Assembly (NCBI GenBank): GCA_945863605.1
Contig: CAMAZP010000004.1
Location: 62,001 to 126,000 of the forward strand
Source: Chitinophaga pinensis
Lineage (GTDB): Bacteria; Bacteroidota; Bacteroidia; Flavobacteriales_D; Crocinitomicaceae
Length of the DNA: 64,000 bases
Direction of reading: 5' to 3'
In this document: positions 1-64,000 of the stretch, one piece after another
How the letters are laid out: each line of letters opens with the position of its first letter
Position numbering within the stretch: position 1 is the stretch's first letter
Notes under the pieces: generated by a model
Told to the model about the DNA's origin: nothing
The model's input: only the letters and a program-made list of their open reading frames with translations
The model's database searches: none
Translations under genes and position numbers: made by a program

Positions 1-228
1 ATGTCAATCAATCATATTATTTTGGACGAGGCGAAGAAAATTCTAAACCTTAAAAATTGGGATATTCAACATTATTGGAATGGATACTATTCACAAATGA
101 AAGGACATGAGGAGATTTTTGATAGTCAGATTACTCCAAACATTAAAGTTGTTACCGCAATCGGCGGAAAAGGAATGACTGCATCAGCTGGTTTTTCTAA
201 AGAAAGTATTGATAATTTCTTCTTCTAA
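1..228 (+). CDS. FAD-dependent oxidoreductase, C-terminal end only (TIGR03364-like)
   Basis: Only the last 75 residues are visible. The gene almost certainly begins before the window, and the Met at base 1 is probably internal. The tail contains 'HYWNGYYSQMKG' followed by 'VVTAIGGKGMTASAGFSKE', which resembles the C-terminal FAD-binding loop of D-amino-acid-oxidase-fold enzymes, in particular TIGR03364. That family is known for its association with phosphonatase-like hydrolases and is proposed to oxidatively deaminate an aminophosphonate. The stop lies 11 bases before a TonB-dependent receptor on the same strand, so they are probably co-transcribed. A role in aminophosphonate use is inferred from family and neighbours. 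A general amino-acid oxidase is the alternative, because the N-terminal dinucleotide-binding motif is not in view. Confidence 0.6.
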   Translation: MSINHIILDEAKKILNLKNWDIQHYWNGYYSQMKGHEEIFDSQITPNIKVVTAIGGKGMTASAGFSKESIDNFFF

Positions 229-239
229 TAAAATAGTTT

Positions 240-3182
240 ATGAAGTATTTTAAGTTTATTTTACCAACGCTTATAATAGTTTTTGTTTCTAACTTCATTT
301 TGACACAAACAAGCAGTGTTCAAGGAACTGTTAAAGATAGGAGGGGTGTTATACCAAGTGCAAAAGTTATTATTCAAAATACCGAATTCAAAACGATTTG
401 TGATTTTGATGGAAAGTTCTATTTCAAAGGAATGAATGCTGGTACTTACACGTTAACGATTGACCTTACAGGTTACACTATTTTCGAAAAATCATTTAGT
501 TTAAGTAAGGACGAAAATCTAAATTTAGGAGATTTATTTCTAAAAGAGATTCAAGAATTAAATGAAGTTACTGTTACAACTTATGCTAAAACAAGCGAGA
601 ACAAAGCACTTTATTTAGTCAAAAATTCTCCAACAGTTGTAACAGTCGTTTCTTCTGACATCATTGCTAAACTTCCAAATAGAAATGCATCTGATGTTGT
701 AGCGCGAGTTCCGGGAGCATCAATAACAAGAAACAAAGGAGAAGGAAGTAATATTTCATTGCGCGGTACTCCCTTGGATTGGACAGCGACTTTTTTGAAT
801 GGCGACCGTTTGCCTGTTGCAGATGAAGAAAATGCAACGCGTTCGTTTGAGTTTGAAATTCTTCCTGCGGACATGATAGAATATGTATTCGTTTCAAAAA
901 GCTCAACTCCAGACATGGAATCCGATCAAATCGGCGGAAGTATTAATTTCCTAGCAAGAAATACAGTCCAAGAAAAAACTTTCAAACTGAATGTTGCTGG
1001 TGGTTATAATTTATTGGCAAATAAACCTACAGGTGTTTTTAATTTTTTAGTCGGAAATGTTTCTAAAAACAAGAAATTGAGCTACTTATTAAATGGTTCT
1101 GCTTTTGCTCGCTATTACTCTGCTGATGCTTTCAAAATCATTTATGGTAGTAATTTTAATCATAGTTTAAATCGCTATGAGTTAAAAAAATACGATGGAA
1201 CACGCACCAATATTTCAGCAAACACAGCTATTCAATATAAATTCAGCGATAAGTTCAAAATCGGAACCCACTTTTTGTACAGCTTCATGTTGGATGATAA
1301 ATACCAAAAAAAACAAAGCTACAACTGGTACGAAGGATCAGGACAAAGAATCCGTTTACAAAATATTCATGGGAAATTAGAACGTCAACTTTTTGGTGGC
1401 GACATTTATTCTGAATGGAACATTAACCCTTCGCTGAAATGGTTTTTCAAAGTTGCGAGTTATGATAATAGTTTTCGCTACGGTAAAGTTCCTTTCAACC
1501 AAAGAGACCCGCGAAATGGTTATATGATTACAGAATTCATCAGTCCTTTAATGCAGTTTGAAGACCAATCTTACGTTAGTTTGTATGGCGATCAAATCGA
1601 TATCAACGACCCAAATGGATTTCCAGGGAAGTTAATTGGTCCTGATGACCCGTATGGAAATGGTGACGATCCAAACAATATTCAGCCACAGTATTCAACC
1701 ATTTTTGGAGCACAAACTTTAAATGCAAGTGACTTTGAATTTTATCAAACCTACACAGAAATAAACGAAACAAGAGAACGTGATTTGCCTGTAATTCAAA
1801 CAGATTTGGATTATAAACTAAACAATAACTTGAAGTTTAAATTCGGCTCAAAAGCACGTATAAAAAGTGGTTATCGCAATATTTCAAAATACGAATGGTT
1901 TAAAGATTATTCGATTCCAGGAAATAATCAACCTTTTACCTTAGATCAATTTCCACATGATCCATACACTGATAATAGAAATGGATTTCTTGCGCCATTA
2001 GGTTCAAATTACGATGGACAATTTTATCCCTTTTTAGACCCAAGTATTTTGTCATCTTTCTTGATTGATTCCTCTTATTTGATGCGTGAAAAGGAAATGA
2101 ATTATTTGAATCAAGAATATAGACAATGGGTGGGTTCAACATATAGTTACAAAGAATTACAATCTGGAACGTATGCAATGGCTGATTACTCCACAGGAAA
2201 ATGGAGTTTTGTGGGTGGAGCTCGTTTAGAATACACTCGATTTAACCAAGTTTCAGATACCTTGACAGATGAGCTTGCATTTGATACTTTATCTGGAAAT
2301 CAGTACAATGTTCCGAAAAGTATTGAAGTGGAAAGAGATTATTTATTCTTATTGCCCTCAGTAAATGCAACTTATCGAATGACTGATAACATAAATATTC
2401 GTGCGGCTTTTAGTGAATCGATGAAAAGACCAAATTTTGAGCAAACGAAACCAGGATTTGCGATGATAAAATACAACGACCTTGTTTACATTTTTGGAAA
2501 TCCAAATTTGAAACCAACCTACGCTTTTAATTACGATTTAGCTTTTGAATATTTCTGGCCCGGAAAAGGAATGTTTTCAGTAGTTGGTTTTTACAAAGAT
2601 GTTTACAATCATATTTTTACAGTGACAACTGCCGATGTTGACCCAGCCTCAGGAATTTTGGTGAAAAAATATGAAAATGCTTCCAATTCAACGGTTTATG
2701 GCGCAGAAGTGACTTTGATACGAAAATTTGATTTCCTACCCGGCTTTTTAAGTGGCTTAGGAACCAATTCCAACATCACCATTTCTGACTCAAGAATGGA
2801 AATTCCGGGAAGACCAAACAAACAAAAAATGACAGAACAAACGCCATTGATTTATAACTTAGGATTGGTTTATGAATATAAAAAATGGAACGCACGTTTG
2901 GCTTTAAATTATATAGGTAAACATTTAAAAGAAGTGAATCTTGCATCATTAGTTGGAATAGGTCTTTTGCATACCGACGATGATTTTGACACCTATGTGA
3001 ATGAAACTTACAATTTAGATTTTCAGATTTCTTATTCGTGGAACAAAAAAGGAAGTGTTTATTTTGAAGGAATGAATCTATTAAATGCTGCCGAACGAAG
3101 ATATATTGGTAAAGAATGGCGCCATTTGCGAATGGAATATTATGGGCCACGTTTTCAATTAGGCTTACGTTTGGATATATGA
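240..3182 (+). CDS. TonB-dependent outer-membrane receptor (first of tandem pair)
   Basis: This 980-residue protein starts with a signal peptide (about residues 1-24). A carboxypeptidase-regulatory-like beta-sandwich follows (about 28-110, 'GTVKDRRGVIPSAKVIIQN'). Next is a plug domain with 'LPNRNASDVVARVPGASI' and 'GTPLDWTATFLNGDRLPVA', and then a long 22-strand-type barrel. The 'DMESDQIGGSINF' stretch matches the TonB receptor subgroup whose plugs carry a D-[ML]-[DE]-x-D-x-IGG motif. Such receptors import a bound ligand across the outer membrane using TonB energy. No SusD-like partner is adjacent, so this is not a classical polysaccharide locus. The gene sits between an aminophosphonate-type oxidase and a second receptor, which suggests uptake of a small organic phosphorus compound. 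That substrate is inference. Confidence 0.9.
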   Translation: MKYFKFILPTLIIVFVSNFILTQTSSVQGTVKDRRGVIPSAKVIIQNTEFKTICDFDGKFYFKGMNAGTYTLTIDLTGYTIFEKSFSLSKDENLNLGDLFLKEIQELNEVTVTTYAKTSENKALYLVKNSPTVVTVVSSDIIAKLPNRNASDVVARVPGASITRNKGEGSNISLRGTPLDWTATFLNGDRLPVADEENATRSFEFEILPADMIEYVFVSKSSTPDMESDQIGGSINFLARNTVQEKTFKLNVAGGYNLLANKPTGVFNFLVGNVSKNKKLSYLLNGSAFARYYSADAFKIIYGSNFNHSLNRYELKKYDGTRTNISANTAIQYKFSDKFKIGTHFLYSFMLDDKYQKKQSYNWYEGSGQRIRLQNIHGKLERQLFGGDIYSEWNINPSLKWFFKVASYDNSFRYGKVPFNQRDPRNGYMITEFISPLMQFEDQSYVSLYGDQIDINDPNGFPGKLIGPDDPYGNGDDPNNIQPQYSTIFGAQTLNASDFEFYQTYTEINETRERDLPVIQTDLDYKLNNNLKFKFGSKARIKSGYRNISKYEWFKDYSIPGNNQPFTLDQFPHDPYTDNRNGFLAPLGSNYDGQFYPFLDPSILSSFLIDSSYLMREKEMNYLNQEYRQWVGSTYSYKELQSGTYAMADYSTGKWSFVGGARLEYTRFNQVSDTLTDELAFDTLSGNQYNVPKSIEVERDYLFLLPSVNATYRMTDNINIRAAFSESMKRPNFEQTKPGFAMIKYNDLVYIFGNPNLKPTYAFNYDLAFEYFWPGKGMFSVVGFYKDVYNHIFTVTTADVDPASGILVKKYENASNSTVYGAEVTLIRKFDFLPGFLSGLGTNSNITISDSRMEIPGRPNKQKMTEQTPLIYNLGLVYEYKKWNARLALNYIGKHLKEVNLASLVGIGLLHTDDDFDTYVNETYNLDFQISYSWNKKGSVYFEGMNLLNAAERRYIGKEWRHLRMEYYGPRFQLGLRLDI

Positions 3183-6082
3183 AGCTAATTCTGAGTTTAT
3201 TGTTAATGGTAAGTTGCTTTCCATTTTTTGGACAAACAAGTTATTCATTTAAAGGACTTGTAAAAGATTCTTTAGTAGTTGAAAATGTGCAATTTAAACT
3301 CATTGAATTAAATAAAAAAACACAATCAAATTCCATTGGATTTTTTCAATTTGATAGTTTAGCTGCTGGAAATTATACCGTTGTATGTTTTCATCCTAGT
3401 TTTGAACAAGATTCCTTCACTATTCAAATTCCGCAATTGATTGTTCCAGAAATTATCAATTTAAGAACTTCGAAATCTTTAAGTTTCAATACTGTAACTG
3501 TTTCAAAAACAAGAAGAAAAAAAACTTCTTTTGAGAAAATGCAAAAAAGCACGAGTATTGTAAACAATGTCAAGAAAAGTGAAATTGACCATCTTCCAAC
3601 CAAAAACGCAGCTGATTTAGCACAACGATTACCAAGTGTGAGTTTGTTTCGCTCTAAAGGTGAAAGCAATATGGTTTCAATGCGTGGAACTCCTGTTGAT
3701 TGGACATCGGTATTGGTCAATGGTGACCGATTGCCTGTTGCTTGCGAAGACAATCCAACACGCTCATTTGAATTTGAAGCCTTTCCTTCTGTTTTCGTAG
3801 ATGAAGTGATTGAAGCCAAAGGAATTACGCCCGATTTAGAATCTGATAATATCGGTGGTGCTTTAAATTTCTTATTTCCTGAATTTTCAGATAGTTCCTC
3901 AACGCAATTAGAACTCGCAATTGGACAAAATTTCTATGCAAAATTACCTTATGGAAATATGAATTTTAGCCATTCTAATACCTCCAAAAATAAGAAATTC
4001 AGCTATTTGATTTCAGGAACTTACTTCGGAAGAACGTACGCAACACAAGCTAGAAAAACAATTTTTGGAAATAATTTTAACCATGGCATCAATCGTTTAG
4101 AACTAAGGAATTATCATGGATTTAGAGGTACAGCGGGCGTTCATGCTGCAATTGCTTATAAACCAACTTCCAAATTAACATTTACGCTTCGTTCGTTTGG
4201 TGGACAAATGATTGACGATAAAAACATGGACAAAATTTCCTTTAATTGGTATGAAGACAATTTGAGAAGGGTGCGACTTCAAAATGCAAAGGGTAAATTG
4301 GTTCGACAGATTTATGGCTTGACTTTCCAAACGGATGTGAAAATTAATCAGAAAATCAACACCTTTATTCGACTTTCTACTTACAAGAATGAATTCAAAC
4401 CTCGGAATTTTCCCTACAAAGGAGATGACGCTCGTAACGGTTTTGTATTCTTAGATTTTATGAGTCCAGAAGTAAATTTCTCAGACTATGAGCAAACTGA
4501 TTTTTATGGTCAAGCAATCGATCCAAATGCCACAGACTTCAGTTTAATAAAGTTGATTGGAAACGATAATCCATATGGAAATGGGGGAGACCCAGCTGCA
4601 ATTGTTCCAAATTTCACCGACCAGTTAAGTCCTTCTGATTTTGAATTTACGCAAGCATACAGTGAAATAAATCGTATCTCAGAAACAGATCCAATTGTAT
4701 TTCAAAATGATTGGGAAGTCAAATTTAACGACAAATGGCTTTTCAATGCAGGACTAAAATATCGATACAAATCAGGAAGTAGGTTGATTTCAAAACATAA
4801 TTGGTTTAAAGATTACAGCGGTGGAAACTCAGAACCAATTTTGATGAGTGATTTTTCTTTGAAACCATTTATGGATAATGGTTCGTTTTTTCAAAACGTA
4901 AATGGGGATTTGTATTCAAATTTCAATTATTCGATTTTAGATAAAGAATCCGTTTCTACCTTTTTTAGCGAAAACGGTCAACAATTACGTGAAGTACCAA
5001 TGAATACTTCCAATTTCGAGTACAATCAATGGGTAGGCGCTTCTTACTCGTACAAAGAACATCAAAGTTCAGGTTTTGCAATGTTAACCTACTCTGGAAA
5101 AAAGTTCGATTTCTTAACAGGTTTGCGAATTGAACATACTTATTTGATTGAAACATCAGATACGTTGACCAACGAATTAGCACTTGATACGCTAACAAAT
5201 ACGTATTACAATGTGCCAAAATCAATTACTATTTTCAGACCTTACATTGGATTTTTGCCTTCTTTTCACATTAATTGGTATGTAAGTAAGAAAACGAATT
5301 TAAAGTTCGGAATTAGCAGAACAATGCATCGACCAAACTTTGAAGAAACGAAACCTGGACAAGCTGTAATTAAATACAATGAACTTGACTTTACGTTTGG
5401 AAATCCCAATTTGAAACCAGTTTTTTCCATAAATTTGGATGTAGATGGTGAATTTTACTTTTCAGAAACCAGTGTTTTAACTGTTGGAGCCTATTTCAAA
5501 CAAATTTCAAATCATATTTATACCCTTTCAAAACCAAATGTCGATCCAATTTCCGGAGCTACAATGCGTTATTTTGCGAATGCATCCGATTCTTGGGTTG
5601 GAGGATTGGAATTGTTTTATGCTCAAAAATTTGGCTGGATTCATACTTCATTAAAAGATGTTGGAATCCGATTAAATGCCTCTTTTAGCGATTCGCGTAT
5701 GCAAATTGAAGGTCGTCCTGAAAATCAAAAAATGACTAAACAAGTACCATTTTTAGGAGCAATTGAGTTGTTTTATGAAAATGATAAGTTTGAATTACAC
5801 ACCAATCTGAGCTACACTTCTCGCTATTTGAATGAATTAAATTTGGTTTATTTAAACGGTGAATTATTACACAAAGATGATGATTTTGATGTATACACGA
5901 ATGATTTTATCAACTTGGAAGCATCGTGTTTAGTACAGTTCTCGAGTAAAATAAAAATGAAAGCTGAACTTGGAAATATTCTAAATTACAGTGAATCAAA
6001 ATCACGTGGGAAAGAATGGAGAAAGCTCAATCAAGAGTATTTTGGAATTAGAGGTGAGATTGGAATTATAGTATCGCTTTAA
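3179..6082 (+). CDS. TonB-dependent outer-membrane receptor (second of tandem pair)
   Basis: I place the start at 3179. The reading frame stays open back to 3116, but the ATG at 3179 overlaps the preceding stop as ATGA and begins a clear signal peptide (MKLILSLLLMVSCFPFFGQ). The product is 967 residues with the same layout as its neighbour: a regulatory beta-sandwich (about 22-95), a plug with 'LPTKNAADLAQRLPSVSLF' and 'GTPVDWTSVLVNGDRLPVA', 'DLESDNIGGALNF', then the barrel. Barrel segments such as 'GNPNLKP' and 'FNWYE' recur in both, so the two are diverged tandem duplicates. The 4-base overlap implies translational coupling. Two receptors may give different ligand ranges or act as a heteromeric pair; the sequence cannot decide. 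Confidence 0.9.
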   Translation: MKLILSLLLMVSCFPFFGQTSYSFKGLVKDSLVVENVQFKLIELNKKTQSNSIGFFQFDSLAAGNYTVVCFHPSFEQDSFTIQIPQLIVPEIINLRTSKSLSFNTVTVSKTRRKKTSFEKMQKSTSIVNNVKKSEIDHLPTKNAADLAQRLPSVSLFRSKGESNMVSMRGTPVDWTSVLVNGDRLPVACEDNPTRSFEFEAFPSVFVDEVIEAKGITPDLESDNIGGALNFLFPEFSDSSSTQLELAIGQNFYAKLPYGNMNFSHSNTSKNKKFSYLISGTYFGRTYATQARKTIFGNNFNHGINRLELRNYHGFRGTAGVHAAIAYKPTSKLTFTLRSFGGQMIDDKNMDKISFNWYEDNLRRVRLQNAKGKLVRQIYGLTFQTDVKINQKINTFIRLSTYKNEFKPRNFPYKGDDARNGFVFLDFMSPEVNFSDYEQTDFYGQAIDPNATDFSLIKLIGNDNPYGNGGDPAAIVPNFTDQLSPSDFEFTQAYSEINRISETDPIVFQNDWEVKFNDKWLFNAGLKYRYKSGSRLISKHNWFKDYSGGNSEPILMSDFSLKPFMDNGSFFQNVNGDLYSNFNYSILDKESVSTFFSENGQQLREVPMNTSNFEYNQWVGASYSYKEHQSSGFAMLTYSGKKFDFLTGLRIEHTYLIETSDTLTNELALDTLTNTYYNVPKSITIFRPYIGFLPSFHINWYVSKKTNLKFGISRTMHRPNFEETKPGQAVIKYNELDFTFGNPNLKPVFSINLDVDGEFYFSETSVLTVGAYFKQISNHIYTLSKPNVDPISGATMRYFANASDSWVGGLELFYAQKFGWIHTSLKDVGIRLNASFSDSRMQIEGRPENQKMTKQVPFLGAIELFYENDKFELHTNLSYTSRYLNELNLVYLNGELLHKDDDFDVYTNDFINLEASCLVQFSSKIKMKAELGNILNYSESKSRGKEWRKLNQEYFGIRGEIGIIVSL

Positions 6083-6128
6083 ATTCGAATTAGGTTGTTT
6101 TATGCTTTATATAAAAGTATTTCTTTAA

Positions 6129-6156
6129 TTCACAAATATTTGACATTCAGTTAACA
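6129..6156 (+). promoter_or_regulatory. Pho-box-like array of three 11-bp-phased TTNACA repeats
   Basis: Three hexamers lie in one orientation: TTCACA at 6129, TTGACA at 6140 and TTAACA at 6151. Each starts exactly 11 bp after the last. This matches the known geometry of PhoB/PhoP-type response-regulator sites (TT[A/T/C]ACA with 11-bp period in Bacillus PhoP). The array ends 20 bp before a TAnnTTTG promoter element that drives an operon with two phosphatase genes. Control by phosphate starvation is inference, but pattern and context agree. Confidence 0.6.
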
Positions 6157-6173
6157 ATATTAATAATTGTTAA
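6151..6173. promoter_or_regulatory. Interrupted palindrome in the phosphatase-operon promoter
   Basis: TTAACAAT (6151-6158) is repeated as its exact reverse complement ATTGTTAA (6166-6173) around a 7-bp A/T centre. It shares its left arm with the third TTNACA hexamer and lies 3 bp before the -7 element, a typical operator position. It may be a separate repressor site or the fourth, inverted half-site of the Pho-like array. Confidence 0.4.
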
Positions 6174-6176
6174 AAG

Positions 6177-6184
6177 TAGATTTG
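6177..6184 (+). promoter_or_regulatory. Bacteroidota -7 promoter element for the LamG-phosphatase operon
   Basis: TAGATTTG matches the Bacteroidota -7 consensus TAnnTTTG in every fixed position and lies 22 bases before the ATG at 6207. I see no good -33 TTTG at the usual distance, which fits a promoter that depends on an activator bound just upstream. Confidence 0.55.
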
Positions 6185-6206
6185 TAATCGATGTTAAAAA
6201 TTAAGT

Positions 6207-8201
6207 ATGAAAAGCATTTTTTCTTTTTATTTTCTATTTTTTGTAGTTTCTTTATTTGCTCAAAATAATATTGGATCTGGAAATTGTATAGATTTTTCTG
6301 CAAATATCACAAATACTAATCATATAAATTTAGGTGGTCTTACTTGGCTTAATGATAACGATTTTACCGTTGAATGCTGGATGAAAGTGAATTCTGTTTT
6401 TGATGACGAAGCATTTTTTAGTAATAAAAATTGGGCAAGTGGAAATAATACGGGAATTGTGTTTGATGTACAAGATAATGGAGCTAACATGAAATTTAAC
6501 TTCAAGGACAATACAAACCCAAGAAAAGATTTAACAGTTGCTGTCGATGTTTTAAATCGAGATTGGTTTCATTTTGCAGGTACTTTTAAAAGAGGTGGTT
6601 ATTTTGTAGTTTACATAAATGGATTCCCTTTAGATAGTCTAGATGTTTCATCTTTTAATGCCTCTTTCGCAAGTCAATATACTTATAAACTTGGTCAAGA
6701 CGGAACAGGTAACTATACTTATAATGGAGCTAATCCAAGATTTGATGGAAAAATTGATGAATTAAGAATTTGGTCAGAAGTTAGAACAAAGCAAGAAATA
6801 AGAGACAATATGTGTCATTCCCTTCAAGGAAATGAAGCTGCTCTTTACGCTTACTATAATTTAAACGAACAAAGTGGTTTTTTAATTGATGATTTATCAA
6901 GTAATAATAATGATGCAAATATTGTAAATGGTATTCCTACAAATCTTGTTGTTTCTGGTGCTCCAATTGGAAATACATCAGTTAATAAATATGGATCTAC
7001 TTTAACAAGTGAAACCTTACAGTTAATCTCATCAAATTCAGGAACATTGACGATTAATAATTTTAACGGTATTACTGGTATTCATCTCTATCAAGTTGAT
7101 AATCAACCAAGTTTGACCATTGGCTTGAATAATTTATCAGGTAATGCTACTTATTTTGGAGCTTTTATATGTGATAATAGTGCAACAGTATCTTATACTA
7201 TTAAATACGATTACTCTAATTTTTCAAATGCAGTATCAGATGAAAATAATTTAATTCTTTTCAATCGATTTAAAAACGATTATTCACCTTGGACGAATAG
7301 TTTATCAATTCAAAATACTTCAGCAAATTATTTTTCAAATCCGAATATTATTTCAAGAAAAGAATGGATATTAGGAACCTCAACTGGTTTAAATTGTCAG
7401 AGTATTGACTCAATTTTTGTCGTTAGTGGAACACCAACTTCAGCTTCTATTGGTTGGAACAGCAACGCCACTAATTGGAATATTATTTGGGGTGTTCAGG
7501 GATTTGATATCAATCAGGGAACAGCAATAAATAATACCACTTCCAATCCATTTGATTTTACAAATCTTGCATCTGGAGTAGTTTACGAAATGTATGTTCA
7601 AGATACGTGTGCTGGTGTTGGTTCTGGTTTATGGATGGGACCATTTTCGTTTACAGCACAGCAATGTCAAAGTCCTACACAATTAAACGCTATTGAAATT
7701 TCCTCTAATTCAGCTAAATTAACTTGGACAAATAATGTTTCAAGCTCAAATCTTTTCTCAATTGAATGGGGATTAACTGGTTTTCCTCAAGGTGTTGGTA
7801 TTCCTGTAAATAATGCACAATTACCACATGTTCTAAGTGGATTATCACCAGCAACTACTTACGATTATTATGTGAAAACTATTTGTGGTCAAAATAGCTC
7901 AAGTGCTTGGGCTGGACCTTACACGTTCACTACTTTAAGTAATGTTGGTTTTGAAGAGAATGAGATCGTTGCGACTATTGCTCCAAATCCTTTTAGAGAC
8001 GAATTTATATTGACTTATCCTAACATCAGCAATGAGGAAATTCAAATTTTAGATTTAATTGGTAGAAATGTTTCTTTTTCAACTAGTTATTTGAATGAAA
8101 ATCAAGTTAAGATAAAAGTTGAAAATGCTAGAAATCAAGTTTTTTTATTGAAATTAAATAGTATTTCTACTTCAAAAACATTAAAAATTACAAATAAATA
8201 A
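6207..8201 (+). CDS. Secreted LamG/FN3 protein with T9SS sorting domain
   Basis: The 664-residue product has a signal peptide ending near residue 19 (…SLFAQ). A LamG/concanavalin-A-like domain follows (about 30-230; 'FTVECWMKVN', 'WFHFAGTFKRGGYFVVYING', 'KIDELRIWSEVRTKQEI'). Two fibronectin-type-III-like modules come next (about 400-480 and 492-580), each with paired cysteines. The C-terminal 75 residues have the 'APNPFRDEF' pattern of a type A T9SS sorting signal, so the protein should be exported and anchored on the cell surface. It is the first gene of an operon with two T9SS-targeted phosphatases. A role in binding a polymer or substrate near those enzymes is plausible but not shown. No catalytic motif is visible. 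Confidence 0.8.
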   Translation: MKSIFSFYFLFFVVSLFAQNNIGSGNCIDFSANITNTNHINLGGLTWLNDNDFTVECWMKVNSVFDDEAFFSNKNWASGNNTGIVFDVQDNGANMKFNFKDNTNPRKDLTVAVDVLNRDWFHFAGTFKRGGYFVVYINGFPLDSLDVSSFNASFASQYTYKLGQDGTGNYTYNGANPRFDGKIDELRIWSEVRTKQEIRDNMCHSLQGNEAALYAYYNLNEQSGFLIDDLSSNNNDANIVNGIPTNLVVSGAPIGNTSVNKYGSTLTSETLQLISSNSGTLTINNFNGITGIHLYQVDNQPSLTIGLNNLSGNATYFGAFICDNSATVSYTIKYDYSNFSNAVSDENNLILFNRFKNDYSPWTNSLSIQNTSANYFSNPNIISRKEWILGTSTGLNCQSIDSIFVVSGTPTSASIGWNSNATNWNIIWGVQGFDINQGTAINNTTSNPFDFTNLASGVVYEMYVQDTCAGVGSGLWMGPFSFTAQQCQSPTQLNAIEISSNSAKLTWTNNVSSSNLFSIEWGLTGFPQGVGIPVNNAQLPHVLSGLSPATTYDYYVKTICGQNSSSAWAGPYTFTTLSNVGFEENEIVATIAPNPFRDEFILTYPNISNEEIQILDLIGRNVSFSTSYLNENQVKIKVENARNQVFLLKLNSISTSKTLKITNK

Positions 8202-8234
8202 TAAATTTAATTAATATCAAATAAAGCTAAACTC

Positions 8235-9461
8235 ATGAAAAAAATTGTATCAATCGGATTTTTGTTTTTTATCACAAGTCTTTGGGCATCTCAACCAAGA
8301 AAAGTATTAATCATTGGAATTGACGGTCTTAGAACGGATGCATTACAACAAGCAAACACTCCAAATTTAGATGCATTGATTGCTTCTGGTTTTTATACAT
8401 ATGAATCATGGCATGAGGGAATTACTGTATCTGGACCATCTTGGTCAACTATTATGTGTGGAGTTGAATTTCCAAAACATGGTGTAACAAGTAATTCTTA
8501 TTCTGGAAGTAATTACAATAATTATCCTTATTTTACTAAAAGAGCAAAAGAATGTTTACCGGATTTGTATCAAGTTCAAATAGTTCAATGGGCTCCAATG
8601 AGTGATAATGTTTATAATGATGCATGGGATCAAAAAATTAAAGTATGTGATGGTTGCGGTGCAAACAGTGTTTCAGCAGCACAAACTCAACTTCAAAATG
8701 CAAATTTAGATGTTATGTTTGTTTACTTTGATGAGTGTGATTTAACTGGACATTCAACTGGATTTAGTCCATTAAACCCAGCATATATCAATGCAATTCA
8801 AACAGTTGATGGTCATGTTGGGTCTATAATGAATGCTTTACAAAGTCGCCCTAACTACGCTCAAGAAGATTGGATTGTTTTAATTACTACGGACCATGGA
8901 GGTATTGGAACTGGTCATGGTGGAAACACATCAACTGAGAGAAAAATTTGGTGGATTGGAAGTGGAAATTATCCTGTTGCGAACCAACTAACTGGTGTTT
9001 CTGACCCGGGAAGCTATGCAATGGGAAATCATAATGATGTAACTGCACTTGGAAATCCTTCACAAGCAGATATCGCAGTTACAGCATTAGATCATTTGTT
9101 TAGAGGTACGGAATGTGACCCTTTTAATCCAATATGGGATTTGGATGGTCAGTCTTGGTTAGATTCGTTGCATGTAGAAGCTCCAGTTGGTATTTCTGAG
9201 AATAAACCGAAGGAAATTTCGATTAAATTATTCCCAAATCCTACGACAGATTTTCTTTCTGTTTGGTTTGAAAATGAAAAGAATGAAACAATTATTCCTT
9301 TAATTTACGACCAATTAGGTAATCAAGTAATGGACTTCAAGTTTACAAATGTAAATCTTAATAAGTTAAACATTGATATTAACAAGCTTGCAAAGGGTGC
9401 TTATTATTTAACTGTAAATATTGGTGGGAATAACATAACTCGATTATTTACTGTTGAATAA
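8235..9461 (+). CDS. Secreted type I phosphodiesterase / alkaline-phosphatase-superfamily enzyme
   Basis: This 408-residue enzyme has a signal peptide (about 1-19), then the nucleotide pyrophosphatase/phosphodiesterase fold. Visible metal and catalytic residues are D30 ('IIGIDG'), the probable nucleophile T72 in 'GPSWSTIMCG', D169 and H173 in 'DECDLTGHSTG', D220-H221 in 'TTDHGG', and H228. The family hydrolyses phosphodiesters or phosphomonoesters using two zinc ions. The last 80 residues ('LFPNPTTDFLSVWFEN') form a T9SS sorting domain, so the enzyme acts outside the cell, probably anchored. It overlaps the next phosphatase by one base (TAATG), indicating coupled expression. The exact substrate (nucleotides, sugar phosphates or phospholipid head groups) cannot be read from sequence. 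Confidence 0.85.
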   Translation: MKKIVSIGFLFFITSLWASQPRKVLIIGIDGLRTDALQQANTPNLDALIASGFYTYESWHEGITVSGPSWSTIMCGVEFPKHGVTSNSYSGSNYNNYPYFTKRAKECLPDLYQVQIVQWAPMSDNVYNDAWDQKIKVCDGCGANSVSAAQTQLQNANLDVMFVYFDECDLTGHSTGFSPLNPAYINAIQTVDGHVGSIMNALQSRPNYAQEDWIVLITTDHGGIGTGHGGNTSTERKIWWIGSGNYPVANQLTGVSDPGSYAMGNHNDVTALGNPSQADIAVTALDHLFRGTECDPFNPIWDLDGQSWLDSLHVEAPVGISENKPKEISIKLFPNPTTDFLSVWFENEKNETIIPLIYDQLGNQVMDFKFTNVNLNKLNIDINKLAKGAYYLTVNIGGNNITRLFTVE

Positions 9462-11248
9462 TGTTTATGAGACTATCGCAATTTTTTGTTTTATTTCTCT
9501 GCTCATTTATTGCTAAATCTCAAACATTTCCTGAAAATATTAACTTAGATTTAGCACATTTTCCGTTTACATATGGTGTAACTTCTGGTGACCCAACAAT
9601 TGATAGAGTTATCATTTGGACAAGAATTGAGTCGAATCAATCGGAATCTGTTACTTGGCAAATGAGTAAGGACAGTTTATTTTCAACCATTGATCAAATA
9701 GGAACTTTCCTCACTGATAGTCAACGAGATTGGACCGTGAAAGTTGATGTGGAAAATTTGGAAGCTCAAACTAATTACTACTATCGTTTTATTTCGGAAA
9801 CAGGTGAATTTTCTGATGTTGGACATGCTAAAACGGCTCCAATAGCTGATTACGATCATAGTCGTCTTGCAATTATGTCGTGCAGTAGTATTTATTCTGG
9901 ATTTTTCAATGCCTATCAACGAATTGCAGAACGAAAAGATTTAGATTTAATCATTCATGTTGGTGATTATATCTATGATTTTGTTGACGCTGATGAAGAA
10001 GTTAGAGTACCAGATCCATATCCAATTGATCCAATAACTTTGGGAGAATGGAGAGAGAGACATCGTTATTATTTAATGGATCCAAATTTAAGGGCTGCTC
10101 GAAAAGCACATCCATGGATTGTTTTATGGGATAATCACGACGTTGATGGGCAGCCTGGAAATGAATTTGCACCAATTCAAGCTTTTATGGAGTATATACC
10201 TGTTAGATTGCCAAATCCAAACGATTCTTCATTGATTTACAGGAAAATTGAATATGGTTCTTTGATGGATATTTTTGTAACTGATGTGTTATTATACAAA
10301 GGGCAAGATACCCTGGTTGATGGATCATTCAGTATGATAGGTAACGCTCAATACGATTGGTTGACACAAAATTTGAGTACTTCTGATGCAAAATGGAAAT
10401 TATTTCCTATGCAAAATCTAATGGCTGGGTGGAGTATTCAAAACATTCCATCTTTCGTTGGAATTGGGCAAAATGGTGTTTTGGACCCATCTAATTGGGA
10501 TGGCTACGATGGTGATCGTGACCGACTTCTGAATTACATTTCCTCCAATAATATTGATAATGTAGTAGTTTTAAGTGGAGATTCTCATGTTTCAATCGTT
10601 GCAGATTTATCAATTAATCCACAAAATAACTCAGTTTATAATTCACAAACTGGACAAGGAAGTGTTGCTGTAGAATTTTTGCCAACTAGTATTACAAGAG
10701 GTAATTTTGATGAAATGGGTTTTGGTTGGGCGATAGGAATTGTAACTCCAATAATGGAAGCTGAAAATCCAAATCATATTTTTATGAATTTGATTGATCA
10801 CGGGTATGGTTTATTAGATGTTAAACAAGATTCTTGTGTGGCTGAATTATGGTATTCTGAAATATTAAATGCTTCAAATACTGAAGATTTTGAAAGGGGT
10901 TATGTTGTTAAAGATGGTGAAAATCACTGGAAAAGAAATTATACTACTGAACCTACACCACCAAAATCAGATGAAATAGTTGCGATTAACCAAAGCGAAA
11001 AGTTCGATTTTAAACTTTATCCAAATCCTGCAAAAAAAATAATCGAAATCGAAAATAATACGAATCAAAAAATTAAATCAGTTAATTTAATTTCACCTGA
11101 TGGTAAGGAAAGTAAATCACTAAAATTGAATAATGAAACTTCAAACATTCAAAAATATTCAATAATGGAATTTGTGAAAGGAATATATACGTTGAAAATT
11201 GAGACTAATAAAGAAGTTTACCTTTCTAAACTAGTCATAATCGAATAA
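9461..11248 (+). CDS. phoD: PhoD-like alkaline phosphatase with T9SS sorting domain
   Basis: The 595-residue product has a signal peptide (…FIAKSQ, about residue 21). A PhoD N-terminal beta domain follows ('FTYGVTSGDPTIDRVIIWTRI'). The metallophosphatase core has 'LAIMSCSSIYSGFFNAYQRI', 'LIIHVGDYIYDF', 'WIVLWDNHDVDG' and 'VVLSGDSHVS'. The Cys in the SCSS segment corresponds to the iron-ligating Cys of PhoD enzymes. The C-terminal 'FKLYPNPAKKIIEIEN' region is a T9SS sorting signal. PhoD enzymes release phosphate from mono- and diesters and are classic phosphate-starvation proteins. Translation begins within the stop codon of the upstream phosphodiesterase. A second ATG two codons in (9467) is an equally possible start. 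Confidence 0.88.
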   Translation: MFMRLSQFFVLFLCSFIAKSQTFPENINLDLAHFPFTYGVTSGDPTIDRVIIWTRIESNQSESVTWQMSKDSLFSTIDQIGTFLTDSQRDWTVKVDVENLEAQTNYYYRFISETGEFSDVGHAKTAPIADYDHSRLAIMSCSSIYSGFFNAYQRIAERKDLDLIIHVGDYIYDFVDADEEVRVPDPYPIDPITLGEWRERHRYYLMDPNLRAARKAHPWIVLWDNHDVDGQPGNEFAPIQAFMEYIPVRLPNPNDSSLIYRKIEYGSLMDIFVTDVLLYKGQDTLVDGSFSMIGNAQYDWLTQNLSTSDAKWKLFPMQNLMAGWSIQNIPSFVGIGQNGVLDPSNWDGYDGDRDRLLNYISSNNIDNVVVLSGDSHVSIVADLSINPQNNSVYNSQTGQGSVAVEFLPTSITRGNFDEMGFGWAIGIVTPIMEAENPNHIFMNLIDHGYGLLDVKQDSCVAELWYSEILNASNTEDFERGYVVKDGENHWKRNYTTEPTPPKSDEIVAINQSEKFDFKLYPNPAKKIIEIENNTNQKIKSVNLISPDGKESKSLKLNNETSNIQKYSIMEFVKGIYTLKIETNKEVYLSKLVIIE

Positions 11249-11251
11249 AAA

Positions 11252-11265
11252 CTATTTATAAATAG
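11252..11265. terminator. Palindrome between convergent genes, possible weak terminator
   Basis: CTATTTATAAATAG is a perfect 14-bp palindrome in the 30-bp gap between the converging phoD-like gene and the hypothetical gene on the - strand. It is A/T-only apart from its ends and has no flanking T-run of note, so its strength as a terminator is doubtful. Confidence 0.3.
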
Positions 11266-11278
11266 ATTCGAAATTAGA

Positions 11279-11683
11279 TTATTTGATTACAACATTTGAG
11301 AACTTTAATTCAGTAAGTTCATTTGTAATTTTTCCGTTGTGATCCTTTTTAAATACATACAAGCCTTTATTTGCTGCATCTTTTAAAGAACCAGTTATAG
11401 TCTCGTTTGGTTTTAATACAAAAGAGAAAGTATACTCGGAATTTGTGCAAGTTGAACAAATACCATCATAATAAGCATCAGTGTGAAACAAAATTGTTTT
11501 TTGTTCTGAACTTGTGTTTTTGATTTCTAAAACTTCGTACTCATAACCATATTTTCGATTCGATTTTTCAGTTATTTTTTGCGGAGTAGTTTTGATTAAA
11601 ATTTCTTCAAATTTATGAGAAGTCTGTCCATAAAAAAAAGATGATAAACTGACAAAAAGGGAGATTGATAGTATTTTGTTCAT
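11279..11683 (-). CDS. Small secreted protein of unknown function
   Basis: I choose the ATG at 11683, giving 134 residues. The frame is open to 11788, but the internal Met begins a clean signal peptide (MNKILSISLFVSLSSFFYGQ), and a perfect -7 element (11698-11705) lies just upstream and would be inside the longer version. The mature part is about 114 residues, probably all-beta, with a conserved-looking 'GICSTCTNSEYTFSF' Cys pair. It is predicted to be periplasmic or outer-membrane associated. I do not recognise the family. It converges on phoD and is separated by 147 bp from sbcC behind it, so it is probably a single-gene transcript. Confidence 0.6.
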   Translation of the reverse strand: MNKILSISLFVSLSSFFYGQTSHKFEEILIKTTPQKITEKSNRKYGYEYEVLEIKNTSSEQKTILFHTDAYYDGICSTCTNSEYTFSFVLKPNETITGSLKDAANKGLYVFKKDHNGKITNELTELKFSNVVIK

Positions 11684-11697
11684 GTTTTTAGTTTTAG

Positions 11698-11705
11698 CAA
11701 ATATA
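11698..11705 (-). promoter_or_regulatory. -7 promoter element for the small secreted protein
   Basis: On the - strand this reads TATATTTG, a full TAnnTTTG match ending 14 bases before the chosen ATG at 11683. It decides between the two possible starts of that gene. Confidence 0.5.
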
Positions 11706-11830
11706 AATATAATTTTATTTGAAGTTGTAGTTTTTTTTAAGATTAAAATACCTAAATATAATTTTAATTGCAAAAAAAAAATCAACATTAGATCAATGCT
11801 TCAATAAATTTAAAGCATTTAGAAAAATAA

Positions 11831-14800
11831 TCACTCAATTTCTATCTTGCTGTAGCCTCCTCCTGTATTTGTCAATTTGATTTTTGCTCCGATTCGGTCT
11901 TTCAGCTCGCCCACGTGGGAAATAATTCCGATGGATTTGTTGTTTTTGTGCTGCATTTCTTCCAAAATTGTGATTGCCTGATCGAGCGATTCTGGATCGA
12001 GGGTTCCAAATCCTTCGTCGATGAATAAAGACTCAATGTTGACGTTTTTCGCTGCCAAATCAGATAATCCAAAAGCTAGTGCCAAGCTCAATTTGAAGGT
12101 TTCACCACCTGAAAGCGAACTCACCGAACGTCGTGTATTACCCATGTGCGTATCAATAACTTGTAAGGAAGTAGATTCGTTTCGCTGCGGAATAGCCAAT
12201 AAATAACGGTCGGAAAAACTTTTCAATCGATCATTTCCAAAAGTAATTAACTGACTCAAAGTTAAATCTTGAACGAAATCGGAGAAGCGTTTACCAGAGC
12301 TATCGCCAATCAATTTATTCATTGTCGTCCACAAATCGAGGTCTTTGTTTAGTAATTCTAATGTCGCTAAACTATTTGCTAAACGTGACTTCGCCTCATT
12401 ATTGGTTTCAATTTGCTTACGATTGGCACCAATAGATTCTGAAATAACTTGGATGTTTTCTTCCAATTCTTTTACCAAAAGTTCGAGTTGCTCCTGGGTT
12501 TGCGACAAATCATCTTTCGATTGATTATCAACTAATTCTGAATGAATACGAACTTTTTCTTGTTCTAATTTCGCTTTTTGAATGTCTAGCTGACTTATTT
12601 TTGTTCGAATCGCTTCGGCATCATTAACAGTAAGTAGATGCTGTTCAAATTCTTCTAAAGAATGTATTGACTTTATACTTAAATCGGAAAGTAATTTTTC
12701 TAAATTCACTTGATGTTCGTTGTTTAAAGTAGATAAATCCTTGTTCTTTGATGTCGTTTCTTCGAGGCAAGTAGTTAAATTCAGTGCGTTTTCCGTCCAA
12801 TTTTTCAAGTAATTTGCGACTTCCTTTTCAATATTAGAACCAGCATATAATTTGCTTCGTTCAGCTGTAGTCTGTTCCAATTCTTTTTTAAATTGCTCAC
12901 ATTCCATGAGCTGTGAAAGAATTTCTTTCAAAATAGATTGTATCCGTAATTGTCTTTCTAAGCTTTCTAATTCTAACAAACGTGTTGAAATTTGCTCTAG
13001 ATTTTGCTCCCATACTTTTAACTCCTCCTCAAAATTCCAAGATAATTGCTCGCAAGCGCTTCTAATTTCTTGTTCTATTTTCTCAAACTGAGAACGATTT
13101 TCTTGAATTTCTTGTTGTTTAGTTAAAATTGAATTTTGAGCTAATTCTTTAGCAGTGCTGAGTTTAGTTTGTTCGCTTTCAATAGATTTAAGTTCATTTA
13201 GTAAATTTTCCAGTTGGGTTTCCAATGCATCCAATAGACGTTCTTCATAAGCAACAGCAAAAGGGTGTTCCAACCCACCACACAAAGGACAAGGTTCGTT
13301 TTCGACTAGATGTTTTCGGAGCTCTTCCAAACTTCGCTCTGTTTTTAGTTGATCGACTTCTTTTCTTTTACTTTCTAGCTTAGGTTGTAAATTTTTAAGG
13401 CGAGCAATCAAATCTTTTTGTTGCGCATCATTAACTTGCCTCGAAGTTGATAAATCCAAAATTTCTTTCTCTAATTTTTGATTTTGATAAGTTTGTAAAT
13501 TGTAAATATTTTTATTCTTAATCAGTACATTAACTATGTTTAACTCATCTTTTAATTGATATTTTTTTGAAGCAATTGCAGTTGAATCTGATAAATTTAA
13601 GCGCTTTGCAAAAGTGTTAATTTTTGCGATTTCTTGATGAATAAAATCTGTATTTTGGTTTGATTTCTCAATTTCAAATTGTTCATTTTTCAATCTCTGG
13701 AGTGCATCAGATAGTTGACGATTGAAATTATCAACTTGATTTTCTAATTGTAATTCTTTGGCCTGAAATGCTAGAATTTGTTGTTTAAAAGCGTTTAATT
13801 TCGTTTCAAAATCTTTTTCTAAAATACTATTATTCAATAATTTACTTACACTTACCAAAAGTGATTGTTGTTCTGATTTTAAAGTAATTTCTCGGCCTTG
13901 TAAATATTCCAAACGTGATTGAAGTTCCAACTTTGTTTTTTCTTGTAAACGAATCGCTCGGTACTCATTTTGAAAAGGCGCTAATTCAATGTGTTTGTTG
14001 AGTTTTTGTTTTTCAGGTTCTATAAGTTCAAGTTTACTTGCAAATTCTATCCATTCTTCTTGATTCTTCAAACTTTCAGCTGTCAGTTTTTGAATTTTCG
14101 TTTTAACTTCTAACAAGTTTTTAGAAAGGTCTTGTTCCGCTTTTAACTGTAAGCGTTTAGGTTCGTTATCAGTAATAAACTGTTGTAATTCAAGCTCTTG
14201 TTCTTCTGATAAAATTATTATTTCACCCATTTTAAACTTTTGGTCTTCAACTGCTTTTTTGCTTACAACATACCTTTCAAAGACTTTCATTCCAATCGTT
14301 CGGTAAATTTCAGAACCCGTGATTTTTTCCAACAATTTATTACGATCGTCTTTTCCAGCGAGTAATAACTTTGAAAATTGACCTTGCGCCAATATTAACG
14401 ACTGAACAAATTGGTCGTAGCTTAAACCAATTGTTTCTTCGTTTTTAGCTGGAACTGACTCAATTCCATCAAATAAAATTTCACCAGTTTCTTCATTAGT
14501 TAACTCTTGCTTTCTTTCATTTAATGCATTATTTCGATTTCGACTTATTGACCAATGCGATCTGTAAATATTATCACCAACTTTATAAGTTACTTCAGAA
14601 TAACAATCTTCTGTATTCTTGGTCAGAATTATTCCTTCATTCTCAATGACGTTTTTTGTTATTTTCGAATTTCCATTTCTCGGAATGCGGTTGTACAAAG
14701 CCAAGGTAATTGCATCTAAAATGGTCGATTTTCCAGAACCAGTTGGACCAGTAATCACAAATAAACCAGCGTCTGCCAAGATTCCATTCGCAAAATCAAC

Positions 14801-14857
14801 CTCGTGTTCGCCTTTAAGCGAGTGGATATTTTTGAGTTTAACTTTCAGTATTTTCAT
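11831..14857 (-). CDS. sbcC: Exonuclease subunit SbcC
   Basis: The 1008-residue protein has the SMC/Rad50 layout. An N-terminal Walker A ('GPTGSGKST', residues 37-45) is followed by long coiled-coil arms. A zinc hook with 'CPLCGG' lies near residue 522, almost exactly mid-protein. The C-terminal ABC signature is 'SSLSGGETFKLSLALAFG' and Walker B is 'SLFIDEGFGTLDPES'. With SbcD it forms the nuclease that opens DNA hairpins and processes blocked ends. Its start is 9 bases after the sbcD stop, so the two form an operon in the order sbcD-sbcC. Length and all motifs are complete. Confidence 0.97.
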   Translation of the reverse strand: MKILKVKLKNIHSLKGEHEVDFANGILADAGLFVITGPTGSGKSTILDAITLALYNRIPRNGNSKITKNVIENEGIILTKNTEDCYSEVTYKVGDNIYRSHWSISRNRNNALNERKQELTNEETGEILFDGIESVPAKNEETIGLSYDQFVQSLILAQGQFSKLLLAGKDDRNKLLEKITGSEIYRTIGMKVFERYVVSKKAVEDQKFKMGEIIILSEEQELELQQFITDNEPKRLQLKAEQDLSKNLLEVKTKIQKLTAESLKNQEEWIEFASKLELIEPEKQKLNKHIELAPFQNEYRAIRLQEKTKLELQSRLEYLQGREITLKSEQQSLLVSVSKLLNNSILEKDFETKLNAFKQQILAFQAKELQLENQVDNFNRQLSDALQRLKNEQFEIEKSNQNTDFIHQEIAKINTFAKRLNLSDSTAIASKKYQLKDELNIVNVLIKNKNIYNLQTYQNQKLEKEILDLSTSRQVNDAQQKDLIARLKNLQPKLESKRKEVDQLKTERSLEELRKHLVENEPCPLCGGLEHPFAVAYEERLLDALETQLENLLNELKSIESEQTKLSTAKELAQNSILTKQQEIQENRSQFEKIEQEIRSACEQLSWNFEEELKVWEQNLEQISTRLLELESLERQLRIQSILKEILSQLMECEQFKKELEQTTAERSKLYAGSNIEKEVANYLKNWTENALNLTTCLEETTSKNKDLSTLNNEHQVNLEKLLSDLSIKSIHSLEEFEQHLLTVNDAEAIRTKISQLDIQKAKLEQEKVRIHSELVDNQSKDDLSQTQEQLELLVKELEENIQVISESIGANRKQIETNNEAKSRLANSLATLELLNKDLDLWTTMNKLIGDSSGKRFSDFVQDLTLSQLITFGNDRLKSFSDRYLLAIPQRNESTSLQVIDTHMGNTRRSVSSLSGGETFKLSLALAFGLSDLAAKNVNIESLFIDEGFGTLDPESLDQAITILEEMQHKNNKSIGIISHVGELKDRIGAKIKLTNTGGGYSKIEIE

Positions 14858-14866
14858 CGTTTCAAC

Positions 14867-16075
14867 CTATTTCGCATCATAAATTTTTTCCATAATTTCC
14901 TTGAAGGCATTGACCAAATCCGAACGATTAACAATGTTTTCTTCCAAATCCAAACGTTTTTCAAACAATTGCTCCGGCTTGAAATCGGAAACATTTTCTC
15001 CTTCTCCCATAAATGAAGAAGTTCCTAAAATCTTATTGACAAACTCCAATTTTCCTTTAACAATGTCCAATCCATTTTCCGTATCTCGCGAGAGTAAATC
15101 GTCTAATTCTCTGATTGTTTGGATATTTTCGTTTTCTTCTTTTACAATCAATTCAGCTAAATCTGTTAAAGGTGATTGATGTTGATAATTGGCAATTTGC
15201 TCTTTTACTGCTGCGAGCGTTCCTTCAAAAGTGACCAAACGTCTAAATACCGGAATTTCAAGGGTTTCCGTGTTTAGTTTTCCATTTTGAATGTCTAAAA
15301 TAACGACTTGCTTGCGGTCCAATCTCTCGCTGAAACTCAATGAAATCGGTGAACCTGAATAGCGAATATGAGGGAAATCAACGATTTGTGGTTTATGAAT
15401 ATGACCCAAGGCAACATAATCAGGTGCTTCGCTAAAAATCGCAGCTTCAATTCCTGCTTGATTTCCAATTTGGATTTCACGCTCACTTTCCGAAGTTAGT
15501 GCTCCTTGTGCATATAAATGCGCCATTACCACATAATTAAATTCTTGATAATGTTCTGAATAGTAAATATTTACAGTATCAAAATACGCTTTCAAACCTT
15601 CTTTGATTTGTTCCATTTTATCTTCGTAAGATTCTCCTGGGGCAGATTTACGAATGTCTTTATCTCTCAAGAAAGGTACAGCAGCAACAACTACTTTTTC
15701 TTCGTTTTTCTCAATAGGAATAAACAATTCAGAAACAGTTTCAGGTGCGCCACCAATCACTTCAATGTCTAAAAAATGCAGTAATTCTTTGGGTGCATTC
15801 AAAACGTGTGGTGAATCATGATTTCCACCTGTAATTATAATTTTACAATCCAAAGGAATCATTCGTTTGAGGAACTGGTAATATTGCGTCAAGGCAGCTT
15901 GAGACGGATTTGCCTGGTCAAACAAATCGCCCGACATCAATAATATATTTATTGCTTCGCTTTCAATCGTTTGTATTAACCAATTGAAAAACAAATCCAT
16001 ATCTTCATTGAAATCAATTTTTAGTAATTGTTTGCCAATGTGCCAATCGGAAGTGTGTAGAATTTTTAAACTCAT
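14867..16075 (-). CDS. sbcD: Exonuclease subunit SbcD
   Basis: This 402-residue calcineurin-like phosphoesterase is the nuclease partner of SbcC. Metal-binding motifs appear in order: 'SDWHIGKQ' (D10, H12), 'LMSGDLFDQANPS', 'ITGGNHDSPHVL', 'VMAHLY' and 'ALGHIHKPQ'. The remaining C-terminal 150 residues correspond to the capping and SbcC-binding region. It cleaves DNA in a Mn-dependent manner in the complex (family knowledge). The start follows a 58-bp gap after the aldonolactone oxidase gene, which probably contains the sbcDC promoter, although I see no perfect TAnnTTTG there. Confidence 0.96.
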   Translation of the reverse strand: MSLKILHTSDWHIGKQLLKIDFNEDMDLFFNWLIQTIESEAINILLMSGDLFDQANPSQAALTQYYQFLKRMIPLDCKIIITGGNHDSPHVLNAPKELLHFLDIEVIGGAPETVSELFIPIEKNEEKVVVAAVPFLRDKDIRKSAPGESYEDKMEQIKEGLKAYFDTVNIYYSEHYQEFNYVVMAHLYAQGALTSESEREIQIGNQAGIEAAIFSEAPDYVALGHIHKPQIVDFPHIRYSGSPISLSFSERLDRKQVVILDIQNGKLNTETLEIPVFRRLVTFEGTLAAVKEQIANYQHQSPLTDLAELIVKEENENIQTIRELDDLLSRDTENGLDIVKGKLEFVNKILGTSSFMGEGENVSDFKPEQLFEKRLDLEENIVNRSDLVNAFKEIMEKIYDAK

Positions 16076-16133
16076 ATAAATAATACTGTTTTTGTTTTAT
16101 AACATATCAAATAAAGAAAAAGAATTAGTTAAA

Positions 16134-17417
16134 TCATAACCCAAAAACCTTCTTCAGATGATCATTCAAAAAGACGCCATTTGGATCGTGTTTTGTTCTA
16201 ACTTGCAAGAAATCATCGAATTTAGGATAGGCTTTTCTGAAGAAAGCAGCGTCACGCGTATGCATTTTTCCCCAATGTGGACGACCACCAAAATCAACGA
16301 ATAAATCTTCTAAATCTTTGAAATAGCGTTTGTTGTCCATTCCTTTGTAAACATGACTTGCGATGTACGCCGACTTGCGATTATGCGCCGGACTTAAATA
16401 AATATCATCTGCTTGAACGAAACGATGCTCTTGTGGAAAACTGATTCTGTAGTTGTTTTTGTCAATCAATTTCAATAGTTCTTTTACCACATCTTGATAG
16501 CTTTCATATGGAATATTGTACTCCATTTCTGTGAATTTCACATTGCGAACCGTACTGAAAACCTTGTGACTTTGTTGTATTTTTTTCTCGTTGGAAATAA
16601 AGGAACTAATTAGATTAGATATCGTTTTTGAACTCGATGGAATCGTTTTATTGATAGAACACAAAAGTTGTAAAGCCCAGTTTTCCAAAACGATATCGTT
16701 GATAAACGCACTGAATTTTGAAGTAGTTCCTGCTTCTTGGCTCACAATATTGGAACGCTTCGTTTGAGACCATTGGGAATTTGGAATTGAGTAAAATTCA
16801 AAGTGACGGTTTTCATTCACAATCGCGTCTAAATTTGCCAAGACATCACTCAATTTCTCCTTTCTAATATCTAGTTCGAGGTTGTATGCCTCTTTACATC
16901 TTACTTTCATTCGAGTGATAACCCCTAAACTTCCTAGCGATAATTGGGCACATTTAAATTCGTGATAATTATTTTCTTCGTTCAAGGTAACTAATTCTCC
17001 CAAACCGTTTATAAAACTGATTTCTTCCACTTGCGTCCCAACGCTTCCAAGCGTGATTCCTGTTCCGTGTGTACCTGTTGAAATCGCTCCTGCCAAACTT
17101 TGAACATTAATATCGCCCATATTTTCCAGCGCTAAACCATTTTCAGAAAGTAATACACTTAAACGTTTCAATTTTGTTCCAGCCCAAGCAATAGCACGAT
17201 TATTTGGTTCTTTTGAAATCAAACCTTGCATATGATTCAAGCTCAACGAAACACTATTTGTTGCTAACAATGGCGTAAACGAATGATGCGAACCCATTGT
17301 ACGAATAGATTTACCTGAACTTATGGCCTTTTTAATAATCGCTGCAATTTCATCTTCTGTCTTTGGCAACAACACTACTTGTGGAGTCCACTTTACATTT
17401 CCAGCCCAATTTTCCAT
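16134..17417 (-). CDS. D-arabinono-1,4-lactone oxidase-family FAD enzyme
   Basis: The start is taken at 17417, where the ATG overlaps the upstream stop as TAATG. An ATG four codons earlier exists but sits inside that gene. The 427-residue product has a PP-loop FAD-binding domain ('TMGSHHSFTPLLATNSVSL', with a His at the position of covalent FAD attachment in the L-gulono/D-arabinono-lactone oxidase family). It also has 'TGTHGTG' and a C-terminal ALO domain with 'GRPHWGKMHTRDAAFFRK' and 'DPNGVFLNDHL'. Family members oxidise aldonolactones or alditols with O2. The tight pairing with an alanine racemase-fold enzyme suggests a shared pathway. The substrate is unknown. Confidence 0.8.
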   Translation of the reverse strand: MENWAGNVKWTPQVVLLPKTEDEIAAIIKKAISSGKSIRTMGSHHSFTPLLATNSVSLSLNHMQGLISKEPNNRAIAWAGTKLKRLSVLLSENGLALENMGDINVQSLAGAISTGTHGTGITLGSVGTQVEEISFINGLGELVTLNEENNYHEFKCAQLSLGSLGVITRMKVRCKEAYNLELDIRKEKLSDVLANLDAIVNENRHFEFYSIPNSQWSQTKRSNIVSQEAGTTSKFSAFINDIVLENWALQLLCSINKTIPSSSKTISNLISSFISNEKKIQQSHKVFSTVRNVKFTEMEYNIPYESYQDVVKELLKLIDKNNYRISFPQEHRFVQADDIYLSPAHNRKSAYIASHVYKGMDNKRYFKDLEDLFVDFGGRPHWGKMHTRDAAFFRKAYPKFDDFLQVRTKHDPNGVFLNDHLKKVFGL

Positions 17418-18601
17418 TATAAAAAACATTTATTTTCTCCCCGATACGTTGGGACTATTTGTTCAATTTTATTAGCTCTAACCAAAATAAGTTTGTTGAA
17501 TCGCTCGCACAATTCACCAGCTTTTGCGTGACGAAAAAACACTAAATCACCAATTTTTAAAGGTTCTTTTCCAAGGTATTCAAAAGGTGTCTGAACTTCA
17601 CCTGCACCTTCGTTTTTGATCAATTTCATTCCTCTAGGAAGAAAGGGCTGTGGTTGTTTACTAATGTCAGTTGCTCCGGAAGCGATGTACCCACCACCTG
17701 AGGCAGTAAAAATGGAATCAGTTGGTTTTCTAACAATTCGCAAGGCATAAAAAAGGGCAGGTTTGTGTTTGAAATTACTATAATTATCAAATAAATGCGA
17801 TTGATAAAATCCACTTCCGACAGTAATTTCTGTTACACCTTCTTCTTTTAGTGTTGACTCGATACTACCTGTTCCTCCGCCATTTACAAAATCCAAATTG
17901 ATACTATTATCAGACAAAACCTTTAAGCAGGCAGCTCGTCTTTCAGCAATTTCTTTGATGGATTTTGATTTTAAAACACCTATAATTTTATTCATCACAG
18001 CCGTACCTGGAACATTGTCTCCAATACCTGCGATTTGTGCCTCGTAACCCATTAATCCCTTCCATTTAACGTTTGCGAAAGAACTTGAGCTTTGAATCAA
18101 TGATTTTAAATCAGCAGTGTTTTTAATTGATGAACGATAAACACCAAAGTAAATTCCAGGAAAAGTTGAGCTCATATCTACATCTATACAAAGTTTAGCA
18201 TGCGCATTGTATTTAATAGCAATTTCATTCAACAACTCAACGTGTTCTAATTTATCCACCATAAAATAAATGGAGGATACGTGTTTTTCATTCGACAAAA
18301 CTTGTTCAATTAATTCTAATTCGAAGGTAGGATAACCTAAAAGTATATTTGTAAAACCATTTTCAGACAACCAAATTGCTTCTTCTATAGTAAAGGTCAT
18401 CCAACCAAAATAATTCGGCAAATTCTCAAGTAAATAATTCAATACATATCGGCAACGAATTGATTTTGTTGCAATTCTGATATTTCTACCTTTTGATCGT
18501 TTGGCAATTTCTTGGATGTTTTCATCTAAAGCATTCATATCTAAAATCGCAAATGGAGCTTTTAGAGCTTTAAAAATTGAATTTAATACTTTATACTCCA
18601 T
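17417..18601 (-). CDS. Alanine racemase-fold PLP enzyme (amino acid deaminase/aldolase type)
   Basis: The 394-residue protein shows the N-terminal TIM-barrel of fold-type III PLP enzymes. 'KAPFAILDMNALDENI' leads to 'IRIATKSIRC', in which K46 is the likely PLP lysine. The C-terminal 'VFFRHAKAGELCERFNKL' resembles the D-serine dehydratase/D-threonine aldolase-like end, where His and Cys bind a metal ion. Known relatives (COG3616) cleave or deaminate D-beta-hydroxy amino acids. It shares one base with the following FAD oxidase gene, so the two form a two-gene operon. The substrate cannot be assigned from sequence. No D-amino-acid transporter or racemase is nearby. Confidence 0.75.
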   Translation of the reverse strand: MEYKVLNSIFKALKAPFAILDMNALDENIQEIAKRSKGRNIRIATKSIRCRYVLNYLLENLPNYFGWMTFTIEEAIWLSENGFTNILLGYPTFELELIEQVLSNEKHVSSIYFMVDKLEHVELLNEIAIKYNAHAKLCIDVDMSSTFPGIYFGVYRSSIKNTADLKSLIQSSSSFANVKWKGLMGYEAQIAGIGDNVPGTAVMNKIIGVLKSKSIKEIAERRAACLKVLSDNSINLDFVNGGGTGSIESTLKEEGVTEITVGSGFYQSHLFDNYSNFKHKPALFYALRIVRKPTDSIFTASGGGYIASGATDISKQPQPFLPRGMKLIKNEGAGEVQTPFEYLGKEPLKIGDLVFFRHAKAGELCERFNKLILVRANKIEQIVPTYRGENKCFL

Positions 18602-18666
18602 TCGTTTTTATTTTTTGATTGAAGTTACATTTTTTTTCATTCAGTAGACTTGAAAAGATTAAATTC

Positions 18667-19464
18667 TCAATTCAGTTTTTCTAAAATACGTTGAATATTA
18701 TACTGAAGATTTCTAAAATTTAAATTTAACTGATTGGAATCCATCTGAACTTCTGAAATCTCTTTAGCTATGTAAGCACTAAATTTCCAAATTTCAATAA
18801 TTTCAACAGAATTAACATTGAAGGGAGGATACTGAGCATTTGAAGATATCAATGTTAGAGATTTTTTATCAATCAAATTATTATGAACGAATTTGAAAAC
18901 AATTCCATCAGTTTTAGTTACGATAATACAAGGAGTACCATTTTTAATTCCTGTCCAATCTTGGATGAATTCTCCAATAACGATTGATCCAGAAGGGAGT
19001 GGAGGCATTGAATCACCATTAATTGCAAATGCACGATGTTTTCGTTCTTTTGATAAAAAAGGCAAATTTATGCGAGGCAAATCTTGAATAAATTCATGAT
19101 CGGAATATCCACTAACATATCCTGCACGCGCTTTTTCGGGAATTAATTCGATTAATTCTTCGTTTTGGTTATCGACAACTGTTGTAAGTACACGAAGATT
19201 AGATCCTTTAGCGGTATATGTCCAATTATTTTCGAACCGAACCCATTCTTTTTCACTAAATGATTGAAAATCAAGTTTAATTAAATCATCAATTAATAAT
19301 TCGTGAAATTGACTGAATGCAATTAAATTCTCAATATTTGGAAGTGCAACATCATTTTCATAACCACTGTAAGTTGAGCGATGCATATTTAACGCAGTTG
19401 CTACGTCTTCTTGTGAAAATTTTTTACGTTTGCGTAATGCTTTTAAATTACTTCCTACTTTCAT
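18667..19464 (-). CDS. XRE-family regulator with LexA-like S24 self-cleavage domain
   Basis: Of 265 residues, the N-terminal helix-turn-helix spans about 5-60 ('KFSQEDVATALNMHRSTYSGYE'). The C-terminal half is a LexA/CI-type S24 peptidase domain. The catalytic parts are all visible: an Ala114-Gly115 dipeptide in 'KARAGYVSGYSD', Ser152 in 'INGDSMPPLPSGS' and Lys191 in 'DGIVFKFVHN'. The spacings (37 and 39 residues) match those of LexA (35 and 37). The family pattern suggests a repressor that inactivates itself on a damage or stress signal. No phage genes are near. It has its own -7 element and is 66 bp from the downstream aldolase gene. Regulated genes are unknown. Confidence 0.85.
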   Translation of the reverse strand: MKVGSNLKALRKRKKFSQEDVATALNMHRSTYSGYENDVALPNIENLIAFSQFHELLIDDLIKLDFQSFSEKEWVRFENNWTYTAKGSNLRVLTTVVDNQNEELIELIPEKARAGYVSGYSDHEFIQDLPRINLPFLSKERKHRAFAINGDSMPPLPSGSIVIGEFIQDWTGIKNGTPCIIVTKTDGIVFKFVHNNLIDKKSLTLISSNAQYPPFNVNSVEIIEIWKFSAYIAKEISEVQMDSNQLNLNFRNLQYNIQRILEKLN

Positions 19465-19480
19465 AATTTTTTATTTCTAG

Positions 19481-19488
19481 CAAAAGTA
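19481..19488 (-). promoter_or_regulatory. -7 promoter element for the XRE/S24 regulator
   Basis: The - strand reads TACTTTTG, a full TAnnTTTG match 16 bases before the ATG at 19464. The upstream 70 bp are almost pure A/T. No clear palindromic operator for autorepression was seen. Confidence 0.5.
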
Positions 19489-19562
19489 AAATTATTTTAA
19501 AATATAAACTAAATTTTGATTGTATTTTAATCAAATAGAAATTTTATAATTTTTTAAAAGCA

Positions 19563-20732
19563 CTATTGATTTCTTTCTGTGGGTTCCCAAACACTAGTTT
19601 TAATTCCTTTTAAATACCGAAAAAAGCCAAAGAATAGAGCTATATTCATGGAAGTAAAATGTGTTAGAAAGCGTAAAATTGTTAGATGAATATTAATTTT
19701 TTTTAGAAAAAAATCAAATAAAAGAGCAGCTAACATAATTAGTATGAACAAACCGAAGTATGAATAATTGGCTTCGATCTGAAAAAGAAAAGGAAAAACA
19801 ATTAAAAGATATAAAATGAAGAAAGGGGTAAGCCAACGTAAAACTTTATGTGACAGAAAAGCAAAAGCAGTTCCATTGAATCTAAATAAAATTGGCCAAA
19901 ATTTTGCTAGATTTTGAAAGTTTCCAGCTGAAATTCTTATTTTACGATTAAATTCTGATTTAAGATTATTAGAAACATCCTCTAGAACAATTGCGTTTTC
20001 ATCACTTATACATTTTTTTCTTGCTTGGAGAACTTGCATACATGTGTAAAAATCATCCACTAAAAAATTTCTTGGAACGGGTTTGAAATCTTGTTTTCGA
20101 ATTGCAAAGCAACCGCCAAAAGGTCCCATTAAACTTCCCCAGATTTTACCTTCTGCATACTTGGTATTTACCTCATTAGAAATATAATTACTTTCTTGTA
20201 CTGAAATTCCATCAGATTTCAAATTTCGATGTTCCATAAAGGAGTCAACTAAACTAATTTCAGGGTTTTTAAAATGTTTTACTAATTCAAAAAGTGTATT
20301 TTTTTTGAGAATTACATTTGCATCCGTGAGTAACAAAATTGTACCTATTGATTTTTTAAAAAGAAAATTTACGATTTCAATTTTTCCAGTTCTAATTGAA
20401 AATTCATAAAAATGAAATTCTGAATTTTCTTTTGCATAATATTCAATAATTGAATTTGTTCGATCTATTGAACAGTCTGAACCAATTAGAATTTCAATTT
20501 TTGATGGAGGATAATCTGAATTTAATATACTTTTAATTTTCTCTTCAATAACTGCTTCTTCATTGTGTGCAGCCATTAAAATACTTAGCATTGGCAAATC
20601 CTCATTATTTGTGTAAACAAGCGAATTGTTCTTTCGTTTTCGTCCGTAAAGTTGTGTAAAAAATGGATAAAATATATAACTGTGAGTAATCAATAAAAAA
20701 AACGTCCAGAAGAGAATTTCAAGTAGTAGCAT
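19563..20732 (-). CDS. Membrane glycosyltransferase, family 2
   Basis: A 389-residue protein with an N-terminal hydrophobic segment (1-23) and a GT2 catalytic domain. Visible motifs are 'LSILMAAHNEEAVIEEKI', the DxD-like 'LLTDANVILKKNTL', 'FLVDDFYTCMQVLQ' and a QxxRW-like 'NRKIRISAGNFQNLAKF'. Three or four C-terminal membrane helices follow (about 285-385). This layout is that of processive or polyprenyl-linked sugar transferases acting at the inner membrane. It lies 56 bp downstream of a TMTC-like glycosylation protein on the same strand, so both may serve surface glycan or glycoprotein assembly. The donor sugar is unknown. Confidence 0.85.
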   Translation of the reverse strand: MLLLEILFWTFFLLITHSYIFYPFFTQLYGRKRKNNSLVYTNNEDLPMLSILMAAHNEEAVIEEKIKSILNSDYPPSKIEILIGSDCSIDRTNSIIEYYAKENSEFHFYEFSIRTGKIEIVNFLFKKSIGTILLLTDANVILKKNTLFELVKHFKNPEISLVDSFMEHRNLKSDGISVQESNYISNEVNTKYAEGKIWGSLMGPFGGCFAIRKQDFKPVPRNFLVDDFYTCMQVLQARKKCISDENAIVLEDVSNNLKSEFNRKIRISAGNFQNLAKFWPILFRFNGTAFAFLSHKVLRWLTPFFILYLLIVFPFLFQIEANYSYFGLFILIMLAALLFDFFLKKINIHLTILRFLTHFTSMNIALFFGFFRYLKGIKTSVWEPTERNQ

Positions 20733-20788
20733 TTAGTTTGTTTTCCTTATTGAAACTGAGTTTTAAAAATAATCGGATTATTGTTGGT

Positions 20789-23218
20789 TTACTTTAATAA
20801 TTTTCTATTTCTTAAATCTTGAACAAATTGTGTTAATCTGATTATCTCGTTTTCAAGTGCCACAATTCTGTTTTCTTCAGCTGGTGTTTTTGTAATTTTC
20901 TTCATCAAATCATTTCGCTCCCTTTTCAAATCAGTCATTCCTTTTTTGAAATTAACTTTAGCTAAATCCATTTTTTTGAGTGAATAATAGGCGTTTGCAA
21001 GTTGAATATATTGTGGTGCGTTGTATTTAGTTTTAAAATGTTTTAAGTATTTGAGTTGAATATCAATCAACATTTCATAATCAGACAATGATATAGCGAA
21101 TCCATTTAGCGAGGAGTAATATGATTCTAATTTTGGTTTTAATTTATAGGTTTTGTCGAAATAAACCACTGCTGAATCAATGTAATTTTTCTTTAAAATT
21201 TCTGCACTTGCTCTTAAATCAACCGAAGAAATTGATAAGTTTGATGTAATTAGTTGAATTATTTGTAGACGAAAATCAGTAATGAATTGAATGGTTGGAT
21301 TTTGTTTTGTTGACAGTAAATTGTTTAAATAAGTAGTTACTTTGTTTGAAAAAGCTAAGTTTTTCAATAATGGATCTAAACTTTCTAAATTTTTAGCATT
21401 TATACTTAAAGTACTTACTGAATTTGAATTAACACCCTGTTTTAATAGAGCTATAGCATTTACCTCGAACTGTCGAATTAAACCTAAAGTTCGATATAGT
21501 TTGAGATTCCTATAAAGTTGTTCAACCTTTTTACTTTTATTAGTTTTAATTTGAGATACTATTGGTAATACTTTTATAATGTTATCATACCCCTCAGCCA
21601 TCTTACAATAGGCATTTCCGATATTCAACATCCCTTCGTAGTAGGTTTTATTAAAATCCGTTGAGACTTTGAATGAACGTATAGATAAAACATAATCGAA
21701 ATAAAATTCATAAAAAAGCGCTCCTCTGTTATTCAAATTCGATTCGTAAGTTGGGTATAAATCCAAAGAGCGATTATAAAAAAGTATTGCTGAATCTACC
21801 TTTTGCATCATTTCATTAAAGCGATATATTCCTTCTTTTTTCAATTTATAAGCTTCTGTTTGCATTTCTGAACCTAAAAGCGAATTAGATTTTACTGAGT
21901 TTTTTAAATAGTTTGAATCTGCCACATACAAACTTTTCTTAGACTTCCAATCTTTGTTTCTGTTGAGTGTGAAAATTAAAGACGGTAAAGCAATTACAGC
22001 GATTGAAGCGTAGATTTTTACATTTTTTTTATTGTCGAAAATATCGAGTTTGAGTAGTTTATAAAGTAATAATACTACAATAAAACAAAATGAAATTGAA
22101 GCTGTAAACGAGAAACGTTCGGCAAAAATACCAACCATTGGTGTTAATAAATTTGCCATTCCACCGATTGTAATAAAGAAAAAGAAAATAGCGAATGAAT
22201 AATAAGATTTTTTGAAAAAACCGTAAATCGCAAACCCAATTAAAGCCAAAACAAAAACTAGACTTAAGTAGAAACGCCAATCACTAAAAGTTACAATTGG
22301 TATCATATTGAATCCATAATAATAACCCAAAGGATAAGGAACAAAAAGTTTTTGAATGTATAAGTAATTGGTGTAAATATAAACTGGGATACGCTCCAAG
22401 AAACTCATTTCAAACAATGGATTTTCTACGTAATTGAATAAACGCAAATTTTCCTCTTTCAAAGATGAAACTTTGATTAACTTGAAAATTACTTGTGTTA
22501 AAATCAAAATACCAAATACAGATCCAATTTTTTTCCAACTTACTTCTCTAAAAAAATAGACCATCATTGGTATAACAAGCACAAAAGGTAGATTTGATTT
22601 TTTACTTAAAATGGACAATGTGATAAATCCTAAACCAAGAAAGATTGAGTATAGCTGTCCTTTGTCAACATATTTAAAAGCATGGATTGCAGCTAGTAAA
22701 GCAAAAATTAAACTAAACATTTCATCTCTGTTTTTTAAATTGTTAACTACTTCAGAATGAATAGGATGAATCATAAAAAGTAGCACAACAATAGCAGAAA
22801 AGTAAGAAGCTCTACCTTGAAAAAGAACATTTATTAATTGAAATAATAAAATCCCACAAATAGCATAAATAAAAACGTTGATGAAGTGAGAAATACTAGC
22901 TCTTTCTGGATGATCCGAAAAAAGTGACCATTCGATTGCGTAACTTAAAGTGACAATGGGTCGGTATTCGTAATTTTGTTTACCATCAATGGCATAATTA
23001 GAAGTGAAAATATCCTTAATGCCTCCAATTCCTTTTTCAACGTTGAGATGCTGTTTTCTATCCGTTGTCGTAACTAACTCATCATCCAATGAAAAACCAT
23101 TTGAAATCGAATTTCCATAAAACAAAAAAGCAATCAAAAAAGACAAAATAGCGAAAGTCCGAATTGTAATCGACTTAGATTGAATTGCAATTTTTTGCTC
23201 TAATTTTTTCTTTGCCAA
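20789..23218 (-). CDS. TMTC-like multi-pass membrane protein with TPR repeats
   Basis: An 809-residue protein in two parts. Residues about 20-410 contain roughly ten membrane helices. A periplasmic loop holds 'SNGFSLDDELVTT' and 'NYEYRPIVTLSYAIEW', the acidic and YRP motifs typical of TMTC/PMT-type GT-C glycosyltransferases that use polyprenyl-phosphate sugars. Residues about 440-790 are helical TPR-like repeats ('AILFYNRSLDLYPTYESNLNNRG', 'AVVYFDKTYKLKPKLESYY'), which in this family position protein substrates. It probably glycosylates secreted proteins at the outer face of the inner membrane (inference). The GT2 gene downstream could make its lipid-linked donor. Confidence 0.7.
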   Translation of the reverse strand: MAKKKLEQKIAIQSKSITIRTFAILSFLIAFLFYGNSISNGFSLDDELVTTTDRKQHLNVEKGIGGIKDIFTSNYAIDGKQNYEYRPIVTLSYAIEWSLFSDHPERASISHFINVFIYAICGILLFQLINVLFQGRASYFSAIVVLLFMIHPIHSEVVNNLKNRDEMFSLIFALLAAIHAFKYVDKGQLYSIFLGLGFITLSILSKKSNLPFVLVIPMMVYFFREVSWKKIGSVFGILILTQVIFKLIKVSSLKEENLRLFNYVENPLFEMSFLERIPVYIYTNYLYIQKLFVPYPLGYYYGFNMIPIVTFSDWRFYLSLVFVLALIGFAIYGFFKKSYYSFAIFFFFITIGGMANLLTPMVGIFAERFSFTASISFCFIVVLLLYKLLKLDIFDNKKNVKIYASIAVIALPSLIFTLNRNKDWKSKKSLYVADSNYLKNSVKSNSLLGSEMQTEAYKLKKEGIYRFNEMMQKVDSAILFYNRSLDLYPTYESNLNNRGALFYEFYFDYVLSIRSFKVSTDFNKTYYEGMLNIGNAYCKMAEGYDNIIKVLPIVSQIKTNKSKKVEQLYRNLKLYRTLGLIRQFEVNAIALLKQGVNSNSVSTLSINAKNLESLDPLLKNLAFSNKVTTYLNNLLSTKQNPTIQFITDFRLQIIQLITSNLSISSVDLRASAEILKKNYIDSAVVYFDKTYKLKPKLESYYSSLNGFAISLSDYEMLIDIQLKYLKHFKTKYNAPQYIQLANAYYSLKKMDLAKVNFKKGMTDLKRERNDLMKKITKTPAEENRIVALENEIIRLTQFVQDLRNRKLLK

Positions 23219-23253
23219 AAGATAGTTTTTAACGAATTTAAAAAGAAATTCAA

Positions 23254-23694
23254 TTATCGCTTGTAATTTTTCTCGTAGGTTTCAATCCAATCGATTACGG
23301 AAGTCTTTGCAACCAACTCACCAATCAAATCAAAGGGAATTCCTTCTACTTTTTTGAAACGAATACACGATTTACCCATGTCCAATTTCGCTTTACTTCT
23401 TTTTCCAAATTCTGTTGTGAACCAGTTCATTAAACTTGGCTCTGCATAAATTCCCATGTGATAAAAGGAAATAAAGTTTTTTTGATTTGCAAAAGCCATG
23501 AATGGCAAAGGAAGTTTTGAGTCACAATGATAGCCGCTTGGATAAATAGAATGTGGTACAACATAACCAATCATTCCATAGCTAATACACTCTTCAAAAC
23601 CAGTTGGTAGGTTTTTTAAAATAGTTTCTCGTAAGGTATTGATTCCTTCCTTTCGATCTTCAGGTACGAGTGCGATATAATCAGTAACGGTCAT
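23254..23694 (-). CDS. DUF1801 / YdhG-fold protein
   Basis: This 146-residue soluble protein has the DUF1801 pattern: N-terminal 'DYIALVPEDRKEGINTLRETILKNLPTGFEECISYGMIGYVVP', then 'LPLPFMAFANQKNFISFYHMGIY' and C-terminal 'KLDMGKSCIRFKK'. The family has a YjbR/frataxin-like alpha-beta fold without a firm biochemical role. It ends 35 bases before the TMTC-like gene and starts 10 bases after the aminotransferase stop, so it probably belongs to the aminotransferase transcript. No functional link between the two is evident. Confidence 0.8.
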   Translation of the reverse strand: MTVTDYIALVPEDRKEGINTLRETILKNLPTGFEECISYGMIGYVVPHSIYPSGYHCDSKLPLPFMAFANQKNFISFYHMGIYAEPSLMNWFTTEFGKRSKAKLDMGKSCIRFKKVEGIPFDLIGELVAKTSVIDWIETYEKNYKR

Positions 23695-23704
23695 GTGTGT
23701 AAGT

Positions 23705-24907
23705 TTAAATTTCAGTTCTTCCTGGATAAACTTTCAAGGCTTCGCGTAAGCAAATTACAGCATTTCTTAACGAATCTTGATTCAAAACATACGCAATTCT
23801 AGCCTCTTGTTGACCTGCACCTTTTGTGGCATAGAAACCATTTGCAGGTGCCATCATTACTGTTTGCCCTTCAAATTCAAAATCTTCTAATAACCATTGA
23901 CAGAATTTTTCTGCATCGTCAACAGGGAACTTAGCAACACAATAAAAAGCGCCACTTGGTTTAGGACAGAAAACACCCGGTATTGAATTTAATCCATCAA
24001 CCATAATATTTCTCCTTTCGACATATTCCGCAACAACATTATCAAAATAAGATTGAGGTGTATTTAATGCTGCTTCAGATGCGATTTGATCGATAGTTGG
24101 AGGAGATAGTCGCGCTTGTCCAAATTTCAATGCTGCTGCCATCACTTCTTTATTTTTTGAAATTAAAGCACCAATACGAGCGCCACACATCGAATAACGT
24201 TTAGAAACAGAATCAATCATGATGACATTGTCTTCAATTCCGCTAAGATTCATCACTGAAAAAGGAACGGCACCATCGTAGCAAAATTCTCTATAAACTT
24301 CGTCAGCATAAAGGAATAAATCGTGTTTTTTAACGATTGCTGCCAATTGCTCCAATTCTTCTTTTGTGTATAAATATCCAGTTGGATTTCCTGGGTTACA
24401 AATTACAATTGCTTTCGTTTTAGCAGTGATTTTTTTCTCAATTTCTTCAACAGGAGGAAGCGCAAATCCACTTTCAATTGAAGCAGTGACAGGAACAACA
24501 TTCAAGCCTGCTGTTACAGCAAAACCATTATAGTTTGCATAAAAAGGTTCAGGGATAATAATTTCATCGCCAGGATTACAGGTTGTCATAAAACCAAAAA
24601 TCAAAGCTTCCGAACCGCCTGTTGTGATGATAATATCTTCTGGTTGCACATTAATTCCTGTTTTGATATAGTACGCAGACAATCCATTTCTGTAACTTTC
24701 AAATCCTGCAGAGTGACTGTATTCAATCACTTTTCTATCCATATTTCTGATAGCACTTAGCGCCACTTCAGGTGTTTCGATATCTGGTTGACCAATATTT
24801 AAGTGGTAAACAATTTTCCCTGCTTTTTTTGCTTTTTCAGCGTAAGGAACTAATTTTCTAATAGGTGATGCAGGCATTAAAATGGCCTTTTCAGAAATTT
24901 TTGGCAT
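23705..24907 (-). CDS. PLP-dependent aminotransferase, class I (aspartate-type)
   Basis: At 400 residues it is full length for fold-type I aminotransferases. Visible are 'HLNIGQPDIETPEVAL' (substrate loop), 'ITTGGSEALIFGF', 'VICNPGNPTGYLYTKEEL', 'YADEVYREFCYDG' and the PLP-lysine segment 'IDSVSKRYSMCGARIG'. The C-terminal 'RIAYVLNQDSLRNAVICLREAL' carries the Arg that binds the substrate carboxylate. It is probably an aspartate or broad-range aminotransferase in amino-acid metabolism; the exact amino acid cannot be told. A perfect -7 element lies 22 bases upstream. A 248-bp gap separates it from the serine hydrolase behind. Confidence 0.92.
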   Translation of the reverse strand: MPKISEKAILMPASPIRKLVPYAEKAKKAGKIVYHLNIGQPDIETPEVALSAIRNMDRKVIEYSHSAGFESYRNGLSAYYIKTGINVQPEDIIITTGGSEALIFGFMTTCNPGDEIIIPEPFYANYNGFAVTAGLNVVPVTASIESGFALPPVEEIEKKITAKTKAIVICNPGNPTGYLYTKEELEQLAAIVKKHDLFLYADEVYREFCYDGAVPFSVMNLSGIEDNVIMIDSVSKRYSMCGARIGALISKNKEVMAAALKFGQARLSPPTIDQIASEAALNTPQSYFDNVVAEYVERRNIMVDGLNSIPGVFCPKPSGAFYCVAKFPVDDAEKFCQWLLEDFEFEGQTVMMAPANGFYATKGAGQQEARIAYVLNQDSLRNAVICLREALKVYPGRTEI

Positions 24908-24929
24908 ACTTTTTCATTAATAAGGTTAG

Positions 24930-24937
24930 CAAATTTA
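24930..24937 (-). promoter_or_regulatory. -7 promoter element for the aminotransferase gene
   Basis: The - strand reads TAAATTTG, a full TAnnTTTG match 22 bases before the ATG at 24907. Confidence 0.5.
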
Positions 24938-25155
24938 AGTAATTATTAGCAACATAGATAAGGAACTATACTATTATGAAATAACTTTTATAAAAATATA
25001 GATTTAGAAAATTCTAGTTTTTTAATTTATTCATTTTCAGTTTTTTAAATTAAAATTCTTACGAATTAAAATAAAAAAAGTAATTCATAAAAAATAAATT
25101 TTTGAAACGAATAAAGGAATAAAGTTGTTTACCAAAGGATTTAAAGTAAGAATCA

Positions 25156-26268
25156 TTATAATTGATCAGCAATTTGTCTAAAAAGATTCCACCAATTTAA
25201 TCGCTCAGCTATAATTGCTCTCTCACTATCATTAAACACTATTATCATGAGTTTTTTTTTAGGATTGATATAAATATGTTGTTTATACAATCCAATTGCC
25301 ATAAAATCTCCATATTCTTTAAGTCCAATATGCCAACAATAATTATAGTTAAAACTACTGCCATTTGAACTATCTCTGCTAATTGATTTATTATACCAAC
25401 TTTCACTGATTATTTGCTTTCCATCCCACAATCCTTTATTGAGATACAACCTTCCAAACTTAGCATAATCAAATACAGTTGCACCAATGCAACAAAAACT
25501 TTTTTCAATTCCATTCTTTTTATCAACAGACCATTTCCCATCTGAACACATTTGAATTGGTTTCCATATTTTATTTTCAAGATAAACTGAGGGCGAAAAT
25601 CCTGTTGCACGTTTTATTATTAAACCTAGCAACTCAGTATTAATATTGAGATAATGTTGTTTAGTGCCCGGTAAATATTCAAATTTTATTTTATTGAATG
25701 CTTTTTTTGAATTTCTTCCGTAATAAATAATTGCATCTATTCCAAGTTTACTTTTGATACCTGATGTATGGTTAAGTAGATGTTCAATTGTTAAATATTT
25801 AGCATAAGGTTGATGCTCTAATTCTGGAATAAATGTTGTAACTTTTTGATTTTCATCTTTAATATATCCTTCGTCAATAGCAATACCTATTAATGACGCA
25901 GTAAATGATTTCGCAATTGAATAGGAGGAATGAAGGGTTTTATCATTTAATTCTTTTCGATTGTACTCATATTTAATTGTATCATTTTGAATTATTAGAA
26001 AACTTCTGATTTTATGTTTGGTTGTAAAAGTATCCAAAAACATAAAAAAGGGAATGTCTTTTGACCAATCATCAATTCTAATTTTTTTTCCTGAGAAAGA
26101 ATCTTCTTTTTTAAATTCAAAACACTCATTTCCAGCGTGTATAACATTACTATCAAATCTTTCAATATCTTTTTCATCAGGTTTTCCAAGAAATAATGAG
26201 TTAGGGGGTAGGCAACTTAAGAGAAAGTTGGATAATAGACAAATGATTAAATAAATCTTTAATTTCAT
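25156..26268 (-). CDS. Serine hydrolase of the beta-lactamase/PBP-like family, lipoprotein
   Basis: The 370-residue protein starts with a lipoprotein signal ('IICLLSNFLLSC', lipid Cys near residue 19). It contains the three motifs of the class C beta-lactamase/esterase fold: SxxK in 'SSYSIAKSFTASLIG' (about residue 117), YxN in 'KQHYLNINTELLG', and a weak third motif around 'FMAIGLYKQHIYINPKK'. 'FGRLYLNKGLWDGKQIISESWY' is characteristic of this family. Members act as esterases, D-aminopeptidases or beta-lactam hydrolases; substrate and any resistance role cannot be inferred. It is envelope-anchored and stands alone, with 247 bp and 137 bp gaps on either side. Confidence 0.85.
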   Translation of the reverse strand: MKLKIYLIICLLSNFLLSCLPPNSLFLGKPDEKDIERFDSNVIHAGNECFEFKKEDSFSGKKIRIDDWSKDIPFFMFLDTFTTKHKIRSFLIIQNDTIKYEYNRKELNDKTLHSSYSIAKSFTASLIGIAIDEGYIKDENQKVTTFIPELEHQPYAKYLTIEHLLNHTSGIKSKLGIDAIIYYGRNSKKAFNKIKFEYLPGTKQHYLNINTELLGLIIKRATGFSPSVYLENKIWKPIQMCSDGKWSVDKKNGIEKSFCCIGATVFDYAKFGRLYLNKGLWDGKQIISESWYNKSISRDSSNGSSFNYNYCWHIGLKEYGDFMAIGLYKQHIYINPKKKLMIIVFNDSERAIIAERLNWWNLFRQIADQL

Positions 26269-26405
26269 TTTATAAAATAATTCGTGCGTTTTATTTTTGA
26301 GATAGTGTTGAAAAGATATGAACTCATTAAATGGTTTATTGGCAAAAATGAGTTTCTAAACAAATAGAATTTTTCAAAGATAAGTCTAAAAAGTATTAAT
26401 TCGGA

Positions 26406-26702
26406 CTAAATAGGTGTTGACTCATATTCAATCTTGTAATCACCTATATGCTGTTCGCTTTCAAGAATCTTAGATTTCTGTCTTAAATAATTTACAATAC
26501 CAATTAAAAATAGAACAAATGAGATTAGTATAAAAATGAATTCAATGTAAAGTCCAAATTTCAAACTTGTTAAGTTTTTTATACTAATACCAGCGATTAA
26601 AAAATACATTGAAGTTCTGAGAAAAGCTAAAAATGTTGACTGATTTGCTAAAATTGTTCTCTGCAAAGCAAGTTTTTCACGAAGAATTAAATCTTTATTC
26701 AT
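26406..26702 (-). CDS. DUF202 small membrane protein
   Basis: I take the ATG at 26702 (98 residues). A longer frame to 26744 would only add sequence inside the neighbouring gene. The sequence 'LALQRTILANQSTFLAFLRTS' followed by two or three hydrophobic helices (about 33-50 and 57-78) is the DUF202/YidH pattern, an inner-membrane family of unknown function. The start overlaps the end of the upstream hypothetical gene by 8 bases, so they are co-transcribed. Confidence 0.7.
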   Translation of the reverse strand: MNKDLILREKLALQRTILANQSTFLAFLRTSMYFLIAGISIKNLTSLKFGLYIEFIFILISFVLFLIGIVNYLRQKSKILESEQHIGDYKIEYESTPI

Positions 26703-27411
26703 TGGGTAAGCAAATTTTGAATGAACCTTTTTTAAAAAATACATCGTCTATATGCCCCATCTTTTTTCTGTCTGATGAAATCAAATGCATGTGTAAAAAT
26801 GTATCATGGTGTGTGAAAATTGTTTTATGCGCTGTTGAAAAGAAACCAATTATCTCAATTTTTTCATTTCTAAGTTTGAATTTCATTAGCCCTTTGTGCG
26901 CTTCATCAGGAGAACTTACTTTTGAACCTTTCGGTAAATTAACAATATGAAATGTCGCCTTTTTTACCTCACCTTTGAGTTTGAACAAAAATGGACTTGT
27001 AGAATTTTCTGACTTTTTGTAAAGATATTTTTCAAGTTGATCAATTGTTAGAATACTATCAGGCAAAGATTGTTCAGACCAATTTGAGATGTTTGCGTAA
27101 CCAAAAAATGGAGCTTTTGTGTTAAATGTTTCTTCGACTTCCATTTTATTGTTGTGAACAACAGTCGATTTATAACACTTTCCATCTATTATAAGAATTT
27201 CTCCAGCCAAATATTCAACTGGTCCAAGTCCATATAAATGTTCCTTATTCGCAATGGTGTCAAGATCAATATTTCCGTAAAGTTCTCCTTTCCACATTAC
27301 ATTTTTCATTTGTCCAACGATTTTAACTTCGTTAACAAACTGTTGAGCTGAAAGATAATAACTCATGAACAAAGAAAATGATAGAACTATGGTGTATATT
27401 TTATAATTCAT
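26695..27411 (-). CDS. Secreted protein of unknown function
   Basis: A 238-residue protein with a signal peptide (MNYKIYTIVLSFSLFMSYYLSAQ). The mature part has 'GQMKNVMWKGELYGNIDLDTI', 'HLYGLGPVEYLAGEILIIDGKCY' and 'ETFNTKAPFFGYANISNW'. This pattern resembles acetolactate decarboxylase-like proteins (alsD/BudA family), including the 'LYGLGPVEYLAGEI' region and 'GFFSTAHKTIFTHHDTFLHMHLIS', where His residues could bind Zn. If that holds it would be a secreted BudA-like enzyme, but the similarity is judged by eye. It overlaps the DUF202 gene by 8 bases and has a perfect -7 element upstream. Confidence 0.55.
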   Translation of the reverse strand: MNYKIYTIVLSFSLFMSYYLSAQQFVNEVKIVGQMKNVMWKGELYGNIDLDTIANKEHLYGLGPVEYLAGEILIIDGKCYKSTVVHNNKMEVEETFNTKAPFFGYANISNWSEQSLPDSILTIDQLEKYLYKKSENSTSPFLFKLKGEVKKATFHIVNLPKGSKVSSPDEAHKGLMKFKLRNEKIEIIGFFSTAHKTIFTHHDTFLHMHLISSDRKKMGHIDDVFFKKGSFKICLPNE

Positions 27412-27426
27412 TTTGTCTTTTTTTTA

Positions 27427-27434
27427 CAAATTTA
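27427..27434 (-). promoter_or_regulatory. -7 promoter element for the secreted protein-DUF202 pair
   Basis: The - strand reads TAAATTTG, a full TAnnTTTG match 15 bases before the ATG at 27411. Confidence 0.5.
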
Positions 27435-27582
27435 AATAATGATTAGTCATTCTAATGTTTACAAGAATTTTATCGGAAATTAATTGTATTAAATTCACAC
27501 ATTTCAACTCCGCTTTTTGAGTCAAAAATGCGAATTATATTAGTCAATTTTAAGTTTATTCTCTACTTCTAAAAAAAATAAA

Positions 27583-27590
27583 TAACTTTG
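27583..27590 (+). promoter_or_regulatory. -7 promoter element for the 109-residue protein gene
   Basis: TAACTTTG is a full TAnnTTTG match 24 bases before the ATG at 27615. It supports this isolated + strand gene being real. Confidence 0.5.
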
Positions 27591-27614
27591 ATAAACTTTG
27601 AAAAATAAAATATT

Positions 27615-27944
27615 ATGGAAGAAAAAAATGTATTATTTCTAAAATCAAAAATTAATGCTTTACCAGGATTTTTGATTCTTCAAGCTGATGTATTGAAACT
27701 AACTGCACATAAACAAACTATAAATTTGGGTGGATTACTTGGTGCTTTTTTAAAGAAGAAAGTAGAGGAAAAAGACCAGGGATTTGAATGGAACGTCAAT
27801 GACATTGTTTCAATTTCAAAAGGAAAACATGGTGTTCAATCAAATGTACTCGAATTAAAACATAAAAACGGTGAAGAATTTAGAATTCTCGTTAAAAATT
27901 ATGATGTTTGGCATTCAGCAATTCTAGAGAAAAAAGCACAATAA
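27615..27944 (+). CDS. Small protein with possible GRAM/PH-like fold
   Basis: A 109-residue cytosolic protein without signal peptide. It is the only + strand gene between 11.3 and 50.6 kb. The order of strands looks PH/GRAM-like: 'PGFLILQADVLKLTA', 'FEWNVNDIVSISKGKHGVQSNVLELKHKNGEEFRILV', then a final helix 'NYDVWHSAILEKKAQ'. Such domains bind lipids or proteins. This assignment is from pattern only. It has its own promoter element. A 318-bp gap without a visible gene follows. Confidence 0.6.
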   Translation: MEEKNVLFLKSKINALPGFLILQADVLKLTAHKQTINLGGLLGAFLKKKVEEKDQGFEWNVNDIVSISKGKHGVQSNVLELKHKNGEEFRILVKNYDVWHSAILEKKAQ

Positions 27945-28262
27945 TAAAATTTGGTTTTTTAACTAAATGACTTTAATTGTTATGATTTTTTCTCTTTCTG
28001 ACAATTCTGAGTTATGATTTTCAACCTCGGACTGTGTCTTTGCAAAGGTCAATTGCGATTACATAGGTAGTATTTTAAATCTAAATTTACCTTCCAGAAT
28101 TGATATCATACAACTTGTATTTAAGCTGCTTATATATTTATGAAATAAAATGAATAAAATCAAATGTTGAAAATTTGAATAAATTTTAAAATTTGCTCTT
28201 TTATAAATGATTTTAATCAGAAAAAGGAGAATTGTTTAGCTCTCAATTCCAAAGTCAACTAT
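27945..28262. other. Intergenic stretch without a visible gene
   Basis: This 318-bp A/T-rich gap lies between two convergent genes. I see no tRNA, no ORF with a believable start and no strong hairpin with a T-run. The middle (about 28020-28080) is somewhat less A/T-rich than its flanks but carries no recognisable motif. Confidence 0.5.
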
Positions 28263-28712
28263 TCATCTATAAGGAATTCCGTCCAATTCATCTAAGCTTT
28301 GTTTCTCTTTGTTTAATTGCCACGTGTACGTTTCCAACCCATTCGAAATCACAATCAATTTGCAATTAAGTTGGTGTTGGTAGCTGAGTGCTTGTTGAAG
28401 GGTATTTGTTCCTAATTTGATGTTAGGGGCTTTGCATTCAACAAGTAGATAGGGCTTGAAATCGCTGTCGAAAACGACTATGTCCCAGCGCTTAGTGAGG
28501 CCGTTATATTGAATGGATTTTTCCACTCCAATTAGCGATTCTGGATAATTTAAGTCCTTGATTAGATGTGCAATTATGTGTTGACGCACCCATTCTTCGG
28601 GAGTGAGTAAAATTTCCTTGCGGCGGATAAGGCATTTCACAAACACTTTTCCTGATTTACGACTTAAATCAAGATTGGTAGGAGGGAAGTTGAGCGGAAC
28701 AATGAAATCCAT
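28263..28712 (-). CDS. HsdR N-terminal-domain (PD-(D/E)XK-like) protein
   Basis: The 149-residue product is a stand-alone version of the type I restriction HsdR N-terminal domain. 'EWVRQHIIAHLIKDLNYPESLIGVEK' leads to 'KRWDIVVFDSDFKPYLLVECKAP', which carries the D…ExK nuclease-type residues, then 'LQQALSYQHQLNCKLIVISNG'. No helicase, methylase or specificity subunit is nearby, so this is not a restriction system. Similar single-domain proteins are common near core genes in Bacteroidota, with no known role that I can name. It is the last gene of the 16-gene run and overlaps alanine dehydrogenase by one base. Confidence 0.8.
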   Translation of the reverse strand: MDFIVPLNFPPTNLDLSRKSGKVFVKCLIRRKEILLTPEEWVRQHIIAHLIKDLNYPESLIGVEKSIQYNGLTKRWDIVVFDSDFKPYLLVECKAPNIKLGTNTLQQALSYQHQLNCKLIVISNGLETYTWQLNKEKQSLDELDGIPYR

Positions 28713-29932
28713 TACATTCCTGGCAAAAGCAAATTGATGTCTTTGAATTTCAGATTGAAAACCCTGCCTAAAACTTCGTTGGTCAGTACTCCTTTGTAAA
28801 TATAAACTCCATTTCTAAAGCCTTCCTGCGAACGAACTAAGTCTTCAACGCTGCCTTTTTCGCCCATTTCAAGTACTAAAGGCGTGAAAATATTGGATAA
28901 AGCAAAAGAAGCTGTTCTTGACACACGCGAAGCTATATTCGGCACACAATAATGGATAACACCATGTTTCACAAAAGTTGGGTCGTTGTGATTCGTTACG
29001 CGTGAAGTTTCAAAACATCCGCCTTGATCAATACTCACATCTACTACAACCGAACCAGATTTCATACTTTCAATCATTTCCTCGCTAACCACACACAGTG
29101 ATCGGCCAATCGGAGAACGCAAAGCACCAATAACCACATCCGCTCGACGAATGGCTTTGGCTAAGACTTTAGGTTGAAGAATGGAAGTATAAACGCGGGT
29201 TCCAATATCATTTTGTAAGCGACGTAATTTTGAAAGTGAATTGTCAAACACTTTAACGGATGCGCCCAATCCAAGTGCGGCACGTGTTGCAAATTCTCCA
29301 ACTGTTCCAGCGCCAATCACAACAACTTCCGTTGGTTGAACACCTGCAATTCCGCCCAGCATCATTCCTTTTCCGGAAGAATAACTGGATAATAACTCAC
29401 CTGCAACAAGCAAAGAGGTCGTTCCAGCAATTTCTCCTAATGTTCGCACGATTGAAAAAACACCTTCATCGTCTTTGATATAATCCCAAGCAATGGCAGT
29501 AATTTTTTTGTTCATTAACTTTTGAAGGATCTCTTTTGGCTGAGTTGAAATTTGCAATGCTGAAATAAAAGTCTGATTTCCAACCATTAAATCTACTTCT
29601 TCTTCTGAAGGTGGCGCGACTTTTAAAATGATATCGCATTCATAAATTTCTTTAGTAGCATAGGAGATTTCTGCTCCCGCTTCACTGTAATCGTTATCTG
29701 AAAAATTAGCTCCTTCACCCGCTTTTGTTTCAATTCTTACGCGATGTCCATGATTTACTAACAATGAAACTGCCTCTGGTACAAGTGCCACACGTCTTTC
29801 TTGAAAACTTGTTTCTTTTGGAATTCCAATAAACAAGGATCCTTTCTTTTTGCGTACCTCCAGCATTTCTTCTTTTGGTGATAAACTTCCTTGTTGAATG
29901 AGTGTTTTGAGTAATCCTGGATCTGTAATCAT
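28712..29932 (-). CDS. ald: Alanine dehydrogenase
   Basis: A 406-residue member of the alanine dehydrogenase/PNT family. It has 'IGIPKETSFQERRVALVPEAV', 'IETKAGEGANFSDNDYSEAG' and 'KVAPPSEEEVDLM'. The Rossmann motif is 'VVVIGAGTVGEFATRAALGLGASVKVFD', followed by 'VVDVSIDQGGCFETSRVTNHNDPTF'. It interconverts L-alanine and pyruvate plus ammonia with NAD. An N-terminal extension of about 30 residues ('MITDPGLLKTLIQQGSLSPKEEML') is typical of Bacteroidota forms. The ATGA overlap with tsaE and the TAATG overlap with the HsdR_N gene show coupled translation. Confidence 0.92.
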   Translation of the reverse strand: MITDPGLLKTLIQQGSLSPKEEMLEVRKKKGSLFIGIPKETSFQERRVALVPEAVSLLVNHGHRVRIETKAGEGANFSDNDYSEAGAEISYATKEIYECDIILKVAPPSEEEVDLMVGNQTFISALQISTQPKEILQKLMNKKITAIAWDYIKDDEGVFSIVRTLGEIAGTTSLLVAGELLSSYSSGKGMMLGGIAGVQPTEVVVIGAGTVGEFATRAALGLGASVKVFDNSLSKLRRLQNDIGTRVYTSILQPKVLAKAIRRADVVIGALRSPIGRSLCVVSEEMIESMKSGSVVVDVSIDQGGCFETSRVTNHNDPTFVKHGVIHYCVPNIASRVSRTASFALSNIFTPLVLEMGEKGSVEDLVRSQEGFRNGVYIYKGVLTNEVLGRVFNLKFKDINLLLPGM

Positions 29933-30351
29933 GGTTGAAATGCTATTTCTCTTGATTTATTAATTTCGTTATGACGAATATACACCCAAATTACGTTAGT
30001 TGGAAGAATAAAATCAATTTTTTGAGCCCATTCGATAAAGAAGTAAGCTTTTTCGTTTAATAGTTCGTCCATCCCTAAATTTAATATTTCATTGCGTTGT
30101 TCAATTCTATAACAATCTAAATGATAGATTTTTAAACCATTTATTTCATATTCATTGATAATGGAATAGGTGGGAGAACCATCAATTTCTTGGATTCCAA
30201 ATTGCTTTAAAAGATGAGTAATGAAAGTTGTTTTTCCCACGCCCATTTCACCATCAAACGCAAAGATTGTTGGAGTTGGAAAAAGGCTGATAAATTCATT
30301 AGCAACCGTCTCTAATTCTTTGATAGCATCAATTTTCCAACGTTTGTCCAT
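29929..30351 (-). CDS. tsaE: tRNA threonylcarbamoyladenosine biosynthesis ATPase TsaE
   Basis: A 140-residue P-loop protein with Walker A 'GEMGVGKTTFITHLL' (about 34-41) and 'GSPTYSIINEYEINGLKIYHLDCYRIE' in the switch region. It ends with 'AYFFIEWAQKIDFILPTNV'. TsaE works with TsaB and TsaD to form t6A at position 37 of ANN-decoding tRNAs and is essential in most bacteria. It starts 3 bases after the lpxH stop and overlaps alanine dehydrogenase by 4 bases. Confidence 0.95.
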   Translation of the reverse strand: MDKRWKIDAIKELETVANEFISLFPTPTIFAFDGEMGVGKTTFITHLLKQFGIQEIDGSPTYSIINEYEINGLKIYHLDCYRIEQRNEILNLGMDELLNEKAYFFIEWAQKIDFILPTNVIWVYIRHNEINKSREIAFQP

Positions 30352-30354
30352 GTT

Positions 30355-31143
30355 TTATTCTGAAATCGTTTTGAAAGGAGAAATTGTATTGTCTTTCCAA
30401 GTGAGTAATTCAAAATTCAAATCATCGAATCGACCGAAAGTTTGGTAGTTAATCCATTCTCCGAGATTAAAATAAAGCGCATTTTGAATTTGAAATTTTA
30501 AGGGTAAATGACGGTGACCGAAAATGTAATAATCTGCTTTTAATTGGTTGTTATTTTCAGTTATGAAATGGTGTAGCCATTCTTTTTCTGGTCCAACATA
30601 CAAGGCATCTTCATCGCCGTTTGAAATGCGACTGGTTTTAGAAAAATAACTTGCTAAAGCAATTCCGAAATTGGGATGCAAACGTGCAAATGCCCACTGA
30701 CAAAACTTATTTCTAAAAATCTTTTTAATAAATTTATATCCTCTATCACCTGGTCCTAATCCATCACCATGAGCTATGAAAAATTTTTTAGAACCAATTT
30801 GAATTTGATAATCGTCTCTGTGTAATTCAATTCCCACTTCTTTTTCAAGGTAATCAAACATCCACATATCGTGGTTTCCGCAGAAAAAGTGTACTTTGAT
30901 TCCCTTGTCTGTTAAGTCGGCAATTTTACCTAAAAAGCGCGTGAATCCTTTTGGAATTGTTAATTTATATTCAAACCAAAAATCAAAAATGTCTCCAACT
31001 AAAAATAGTTCTTTCGCTGTTGGTTCAATGTAATTTAGCCATGCAACTATTTTTTTTTCACGCCTTAAACTTTCAGCATCTGTAGGCGCTCCCAAATGAA
31101 AATCGGAGGCAAAATAGGTGTATTTTTTATTGAATTCTTCCAT
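30355..31143 (-). CDS. lpxH: UDP-2,3-diacylglucosamine diphosphatase LpxH
   Basis: A 262-residue calcineurin-like phosphoesterase with 'YFASDFHLGAPTD', 'LVGDIFDFWFEYK', 'FFCGNHDMWMFDYL', 'FIAHGDGLGPGDRGY' and 'YIFGHRHLPLKF'. The DFWFEY segment after the second metal motif is typical of LpxH. The enzyme hydrolyses UDP-2,3-diacylglucosamine to lipid X at the cytoplasmic face of the inner membrane. lpxK and an LpxL-like acyltransferase, later steps of lipid A synthesis, lie in the same gene run. Confidence 0.92.
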   Translation of the reverse strand: MEEFNKKYTYFASDFHLGAPTDAESLRREKKIVAWLNYIEPTAKELFLVGDIFDFWFEYKLTIPKGFTRFLGKIADLTDKGIKVHFFCGNHDMWMFDYLEKEVGIELHRDDYQIQIGSKKFFIAHGDGLGPGDRGYKFIKKIFRNKFCQWAFARLHPNFGIALASYFSKTSRISNGDEDALYVGPEKEWLHHFITENNNQLKADYYIFGHRHLPLKFQIQNALYFNLGEWINYQTFGRFDDLNFELLTWKDNTISPFKTISE

Positions 31144-31146
31144 TCA

Positions 31147-32262
31147 TTAATGACCAAAGATTTTGGAAAGTTCTTTTTCTAAAGCTTCACCACGAAGGTT
31201 AACTTTTATGATTCGTCCTTCTTTGTCGATTAAAACGGTGAAAGGAACACTTCCGACTTCGTACAATCTTCCAACTTTCGAACTCCAACCTTTGAGATCA
31301 CTTACATGATTTGGCCATGATAAATTATCTTGTTTGATAGCTGCTAACCATTTTGAACGGTCAGTATCTAATGAAACACTCATAATTGTAAATCCATCTT
31401 TTTTATATTTTTCATACGTTTTCACCACGTTTGGATTCTCTTTTCGACAAGGTCCACACCATGAAGCCCAGAAGTCGATCAATACAACGTTACCTTTTAA
31501 ATCGGAAAGTTTCATTTGGTTTTTACCATCAGTTAAAAATTCTTCAAAGTCAGGTGCGAGTTTTCCTTCTGCTACTAATTTTCCATTTTCTAGTTTATTT
31601 TTTAATTGCATAAAGTTATCGTAATAAACTTTTACTGTTGGACTTCCCTCAAATGAGTTATTGATTTGTGTTATCAAGGCCTCATATGTTTTAAAGTCTG
31701 TCTCTGCATTGATTTGAGAAAGTGCCATTATCAAAGCAGGTGAATTGGGATTATTTGTTACGAATTCTTGTAAACTAGCATTAAAATTTGCATATTGACC
31801 TTGCATATATTGATTAATAATTTGTTCCCTAGACGGATCAGCCTTCAATGCATTCATTGCTGAGTCACTTTTTATCGACCAATTTTCTATTGTTACAGCA
31901 AAATCATTCATTGCTTTCGATTCATCAGAATTTATTATGTTGCAAAATTCTTTAAGTTTGTTACCATCTCCATAAACTTTTATTTCACTATTGTCTCTTA
32001 AAACTAATTGAATGTTTGAATTACCTACTCTTAGTATATAATAATCCATAGATGGTAGTTTTCCCGAAAATGAAAAGTTTCCTTTTTTATCAGGGGTAAT
32101 TTTATAGTAATCTTTATAGTATTTTCCAAAAAATTGACTTAAATAAAAAGTATCAACTGGCGCATTAAAAATCATTCCTGAGATTTTAACATTGACTTCA
32201 TTTTGAGCAAAAGTTGTTAATGAAGAGATTAAAAATAAGGTAACAAATAATAATTTTTTCAT
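31147..32262 (-). CDS. TlpA-like thioredoxin with DUF4369 domain (1)
   Basis: The 371-residue product has a signal peptide (…SSLTTFAQ), an N-terminal DUF4369 beta domain (about 23-110), a helical linker, and a C-terminal TlpA/AhpC-type thioredoxin fold (about 235-371). The active site is 'FWASWCGPCRKENPNVV' and the cis-Pro region is 'VGSVPFTVLIDKEGRI'. It is expected to be a periplasmic thiol-disulfide reductant. It follows a paralogue with a 3-base gap. The two differ in active-site dipeptide (GP here, AP there) and anchoring: this one has a cleavable peptide, the other a lipoprotein signal. Confidence 0.9.
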   Translation of the reverse strand: MKKLLFVTLFLISSLTTFAQNEVNVKISGMIFNAPVDTFYLSQFFGKYYKDYYKITPDKKGNFSFSGKLPSMDYYILRVGNSNIQLVLRDNSEIKVYGDGNKLKEFCNIINSDESKAMNDFAVTIENWSIKSDSAMNALKADPSREQIINQYMQGQYANFNASLQEFVTNNPNSPALIMALSQINAETDFKTYEALITQINNSFEGSPTVKVYYDNFMQLKNKLENGKLVAEGKLAPDFEEFLTDGKNQMKLSDLKGNVVLIDFWASWCGPCRKENPNVVKTYEKYKKDGFTIMSVSLDTDRSKWLAAIKQDNLSWPNHVSDLKGWSSKVGRLYEVGSVPFTVLIDKEGRIIKVNLRGEALEKELSKIFGH

Positions 32263-32265
32263 ATA

Positions 32266-33438
32266 TTAGTTTTTAAAAATACGTGTCAATTTTTGTTCCA
32301 AAACTTCGCCTCGTAAGTCTTTTCCAATAATATTTCCATCTCTGTTAACTAGAACAGTAAAAGGAATACCTTCAAATCCATATAAAGCTGGCATACTGGA
32401 TTCCCAACCTTTTAAGTCACTAACATGGTTTTTCCAGATCAATCCATCTTTTTGAATCGCTGCTTTCCACGCATCTGGGTCTTCATCTAACGAAACGGAA
32501 AGTACTGTAAATCCTTGTTTTTCATATTTTTTATACAAACGAACCACATTTGGATTTTCTTTACGACAAGGTGCACACCAAGAAGCCCAGAAATCGATGA
32601 GTACTATTTTGCCTTTTAAATCAGAAAGTTTTAACAATTTTCCATCAGGAGTGTTCATTGCAATTTCGGGTGCAGCGATTGTCCCACTATTGATTTTTGC
32701 ATAATCGTTGTATGCAGTTGTAATTTGATTTACTTGCGAACGAAACGTTTCAGCTGCTTGTTGACCTTGGTATTTTTGTTCGTAAGCTTGAGCCACTTCT
32801 TCCAACACACTTAAGTTTAGTTCGTTCCATCCATCAAAAGAAGTAGTTGGCAACAAGACCATAGAAAGCACAATGTTGTATGGATTTCCAGGTTGTTGGG
32901 TCATTTTTTTGCGAACAAAAGCATCTAATCTTTCTTTAGCTTCATAATATTTAGCGTTCAAATCTTCTTTAGACATTGTTTTTTGAATCGCCATCAAAGA
33001 ATCTTGTGCATTTTGGAAAGCTTGTAATTGCGCTAAATATTCGTTCATTACTTTCGCCCAATTGGTTCCGCTTGCGTTCGGCTTCAAATTAAATTCCGCT
33101 ACTTGACAATTGATTTTCAGATTGTTATTTGGTTCAATTGTAACGGGAATCAGGTTGTTTTTATCTTCACCTAATCTTAAAAAATAGTAACCTAATCCAG
33201 GAACATTTCCTTCTAATCTAAAAGTTCCATCGGCGTTTATCATAGCATTTGCTACTGGAATCGTACCGCGATCACTGGGTGCTTCAACGTATAATTTTTG
33301 CTGTGATGCCCCATTAATTTTCCCTTTAATAGTGAAGTTATTTTCTGGTTTTTCACCTGCTTCATTTTCAGTGTCGTCACAACTTTGCATTAAAAAAGTA
33401 AATGCACTAAATAGAAAAAGGAATTTAATGTATTTCAT
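32266..33438 (-). CDS. TlpA-like thioredoxin with DUF4369 domain (2), lipoprotein
   Basis: A 390-residue paralogue of the following gene. The signal 'FLFLFSAFTFLMQSCDD' has a lipid-attachment Cys near residue 20. A DUF4369 domain spans about 34-120, then helices, then the thioredoxin fold with 'FWASWCAPCRKENPNVV' and cis-Pro segment 'FEGIPFTVLVNRDGNI'. A membrane-anchored periplasmic disulfide reductant is the likely role, possibly for cytochrome c or surface-protein maturation (inference). It begins 6 bases after the gatB stop. Confidence 0.9.
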   Translation of the reverse strand: MKYIKFLFLFSAFTFLMQSCDDTENEAGEKPENNFTIKGKINGASQQKLYVEAPSDRGTIPVANAMINADGTFRLEGNVPGLGYYFLRLGEDKNNLIPVTIEPNNNLKINCQVAEFNLKPNASGTNWAKVMNEYLAQLQAFQNAQDSLMAIQKTMSKEDLNAKYYEAKERLDAFVRKKMTQQPGNPYNIVLSMVLLPTTSFDGWNELNLSVLEEVAQAYEQKYQGQQAAETFRSQVNQITTAYNDYAKINSGTIAAPEIAMNTPDGKLLKLSDLKGKIVLIDFWASWCAPCRKENPNVVRLYKKYEKQGFTVLSVSLDEDPDAWKAAIQKDGLIWKNHVSDLKGWESSMPALYGFEGIPFTVLVNRDGNIIGKDLRGEVLEQKLTRIFKN

Positions 33439-33444
33439 AGGATT

Positions 33445-34899
33445 TTATGCTTCAAGAAGTTCTCTCAATAATTTATTGGCAATTTTCGGATCTGCTTTTC
33501 CGTTTGAAACTTTCATCAATTTTCCCATAAAGAAACCTGTCAATTGCTTTTCACCGTTTCTGTAACGTTCCACTTCTGCTTGATTTTCTTCAAATACTTG
33601 TAGAATAAATCCTTTCAATGTGTCTTCACTTGAATCTTGAATCAAGTTTAATTGTTCAGCAATTGCAAGTGGAGAAAGTTCAGATTTCAAAAGTTCAGGG
33701 AAAATACGTTGAGAAGCAACAGAATTGGAAACTTTTCCTTCGTCGATGATGGTAATTAAAGCTGCTAAACGTTCAACTGTAATCGGAAACTCGTGAATCT
33801 CAAATCCAAATTCATTCAAGTACGATTTCACGTCACCCATCATCCAATTGGCTGCGGCTTTGTAGTTTTTCGTATGTTGAATCAAGGCTTCATAATACAA
33901 AGCAATTCCTTTGTTATCTGTTAAATTGTAGGCATCGTAATCCGATAAACCGTACTCTTTTGTATAGCGATTGAACAATTCACGTGGCAAAGCAGGCATT
34001 TCACTTTTGATTGCTTCGATGTCTTCTTTCATCACCACTAATGGTTGCAAATCAGGCTCAGGGAAGTAACGGTAATCGTTAGCCGCTTCTTTCGAACGTT
34101 GTGAAATCGTAATTCCTTTTAACGCGTCAAAACCACGAGTTTCTTGAACGATTTCTTCACCGTTTTCAATGGCTTCAATTTGTCTTGCAATTTCAAATTC
34201 GATAGCGCGTTGTACGTTACGAATCGAGTTCATATTTTTCACTTCGACTTTCGTTCCAAATTCACTTGCACCTTTCAAATTCACAGAAATATTGGCATCG
34301 CATCGTAAAGAACCTTCTTCCATGTTTCCGTCACAAATGTCCAAGTAACGCACTAATTTACGCACTTCAGTTACGTAATTGTAAGCCTCTTGTGACGAAC
34401 GAATGTCAGGTTCAGAAACGATTTCCAATAAGGGAGTACCCGCACGGTTCAAATCCACAAGCGTGTCAAAAACATCAACGTCGTGAATGCTTTTCCCGGC
34501 ATCTTCCTCCATGTGGATGCGCGTGATTTTTATTTCTTTTCCTTCGCCGTCTTCTGTACGAATGTGAATTGCTCCACCTGTACAAATTGGCGTTTTGTCT
34601 TGTGTGATTTGGTATCCTTTCGGTAGATCGGGATAGAAATAATTTTTGCGAGCAAAGTATTGATTTGGAGCAATATCGCTACCACAAGCTAAACCTAGAC
34701 GTATTGCAAATTCTATCGTTTTTTTATTCATCACTGGTAAAGTTCCAGGATGCCCCAAGGTAATCACACTTACATTTGTATTAGGTTGTGCTCCGTATTC
34801 ATTGATGTCATTGGAATATGCTTTTGTCTTCGTCAACATTTGCGCATGGACCTCCAAACCAATTACGGCTTCGTATTTATTTCGAATTTCTTCGTTCAT
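33445..34899 (-). CDS. gatB: Aspartyl/glutamyl-tRNA amidotransferase subunit B
   Basis: With the start at 34899, directly after the upstream stop, the product is 484 residues. An ATG 15 bases earlier would overlap the nucleoside phosphorylase gene. Signature segments are 'YEAVIGLEVHAQMLTKTKAY', 'PNTNVSVITLGHPGTLPVMN', 'KNYFYPDLPKGYQITQ' and 'RAGTPLLEIVSEPDIRS', with a C-terminal YqeY-like tRNA-binding tail (about 340-484). With GatA and GatC it converts Glu-tRNA(Gln) or Asp-tRNA(Asn) to the amidated forms. gatA and gatC are not in this window. Confidence 0.97.
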   Translation of the reverse strand: MNEEIRNKYEAVIGLEVHAQMLTKTKAYSNDINEYGAQPNTNVSVITLGHPGTLPVMNKKTIEFAIRLGLACGSDIAPNQYFARKNYFYPDLPKGYQITQDKTPICTGGAIHIRTEDGEGKEIKITRIHMEEDAGKSIHDVDVFDTLVDLNRAGTPLLEIVSEPDIRSSQEAYNYVTEVRKLVRYLDICDGNMEEGSLRCDANISVNLKGASEFGTKVEVKNMNSIRNVQRAIEFEIARQIEAIENGEEIVQETRGFDALKGITISQRSKEAANDYRYFPEPDLQPLVVMKEDIEAIKSEMPALPRELFNRYTKEYGLSDYDAYNLTDNKGIALYYEALIQHTKNYKAAANWMMGDVKSYLNEFGFEIHEFPITVERLAALITIIDEGKVSNSVASQRIFPELLKSELSPLAIAEQLNLIQDSSEDTLKGFILQVFEENQAEVERYRNGEKQLTGFFMGKLMKVSNGKADPKIANKLLRELLEA

Positions 34900-34900
34900 A

Positions 34901-35713
34901 TTAAACGCGAGCAATTAATTCTTTCATAATCAATGTCATTTTAGGTTCCTGGCGACTTGCAACATCGATCACGTCTTGTAAACTCACTTTTTTGATTTTT
35001 CCTTTAACCCCTAAATCGGTGATGATTGAAATCGCAAAACAAGGAATTTCCATATGGTTTGCAACAATCACTTCTGGAACTGTTGACATTCCAACCGCAT
35101 CCGCACCTGTGTTGCGAACATATTGGTATTCAGCTGGCGTTTCCAATGTTGGACCTGTTAATCCTGCATAGGTTCCAACAGAAACTTTAATGTTATTTTC
35201 AGCTGCAATTTCTTTCGCTAAGGCAATCATTTTGTGATCGTAAGGTTCGCTCATATCAGGGAAACGAGGGCCTAATTCGTCGAAGTTTTTACCAATTAGT
35301 GGGTTACCTGGAAATAGATTAATATGATCGTCTTGAATCATGATTTCACCAACTTCAAAATCTGGATTTACACCACCAGAAGCGTTGCTTACAAACAATC
35401 GTTCAATTCCTAATAATTTCATTACGCGAACTGGGAATGTAACTTGCTGCAACGAATATCCCTCATAATAATGAAATCGACCTTGCATTGCTACAACTGA
35501 CTTACCACCTAATTCACCAAAAATTAATTTACCTGAGTGACTTTCCACGGTGGATATTGGGAAATTTGGTATTTCACCATATTGAATTTCGTCAATGATT
35601 CTGATTTCTTTTACCAAACCACCCAAACCAGTTCCTAGAATAATTCCGATTGATGGATTTACATTTGTGCGTGTTTTGATGTACGCAACAGACTCTTTAA
35701 ATTGTGTTAACAT
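34901..35713 (-). CDS. Purine-nucleoside phosphorylase
   Basis: This 270-residue trimeric-type enzyme has 'IGIILGTGLGGLVKEI' (phosphate loop), 'VESHSGKLIFGELGGKSVV', 'MQGRFHYYEGYS', 'NASGGVNPDFEVGEIMIQDD' and 'DAVGMSTVPEVIVANH'. It cleaves (deoxy)guanosine and inosine with phosphate to give the base and (deoxy)ribose-1-phosphate. It overlaps the end of lpxK by 17 bases and is followed by gatB after one base. Confidence 0.94.
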   Translation of the reverse strand: MLTQFKESVAYIKTRTNVNPSIGIILGTGLGGLVKEIRIIDEIQYGEIPNFPISTVESHSGKLIFGELGGKSVVAMQGRFHYYEGYSLQQVTFPVRVMKLLGIERLFVSNASGGVNPDFEVGEIMIQDDHINLFPGNPLIGKNFDELGPRFPDMSEPYDHKMIALAKEIAAENNIKVSVGTYAGLTGPTLETPAEYQYVRNTGADAVGMSTVPEVIVANHMEIPCFAISIITDLGVKGKIKKVSLQDVIDVASRQEPKMTLIMKELIARV

Positions 35714-36725
35714 ATTTATTTATTAGGTTTTTAAATTTCTCTTCTTTGCTTATTCTAACTGTGATTGGCTGATAATACCATGGGTAATTTTTCAAATTCC
35801 AAACACTTAAATAATCCTTCAATCGCATGTAATCTTTTTCAGTTGTTAGAATGATTGTATCTTCTTCTGCAAAAGTATCAAATTTTTGATGAATTCTTAG
35901 AATATCAGTGCTACTAAAAGCGTGGTGATCATTGAATCTTATTTCCTCAACATCATATTGCTTTGAAATATATTCTTGCAAAGGTTTTGGATTGGCAATT
36001 CCAGAGACTAAAATTACTTTTTTAATTTTTTCGATTTTTGCCCCAAAGGGAATCATTGGTGCATAATAAATCTGTGAGAAGAAAATAAATTCCGACTTAA
36101 AGTTAAGTGATTGAATGATTTGATTTTTAGTTGTTTCAGTACAATCAGTTGGAGTTTTAGAAACGATAATAATATCCGCTCGATTTTTACCAGACCGACT
36201 TTCTCTTAAAGTTCCAACGGGTAATAAATAATCGGTAGTGAATGGTTTTTCGAAATCAGTGATTAAAATATTCAAACCCGCTTTTACAGCTCGATGTTGA
36301 AAGGCATCATCTAATATAATCAACTCATTTTTAGGAAACAAAGTTTGAATTTGTTGAACACCTATAGCTCTTTTTTCGCAAACAGCGACGTGGACTTTTT
36401 CTCCATAACGATTAGCATAGTACAAAGGTTCGTCGCCAACTTCCGATGCTTTACTATTTGGCTTTACCCACAAAAAACCAGTTGTTTTTCTTCCATAACC
36501 TCGACTTAATATCGCTGTTTCAACGGTTTGAGAAAGAAAGTCAACTAAATAACTTACATGCGGTGTTTTGCCAGTTCCACCAACAGATAGATTCCCAACA
36601 CAAATTGATTTTTTTGGAATAATGTAGGTTTTGAAAATACCAAGTTCATATAGCAAGTTTCTTATGGATGTAATTCCTAGATAGATGAATGCAATTGGAA
36701 ATAATAGGAATTTAATTAAATTCAT
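35697..36725 (-). CDS. lpxK: Tetraacyldisaccharide 4'-kinase LpxK
   Basis: A 342-residue membrane-associated kinase with an N-terminal hydrophobic helix (about 1-20) and P-loop 'VGNLSVGGTGKTPHVSYL'. Other motifs are 'ILSRGYGRKTTGFLWV', 'VGDEPLYYANRY' and 'LIILDDAFQHRAVKAGLNILI'. It phosphorylates the 4' position of the lipid A precursor on the cytoplasmic face of the inner membrane. It lies 49 bp after the acyltransferase gene, the largest gap in the 16-gene run. Confidence 0.95.
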   Translation of the reverse strand: MNLIKFLLFPIAFIYLGITSIRNLLYELGIFKTYIIPKKSICVGNLSVGGTGKTPHVSYLVDFLSQTVETAILSRGYGRKTTGFLWVKPNSKASEVGDEPLYYANRYGEKVHVAVCEKRAIGVQQIQTLFPKNELIILDDAFQHRAVKAGLNILITDFEKPFTTDYLLPVGTLRESRSGKNRADIIIVSKTPTDCTETTKNQIIQSLNFKSEFIFFSQIYYAPMIPFGAKIEKIKKVILVSGIANPKPLQEYISKQYDVEEIRFNDHHAFSSTDILRIHQKFDTFAEEDTIILTTEKDYMRLKDYLSVWNLKNYPWYYQPITVRISKEEKFKNLINKYVNTI

Positions 36726-36774
36726 TTAACCAAATTAAGTTTAAAAAATTGAATTATAATAATTGACATTGACC

Positions 36775-37704
36775 TTAAGCTTTAAGTTTTCGAAATCGTT
36801 CTTCAAATTGCTTTTTCTGTTTTCGTTTTAACTCCGATAAATCTTGAGGTACTTTTCTTTTCCATCTTTTATGAGACCAAAGCCATTGAGAAGGATTTTT
36901 GATGATTTCTTCCTCTAATAATTTGGTGTGAATTTCTGTAATTTCTCCCCAATTCATTGATGTCGCAGCTTTGGTTATTAACTTTAATTCAATTTCGTAA
37001 TATCCTCTTTTTATTTTATGAACAACGAAAAATACAACAGCAAAGTTGTAATCATTTGCCATGTGTTCAGTCCCAAAAAGTACTGCTGTATCTTGATTTA
37101 AAAAATTCATCCAATAGCTTTTAGTGGAATGTGCTGGTGACTGATCTCCTAAAGTTAAAACGGAAAATGGCATCTTTTTAAATGTTCTAAATTTAATTTG
37201 ATAGTTGGAGGCATTTATTACTTGCATTCCAAAGCGTTCTCGACGTTGATTTACTTTTTTATCCCAAAATTTATTACTCATTGGCATACCAATCCCGAAG
37301 GCTTGATGATTGAAAAGAAAATTTTGTGAGCTTATGAGCCATTCCCAATTATTAAAATGACCAGAAACAAGGATTACATTTCTTTTTTCGTCATAAAGTT
37401 CTTGCATTAAAGCTGGATTTCGAACCAACATTCTTTTATTAAGTTGTTTTTTTGAGATGCTTAAATTCTTTATTCCTTCAACTAAAATGTCTGTAAAATG
37501 TCTGTAAAATTGCTTCAATAATTGTTGTTGTTCTAGTTCACTTTTATCTGGAAAGGAGCGTTGTATGTTTCCAATAATTACTGATTTTCTGTATGGAAAA
37601 ATACGAGTAAAAATAAAATATAAAAGATCACTAAGCTTGTATAACAACCCCAATGGTAAAAATGAAATTGGGAAGACAATAAGGTAATAAAGTAGTGCAC
37701 TCAT
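36775..37704 (-). CDS. LpxL/HtrB-like lipid A acyltransferase
   Basis: A 309-residue protein with an N-terminal membrane segment ('YLIVFPISFLPLGLLYKL'), 'IIGNIQRSFPDKSELE' and the H-x4-E catalytic motif in 'LVSGHFNNWEWLISSQ'. 'GDQSPAHSTKSYWMNFLNQDTAVLFGTEHMAN' corresponds to the acceptor region of the family. It probably adds a secondary acyl chain to lipid A, using acyl-ACP at the inner membrane. Its ATG follows the rarA stop with no gap. Confidence 0.88.
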   Translation of the reverse strand: MSALLYYLIVFPISFLPLGLLYKLSDLLYFIFTRIFPYRKSVIIGNIQRSFPDKSELEQQQLLKQFYRHFTDILVEGIKNLSISKKQLNKRMLVRNPALMQELYDEKRNVILVSGHFNNWEWLISSQNFLFNHQAFGIGMPMSNKFWDKKVNQRRERFGMQVINASNYQIKFRTFKKMPFSVLTLGDQSPAHSTKSYWMNFLNQDTAVLFGTEHMANDYNFAVVFFVVHKIKRGYYEIELKLITKAATSMNWGEITEIHTKLLEEEIIKNPSQWLWSHKRWKRKVPQDLSELKRKQKKQFEERFRKLKA

Positions 37705-38991
37705 CTATAAATATTTATCATCCCACAAACGCTTTATTGTATTTTCAATTTCTTGCTCTTTGGGACTACTTCCTGCTTGAAAAAAGGAAGTTCCTTTGAT
37801 TTCCTCTGGCATAAATTCTTGTGCAGCAAAGTTTCCTGGAAAAAGATGACTGTATAAATATCCTTCACCGTACCCTAATTGTTTCATTAATGCCGTTGGA
37901 GCATTGCGCAAGGGGAGTGGTACACCCAAATTTCCAGTTTCCCGAACTATAGCTTGTGCATCATTGATTGCGTTGTAGGCAGCATTTCCTTTAGGTGACG
38001 ATGCAAGGTATAGTGTACATTGTGCCAAAATAATTCTTGATTCAGGCCAACCAACCGTATTTACCGCTTGAAAACAAGAATTTGCCATTAACAATGCATT
38101 TGGATTGGCTAAACCAATGTCTTCCGAGGCTGAAATAATCAACCTTCGTGCAATAAATTTTGGGTCTTCACCTCCTTCAACCATTCGTGCAAGCCAATAA
38201 ACTGCGGCATTTGGGTCACTTCCGCGAATCGATTTTATAAAAGCTGAAATAATATCGTAATGCTGTTCACCATCTTTGTCGTAACGCGAAAGACTTTGTT
38301 GTGCATTTTTTAATACAATTTCGTCTGTAATAACAATCTCTTCTTGATTTTGGAAAGTACCGATAATAATTTCAAAAACGTTTAAAAGTTTGCGCGCATC
38401 ACCACCTGAAATAGTTAGCAAAGCATTGATTTCAAGTAACGTTATCTTCTTAGATGCAAGCTTTTTATCTTCTCTTATCGCACGATTTAGTAATTGCAAT
38501 AAATCCTCTTTATTATGTTCTTCTAATACATAAACTTGACAACGAGAAAGTAATGCCGAAATGACTTCAAAGGATGGATTTTCAGTTGTTGCACCAATCA
38601 AAGTGATTGTGCCTTTTTCAACTGCGCCTAGTAAAGAATCTTGTTGAGCCTTGGAAAAACGGTGAATTTCGTCAATAAATAAAATAGTTCCTTTCGTTTG
38701 AAACATACCGTTGCTTTCCACACGAGCGATAACTTCTCGCACATCTTTTACTCCAGAAGAAATAGCAGACAAGGTATGAATCGAACGATTTAAATGACTG
38801 GCAATTAATTGTGCAAGCGTAGTTTTCCCAACACCTGGAGGTCCCCAGAAAATCATTGAAGGAATAATACCAGCATCTAAGGCGCGACGAAGAGATGCAT
38901 CTTTCGCAAGTAAATGTTGCTGACCGATATATTCATCCAAGGATGTTGGACGCATTCGTTCTGCTAATGGCGCCGAATTATTCATAGTCAA
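37705..38991 (-). CDS. rarA: Replication-associated recombination ATPase RarA/MgsA
   Basis: At 428 residues it matches family length. 'PLAERMRPTSLDEYIGQQHLL' opens the AAA domain, with Walker A 'WGPPGVGKTTLAQLIA', Walker B 'ILFIDEIHRFSKAQQD', sensor 'IGATTENPSFEV' and the C-terminal tetramerisation region 'DEQ…YDIISAFIKSIRGSDPNAAVYWLARM'. RarA acts at stalled replication forks and single-strand gaps. An ATG two codons downstream (38985) is an alternative start. It is 5 bases after the glycerophosphodiesterase gene. Confidence 0.96.
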   Translation of the reverse strand: MTMNNSAPLAERMRPTSLDEYIGQQHLLAKDASLRRALDAGIIPSMIFWGPPGVGKTTLAQLIASHLNRSIHTLSAISSGVKDVREVIARVESNGMFQTKGTILFIDEIHRFSKAQQDSLLGAVEKGTITLIGATTENPSFEVISALLSRCQVYVLEEHNKEDLLQLLNRAIREDKKLASKKITLLEINALLTISGGDARKLLNVFEIIIGTFQNQEEIVITDEIVLKNAQQSLSRYDKDGEQHYDIISAFIKSIRGSDPNAAVYWLARMVEGGEDPKFIARRLIISASEDIGLANPNALLMANSCFQAVNTVGWPESRIILAQCTLYLASSPKGNAAYNAINDAQAIVRETGNLGVPLPLRNAPTALMKQLGYGEGYLYSHLFPGNFAAQEFMPEEIKGTSFFQAGSSPKEQEIENTIKRLWDDKYL

Positions 38992-38996
38992 AAGTA

Positions 38997-39851
38997 CTAT
39001 TTTTTACTTTCGTCCATTAATTTTGGATAATCAGTAATCAAACCATCAACGCCTTTTTTAATTAGTTTTTTACAAGTTTTAGCATCGTTAACTGTCCAAG
39101 TGAAGACTTTGATGTTTTTTGAATGCGCATAGTTAATCGCAGCTTTTGAAGCAGTGGCGTAAAACATTCCTAAAGCGTAAGGCTGGAAACTGATTTCTTT
39201 CAATAATTGCTTTGCTGATTTTGGTTTGTAAGTCAAGTAAACCATTTTATTAGGAACACCTCTTTTGTGTAATTCTTCCAAAATTTCAGGGTCAAAACAC
39301 ATAAAGATTAGATTTTCTTGCATTTTAAAATCTTTAGTTTCGGCTAAAATCAAGTCCACAAATTCTTTCGGGTGAGGTTGTGAAATTCCATATTCCTCTT
39401 TCTCTGATTTAATTTCAAAAAGCAACACCTTGTCTTTTAAATCAACTTCTTTGAAAAAGTCACTCAACAAGGGTTTATAAGCTGCAATTTTTTGCTGATC
39501 CGGAAATTTTTGATTTCCATTGCTTCCACAATCAAACCTACTAATTTCGGATTGCGTCATTTTATAGATGTTGAACTCTTTTTCGTTTTCGATTGGTTTT
39601 TTATTAGGAGTCAAACAGAATTCTTTCTTGAAATAAGGTTCGTGTGATACAACCAATTGTTTTTCACTGTTCACAACAACATCTAGTTCAATTCCGTCAG
39701 CTCCCATTTTAAGTGCTTCTTGAAAAGCGATAATTGTGTTTTCAGGAAAATTTCCTCGGCAACCACGATGTCCGTAAATTGGAGTTTTTGTTGATTGAGC
39801 TAACATACTTGTCAGTTGAAAAAATGCGAATAGTAAGGCAAAAAATTTCAT
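38997..39851 (-). CDS. Glycerophosphodiester phosphodiesterase, secreted
   Basis: A 284-residue GDPD-family enzyme with a signal peptide (…LTSMLAQ). The catalytic signature is 'IYGHRGCRGNFPENTIIAFQEALKMGADGIELDVVV…VVSHEP', which includes both catalytic His and the Glu/Asp metal ligands. A C-terminal 'TWTVNDAKTCKKLIKKGVDGLITDYP' completes the barrel. It splits glycerophosphodiesters to glycerol-3-phosphate and an alcohol in the periplasm, so it could also supply phosphorus, although no Pho-like box is seen here. It is within the 16-gene run. Confidence 0.93.
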   Translation of the reverse strand: MKFFALLFAFFQLTSMLAQSTKTPIYGHRGCRGNFPENTIIAFQEALKMGADGIELDVVVNSEKQLVVSHEPYFKKEFCLTPNKKPIENEKEFNIYKMTQSEISRFDCGSNGNQKFPDQQKIAAYKPLLSDFFKEVDLKDKVLLFEIKSEKEEYGISQPHPKEFVDLILAETKDFKMQENLIFMCFDPEILEELHKRGVPNKMVYLTYKPKSAKQLLKEISFQPYALGMFYATASKAAINYAHSKNIKVFTWTVNDAKTCKKLIKKGVDGLITDYPKLMDESKK

Positions 39852-39858
39852 AGTATAT

Positions 39859-40341
39859 TTAGGTTAATTGATGAATGATTTGGGAATGATTTGGGAATTC
39901 TTTCAATAGAAAATCGCGTTCAAAAAGTTCGAAATCAGCAAAATCGAAACCAGGCGCAACAACGCAAGAAACTAAACTATAACCTGTTGAATCGGAAACA
40001 GAACTTCCAAAAATAGTATTCTTTGGTACCACGAAATGCGGCTTTTCTCCTTTCGATAAATCAGCACCAATTAATGTTTTGTGATGACCAATTGCATCTA
40101 AAGTGTGAACTATCAATGGACTTCCAGCGTGGAAAAACCAATGTTCATCGCTTTTAATTCGATGAAATCGAGAAACATTATCTGAAGTTAATAAAAAATA
40201 AATTGATGTAACTAAATGTCTATCAATGTTTTCCAATTTTTCAATTGAACGATAAGTTTCCTTGTAAAAACCTCCTTCAGGGTGAGGAAGTAAATTTAAT
40301 TCTGAAACAATTTCTTGTACTTTTTTATTCAATAGGTCCAT
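39859..40341 (-). CDS. Cupin domain protein, DUF985
   Basis: Starting at the ATG at 40341 gives 160 residues. A start at 40368 would extend the overlap with the upstream gene from 17 to 44 bases. 'LLPHPEGGFYKETYRS', 'TSIYFLLTSDNVSRFHRIKSDEHWFFHAGSPLIVHTLD' and 'SLVSCVVAPGFDFADFELF' form the double-stranded beta-helix of DUF985 cupins. The function of this family is not established; His and Glu at the cupin metal site are present. Confidence 0.85.
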   Translation of the reverse strand: MDLLNKKVQEIVSELNLLPHPEGGFYKETYRSIEKLENIDRHLVTSIYFLLTSDNVSRFHRIKSDEHWFFHAGSPLIVHTLDAIGHHKTLIGADLSKGEKPHFVVPKNTIFGSSVSDSTGYSLVSCVVAPGFDFADFELFERDFLLKEFPNHSQIIHQLT

Positions 40342-41095
40342 GTGGTTTGTATCTGCCTCCTCCACCAAAATTAGGTAGAAAATATTTAAAGTCTAAAGAT
40401 AAATAAGTTCCTTCCACTTCACCAAAGGCCGTCAATCGATAGTTTGCATTCCTATATTCTGAAATTAAACCAAATAAAGGTCCAAGGGGTAGCCTTGCAG
40501 ATCCACCGATGTAGTAAATTCCTGCTTTTTTGGTTCGATATTCAAAACCTATATTTGCATTTAAATCGAGACCAATTTTTTTGTTGACGTCAACTAAACC
40601 GATATTGAAAAACTGGTGAACACCGCCAACATTTGTGATTGATCCAATGCTCGAAGGTTTATAAGCTAAGGCCAATCCAAAGGAAGCATTCATATAAAAT
40701 TCATCAGTAAATTTGATGTAAATTAAAGCATTTATTGGAATATCATATTGGATAAAGCCGAGTTCTTCATTTCCAACAAGGCTAGAATCTTCATGAACCA
40801 TATTCAATGAAAAATAGCGTTGTGTAAAGTTTATTCCTGATTCAAAAGCAATTAATTCGGTTAATCCAGCACGAACGGTTGCGCCGAAAGAATATCCCAT
40901 TTTTTGGGTGATTGTAGTTGAAAAGCTTTCATTAGAAATTGTAAGTGCTTTTTCTCCAATAAATTGGGTAGGAAAAATCGTTCTCACTTGAAAACCAAAA
41001 TAATTTGGATATTTCCCTTGATTTCCTAACTGACTCCAAATGGAAAATAGAAAGAGTACAGAAAACAAGAAAGATAAACCTATTTTATTTGTCAT
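40325..41095 (-). CDS. Outer-membrane beta-barrel protein of unknown function
   Basis: A 256-residue protein with a signal peptide (…SIWSQ) and a series of alternating hydrophobic strands ending in typical barrel segments ('VRAGLTELIAFESGINFTQRYFSLNM', 'YMNASFGLALAYKPSS', 'LDLNANIGFEYRTKKAGIYYIGGSARL'). This looks like an eight- to twelve-strand porin-like family (DUF/OmpW-like). The C-terminus carries Gly- and Pro-rich residues after the last strand. It overlaps both neighbours by 11-17 bases, so its translation is coupled to theirs. Confidence 0.7.
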   Translation of the reverse strand: MTNKIGLSFLFSVLFLFSIWSQLGNQGKYPNYFGFQVRTIFPTQFIGEKALTISNESFSTTITQKMGYSFGATVRAGLTELIAFESGINFTQRYFSLNMVHEDSSLVGNEELGFIQYDIPINALIYIKFTDEFYMNASFGLALAYKPSSIGSITNVGGVHQFFNIGLVDVNKKIGLDLNANIGFEYRTKKAGIYYIGGSARLPLGPLFGLISEYRNANYRLTAFGEVEGTYLSLDFKYFLPNFGGGGRYKPHGPIE

Positions 41096-41486
41096 TATTG
41101 AGTTCCAAGTTGCTATTAATGCTTTTTTTATCTGCGTTTATTACGTAACCAATTACAGCTAAAGCAATCATGGTAACACCAAAAAGAACGACAAACCATC
41201 TAAAAAATTTTCCTGGAATAAGAAATTTTTTATGTTTCGCCTCAACAGCAAAATTGATTTTTTGTGCTTTATTATAATCTGTTTTATGCAATCCGAATAG
41301 AATGTAAGTGACTTGTTTTTTAACCTCCTGGCCTTCTTCAAACCAAATTTTTTGTTTTTCTAATTCAGCTTTAAAACTAGCAGCACGATCAGCGTCAACG
41401 AAGCGAAATACTACATAATCAGCATTTTCAGGATGCTGTGTGAAGTTCACAAAACCTAAGTCAAAATGTTCTACTGGATTATCCAT
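41085..41486 (-). CDS. Small membrane protein of unknown function
   Basis: Of 133 residues, the first about 95 form a soluble alpha-beta unit ('ADYVVFRFVDADRAASFKAELEKQKIWFEE', resembling the DUF2007/ferredoxin-like pattern of putative signal-transducing small proteins). One membrane helix (about 97-116, 'FVVLFGVTMIALAVIGYVI') precedes a short charged tail. I do not recognise the family with confidence. It overlaps the nitroreductase gene by 16 bases and the outer-membrane protein gene by 11, so all three are translated together. Confidence 0.65.
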   Translation of the reverse strand: MDNPVEHFDLGFVNFTQHPENADYVVFRFVDADRAASFKAELEKQKIWFEEGQEVKKQVTYILFGLHKTDYNKAQKINFAVEAKHKKFLIPGKFFRWFVVLFGVTMIALAVIGYVINADKKSINSNLELNNDK

Positions 41487-42061
41487 TTCGTATTATATTC
41501 AATTGGTTTTCTGTGTGTATTTGTTGGCCATTCGATTGCTGGATAACCAATATAAAACAAACCTAAGCATTTGTCTTTTTCTTCCAAATTTAAGAATTCG
41601 TTCATTTCATCGCTGTAAATTATTTTTGGTGTGGACCAAAAACCACCAATTCCGTATGCTGTACATGTCAAATGCATATTTTGAATTGCACAAGCAACAG
41701 CTTCAATTTCTTCGATTTCCATAATTTTCTCTTCAGCTTGTCTTTTCATTGAAACGGCAATAACAGCTGAAGCGAGTAGTGGACGACGAATTAATTTCCC
41801 CAATTTCGCATCAATTTGCTGATCTTCAGGTGTTAATTTCAAGTAGGTCGCGCCTAAAAATTGACTTAAAGTAGTTAACCCTTCTTCCATAAAAACATGA
41901 AAACGCCAAGGTTGTGTGTTTCCGTGAGTAGGAGCCCACTGTGCGTTGTTGAGCATTACTTCAATTTGTTCTCGATGAACTTTACGTTCTGAAAATTGCT
42001 CCGGAAATATTGTTCTTCTGTTGCGAATTAGTTCGTTGATTTCTGAGAGGTTGTAGCGCAT
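41471..42061 (-). CDS. Nitroreductase-family FMN oxidoreductase
   Basis: A 196-residue flavoprotein with 'INELIRNRRTIFPEQFSE' (FMN phosphate-binding Arg residues), 'NAQWAPTHGNTQPWRFHVFM' and a C-terminal 'EKDKCLGLFYIGYPAIEWPTNTHRKPIE'. It is closest to the YdjA-like single-domain nitroreductases, which reduce quinones or nitro compounds with NAD(P)H. It is the first gene of the 16-gene run. Its ATG is preceded immediately by a run of ten A on the coding strand and then by the triplicated octamer repeat, so its promoter must lie in or beyond that repeat. Confidence 0.9.
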   Translation of the reverse strand: MRYNLSEINELIRNRRTIFPEQFSERKVHREQIEVMLNNAQWAPTHGNTQPWRFHVFMEEGLTTLSQFLGATYLKLTPEDQQIDAKLGKLIRRPLLASAVIAVSMKRQAEEKIMEIEEIEAVACAIQNMHLTCTAYGIGGFWSTPKIIYSDEMNEFLNLEEKDKCLGLFYIGYPAIEWPTNTHRKPIEYNTKWIIQ

Positions 42062-42071
42062 TTTTTTTTTG

Positions 42072-42340
42072 GATATTAGGATATTAGGACTTTAAGATAT
42101 TAAGACATTAGGACTTTATGAAGCAATGTGTAAATGACAAGTAAGTGAGTGAATGAAAAATGAGTGAATGAGAAATGACTTTAGGATTTTAAGATATTAA
42201 GACATTAGGACTTTATGAAGCAATGAGTAAATGACAAATGAGTGAATGAGAAATGACTTTAGGATTTTAGGACTTTAAGATATTAAGACATTAGGACTTT
42301 ATGATTAAATGACAAATGAGTGAATGAAAAATGAGAGAAT
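42072..42340. repeat. Triplicated intergenic repeat built of TTARGAYN octamers and GAATGA-type units
   Basis: Within the 354-bp gap between the GH92 gene and the nitroreductase gene, a 31-bp core (beginning TTTAAGATATTAAGACATTA) occurs identically at 42091, 42188 and 42274. Each core is followed by a tail of short ATGA/GTGA units (such as AATGAGTGAATGAGAAATGA). The core and the bases before it are a string of near-identical octamers: TTAGGATA, TTAGGACT, TTAAGATA, TTAAGACA, TTAGGACT. Copies are spaced 97 and 86 bp apart. The remaining 75 bp up to 42415 are plain A/T-rich sequence. A related array lies at 53873-54024 on the other strand. Confidence 0.85.
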
Positions 42341-42415
42341 TCTATAAATAATAATAATATTGGAGTTGATTTGCAATTTTGACAAACATTTTCATTGATT
42401 AAATTTTTGTGAAAT

Positions 42416-45406
42416 CTAGTCAAAAATCAATTCATCCACAAAGACCCACGTTTTATTTCCTTTTCCAAGGTGCCAATTTGGACAGAAACCAGGATTTTTA
42501 ATAGTATATCGAATAGTTTTGATTGCTTCGTTTTCTATTTTAGTGGTAAAAGCAAACGTTTTTGGATTTTCATCGCTTGGACTTGCAGCTGGAATCAAAA
42601 TGTTAGGAAGTGCCTTGAAATTTGTTCCATCTGTCGAGATTTCGATTTCGATGGAAGAAGGAAGGAAAATCCAAGATTTTTGATCGCGAATAAAGGAAGC
42701 ACCAATTTCTTTGATTGTTTTTAGCGAATCAAAAGTGATTTCAGCTTTCACATCTTGACCATTAAATCCCTGCCAATCGCCCGTTCTAAATTCTTTACCT
42801 CCCCGAACACCATCAATTAACGCATTTGGACCTGCTGCTGCATATTCGTTTGCGTAGACTGTTTTAAGTTGTAATTTTATACTTGAATCTCTTTTGTGAA
42901 AATGAGCTGATACTACAGCACTTTCGTACATATTTCCATCAGCTGTAGTTTTTTGAAGTTTTGTGTAAATCGTAGATGAATTTACAATTACAAATGGACG
43001 TTGAAAGTTTAACCAATTTTTAGCATCAAAGCTATATAAAAGGGTATAACTATCACTCTCATCCAATTTTAAGTAAGAAATATCAATTTTTATTGCATCA
43101 GTGAATATTGGATTATCATTAGTTATGAAAGGAACAGGGACAAATTCGTTTGGAACTTTTGCCAAAAAGAAATTAGCAGTTTCTAATCTTGGTGCTGGTT
43201 TATTCCCCATTTCAAATTCCAAAACACCTCCTTTTAACAATTTTAAATGGCAAATTTCATTGGACTTAAGTAGGTTACCATTCCATTTTATAGATTGAAC
43301 AAATTTGTTTTCAGGATTATTGTTTTTACATATAATTTCTACAAATTCTCCATTTCCTAAATTCATTTTGACTTTATCGAAAAGCGGTCTTCCAATTTGA
43401 TAATTCGTATTCCCGGGTGAAATAGGATAGAAGCCTATTGAACTTAGCACGTACCAAGCGCTCATTTGACCACAATCTTCGTTTCCTGAAAGTCCATCTG
43501 GCGCGTTGAAATAAAGTTCATTTAATATTTTATCAACGTATAATTGCGTTTTGTGAGGGGATTTTGTGAAATTATACAAGTATGCAGCATGATGAGATGG
43601 TTCATTTCCATGCGCATACTGCCCAATTAAACCTGTAATGTCACTTTGAACGCGACCACTTAATTTTTTTTGTGTTGTAAATAATTTATCAAGCCAAATT
43701 TCCAATGAATCTTTTCCGCCAAGAAGATTGGTTAATATTTCAATATGTTGAGGCGCATACGTCGAATATTGCCAACTGTTTGCCTCGGTGAAATTGAAGT
43801 TTACTTCTGTTGGGTCAAAAGGTCCATACCACATTGCTCCACGTCTAGCGCGTAAAAATTTCGTGCTTGGGTCAAATAGATTGATAAAATTATAGCTTCG
43901 TTTATTGTAAACTTGAAAGGCTGAATCGTTTCCTGCTGCTTTTGCCATCGAAGCAATACAGAAATCATCGTAAGCGTATTCGATTGTTTTTGAAGCTGAT
44001 TCTGGTTCTTCATGAGCACTGATAAATCCTTTTTCACTGTAAGGAATTTTACCGTATTCATCTAGTTGAGTGGTTTTTATCATTGCAGCAAGCGCTTCTT
44101 TCGAGTTGTAATCACGCAAACCTTTCATATACGCATCAGTAATAACGGAAACGCTGTGGTAGCCGATCATACATTCTGTTTCATTGCCTGCTAATTCCCA
44201 AACTGGTAAATCTCCACTTTCGTTGAATTGTCGTAAAAAAGTTCGGATAAATTCGTTGGTGCGTTTCGGTTGAATAAGTGTGTAAAGCGGATTTGTTCCA
44301 CGATAAGTATCCCACAAAGAGAAAACGGTGTATTGATTTTCAGATTTTTCGATTTGATGGATTTGATTGTCAAGACCTCGATATCGTCCATCTATATCGC
44401 TGAATAAATTGGGAGCAACATAATTGTGATACAAAGCGGTATAAAATATTGTTTTTAATTCTTTATTCTCAGTTGCAATATCGATTTTACCTAATTCTTG
44501 ATTCCATTTATAAACAGTTATTGCGCGCACTTGATCGAAGTTAGCAGCACCAATTTCAGTTTCTAAGTTATTTTTTGCGCCATTTTCATCAACAGCTGAA
44601 ATACCGACTTTCAAAATGATTTTAGCAGTCGATTTTGGGTATTCTAACACTAATTTATGTTCTCCATTTTTAATGATTTTTTTCGCTTTAGAGAAGGGAG
44701 TTGAACTTGTTAGATAAAAATAGAAGTGCTGATTTTTAGCCCAATCTTTCGAAATTCGATTTCCAGAAACAGCATTTTTTCCAATGACATTAATGGCTGC
44801 TGAAAGAACTTCATCGCGGTGGTCTAAATCAATCAGGATAAAACGTTTTTCTTCTTTAGTTTCAAAGGTATATTCGTGAATACCTGCTCGTTCAGATGTT
44901 GTAAGTTTAACTCCAATTTTTCCATCTTCTAAAAAAACGTTATAAAAACCAGGGCTTGCTTCTTCTTTTTCGTGCGAAAATCGGGAGCCGTAACCAGTTG
45001 GTGATTTATAACCTGGAACTGTGTTTGCTTTTCCTGATTGAGGTACAATCAATAAATCGCAGTAGTCAGGAACGCCTGTACCACTCAAATGGGTGTGACT
45101 AAATCCATAAATAATTGAATCTGAATAATGATAGCCCGAGCAACCATCCCATCCTTCATAGCGTGTATCTGGACTTAATTGCATCATTCCAAATGGAGCG
45201 GTTGCACCAGGGAAAGTATGTCCGTGTCCGCCTGTTCCAATAAATGGATTGACAAACAAACTTGGTGAACTTGTCGAAACTGAAGGTTTTGATAGTTTGT
45301 TTTGTGCTTTATCACTTGCTTCTTGAATACTTGGAACTGTTCCTTGTGCAAGGATACTTTGGAGTTTAACTAGTATTAAAAGGGCAATTAAATAGAAATT
45401 TCTCAT
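42416..45406 (-). CDS. GH92-family alpha-mannosidase with C-terminal discoidin-like domain
   Basis: The 996-residue protein has a signal peptide (…LQSILAQ). The GH92 region starts with 'VNPFIGTGGHGHTFPGATAPFGMMQLSPDT' and 'GFSHTHLSGTGVPDYCDLL', and ends with 'SGNEDCGQMSAWYVLSSIGFYPISPG' and 'YQIGRPLFDKV'. A coagulation factor 5/8 type C-like module (about 860-996, 'FRTGDWQGFNGQDVKAEI') follows. GH92 enzymes are calcium-dependent exo-mannosidases, usually alpha-1,2, that trim N-glycans and mannans outside the cytoplasm. It overlaps the GT2 gene by 4 bases. There is no T9SS tail, so it is likely periplasmic or released. Confidence 0.93.
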   Translation of the reverse strand: MRNFYLIALLILVKLQSILAQGTVPSIQEASDKAQNKLSKPSVSTSSPSLFVNPFIGTGGHGHTFPGATAPFGMMQLSPDTRYEGWDGCSGYHYSDSIIYGFSHTHLSGTGVPDYCDLLIVPQSGKANTVPGYKSPTGYGSRFSHEKEEASPGFYNVFLEDGKIGVKLTTSERAGIHEYTFETKEEKRFILIDLDHRDEVLSAAINVIGKNAVSGNRISKDWAKNQHFYFYLTSSTPFSKAKKIIKNGEHKLVLEYPKSTAKIILKVGISAVDENGAKNNLETEIGAANFDQVRAITVYKWNQELGKIDIATENKELKTIFYTALYHNYVAPNLFSDIDGRYRGLDNQIHQIEKSENQYTVFSLWDTYRGTNPLYTLIQPKRTNEFIRTFLRQFNESGDLPVWELAGNETECMIGYHSVSVITDAYMKGLRDYNSKEALAAMIKTTQLDEYGKIPYSEKGFISAHEEPESASKTIEYAYDDFCIASMAKAAGNDSAFQVYNKRSYNFINLFDPSTKFLRARRGAMWYGPFDPTEVNFNFTEANSWQYSTYAPQHIEILTNLLGGKDSLEIWLDKLFTTQKKLSGRVQSDITGLIGQYAHGNEPSHHAAYLYNFTKSPHKTQLYVDKILNELYFNAPDGLSGNEDCGQMSAWYVLSSIGFYPISPGNTNYQIGRPLFDKVKMNLGNGEFVEIICKNNNPENKFVQSIKWNGNLLKSNEICHLKLLKGGVLEFEMGNKPAPRLETANFFLAKVPNEFVPVPFITNDNPIFTDAIKIDISYLKLDESDSYTLLYSFDAKNWLNFQRPFVIVNSSTIYTKLQKTTADGNMYESAVVSAHFHKRDSSIKLQLKTVYANEYAAAGPNALIDGVRGGKEFRTGDWQGFNGQDVKAEITFDSLKTIKEIGASFIRDQKSWIFLPSSIEIEISTDGTNFKALPNILIPAASPSDENPKTFAFTTKIENEAIKTIRYTIKNPGFCPNWHLGKGNKTWVFVDELIFD

Positions 45407-46428
45407 TTGAATTTTCGTTGATTAAGTGAGGAATATGTTTTGTTTTTTTGAATAAAATAAGCCCACAAAATACTACCATCGTATTTAAAAAAGGATTGTT
45501 TATCCGCTTTTAAAGCTAATCGTTTATGATACATTTTACCAAAATTCCGATAGAGTGCCATATGAGCCAAAAACACTTTCCAAGTGAATAGGAAATTACC
45601 TTCTGTCAAGAATTTCACTGCTGCAATACCATCTAATGTCATTCGAAAAAACAATTTAGGAAACAACAGACCCTGATGATTTTTAACGAGCATAAACAGG
45701 TTGTTTCTGAAATTCAAGTAAATTTTATTGGGAGAATTGTAGGCTAATGTTCCGCCGCCTAAATGATAAACCACACTTTCAGGATTACAAACTAATTGAT
45801 AACCTTTTCGTTGCAAGCGCAAGCATAAATCAATTTCTTCCATGTGTGCAAAAAAGTCGGCATCAAAACCACCTGCTTGATGTAAAGCTTCCGAACGAAT
45901 CAACATCGCTGCACCAGAAGTCCAAGTAACTTGCTGTGAATGATTGTATTGTTGGTCGTCTTTTTCCACATTGTCAAAAATTCGACCGCGGCAAAAAGGA
46001 AAATAATTTGAATCTATGTGACCACCACAAGCGCCTGCGTGCTCAAAATTACCTTTGTTTAAATAAGCTAAAATTTTAGGTTGGACAGCGACAATTTTTT
46101 CATTTTCCAAGCTTTTAATCAAAGGTTCCAACCAATTTGCGGTCACTTCAACATCGCTGTTGAGTAACAAATACGCGTCAAATTCACCTTTTAGTTGTTC
46201 AAGCGCATCATTGTAACCTTTAGCATAACCGTGATTTTCAGCGTTGTGAACTAGTCTAAGTTGTGGGTAATTTGTTTTTAAAAAGTCAACAGAATCATCG
46301 CTGCTTGCATTATCAGCAATAATAACTGTATGTTTTCCTGTATGTTCCAGAACACTTGGTAAATAAGTTTCCAAATGCTTTTTGCCATTGAAATTTAGAA
46401 TAACAACTGCAACCTTTAAATCTTTCAT
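45403..46428 (-). CDS. Glycosyltransferase family 2, rhamnosyltransferase-like
   Basis: A 341-residue soluble GT2 with 'VAVVILNFNGKKHLETYLPSV', 'VIIADNASSDDSVDFLK', 'YLLLNSDVEVTANWLEPLI' (the DxD-type motif is SDVEV) and 'FAHMEEIDLCLRLQRKGYQLV'. It lacks C-terminal membrane helices and is of the WcaA/rhamnosyl-transferase type that uses nucleotide sugars in the cytoplasm. It starts directly after the GWxTD gene stop and overlaps the mannosidase gene by 4 bases. Confidence 0.9.
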   Translation of the reverse strand: MKDLKVAVVILNFNGKKHLETYLPSVLEHTGKHTVIIADNASSDDSVDFLKTNYPQLRLVHNAENHGYAKGYNDALEQLKGEFDAYLLLNSDVEVTANWLEPLIKSLENEKIVAVQPKILAYLNKGNFEHAGACGGHIDSNYFPFCRGRIFDNVEKDDQQYNHSQQVTWTSGAAMLIRSEALHQAGGFDADFFAHMEEIDLCLRLQRKGYQLVCNPESVVYHLGGGTLAYNSPNKIYLNFRNNLFMLVKNHQGLLFPKLFFRMTLDGIAAVKFLTEGNFLFTWKVFLAHMALYRNFGKMYHKRLALKADKQSFFKYDGSILWAYFIQKNKTYSSLNQRKFK

Positions 46429-47871
46429 TTAATATTGTCTAAAAAGGTCATTGCTGTTTCCACCAAAGTGTTGCTGATAATTTTGGTTTGGATCGTCAAC
46501 ATTACCATTGTTGGTATTACGTTTAGCAAGAATTTGTTGCCAGCCCAAATTTTTCGTTTCGCCCAACATATCTGAATGCAGTAAACGGTAAGCATTATTC
46601 ACTAAATCAGGATTATAAAAAATAAAGCGCTTGTTACTGAAAGATGCAATTTTATTGTATGTCCAGATTTCAAACGGATACTCGGAAGGCGATGTTTCTT
46701 TTGAAACAACTGAACTTGGTGCACCATATTTTAAATACACACGTCCGCGATCAGTTTCAAATCCATCTTGGAAGTTATTTCCATAAATTTCATTCACAAA
46801 TTGAACTTGGATTTTGTATTTCATCCAAGCTTCATAGCTATTTTGAGGACTTGATTGCACCCAAAATGCCTGTAAATGTTTGCGGATTTTCTCTGAATTT
46901 TTAGTTTTTAAAGTTGCAATGATGTTCTTAATTTCTGCAGGTCGAGCGATTGGAATTAAACTAGCTAAATAAAATGAAACGCTATCGTCAGTGATTGATT
47001 TTTGAAATGCTGGATCGAGTACCATTTGTTCTGGATTGAAGCTTGCTACCACTTCATTACTGCGTTCAAACGGATAATTTTGTGTAGCTAACACCTCCAT
47101 TTTTCGATTGACTAATTCAATCACTAACTTGTAAGTTCCTGTTTGTAAAAGTTCTATGTCGTATGTTTTAAAAATTGGAATCACTTTTTCGTTTTTTACA
47201 CGCGTCATTTTTGTAAATGATTCAATTTCAGAATCCGTTTCTGTATTGACAATTTTTTGAACTACTCCAACTAAAGTATCTTTTAATAAATCAGCATTAT
47301 AGATTTCAAAATAGGCTGGAATTTTTGTCAAGTTAGAAGAATAAAAGTTTGAAATCCAAGGAATAATGTGATAACCTGATTTTTGGAAATTTGAGGCAAC
47401 ATCTGATCTGTAAGCATATTCAGCAACTTCAATGTCTGAAATGGAGTAGGTTTTCGAATAATCCTCAATAGAAATTGGAACTTCAGCCGCAACCGATGAT
47501 TTTTCTTTGTTGATATCTACTAAATTCAACTTTAAATTAAAATTCCCTGGAGGCAACATAAAGCGACGAACTTCATAGAAATCATCTTGAACACTGTCTT
47601 TTGATAGAGGAGATTCTAAGATATAAACGTCAGAATTGATTTTATTTTCACCTTGGTAAATTTCTATTGAAACAGCAATTTTCGCTTGAATTCCATCTTT
47701 TGCAGGAATAAATTTTGCTGTCGATCCATCAAATTGAAGGTAAATTTCAATGTAATTTCCTGTTTCAGGCGCGTAGAATTGTTTTGTATCCAAGTAAGCT
47801 TTCAACTTGGAAACTTGCGAAAAGGAATTGAAACTAAGAATTAATGTGAAAAGAATCAGAAAATTTCTCAT
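46429..47871 (-). CDS. GWxTD-domain secreted protein
   Basis: A 480-residue protein with signal peptide (…FNSFSQ). The middle is a long beta-rich region resembling bacterial macroglobulin or Ig-like sheets. The C-terminal GWxTD domain contains 'FQDGFETDRGRVYLKYGAPS' and 'YPFEIWTYNKI…RFIFYNPD'. In this copy the Trp of the GWxTD motif is replaced by Phe (GFETD). The family is confined mostly to Bacteroidota and nearby phyla, has no established function, and is predicted to be in the periplasm or outer membrane. Confidence 0.85.
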   Translation of the reverse strand: MRNFLILFTLILSFNSFSQVSKLKAYLDTKQFYAPETGNYIEIYLQFDGSTAKFIPAKDGIQAKIAVSIEIYQGENKINSDVYILESPLSKDSVQDDFYEVRRFMLPPGNFNLKLNLVDINKEKSSVAAEVPISIEDYSKTYSISDIEVAEYAYRSDVASNFQKSGYHIIPWISNFYSSNLTKIPAYFEIYNADLLKDTLVGVVQKIVNTETDSEIESFTKMTRVKNEKVIPIFKTYDIELLQTGTYKLVIELVNRKMEVLATQNYPFERSNEVVASFNPEQMVLDPAFQKSITDDSVSFYLASLIPIARPAEIKNIIATLKTKNSEKIRKHLQAFWVQSSPQNSYEAWMKYKIQVQFVNEIYGNNFQDGFETDRGRVYLKYGAPSSVVSKETSPSEYPFEIWTYNKIASFSNKRFIFYNPDLVNNAYRLLHSDMLGETKNLGWQQILAKRNTNNGNVDDPNQNYQQHFGGNSNDLFRQY

Positions 47872-47903
47872 ACTAGATTTTAGTTAAAGGTAGAGATTTC
47901 TAT

Positions 47904-49412
47904 TTATTCGTCAATATTTAGGCGAATTTTTTGTGCCAATTGACGATTATAGGTCTCTAACAAAAATTTGAAATAGTTGTCAGTACTTTTGGAAATACAT
48001 TTGGTGTAGTGCTTAATGCGATGTTCAATATGATCTTGTAAACTTTCTTGTAAAAGTAGAGCGTGGTCTAAATTTTTAGCTGATCCCTCTATTGCTACAA
48101 AATGATTTATTAATGAATTTCCTATACAATTTTTACCTTTTTCGCCACGTTCCATACAACGAAAATAGTCTTCTTTGATATTGAAACTTTCAAGTATTTT
48201 AGTATCAATTATTTTTTCAAAACCTTTAGGGAATTCAAATTCAATTTCAAACTCCATGTCTTCCAATTCGGAAACACGCGATTCCAAGAAGCGATCTGGA
48301 AAACGAAATGCATCTTGCCAATTGATATAATCTTGCCAATAGCCGAATCGTCTAACGTTATTTCCTAAATCAATAATTGAGAATGTGTCTTTTTCAGGTA
48401 ACTTTCGAGAACCTCGTCCGATCATCTGATGGTAGAGCGTCAGCGAACGTGTAGCACGGTTGATGATAATTGTTTTTACTGTTGGTTCGTCAAAACCAGT
48501 TGTCAAAATACCAACAGATGTCAAAATTGCGTTTGGCGTTTCACGAAACCAAGTCAACACTTCTTTTCTGTCTTTATCACTAAAGGTAGAATCGAGGTGA
48601 CGAATATTGTGTTTTAGCTTTTTAAACGATTCCTCCACACGACGCGAGGTTTCAATTCCAGCATTGAAAATCAACGTTTTCTGTCCATGTGCGATTTCCT
48701 CATAAGCAAAAATTAACTTTTCTTGCATGAAGTAATTACTGTAAAGTAAATCAGAACTTCCAACGGTAAAATCCCCATTCGTTCCAATTTTTAAACCATG
48801 TAAATTAACATCGTATGAATAGGTTTCAGCATTTGCCAAATAACCATTTTCAATTAAGTTAGAAATGGATTCACCTACCAATAATTTATTGTAATTATCT
48901 TTCAGAGGTAGTGCTTTGTTGCTACTTAAGGGAGTTGCAGTTACACCAAGAATATTACTTGTTTCGTAAAATTGAAAAATTTTTCTGAAACTGTTGTAAT
49001 GGGCTTCATCAACGATAACTAAACCAACATTCTCAATAAAGTTGTCGTTTTCATTTAAGCGATTATTCAACGTTTCTACCATTGCGATGAAACAATTGTA
49101 ATCCTCTTGGTCGTTTAGATTTTTAACTTCTGAATTAATGATTTTGTTTCGTACTCCAATTGCGTTCAATTGTTTAGAAGTTTGAACAGAGAGTTCGATT
49201 CGATGAGTTAAAATCAATACTTTTTTTCCCCATTCCTCAATGTATCTTTTAGTAATATCTGAGAAAATAACTGTTTTCCCACCACCTGTTGGTAGTTGAT
49301 AAAGTAGATTGAAATTGGCTCCATTTTTACGAAGTTCATCTAAAATATTTGTAACAGTATTTACTTGAAATGGATAAAGCTTTTTTGCTTCGTATAAATC
49401 GGTATCAATCAT
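47904..49412 (-). CDS. SF2 DEAD/DEAH-box helicase, XPB/RadD-like
   Basis: A 502-residue helicase with Walker A 'QLPTGGGKTVIFSDITKRY' (about 40-50), 'LILTHRIELSVQTSKQL', DEAH in 'VIVDEAHYNSF', 'GVTATPLSS', and the second RecA domain with 'TLIFNAGIETSRRVEESF', 'ILTTGFDEPTVKTIIINRAT' and 'YHQMIGRGSRKLPEKDTF'. This is the COG1061/RadD group, linked in other bacteria to DNA repair. The C-terminal 130 residues are unique to the group and contain a 'YFRCMERGEKGKNC' segment. It precedes the GWxTD gene by 32 bp, perhaps by chance. Confidence 0.9.
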   Translation of the reverse strand: MIDTDLYEAKKLYPFQVNTVTNILDELRKNGANFNLLYQLPTGGGKTVIFSDITKRYIEEWGKKVLILTHRIELSVQTSKQLNAIGVRNKIINSEVKNLNDQEDYNCFIAMVETLNNRLNENDNFIENVGLVIVDEAHYNSFRKIFQFYETSNILGVTATPLSSNKALPLKDNYNKLLVGESISNLIENGYLANAETYSYDVNLHGLKIGTNGDFTVGSSDLLYSNYFMQEKLIFAYEEIAHGQKTLIFNAGIETSRRVEESFKKLKHNIRHLDSTFSDKDRKEVLTWFRETPNAILTSVGILTTGFDEPTVKTIIINRATRSLTLYHQMIGRGSRKLPEKDTFSIIDLGNNVRRFGYWQDYINWQDAFRFPDRFLESRVSELEDMEFEIEFEFPKGFEKIIDTKILESFNIKEDYFRCMERGEKGKNCIGNSLINHFVAIEGSAKNLDHALLLQESLQDHIEHRIKHYTKCISKSTDNYFKFLLETYNRQLAQKIRLNIDE

Positions 49413-49429
49413 TGGCGTTTGCGAAGTTA

Positions 49430-49437
49430 CAAAGATA
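49430..49437 (-). promoter_or_regulatory. -7 promoter element for the helicase gene
   Basis: The - strand reads TATCTTTG, a full TAnnTTTG match 17 bases before the ATG at 49412. Confidence 0.5.
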
Positions 49438-49586
49438 CGTCTTTATTTGAATTTATGTGGCTTTCAGCTAATTTTGATTATTAATTCGTTAATGTTATTT
49501 AAACATTGAAAATCGTTTACTGATTGTCATAATCAATACCTTTTTTGTAAGTAATTGAATATCAATTTATAGGTTGGAACTGAAAA

Positions 49587-50555
49587 TTAATATCCAACTT
49601 TATTCTTAACTCTAGATAAAACCTCTTTAGCTATTTTCTTTGCTTTTATTGCTCCTGTTGTAAGTGCATTATCAATTTTAGAAACATCCGCCATCAATTC
49701 ATTGAATTTTCTTCTTGGCTCAGCAAATTTTATTAGAATCAATTCGTAAAGCGCTTGTTTTGCATGTCCGTAGCCATAATTCCCATTTAAGTAATTTTTT
49801 CGCATACTTTCAATTTCCGATTCTGATGCTAACAACTTATAAAGAGCAAAAGTATGGCAAGTGTCTGGGTTTTTGGGTTCTTCTAAGGGAATACTATCAG
49901 ATACAATTGTCATTATTTGTTTACGTAGCTCTTTTTCAGGTAAGAAAATATCAATGTAATTCCCACGAGATTTACTCATTTTTTCTCCATCTGTTCCAGG
50001 AATCAACATGGTTTCCTCTTGAATTTTTTCTTGGGGAGTAACAAGTGTTTCACCGTATTGTAAATTAAAACGTCGAGCAACATCCGCAGCCATTTCTAAG
50101 TGTTGTTTTTGATCTTTTCCTACAGGAACAATTTCGGCATCATACAATAAAATATCTGCGGCCATTAATATTGGGTAGGTAAATAAACCACCATTCACGT
50201 CCTCTAATCGATCCGCTTTGTCCTTAAAACTATGCGCAAGTGTCATTCGATTGTAAGGATAAAAACAAAGTAAATACCACATTAATTCTGTTACTTCTGT
50301 CACGTCACTTTGGCGGTAAAATATAGATTTATCTGTGTCTAAACCAAATGCCAACCAGGTTGCAGCTGTGGCATACGTATTTAAACGAAGTTGTTCACCG
50401 TCTTTTATTTGTGTTAAAGAATGTAAATCAGCAATAAACAAAAATGATTCATTTTCAGCTTGTTGAGCTAATTTAATTGCAGGAATTATTGCACCTAGGA
50501 TATTGCCCAAATGAGGAGTTCCAGTGCTTTGAATTCCAGTTAAAATACGTGCCAT
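49587..50555 (-). CDS. trpS: Tryptophan-tRNA ligase
   Basis: A 322-residue class I synthetase with the HIGH-like motif in 'GIQSTGTPHLGNILGAIIPA', 'LFIADLHSLTQI', 'LLYDAEIVPVGKDQKQHLEMA' and the KMSKS motif 'GTDGEKMSKSRGNYIDIF'. It charges tRNA-Trp. Length is normal for the short bacterial form. It is divergently transcribed from the plsC-like gene with a gap of 57 bp, in which two promoters must face away from each other. Confidence 0.96.
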   Translation of the reverse strand: MARILTGIQSTGTPHLGNILGAIIPAIKLAQQAENESFLFIADLHSLTQIKDGEQLRLNTYATAATWLAFGLDTDKSIFYRQSDVTEVTELMWYLLCFYPYNRMTLAHSFKDKADRLEDVNGGLFTYPILMAADILLYDAEIVPVGKDQKQHLEMAADVARRFNLQYGETLVTPQEKIQEETMLIPGTDGEKMSKSRGNYIDIFLPEKELRKQIMTIVSDSIPLEEPKNPDTCHTFALYKLLASESEIESMRKNYLNGNYGYGHAKQALYELILIKFAEPRRKFNELMADVSKIDNALTTGAIKAKKIAKEVLSRVKNKVGY

Positions 50556-50612
50556 TTAATCTTTTTTTCAAAATTAGTGATTTCATTTGAAAGCAAACAA
50601 GTAATATTTTTA

Positions 50613-51395
50613 ATGAAATTACTACATTTGACTATGAAGTTATTTTTAGGTGTTGTTGCATTACTATGGAAATTATATATTGCAGTTATTTTTTCTTTTT
50701 TTGCAATTTTACTTTATCCTTTTTTCTTCATCATACTTTTTCGGCCACAATGGAAGAAATTTAGTTTTAAACTATTCCTTTTTTGGAGTTGGATGATGCG
50801 TATTTTTTGTTTTTATCATGTCAAAAAAGTAAAAAATAACGAGTTGCCAGATGGTCCCTACATAATAGTGGCGAATCATACTTCGTATTTAGACATTTTT
50901 TTTATGTACTCTATTTTACCAAAACATCCATTTGTTTTTCTGGGAAAAAGTGAATTATTAACGTATCCAATTATTAGTACTTATTTCAAGAATTTGAATA
51001 TTCCAGTTTATCGTGGTGATAGAACAAAAGCTGGACAGAGCTATATGCTAGCATCAAAAGCAATTGCTGAAGGTTGGTCCTTAGTTATTTTTCCTGAAGG
51101 TGGCATTCCCTCACACCAATGTCCGAAAATGGTTCCTTTTAAAGATGGCGCTTTTAAATTAGCTAAAGCACTAAATGTGCCTATTATTCCTCTAACATTT
51201 ACCAATAACTATGAACTTTTTTCAGACCCAACAGAAATTCTCGGACCAGCAAGACCCGGAATTGCTAGACTTTATATTAATAAACCCATTTCAATAATGC
51301 AAATTCAAGAAATGGATGTGAGTGAATTAAAAAATTTAAGTTTCGAATTAGTAAATGCTCCGATTTTAGAGGAACATCCTCATTTGAAGGAATAA
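50613..51395 (+). CDS. plsC: 1-acyl-sn-glycerol-3-phosphate acyltransferase, PlsC-like
   Basis: I use the ATG at 50613 (260 residues); the frame is open back to a GTG at 50577, only 21 bases from the divergent trpS start. After an N-terminal membrane region (about 8-45), the catalytic motif NHTSYLD (H-x4-D, in 'YIIVANHTSYLDIFF') is followed by 'LNIPVYRGDRTKAG', 'GWSLVIFPEGGIPS' and 'NVPIIPLTFTN'. These are blocks I-IV of the PlsC family. It acylates lysophosphatidic acid in phospholipid synthesis at the inner membrane. Some relatives act on ornithine or other lipids, so the acceptor is not certain. Confidence 0.85.
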   Translation: MKLLHLTMKLFLGVVALLWKLYIAVIFSFFAILLYPFFFIILFRPQWKKFSFKLFLFWSWMMRIFCFYHVKKVKNNELPDGPYIIVANHTSYLDIFFMYSILPKHPFVFLGKSELLTYPIISTYFKNLNIPVYRGDRTKAGQSYMLASKAIAEGWSLVIFPEGGIPSHQCPKMVPFKDGAFKLAKALNVPIIPLTFTNNYELFSDPTEILGPARPGIARLYINKPISIMQIQEMDVSELKNLSFELVNAPILEEHPHLKE

Positions 51396-51406
51396 TACGT
51401 CAATTC

Positions 51407-51414
51407 TATATTTG
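51407..51414 (+). promoter_or_regulatory. -7 promoter element for the third TonB-dependent receptor
   Basis: TATATTTG is a full TAnnTTTG match 29 bases before the ATG at 51444 and 12 bases after the preceding stop. Confidence 0.5.
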
Positions 51415-51443
51415 AAGTTATTTTTGTATTCCAAATTTAAGTT

Positions 51444-53819
51444 ATGAATATCTTCAGTAAATGTTTAGCATTTTGCTTCTCTATTTTATTTATTAATTGT
51501 CAAGGTATTATTGCCCAAAATTTGCAAACCATAAAGGGTACAATTTCTGACAAGCAATCCCAACAAACAATTCCCGGTGCAACGATTCAGATTGTAGAAT
51601 CGAATCCATTGAAAATTACGCGAACGGATCTTAATGGAAAATACAAATTAACGGATGTTGCTCCCGGAAGATTCGCTTTGAAAATCTCTTATCCGGGCTA
51701 TCGCGAAGCGAATGTTTCAAACATTATTGTTTCATCAGGAAAGGAAACGATTTTGGATATTCAATTGGAAGAATCGGTTGCTGAAATTGGCGAAGTGACG
51801 GTTGTGGGCAAAAAGAATGGTTTAAATAATGAATTGACGAGTGTAAGCGGACGTTCTTTTTCAATGGAAGAAGTGAATCGTTATGCCGGTGGACGCTCCG
51901 ATCCCGCTCGTTTAGCAGCGAATTTTGCAGGTGTGAGTTCTCCTGACGATACGCGTAATGATTTGGTTATCAGAGGAAATTCTCCCGTTGGGGTTTTATG
52001 GCGAATTGAAGGTTTAAATATTTCAAATCCCAATCATTTTTCGACAATTGGCACAACAGGTGGACCCGTTTCAGCGATAAATACCAATTTGTTGCGAAAT
52101 TCTGATTTTATGACTTCGGCTTTTCCTGCTGAATATGGAAATGCAAACGCAGGAGTTTTTGATTTAGGTTTGCGAAATGGTAACAGTGAAAAACGAGAAC
52201 ATACGTTCCAATTTGGTGTCTTGACAGGTTTAGAATTAGTAACCGAAGGACCACTAAAAAAAGACAATGGTTCGTCGTATTTGGTGGCATATCGCTACGG
52301 TTTTTCGAGTGTAGCTCAGTCGATTGGTTTGCCGATTGGAACGGCTGCAACACCTTATTATCAAGATATTTCATTTAAAATAAATACTGGAAACACGAAA
52401 ATTGGAAAATTTACCTTTTTTGGTATCGGTGCGTTGAGTAGTATTGATTTTACACACGATAAAGTGGATAGTACCGATCTTTTTGCTTTTCCAAATCGCG
52501 ATAGTTACTTCACTAGTCAAATTGGATTATTGGGTATGAAACACGTTATTCGTATCAATGATAAGTCTTATTTCAATACAGTTGTTGGTGTAAATTATGC
52601 AGGTTCCAATTACTTACAAGATAGTTTGAATCCGGTAGAAGAACCCATTCGTACGATTGAAAATTTAACGAAACGAGCTAATTTCACCTTGAATACTTCG
52701 TTTAATTCGAAGATTAGCGCAAAACTGTTCTTTAAAACGGGAATTATTGCGGAGCTTTTGTCGATTAAATTGGAGTATAGAAATAGAGAAAATTCAGTGG
52801 AATGGCAAGAATTGTGGAATTCAGATGAAAAATCGGGATTGATACAAGCGTATGTTCACTCGAAATATAATTTCACCAATGATTTGACGCTGAATTTAGG
52901 TTTACACACACAACTTTTAACGCTGAATAATTCTTACGCCATTGAACCAAGGGTAGGAGTGAAGTACCAATTTTCGAAAACTAGCAACTTAAGTTTTGGC
53001 TATGGAATGCACAGTCAAATGCAACCTTTGGATTCTTATTTTTTTCAGTCATTTGATAGTGAAGGAAAGGCGCAACAGTTGAATCGAGGAATGGATTTTT
53101 CGCGCAGTCAGCAACTCGTAATAGGTTATGAAATCCTTCCATTTGAAAGTTGGCGTTTTAAAACAGAGATTTATTATCAGTATTTGAGTAGAGTACCAGT
53201 TCAAAAAAATCCAACAAGTTATTCCATGTTGAACGCTGGTGCGACATTCTTTCCGAATGATAAAACCGATTTAGTAAACGAGGGAACAGGCGAGAATTAT
53301 GGTGTTGAATTGACTATTGAACGTTTTTTTAGAAAAGGTTTTTATGGTTTAATAACGGGTTCATTGTACGAATCGAAATATATTGCCTCTGATGGAATTA
53401 AACGAAATACAGCATTCAACGGTCGCTATGTATACAATGTGTTAATCGGAAAAGAATTTAAAGTAGGAATGGAAAAACGAAATGTAATTGCATTAGATAT
53501 AAAATTAACACATGCAGGTGGAAGGTATTATACGCCGATTGATTTAGAATTGTCACAGTTGATTCAATTTCAAGTTAATAAAGGTGATGCATATGCTTAT
53601 TCAGAAAAATATGATGATTTCTTGCGCTTAGATGTTAAATTAGGCTTTACGATGAATGCTAAAAAACATAAAATTTCTCAATCTTGGTCTTTTGATGTGA
53701 ATAACGTAACAAATAGAAAAAACATTTTCGCTGAACGTTACAACGCAAGTACAAACAGTATTAACATTGCATATCAAATAGGATTTTTCCCCAATTTTGT
53801 TTACCGGATTCAGTTTTAA
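51444..53819 (+). CDS. TonB-dependent receptor with carboxypeptidase-regulatory domain
   Basis: A 791-residue receptor with a signal peptide (…QGIIAQ). A regulatory beta-sandwich spans about 28-110 ('GTISDKQSQQTIPGATIQIVE'). The plug has 'GRSDPARLAANFAGVSSPDDTRNDLVIRG' and 'PVGVLWRIEGLNISNPNHF', followed by a 22-strand-type barrel ending in 'FVYRIQF' (terminal Phe). It is of a different subgroup from the pair at 240-6082 and is shorter. No SusD, siderophore gene or periplasmic binding protein is adjacent, so the ligand is unknown. The gene is a single transcript between plsC and the repeat array before prfA. Confidence 0.92.
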   Translation: MNIFSKCLAFCFSILFINCQGIIAQNLQTIKGTISDKQSQQTIPGATIQIVESNPLKITRTDLNGKYKLTDVAPGRFALKISYPGYREANVSNIIVSSGKETILDIQLEESVAEIGEVTVVGKKNGLNNELTSVSGRSFSMEEVNRYAGGRSDPARLAANFAGVSSPDDTRNDLVIRGNSPVGVLWRIEGLNISNPNHFSTIGTTGGPVSAINTNLLRNSDFMTSAFPAEYGNANAGVFDLGLRNGNSEKREHTFQFGVLTGLELVTEGPLKKDNGSSYLVAYRYGFSSVAQSIGLPIGTAATPYYQDISFKINTGNTKIGKFTFFGIGALSSIDFTHDKVDSTDLFAFPNRDSYFTSQIGLLGMKHVIRINDKSYFNTVVGVNYAGSNYLQDSLNPVEEPIRTIENLTKRANFTLNTSFNSKISAKLFFKTGIIAELLSIKLEYRNRENSVEWQELWNSDEKSGLIQAYVHSKYNFTNDLTLNLGLHTQLLTLNNSYAIEPRVGVKYQFSKTSNLSFGYGMHSQMQPLDSYFFQSFDSEGKAQQLNRGMDFSRSQQLVIGYEILPFESWRFKTEIYYQYLSRVPVQKNPTSYSMLNAGATFFPNDKTDLVNEGTGENYGVELTIERFFRKGFYGLITGSLYESKYIASDGIKRNTAFNGRYVYNVLIGKEFKVGMEKRNVIALDIKLTHAGGRYYTPIDLELSQLIQFQVNKGDAYAYSEKYDDFLRLDVKLGFTMNAKKHKISQSWSFDVNNVTNRKNIFAERYNASTNSINIAYQIGFFPNFVYRIQF

Positions 53820-53872
53820 TTTAAATTCAGGACTCGCTGATTCGCAAATTGCAGATTTCACTTTCATTTTTT

Positions 53873-54024
53873 TCTCATTCTCATTTCTCAATCTCATTTC
53901 TCAATCTCATTTCTCATTCTCTCATTCTCTCATTTCTCATTCTCTCATTCTCTCATTCTCATTCTCATTCTCATTCTCATTTCTCATTCCCTACTAAAGT
54001 CATAACATCCTAAATCCTTAGTCC
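53873..54024 (-). repeat. Low-complexity CTCATT array with TCCTAA-type tail, related to the 42-kb repeat
   Basis: Bases 53873-53991 consist of CTCATT, TCTCATT and TTCTCA units, about 17 in all. Bases 53994-54024 then carry AAAGTC, ATCCTAA and TAGTCC words. Read on the - strand this becomes GGAT-TTAGGAT…GACTTTAG followed by GAATGAGAAATGAG-type units: the same two-part layout, in the same order, as the array at 42072-42340. No coding capacity: an open frame through 53797-53997 is just Ser/Phe/Leu repeats from the low-complexity sequence. Confidence 0.8.
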
Positions 54025-54036
54025 AAATATCTTTCT

Positions 54037-54044
54037 TACTTTTA
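54037..54044 (+). promoter_or_regulatory. Possible -7 promoter element for prfA-pyrF
   Basis: TACTTTTA agrees with TAnnTTTG in all but the last base and lies 19 bases before the prfA ATG at 54064. The repeat array ends 12 bases upstream and so covers the -33 region. Confidence 0.35.
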
Positions 54045-54063
54045 CACCTCAAAAATACTATCA

Positions 54064-55143
54064 ATGTCAGATTTACTGTCAAAATTAGAAGCCATACATT
54101 ATCGTTTTGTTGAAGTTGGAAAAATGATTACCGACCCCGATATTATTTCAAATATGGAGCGCTATGTCAAGTTGAATAAAGAATACCGAGAATTGGAATC
54201 TTTGGATGAAGTTTACAAAGAATATGGAAATTTACTAGCAAACATAAAAAGTTCACGTGAATTATTGGAAACGGAAACGGATCCTGATATGCGTGAAATG
54301 GCCAAAATGGAAATCGATGAATTGGAAACGCGTCGTCCAATTTTGGAAGAAGAAATAAAAATGATGCTGATTCCTAAAGATCCCGAAGACGATAAAAATG
54401 CCATTATGGAACTTCGTGCTGGAACTGGTGGAGATGAAGCTTGTATTTTCGTGGAAGATATTTTTAGAATGTACACGATGTTTTTCAAGGAAATGGGATG
54501 GCAATACGAAATCGTCAATTCATCTGAAGGAACAGTTAAAGGCTACAAAGAGATTTCAATGGAAATTATCGGTTTGGGCTTGTACGGAATGTTGAAGTTT
54601 GAATCGGGTGTTCACCGCGTTCAACGTGTACCAGAAACAGAATCTCAAGGTCGTGTACATACATCAGCGATAACAGTTGCCGTGCTTCCAGAGGCAGAAG
54701 AAGTAGATTTCAATTTGGATATGAACGACGTTCGAAAAGATACATTTAGAGCTTCTGGTGCAGGTGGGCAGCACATTAATAAAACAGAATCGGCTATTCG
54801 TTTGACGCATATTCCAACTGGAACTGTGGTTGAATGTCAAGATGGTCGTTCGCAACATAAAAACTTAGAAAAAGCAATTTCTGTTTTGCGTTCTCGATTA
54901 TATCAAGCGGAGTTGGATCGTGTTCACAACGAACGAGCTGCTCATCGTAAAACCTTGGTTTCAACTGGTGACCGTTCAGCGAAAATCAGAACTTATAATT
55001 ATCCACAAGGTCGTATTACCGATCACCGAATTAATAAAACGATTTATAATTTAAGTGCTTTTATGAATGGGGATATGCGCGAAATGATTGATGCCTTGAA
55101 AGTGGCTGAAAATGCAGAAAAATTAAAAGGCGAGGAGGTATGA
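54064..55143 (+). CDS. prfA: Peptide chain release factor 1
   Basis: A 359-residue class I release factor. The catalytic GGQ is in '[19 protein letters not shown]'. The stop-codon-reading tripeptide PxT is present as PET in '[18 protein letters not shown]', which makes it RF1 (UAA/UAG) and not RF2. The N-terminal helical domain and '[18 protein letters not shown]' are complete. RF2 is not in the window. It overlaps pyrF by 4 bases (ATGA). Confidence 0.97.
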
Positions 55144-55955
55144 CAAAAGCAGAGTTGATTCAACAAATTCGATTAAAAAAATCGTTTTTATGTGTAGGGT
55201 TAGATCCAGATTTAGAAAAAATTCCACCGCATTTACTGGAAACAGAAGATCCAATTTTTGAATTCAATAAAGCGATTATCGATGCAACTAAAGATTTTTG
55301 TGTCGCCTATAAACCAAACACTGCTTTTTACGAATGTCACGGCGTAAAAGGGTGGAAATCTTTAGAAAAAACGATTAATTACCTACCGAAAGATTGTTTC
55401 ATAATTGCTGATGCGAAACGCGGTGATATTGGAAATACATCGAGTTATTATGCTCAAACGTTTTACGAAACTTTACCTTGTGATGCAGTTACCGTTACGC
55501 CATACATGGGCTCAGATAGTGTGAAACCTTTTTTGGATTTTAAAGGAAAATGGGTGATTTTATTGGCATTAACTTCTAATCAAGGTTCTTTAGATTTTCA
55601 ATTTACAGATAGCGATGGAACAAAATTATATGAAAAAGTACTGAAAAAAGCACAAGAATGGGGAACAGATGAACAGTTGATGTTTGTGGTTGGAGCAACC
55701 CGAGCAGAAGAAATAGCAAAAGTTAGAGCATTAGCTCCGAATAATTTCTTTTTAGTTCCTGGTGTTGGTGCGCAAGGCGGTTCATTAGATGAGGTCGTTA
55801 ATTATGGAGCTAACGAAGAATGTGGTTTGTTAGTGAACTCTTCTCGAGGAATTATCTACGCAAGTAGGGGAGAAGATTTTGCAATGGCTGCAAAAAATGA
55901 AGCGTTTAAAATACAATCTCAGATGGAATTGTATTTTAAACGCTTTAATTGGTAA
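55140..55955 (+). CDS. pyrF: Orotidine 5'-phosphate decarboxylase (long type)
   Basis: A 271-residue decarboxylase of the longer PyrF subtype (TIGR02127). '[17 protein letters not shown]', '[12 protein letters not shown]' and the catalytic '[22 protein letters not shown]' (the K/D array is DAKRGD) are visible, along with '[13 protein letters not shown]' at the phosphate site. It makes UMP in de novo pyrimidine synthesis. The ATGA overlap with prfA shows coupling. The last 15 codons contain a perfect 18-bp inverted repeat (55900-55945), which probably serves as a terminator for the opposing lipoprotein gene. Confidence 0.95.
55900..55945 (-). terminator. 18-bp perfect hairpin inside the 3' end of pyrF
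   Basis: AAGCGTTTAAAATACAAT (55900-55917) and its exact reverse complement (55928-55945) surround a 10-base loop. On the - strand the stem is followed within 2-8 bases by six T (55892-55897 as A on the + strand), the layout of an intrinsic terminator for the lipoprotein transcript starting at 56105. On the + strand it could also slow or protect the end of the prfA-pyrF mRNA, but no T-run follows on that side. Confidence 0.7.
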
Positions 55956-55964
55956 GTTAATTTA

Positions 55965-56105
55965 TTATTTTGCAGCTAAATCACTAGATTCTGTTTGTTG
56001 CGTACTTCCATAAGCATCGCAACTTGCTGTTCTTCCTGATCCACATGATGCTAGTATTAAAGCAACAACAGCCGCTGTAAATACAAGTGTTAATTTTGTT
56101 TTCAT
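55965..56105 (-). CDS. Small lipoprotein, 46 residues
   Basis: This short gene runs opposite pyrF and ends 9 bases from its stop. The product begins 'MKTKLTLVFTAAVVALILAS' followed by Cys-Gly-Ser-Gly: a typical lipoprotein signal with the lipid Cys at residue 21. The mature part is about 26 residues ('GSGRTASCDAYGSTQQTES', ending in Ala-Lys) with one further Cys in a CDAYG motif. I recall similar C-D-A-Y-containing short lipoproteins in Flavobacteriales but no function. A -7-like element (56155-56162) and the terminator inside pyrF support real expression. Confidence 0.75.
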   Translation of the reverse strand: MKTKLTLVFTAAVVALILASCGSGRTASCDAYGSTQQTESSDLAAK

Positions 56106-56154
56106 AACTAAAAGTTTTTGTTGTTTGTGATTACATTAACGAAACTTAACTACC

Positions 56155-56162
56155 TAAAGTTA
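56155..56162 (-). promoter_or_regulatory. Possible -7 promoter element for the small lipoprotein
   Basis: The - strand reads TAACTTTA, one base off TAnnTTTG, and lies 49 bases before the lipoprotein ATG at 56105. That is further than for other genes in this window. Confidence 0.35.
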
Positions 56163-56199
56163 CAATTTTTTTTAAAATAGTTTGTTTTTATTAAAAAAA

Positions 56200-57924
56200 A
56201 TGTTGAAAATATTAGCAAAAAGCAACTTACAAAGTATATATCTTATCTTGATTTTTTGGCTTCAATTTTTCATTCCAACTATCTATGCTCAAATTATTTC
56301 AGTTAATTTCAATATCCTAGATTCTATCGAATTATCAACTTCAAAATATTTTAAAAAAGAACAACTAAAATCTACCTTTGAATTAGAAAATTTAATTCGC
56401 AAGAAAAGAATTGAATGGATTGACAAAGGATTTTTTCTTGTTTCATTTGAAGCTAAAAAGCAAAATGAAAGTCAATTTACTGTCCAAGTTGAATTGGGGA
56501 GAAAGTTTAAAAAAATCAATGTTGAATTAGAAGAAAAAGATCGTTGGCAATTGCGAAAATTCAATGTTCCGCTTGCAAAAAATAAATCAAACTATTCAGC
56601 AAGTGAATTTTCACTCCTACTTAAAAACAGTTTAAATGCTTTTTTAAACAATGGCTATCCATTTATAGCAATTTCATTTCAAAACGTAGCGATTTTTGAG
56701 GATGAAATTTCAGTGCAACTTTCTTTCAATCGCGGGATGATCTATAAGTGGACTGAAATCAATGTCAAGGGAGATTCAAGTATTTCGTTAAACGCGATTG
56801 AAAATATCATTGGCATCAAAAAAGGCGATTATTTCAACGAATCTTTGCTCGAACAGGTTAATAAACGTATTGAACAAGTCTCTTTCTTGAAAAAGATTAA
56901 AGCATCAGAATTGCTATTTACCGAAAAGGGCGTGGAACTTTTTGTTTATTTACAAAGTCAAAAAATCAGTTCCATTCAAGGCGCAATCGGACTTCAACCT
57001 AATCCTATCACACAAACACTTGTTCTCACAGGTGACTTACAGATGAAATTGGCGAACGTTTTTAAAAAAGCAGAATTGATTGATTTAAGTTGGCGAAGTA
57101 TTCAACCGCAAACGCAAACCTTGAATTTTAAGTTCATTTATCCTTATCTTTTTAAATCTCCTTTTGGAATCGATGCCCGATTTAATTTATACAAGCGCGA
57201 CTCTACTTTTCTCGACTTAAAATCATCAATTGGAGTTGTTTACACTTTGAAAAATGGCAGTCAATTCAAAGCTTCCTATCAATTATTGGCGTCCAATTTA
57301 TTATTTGCTTCGGCAAGTTCGAGCCAATTTACCAACTTAGCGACCGTTCGAACCAATGCTTATGGACTTTCTTATACCCTTCGAAAATTAGACTATGTTC
57401 CCAATCCAAGCAAAGGACGGTTTTTAAACATTGAAACGTACATCGGTTCGCGTGTTGCCACTAAAGATTCCATTTCAGATAAAAAAAACGTTGCCAGAGC
57501 GAGTATTCAATTTGACAATTATTTTTCGTTGGCAAAGCGCCACGTGTTGAAGTTTAGTACTGCTTTTGAAACGTATTATGCACCGCAAATTTTCCAAAAT
57601 GAGTTGTACCGATTTGGTGGTTTAAATTCATTGCGTGGTTTTAATGAAGATGAATTATTTGCCTCAACTAAGTTGAACTACACCTTCGAATATCGATTTT
57701 TAGTTGACAGAAATTCAAACGCTTTTCTATTTTTTGAGCAAGCAGTTTACGAAAATAATTCCAAAAACTATTCAAAAGACAATCCATTCGGCGTTGGAAC
57801 AGGTTTTTCGTTTGGAACAAAACTCGGAATTTTCACTATTTCTTATGCCGTTGGAAAACAGTTAACGAATCCGTTCGATTTTCGCTTGAGCAAGATTCAT
57901 TTTGGATACACAGCTTATTTTTGA
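56200..57924 (+). CDS. BamA/TamA-family outer-membrane protein
   Basis: The ATG at 56200 gives 574 residues; the frame is open to a TTG at 56182, which adds nothing to the signal peptide (…FIPTIYAQ). The N-terminal about 60-260 region has POTRA-like units ('GFFLVSFEAKKQNESQFTVQVELG', 'WTEINVKGDSSISLNAIENIIGIKKGDYF'). The rest is a 16-strand D15-type barrel with 'YRFGGLNSLRGFNEDELFAS' (the VRGF/Y motif as LRGF) and a final strand 'SKIHFGYTAYF' ending in Phe. Omp85 family members insert or export proteins. It is shorter than BamA, so it may be a TamA-like or dedicated translocator. No partner gene is evident. Confidence 0.8.
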   Translation: MLKILAKSNLQSIYLILIFWLQFFIPTIYAQIISVNFNILDSIELSTSKYFKKEQLKSTFELENLIRKKRIEWIDKGFFLVSFEAKKQNESQFTVQVELGRKFKKINVELEEKDRWQLRKFNVPLAKNKSNYSASEFSLLLKNSLNAFLNNGYPFIAISFQNVAIFEDEISVQLSFNRGMIYKWTEINVKGDSSISLNAIENIIGIKKGDYFNESLLEQVNKRIEQVSFLKKIKASELLFTEKGVELFVYLQSQKISSIQGAIGLQPNPITQTLVLTGDLQMKLANVFKKAELIDLSWRSIQPQTQTLNFKFIYPYLFKSPFGIDARFNLYKRDSTFLDLKSSIGVVYTLKNGSQFKASYQLLASNLLFASASSSQFTNLATVRTNAYGLSYTLRKLDYVPNPSKGRFLNIETYIGSRVATKDSISDKKNVARASIQFDNYFSLAKRHVLKFSTAFETYYAPQIFQNELYRFGGLNSLRGFNEDELFASTKLNYTFEYRFLVDRNSNAFLFFEQAVYENNSKNYSKDNPFGVGTGFSFGTKLGIFTISYAVGKQLTNPFDFRLSKIHFGYTAYF

Positions 57925-58428
57925 TTTTTTAGTTAGAATTTCATAAAAACAAAAATAGAGTACTTTTCAAACTAAAATTTTTGTTTCAATTCTTAAATAG
58001 TTTCTAAGGTTTGTGAAAACAAATTTATCCAAATTGATAAAGTCTAATGGATGATTTGGATTTCTGAATTGTATTTTTATCTAAGGTTTACTATGCTCAG
58101 TAAGGTTGCTGTTTTTCATAACCTTTCAGATTCAATCGATTGTAATTCTTTATTCGGTTGTAATTGTATTTATGATTGTAAATCAATGATTTGTGGAAAT
58201 ATGAATTTTAAAAACAGAACGGAGGTTGACGCAGTATGTAGATTTACGAGTTAGTGTGTCTCCCTATACCCGAAAAATACCCAAAAGTTATTTTAAAATA
58301 ATACCAATATTTGGTATGTTTGCTAAAACTAGTTGTTACGAGTAAAAACACAACAATTACTTTGGTAGTTGTTTTGATCAATTTATTCAAATTTTGTTCG
58401 TAAAATAATTCAGAAAATGTTTAGTTTC
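57925..58428. other. Intergenic stretch without a convincing gene
   Basis: This stretch lies between the Omp85 gene and the hairpin before the amidohydrolase gene. An open frame at 58051-58254 has no signal, promoter or family feature and I do not believe it. The 17-bp palindrome ATACCAATATTTGGTAT (58301-58317; 7-bp arms around TAT) is operator-like. Short ACAAC…GTTGT arms occur at about 58345-58370. The codon-like regularity of neighbouring genes is absent. Confidence 0.45.
58301..58317. promoter_or_regulatory. Operator-like 17-bp palindrome
   Basis: ATACCAA, three bases, TTGGTAT: perfect 7-bp arms. It lies 169 bp before the amidohydrolase start, outside the putative cassette, and may belong to a lost gene. 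Confidence 0.3.
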
Positions 58429-58467
58429 GTTGCTACTACGTGGTTTAGACGAACTGCCGTTAGCAAC
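58429..58467. repeat. attC-like imperfect hairpin upstream of the amidohydrolase gene
   Basis: GTTGCTA (58429-58435) pairs with TAGCAAC (58461-58467). The stem continues after a 2-base bulge with ACG/CGT (58438-58440 with 58458-58460), and an inner GTT/AAC (58443-58445 with 58452-58454) closes a 6-base loop. Bulged, two-box stems of this size are typical of integron attC recombination sites, though the core is not the canonical RYYYAAC/GTTRRRY. The coding start at 58486 is only 18 bases downstream. Confidence 0.45.
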
Positions 58468-58485
58468 TATTCAAAATAAAACAAA

Positions 58486-59667
58486 TTGAAAGGAATACAA
58501 TACTCGTTTTACGTTTTACTTATATCGCTTTTGGTATCATACACCAATGCACAAGTAGTCATTTTTGGAACGAATAATTATGTTGAGTATCAAGTTGGAA
58601 CTCTTCCTTTGGTTATTTCTGTTCCGCATGGCGGCAATTTAGAACCTGGTTCAATACCCAATAGAACCTGTAACAGCCCTGTTTATGCAGTTGACGCCTT
58701 TACCATTGAAACTGCCTTAGAAATTAAGAATAAGCTCTTTGCTGCTACGGGGTGCTATCCACATATGGTTATTTCTCATTTAAAGCGAAATAAACTAGAC
58801 GTCAACCGTAATTTAGCAGATGGAGCTTGTGGCAATCCAGAAGCAATATTAGCATGGGGAGAATTTCATGACTTTATAGCTGATGCACGGAACGCTGCTA
58901 ATCAACAGTATAATGATCAAACATTTTTCGTGGATTTGCATGGGCATGGTAATCCTATTCAAAGGATTGAATTAGGATATTTGTTGTATGATGATGAGCT
59001 TGAATTATCTGATAACACCCTGAATACTCTGCAATATATCAATAACAGCTCTATAAAAAATTTAGCTTTAAACAATGTTAATAATTACACACATGCCGAA
59101 TTATTAAGAGGACCTCAAGCTTTTGGCACATTTTTAACAAATAATAATTTTCCTTCAGTACCTAGTCAAAGTATACCGTTTCCCGGACTTACTTCAAATT
59201 ATTATAGTGGAGGTTACATTACAGCGAATCACACGTGTTATAATCCTTCAGTTCCTATAAACGGTCTTCAAATGGAATTAAATTTTAGTAATCTAAGAGA
59301 TACTCCAGCGAATAGAACTGCATTTGCTAACGCTTTCACTCAATCGATAATTGAATATTTTAATGCTCATTTTAGTCTAGACTGGAACTCATGTAACCCG
59401 CTTTCGACAATTAACCCCATCTTAGACACAACCTTTTTTGTCCATCCAAATCCCGTCACGAGAGGTAATCTGATTCATTTTAATTTACCCGAAAATACCT
59501 TTTATGAATATCAATTTTTCAACTTGTTAGGACAACTAGTAGTTAGTGGGGAGCTAAATTCTGATAAAACATTGGATTCAGAAAAACTAAATTCAGGTGT
59601 TTATATAACAAGAATTCTTAATAAAAGTAGTACTGTGTTAATGACTAATAAAATTATTATTCAATAG
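58486..59667 (+). CDS. Secreted N-formylglutamate amidohydrolase-like protein with T9SS tail
   Basis: A 393-residue protein. Its start is a TTG, because no ATG occurs before residue about 92 and the signal peptide (KGIQYSFYVLLISLLVSYTNAQ) begins directly after it. 'PLVISVPHGGNLEPGSIPNR' and 'TFFVDLHGHGNPIQRIELGYLL' are the metal-binding segments of the FGase/DUF N-formylglutamate amidohydrolase fold. 'HLKRNKLDVNRNLADGACGN' and 'GLQMELNFSNLRDTPANR' complete the active-site ring. The last 75 residues ('FFVHPNPVTRGNLIHFNLPE') form a T9SS sorting domain. Cytosolic FGase acts in histidine breakdown; a surface-exported form must have another substrate, perhaps a peptide or amide. It is bracketed by two hairpins and may be a mobile cassette. 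Confidence 0.8.
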   Translation: MKGIQYSFYVLLISLLVSYTNAQVVIFGTNNYVEYQVGTLPLVISVPHGGNLEPGSIPNRTCNSPVYAVDAFTIETALEIKNKLFAATGCYPHMVISHLKRNKLDVNRNLADGACGNPEAILAWGEFHDFIADARNAANQQYNDQTFFVDLHGHGNPIQRIELGYLLYDDELELSDNTLNTLQYINNSSIKNLALNNVNNYTHAELLRGPQAFGTFLTNNNFPSVPSQSIPFPGLTSNYYSGGYITANHTCYNPSVPINGLQMELNFSNLRDTPANRTAFANAFTQSIIEYFNAHFSLDWNSCNPLSTINPILDTTFFVHPNPVTRGNLIHFNLPENTFYEYQFFNLLGQLVVSGELNSDKTLDSEKLNSGVYITRILNKSSTVLMTNKIIIQ

Positions 59668-59672
59668 AAAAA

Positions 59673-59720
59673 GTTGCTAACATCATCTAAGAAATCATAG
59701 TTTCCCTTCGTGACAGCAAC
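59673..59720. repeat. attC-like imperfect hairpin downstream of the amidohydrolase gene
   Basis: GTTGCTAAC begins 6 bases after the TAG stop of the amidohydrolase gene. Its first six bases pair with AGCAAC at 59715-59720. An inner GAAA/TTTC stem again closes a 6-base loop (TCATAG). The outer arms match those of the upstream element (GTTGCT…AGCAAC), so the same sequence family flanks the gene on both sides in the same orientation. Confidence 0.4.
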
Positions 59721-61910
<2,190 letters not shown>

Positions 61911-61911
<1 letters not shown>

Positions 61912-63749
61912 TGGATCGTAACACCCTAACCGGCTTGGTTTTAATCGGTTTAATTCTTACTGTTTTTTCTATTTTCAACCAACCTTCCGATGAAGACATT
62001 AAGAAAAAAGCGAAAATAGAACAAGTTAATACGAAAGAAAAAGAAGCGTCTAAAAAAGAAACAGCAAAAGCAAAGGTTGCTAATAAAAATACTCAAGTAA
62101 AAAAACAAGTAAATGAAAACCTGGACAAAAATGTTGAAGGTGAAATCATCACTTTGGAAAATGATAAACTAATTATTGAATTCAACACTAAAGGAGGTAT
62201 TATTGCTGCTGTTTACTTGAAGAACTACAAATCATACTTCGATTTCGCTAAGAAAAATGATAAACCTTTATGTCTTTTTAAAAATGGTGATGCTGTAAAT
62301 CAATTGATTTTAACTTCTAAAAAAGGAAAAATTTATACAAGTAAATATTTATTTGATGTTAAATCAAAATCTAAAAACGCGATAACTTTTGAATTAGAAT
62401 TAGCAGATGGAAAAATCGCTCAAAGCTATTATCTTAACAAGGAAAAATTTGATCTAGATTACGAAATTGAATTAGATGGATTTGAAAATGTAACAAGAAA
62501 TAATATTCAATTTAATTGGCAGGCAGCATTCAGAAAATCAGAACGTTTATTTAGTGAACAAAGAAAAGTTACCACGATTTGTTACGAACAAAAAAATGAA
62601 GGTTTCTCTTATTTATCTGAAACTTCGTCTGATTACCTAGAAAATGAGGATGATTTGAATTGGGTTGCTTACAAACAAAGTTATTTTTCTTCTTTTTTAA
62701 AGCCCAATGAAGGATTTGCTAAAGAAGGTTCTAAAATGATGGTAAAAGTATACAAAGAGGGAGAATCAAAGAATGGATCGCATTTAAAAGATTTTAGCTC
62801 TACACTTTCATTGAATTTTAAAAACGATAAAGCAAGTTTCAACTGGTATTTTGGACCTAATGATTACGAATTATTAAAAACTTACGATTCTAACTACGAT
62901 GATATCTTAAATTTTGGTTGGGGATTATTTAGATGGATTAATTTATATGCCGTTCAACCTATCTTTAATCTATTGGTAAACAGTGGAATGGGAATTGGAA
63001 TAGCGATTTTGGTTTTGACAATCATCTTAAAGTTAATTTTAATGCCCGTTCAATGGAAAATGTTTCTATCATCTGTTAAAATGCGCATCTTGAAACCAGA
63101 AGTGGACGAGTTAAACGCAAAGTATCCTAAACAAGAGGATGCAATGAAAAAACAAATGGAAATGATGTCTTTATACCGCGAATCGGGTGCAAGTCCGCTT
63201 GCTGGTTGTGTTCCTATGTTGATTCAAATGCCAATTTTATTAGCTGTATTTCGCTTTTTTCCTGCTGCTTTCGAACTACGTCAACAACCTTTCTTATGGG
63301 CTGAAGATTTGTCTTCCTACGATTCAATTTGGGATTTTGGTGTAAATATATGGCCGTATGGTGACCACGTGAGTTTGTTTACTTTATTGATGTCTGTGAC
63401 CACTTTATTGTACACTTTTATGAATAGTGGTAATATGCAACAACCACAACAACCTGGAATGCCAAACATGAAAGTTATCATGTATATTTTCCCAATAATG
63501 ATGATTTTCTTCTTTAATAATTATTCAGCAGGTTTAAGTTATTACTATTTCATTTCAACTTTGGTTTCAATTTTAATCATGTTGATTATCAAACAATTCT
63601 TTGCTGACGAAGATAAGCTTCGTGCTAAAATGGCCGAGCGAAAGGCAAAAGCAATTGCGAATCCAAAAGAGAAAAAGAAATCTCGTTTCCAAGAAAGATT
63701 AGAGGAAATGCAGAAAAAGCAATTAGAAATGAAAAACAAAAAGAAATAA
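61911..63749 (+). CDS. yidC: Membrane protein insertase YidC
   Basis: A 612-residue insertase of the Gram-negative type. It has an N-terminal membrane anchor (about 5-22) and a Lys/Glu-rich linker. The large periplasmic beta-sandwich spans about 75-340. The conserved five-helix core starts near '[33 protein letters not shown]', with '[26 protein letters not shown]' and '[22 protein letters not shown]', and a basic C-terminal tail (about 565-612) contacts ribosomes. It inserts and folds inner-membrane proteins with or without SecYEG. The start is inside the pyrG stop. Confidence 0.97.
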
Positions 63750-63751
63750 CT

Positions 63752-64000
63752 ATGAAGTTTTTTATAGATACTGCAAATTTGGCTGAAATTCGCGAAGCAA
63801 ACGAACTAGGTATTCTAGACGGTGTAACTACAAATCCATCTTTGATGGCAAAAGAAGGTATCAATGGGACAAATAATATTTTAAAACATTACGTTGATAT
63901 TTGCAACATTGTTGATGGTCCTGTCAGTGCAGAAGTTATAGCAACTGATTTAGAGGGAATGATACGAGAAGGAGAGCAACTAGCTGAATTACACAAAAAT
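63752..64000 (+). CDS. fsa: Transaldolase / fructose-6-phosphate aldolase-like, N-terminal part
   Basis: The first 83 residues are visible before the window ends. '[20 protein letters not shown]' and '[16 protein letters not shown]' are the opening strands and loop of the small TalC/Fsa transaldolase subfamily (about 215-220 residues when complete). The Schiff-base Lys is beyond the edge. It transfers or cleaves three-carbon ketol units in the pentose phosphate pathway. It starts 2 bases after the yidC stop. Confidence 0.9.

Follow-up and report, generated by a model that had tools for sequence, protein, structure and literature searches.

Direct repeats with an 11-bp period are read by PhoB-family proteins in Escherichia coli, in cyanobacteria and in Bacillus subtilis, whose PhoP box consists of TT(A/C/T)ACA repeats 4-6 bp apart. 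The Pho box bound by E. coli PhoB has two 11-nt units with a CTGTCAT core (PMC4415409, PMC1906773), and the cyanobacterial SphR box, which precedes pstS, phoA and nucH, comprises three CTTAACCT repeats separated by 3-bp linkers (PMC1906773). In Bacteroidota, the phosphate regulon has so far been described from expression (PMC8115612) and from PhoB deletion and EMSA in Bacteroides fragilis (PMC3547664). PhoB of B. fragilis binds a 512-bp fragment of the pstC promoter and is required for pstC expression, and the main text of that report does not contain the words “consensus”, “motif”, “repeat”, “TTAACA” or “footprint” (PMC3547664). The regulon of Flavobacterium johnsoniae, in which TonB receptors, lipoproteins, phosphatases and phoB are phosphate-induced, rests on expression data, the main text being without “Pho box”, “promoter” and “binding site” (PMC8115612). 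In marine bacteria, PhoB sites were placed bioinformatically before the phosphorus-starvation genes of plcP clusters, with Bacteroidetes named among the plcP carriers (PMC4796936). The first-pass annotation of the DNA analyzed here had called Pho boxes poorly described in Bacteroidota, and no operator consensus for the phylum was found in the open-access literature searched.

Organization of the site and its neighbourhood

The window, a stretch of 64,000 nucleotides from Chitinophaga pinensis, contains three TTNACA hexamers followed by a -7 promoter element and a three-gene operon. TTCACA, TTGACA, TTAACA and TAnnTTTG start at 6129, 6140, 6151 and 6177, exactly where the first-pass annotation had placed them. 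The features are as follows:

240..3182, + strand: TonB-dependent receptor (PF00593, PF13715, PF07715) of the phosphonate / organic-phosphorus block
3116..6082, + strand: TonB-dependent receptor (PF14905, PF07715) immediately 5' of the site; coordinates are those of the listed ORF, whose true start may lie further 3'
6129..6134, + strand: predicted Pho-box repeat 1, TTCACA, read directly, 5/5 specified bases
6140..6145, + strand: predicted Pho-box repeat 2, TTGACA, read directly, exactly 11 bp from repeat 1
6151..6156, + strand: predicted Pho-box repeat 3, TTAACA, read directly, exactly 11 bp from repeat 2
6157..6176, + strand: spacer of 20 nt between box and -7 element, a length that, with 9, stands out in the motif-blind pstS promoters
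6177..6184, + strand: -7 promoter element TAGATTTG, read directly, TAnnTTTG with 0 mismatches
6207..8201, + strand: first operon gene, a secreted protein of 664 aa with domain matches to Laminin_G_3, fn3 and Por_Secre_tail
8235..9461, + strand: type I phosphodiesterase / nucleotide pyrophosphatase (PF01663, E 4e-21) with a type IX secretion tail (PF18962, E 1.5e-11)
9461..11248, + strand: PhoD-like alkaline phosphatase (PF09423, E 1.7e-64) with a type IX secretion tail

The hexamers share their form and about their period with the PhoP box of B. subtilis but differ from it in sigma factor and promoter context, and the 9- or 20-nt phase to TAnnTTTG was seen only in the sites found here. Similar to the SphR box, they are direct repeats with a TTAAC core and an 11-bp period, often three in number; unlike the SphR repeats, whose positions relative to the gene vary widely, those of the window end in ACA and are locked to a TAnnTTTG -7 element (PMC1906773). 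As in E. coli, 11-nt direct repeats lie at a fixed distance 5' of the core promoter element (10 bp from the -10 in E. coli, PMC1906773), whereas the core is TTAACA instead of CTGTCAT, the units number three against at least two, and TAnnTTTG stands in place of the -10.

The site matches 21 of the 21 specified bases of TTNACA x3 (11 bp)-N20-TANNTTTG. It presents what marks a Pho box, namely at least two direct repeat units with an 11-bp period (hexamers at 6129, 6140 and 6151), a repeat core of known type (TTAACA-like), a fixed distance to a core promoter element (20 nt to TAGATTTG), phosphate genes downstream in its own genome and in relatives, though most PhoD promoters are without a box, and a genome-encoded PhoB-type regulator with a conserved DNA-reading helix. 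A constitutive Bacteroidota promoter has a -33 element TTTG. Here, TTTG is absent about 20 nt 5' of the -7 element, and repeat 3, TTAACA, sits where the -33 element would be. The other constitutive feature, the -7 TAnnTTTG known as the Bacteroides consensus (PMC4747536), is present at 6177-6184, and the first ATG at 6207 follows 23 nt past its last base.

The operon genes are separated by 33 bp and then overlap by 1 bp. Domain matches bear out the two phosphatases assigned to the operon in the first pass, namely the PF01663 phosphodiesterase and the PF09423 PhoD. For the first gene, a search of five other genomes yielded no full-length match, and the closest PhoD orthologue (82%, genome G033) is interrupted by a contig end. 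The genes on the 5' side have the look of a block for phosphonates and organic phosphorus, whose final gene is the TonB receptor at 3116..6082. Just 5' of the window, contig C4:56000-63000 (L336) encodes a phosphonoacetaldehyde hydrolase/phosphonatase (TIGR01422) and an FAD oxidoreductase (TIGR03364), both above cut-off, a PhnX-like hydrolase (TIGR03351) below cut-off and a PF01663 phosphodiesterase; then come the two TonB receptors (240-3182 and 3116-6082) and the site. This phosphodiesterase is preceded by a weak box at L336:1199 (15/21, spacer 20). The genes of the window belong to the same functional classes as the phosphate regulon of F. johnsoniae (PMC8115612). Three features point to Bacteroidota as the source phylum: the type IX secretion tails, the TAnnTTTG promoter and the comparisons with Flavobacterium.

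The exact-phase triple had been judged improbable by chance, and the calculation agrees. A first-order Markov model of the window predicts 0.0017 perfect triples per window and 0.08 per genome, and for the triple plus N20 and TANNTTTG only 6.6e-5 per genome; the perfect triple (0 mismatches) is a single copy both in the window and in the whole genome of 3,092,134 bases. Triples with one mismatch occur five times in the genome, all within ORFs, against 0 for the reversed control. The loose triple with at most two mismatches is not unusual, because 2 were found in the window versus 1.07 expected from shuffles. Apart from the triple, the only TTNACA pair of the window with its hexamers 11 bp apart is a repeated TTTACAGACAT unit at 37481-37508 on the - strand.

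Recurrence of the phased repeats in relatives

Upstream regions of pstS-family genes were gathered by protein family and not by motif, and 7 periods with 25 spacers each (175 combinations) were scanned, the score being the matches out of 21 specified bases (TTNACA x3 plus TANNTTTG). Period 11 with spacer 9 or 20 gave the two best of the 175 combinations both in the set from the window's own order (14 loci, E < 1e-30) and in a phylum sample (28 of 30 loci, L316 and L326 being dropped with no ORF found). This phylum sample is uneven, with 14/28 loci from family f29 and 8/28 from f35, and f35 carries most of its signal. Among 20 further pstS loci, hand-picked from the pstS listing for spread over families, spacer 20 ranked 1 and spacer 9 ranked 2 of 175, with 5/20 loci, from f58 and f35, scoring at least 16.

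The signal depends on base composition. At GC < 0.45, a restriction chosen after the pooled result for 62 regions was known, 20/30 pstS regions score at least 16 at either spacer versus 7/92 cleaned controls (Fisher p 3e-10), and the other 32 pooled regions, with GC of at least 0.45, show no clear box. The phased hexamers expected by the first-pass annotation before pstS of relatives hold for AT-rich genomes and fail in GC-rich ones, all 14 loci of the GC-rich family f29 scoring below 15. No box was seen at 16 weaker phosphate-binding-protein matches (L073-L088). The first control set of 208 upstream regions, in which spacer 9 ranked 1 and spacer 20 ranked 4, was contaminated by PhoBR-locus genes, which mainly make up its high scorers; in the cleaned 92 regions that replaced it, the two combinations rank 81 and 22 of 175, respectively. 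Because spacers 9 and 20 are one repeat unit apart, the array is phase-locked to the -7 element and may begin one unit earlier or later.

The composite TTAACA x3 (11 bp)-N20-TANNTTTG was then searched with at most three mismatches in 245 genomes of the window's order with completeness of at least 90%, giving 54 sites in 45 genomes compared to 12 for the reversed pattern. The 54 include the site of the window and one more in its own genome, and only two fall within an ORF of at least 130 aa. A downstream ORF lies in reach of 47 sites, that of the window included, and in 30 of these 47 the listed start is 10-35 nt from the -7 box (median 20, window 23). Clear phosphate genes follow 21 of the 46 other sites: polyphosphate kinase (7), Na/Pi cotransporter (5), PhoB-type regulator (4), phosphate-selective porin Porin_O_P (3), PstS (1) and PhoD (1, G203). 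Seven more precede TonB receptors, one of them an N-terminal fragment, and 18 precede genes without an evident phosphate link. The four PhoB-type regulators are 59-67% identical to the PhoB of the window's genome; a fifth at 30% was left out of the count. These counts are not independent, because 6/7 polyphosphate kinases come from one genus; grouping by gene family and genus leaves 15 separate phosphate cases.

The polyphosphate kinase genes of that genus (g24, in the window's family; L263, L264, L265, L267, L268 and L269) share a conserved composite box, a sequence pattern which suggests that polyphosphate synthesis in g24 may be under phosphate control.

The strict TNACA x3 by itself is not enriched (16 sites in 12 genomes versus 14 for the control), and 8 of the 16 sites are one orthologous promoter. 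The earlier proposal that hexamer form and 11-bp period match a Pho site needs correction in this respect: what carries the signal is the 11-bp period combined with a -7 box at a set distance of either 9 or 20 nt, with a consensus nearer TTAACA.

PhoD promoters behave differently from what the first pass had anticipated. Twenty-seven PhoD loci were collected, of which one is the window's own, inside the operon, and one has no upstream DNA. Among the remaining 25, the phased hexamers are mostly absent, with 4/25 scoring at least 16, near the control rate; the PhoD of G203 is an additional composite site. Two of the four (L019 and L020) score 16 and 17 with spacer 20 and are alike, and the other two (L022 and L015) score 16 with spacer 9, L015 having a poor -7 box. 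The PhoD paralogues of the window's genome, L031 and L037, reach best scores of 13 and 14. Within the window's genus, the PhoD genes L019, L020 and L022 have a related promoter block of TTGACA and a -7-like box (16-17/21).

For TonB receptors the expectation was borne out, in 7/46 composite sites as given above and in all of ten Flavobacterium-type genomes. The latter are close relatives of F. johnsoniae, nine of them named Flavobacterium; F. johnsoniae is not among the 80 loci listed. Their PhoBR locus, recognized by eye from Porin_O_P matches and translations, has the order glycosyltransferase-like gene, OprP, kinase, response regulator, TonB receptor and lipoprotein. The promoter alignment revealed ATAACA-N5-(G/C/A)TAACA-N5-TT(C/T)AC(A/G) ahead of the PhoBR-adjacent TonB receptor in 10/10 genomes (spacer 9, score 17-18 of 21), and a box precedes the FII lipoprotein in 7/10 (spacer 20, score 16-18) and OprP in 9/10 (spacer 9, score 17). 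By synteny, the TonB receptor and the FII lipoprotein correspond to Fjoh_0545 and Fjoh_0546, for which the F. johnsoniae study gives fold changes (FC) of 8.0 and 9.9 upon phosphate depletion (PMC8115612, Table 1; log2 by the usage of its text), together with 3.1 for Fjoh_0544 (PhoB). A box need not mean induction, however: OprP has one in 9/10 genomes, yet Fjoh_0542 (OprP) is not induced (FC -1.3, FDR 0.25; PMC8115612), which counts against a simple rule.

The TonB-receptor/phytase operon of F. johnsoniae is phosphate-induced as well (PMC8115612), and its promoter in ten Flavobacterium-type genomes (L185-L194) shows no clear triple. These ten promoters conserve a palindrome-like block around ATAACACTATGTTAATTT with inverted TAACA/TGTTA, unlike the direct repeats elsewhere. 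PhoX gave matches in 5/16 Flavobacterium-type genomes, too few for footprinting.

Candidate regulators and alternative readings

The genome of the window encodes five OmpR-type DNA-binding domains. Two of these proteins, L007 and L008, are 56% and 57% identical to Flavobacterium PhoB and share a recognition-helix motif, whereas L009-L011 differ in their recognition helices. L007 is adjoined by a PhoR-like kinase that is 45% identical to its Flavobacterium counterpart. The best two NCBIfam matches are PhoB models, below their cut-offs (205 versus 270 and 198 versus 296 bits). The DNA-reading helix is nearly identical to that of Flavobacterium PhoB and close to that of E. coli PhoB, to which it is homologous; the stretch ERTIDVHIRKLREKL aligns with DRTVDVHIRRLRKAL of the E. 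coli protein. PhoU (PF01895) and PstS of the ptsS_2 family (TIGR02136), two components of the classical Pst-PhoU-PhoR-PhoB system, have no match in this 99.98% complete genome, so the classical phosphate sensor appears absent.

A box scan of the own genome covered 857,773 of 3,092,134 bases, a non-random portion in which three stretches (the window, L304 and L337) were already of interest. Sites scoring at least 18 at period 11 and spacer 20 number four in this 858 kb, the top count among all 175 combinations (mean 0.38), and one of the four lies within an ORF. A 17/21 box at C2:137181-137236 heads a row of TonB receptor, FII-like protein, phoB and phoR, all on one strand (C2:129669-137236, L364), which resembles the Flavobacterium PhoBR locus. 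The TonB receptor has 965 aa as listed, with a likely ATG 13 nt past the -7 box, and the FII-like protein of 867 aa shares 36% identity with a Flavobacterium FII across 297 residues. Ahead of the FII-like gene is a gap of roughly 230 bp in which no strong box is present (best 14). We infer that the four genes would be read as one transcript, and the row may constitute an autoregulated unit of outer-membrane and two-component functions. On C6, a 17/21 box with spacer 9 at position 64947 (L304:948) precedes the gene of a PF01663 (PafA-like) phosphatase; the orphan PhoB-like gene L008 is some 3 kb away, with no kinase seen in the 3.2 kb around it. The remaining own-genome sites (C12, C40 and C2:84004) precede proteins without known function.

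Since the pattern recurs before phosphate-uptake genes of many relatives, it is very probable that the regulator of phosphate starvation binds at this site. The best-surviving alternative is that another OmpR/PhoB-family protein, the orphan L008 on C6 or an RprY-like regulator, binds the repeats and the operon answers a different signal. The five OmpR-type domains leave room for it, and L008 equals L007 both in its similarity to Flavobacterium PhoB and in its recognition-helix motif; but elsewhere the box is often followed by phosphate genes, including phoB-like ones, the genome's own phoB-phoR lies behind a box, and the helices of L009-L011 differ, so that we regard this alternative as improbable.

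Very unlikely, in our estimate, is an ordinary constitutive promoter, formed by TTGACA at 6140 and AATAAT 16 nt later or by the -7 box alone, with the other hexamers coincidental in AT-rich DNA. TTGACA-N16-AATAAT does match 11/12 sigma-70 positions, and TTNACA-like words arise easily in intergenic DNA that is rich in AT, loose matches being common. However, the stretch has five sigma-70-like sites where its shuffles give 3.3, which is unremarkable, whereas the full composite has the very low genomic expectation given above and its identical phase recurs in independent pstS promoters. The weakest alternative, a nucleoid-protein site or AT-rich upstream element that many strong promoters share and that is not specific to phosphate, could draw on the top ranks of the uncleaned control (1st and 4th) and on the 18/46 composite sites without an evident phosphate link, but is hardly credible given that those control high scorers are mainly PhoBR-locus genes, that the cleaned control drops both combinations far down and that 21/46 downstream genes are clear phosphate genes.

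Proposed mechanism and implications

Altogether, the site at 6129-6184 is very probably a Pho box bound by PhoB in a Bacteroidota-type promoter, where it would replace the -33 element and switch on the three-gene operon, a reading drawn from sequence comparison. When phosphate is scarce, PhoB, most likely the product of C2:130736-131425, which adjoins its kinase gene, would be phosphorylated and bind the three 11-bp direct repeats head to tail. By analogy to E. coli PhoB, the promoter-proximal unit may contact RNA polymerase at the place of the missing -33 element. The polymerase would then read TAGATTTG and start transcription near 6190, leaving a short leader before the ATG at 6207, and the output would be the LamG/fn3 protein, the phosphodiesterase and the PhoD phosphatase, all with type IX secretion tails. 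Binding, polymerase contact and induction at low phosphate are proposed here from homology with E. coli PhoB.

We further propose, tentatively and as a doubtful extension, a phosphate regulon free of Pst and PhoU. PhoB would read TTAACA-type repeats whose distance to the -7 element is fixed at 9 or 20 nt. A box of this kind would drive phoB-phoR, with the genes for a TonB receptor and an FII-like beta-helix protein first in the row, so that uptake at the outer membrane and sensing might form one autoregulated unit. The signal could then come from the outer-membrane module or from a Na/Pi transporter, and not from Pst-PhoU.

Among the described systems, that of B. fragilis likewise involves a Bacteroidota PhoB, which there binds a pst promoter as a 512-bp fragment (PMC3547664), and in the plcP clusters PhoB sites are likewise predicted before phosphorus-starvation genes (PMC4796936). 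Repeats of the TTAACA type at a locked distance of 9 or 20 nt from TAnnTTTG were not found described in the open-access literature searched. In the root zone of plants, Bacteroidota play a prominent part in recycling organic phosphorus (PMC8115612). Given a consensus and its fixed promoter phase, the regulon could be predicted in AT-rich genomes and metagenome bins, footprinting would gain direct targets, and phosphate sensing without Pst and PhoU would become testable.
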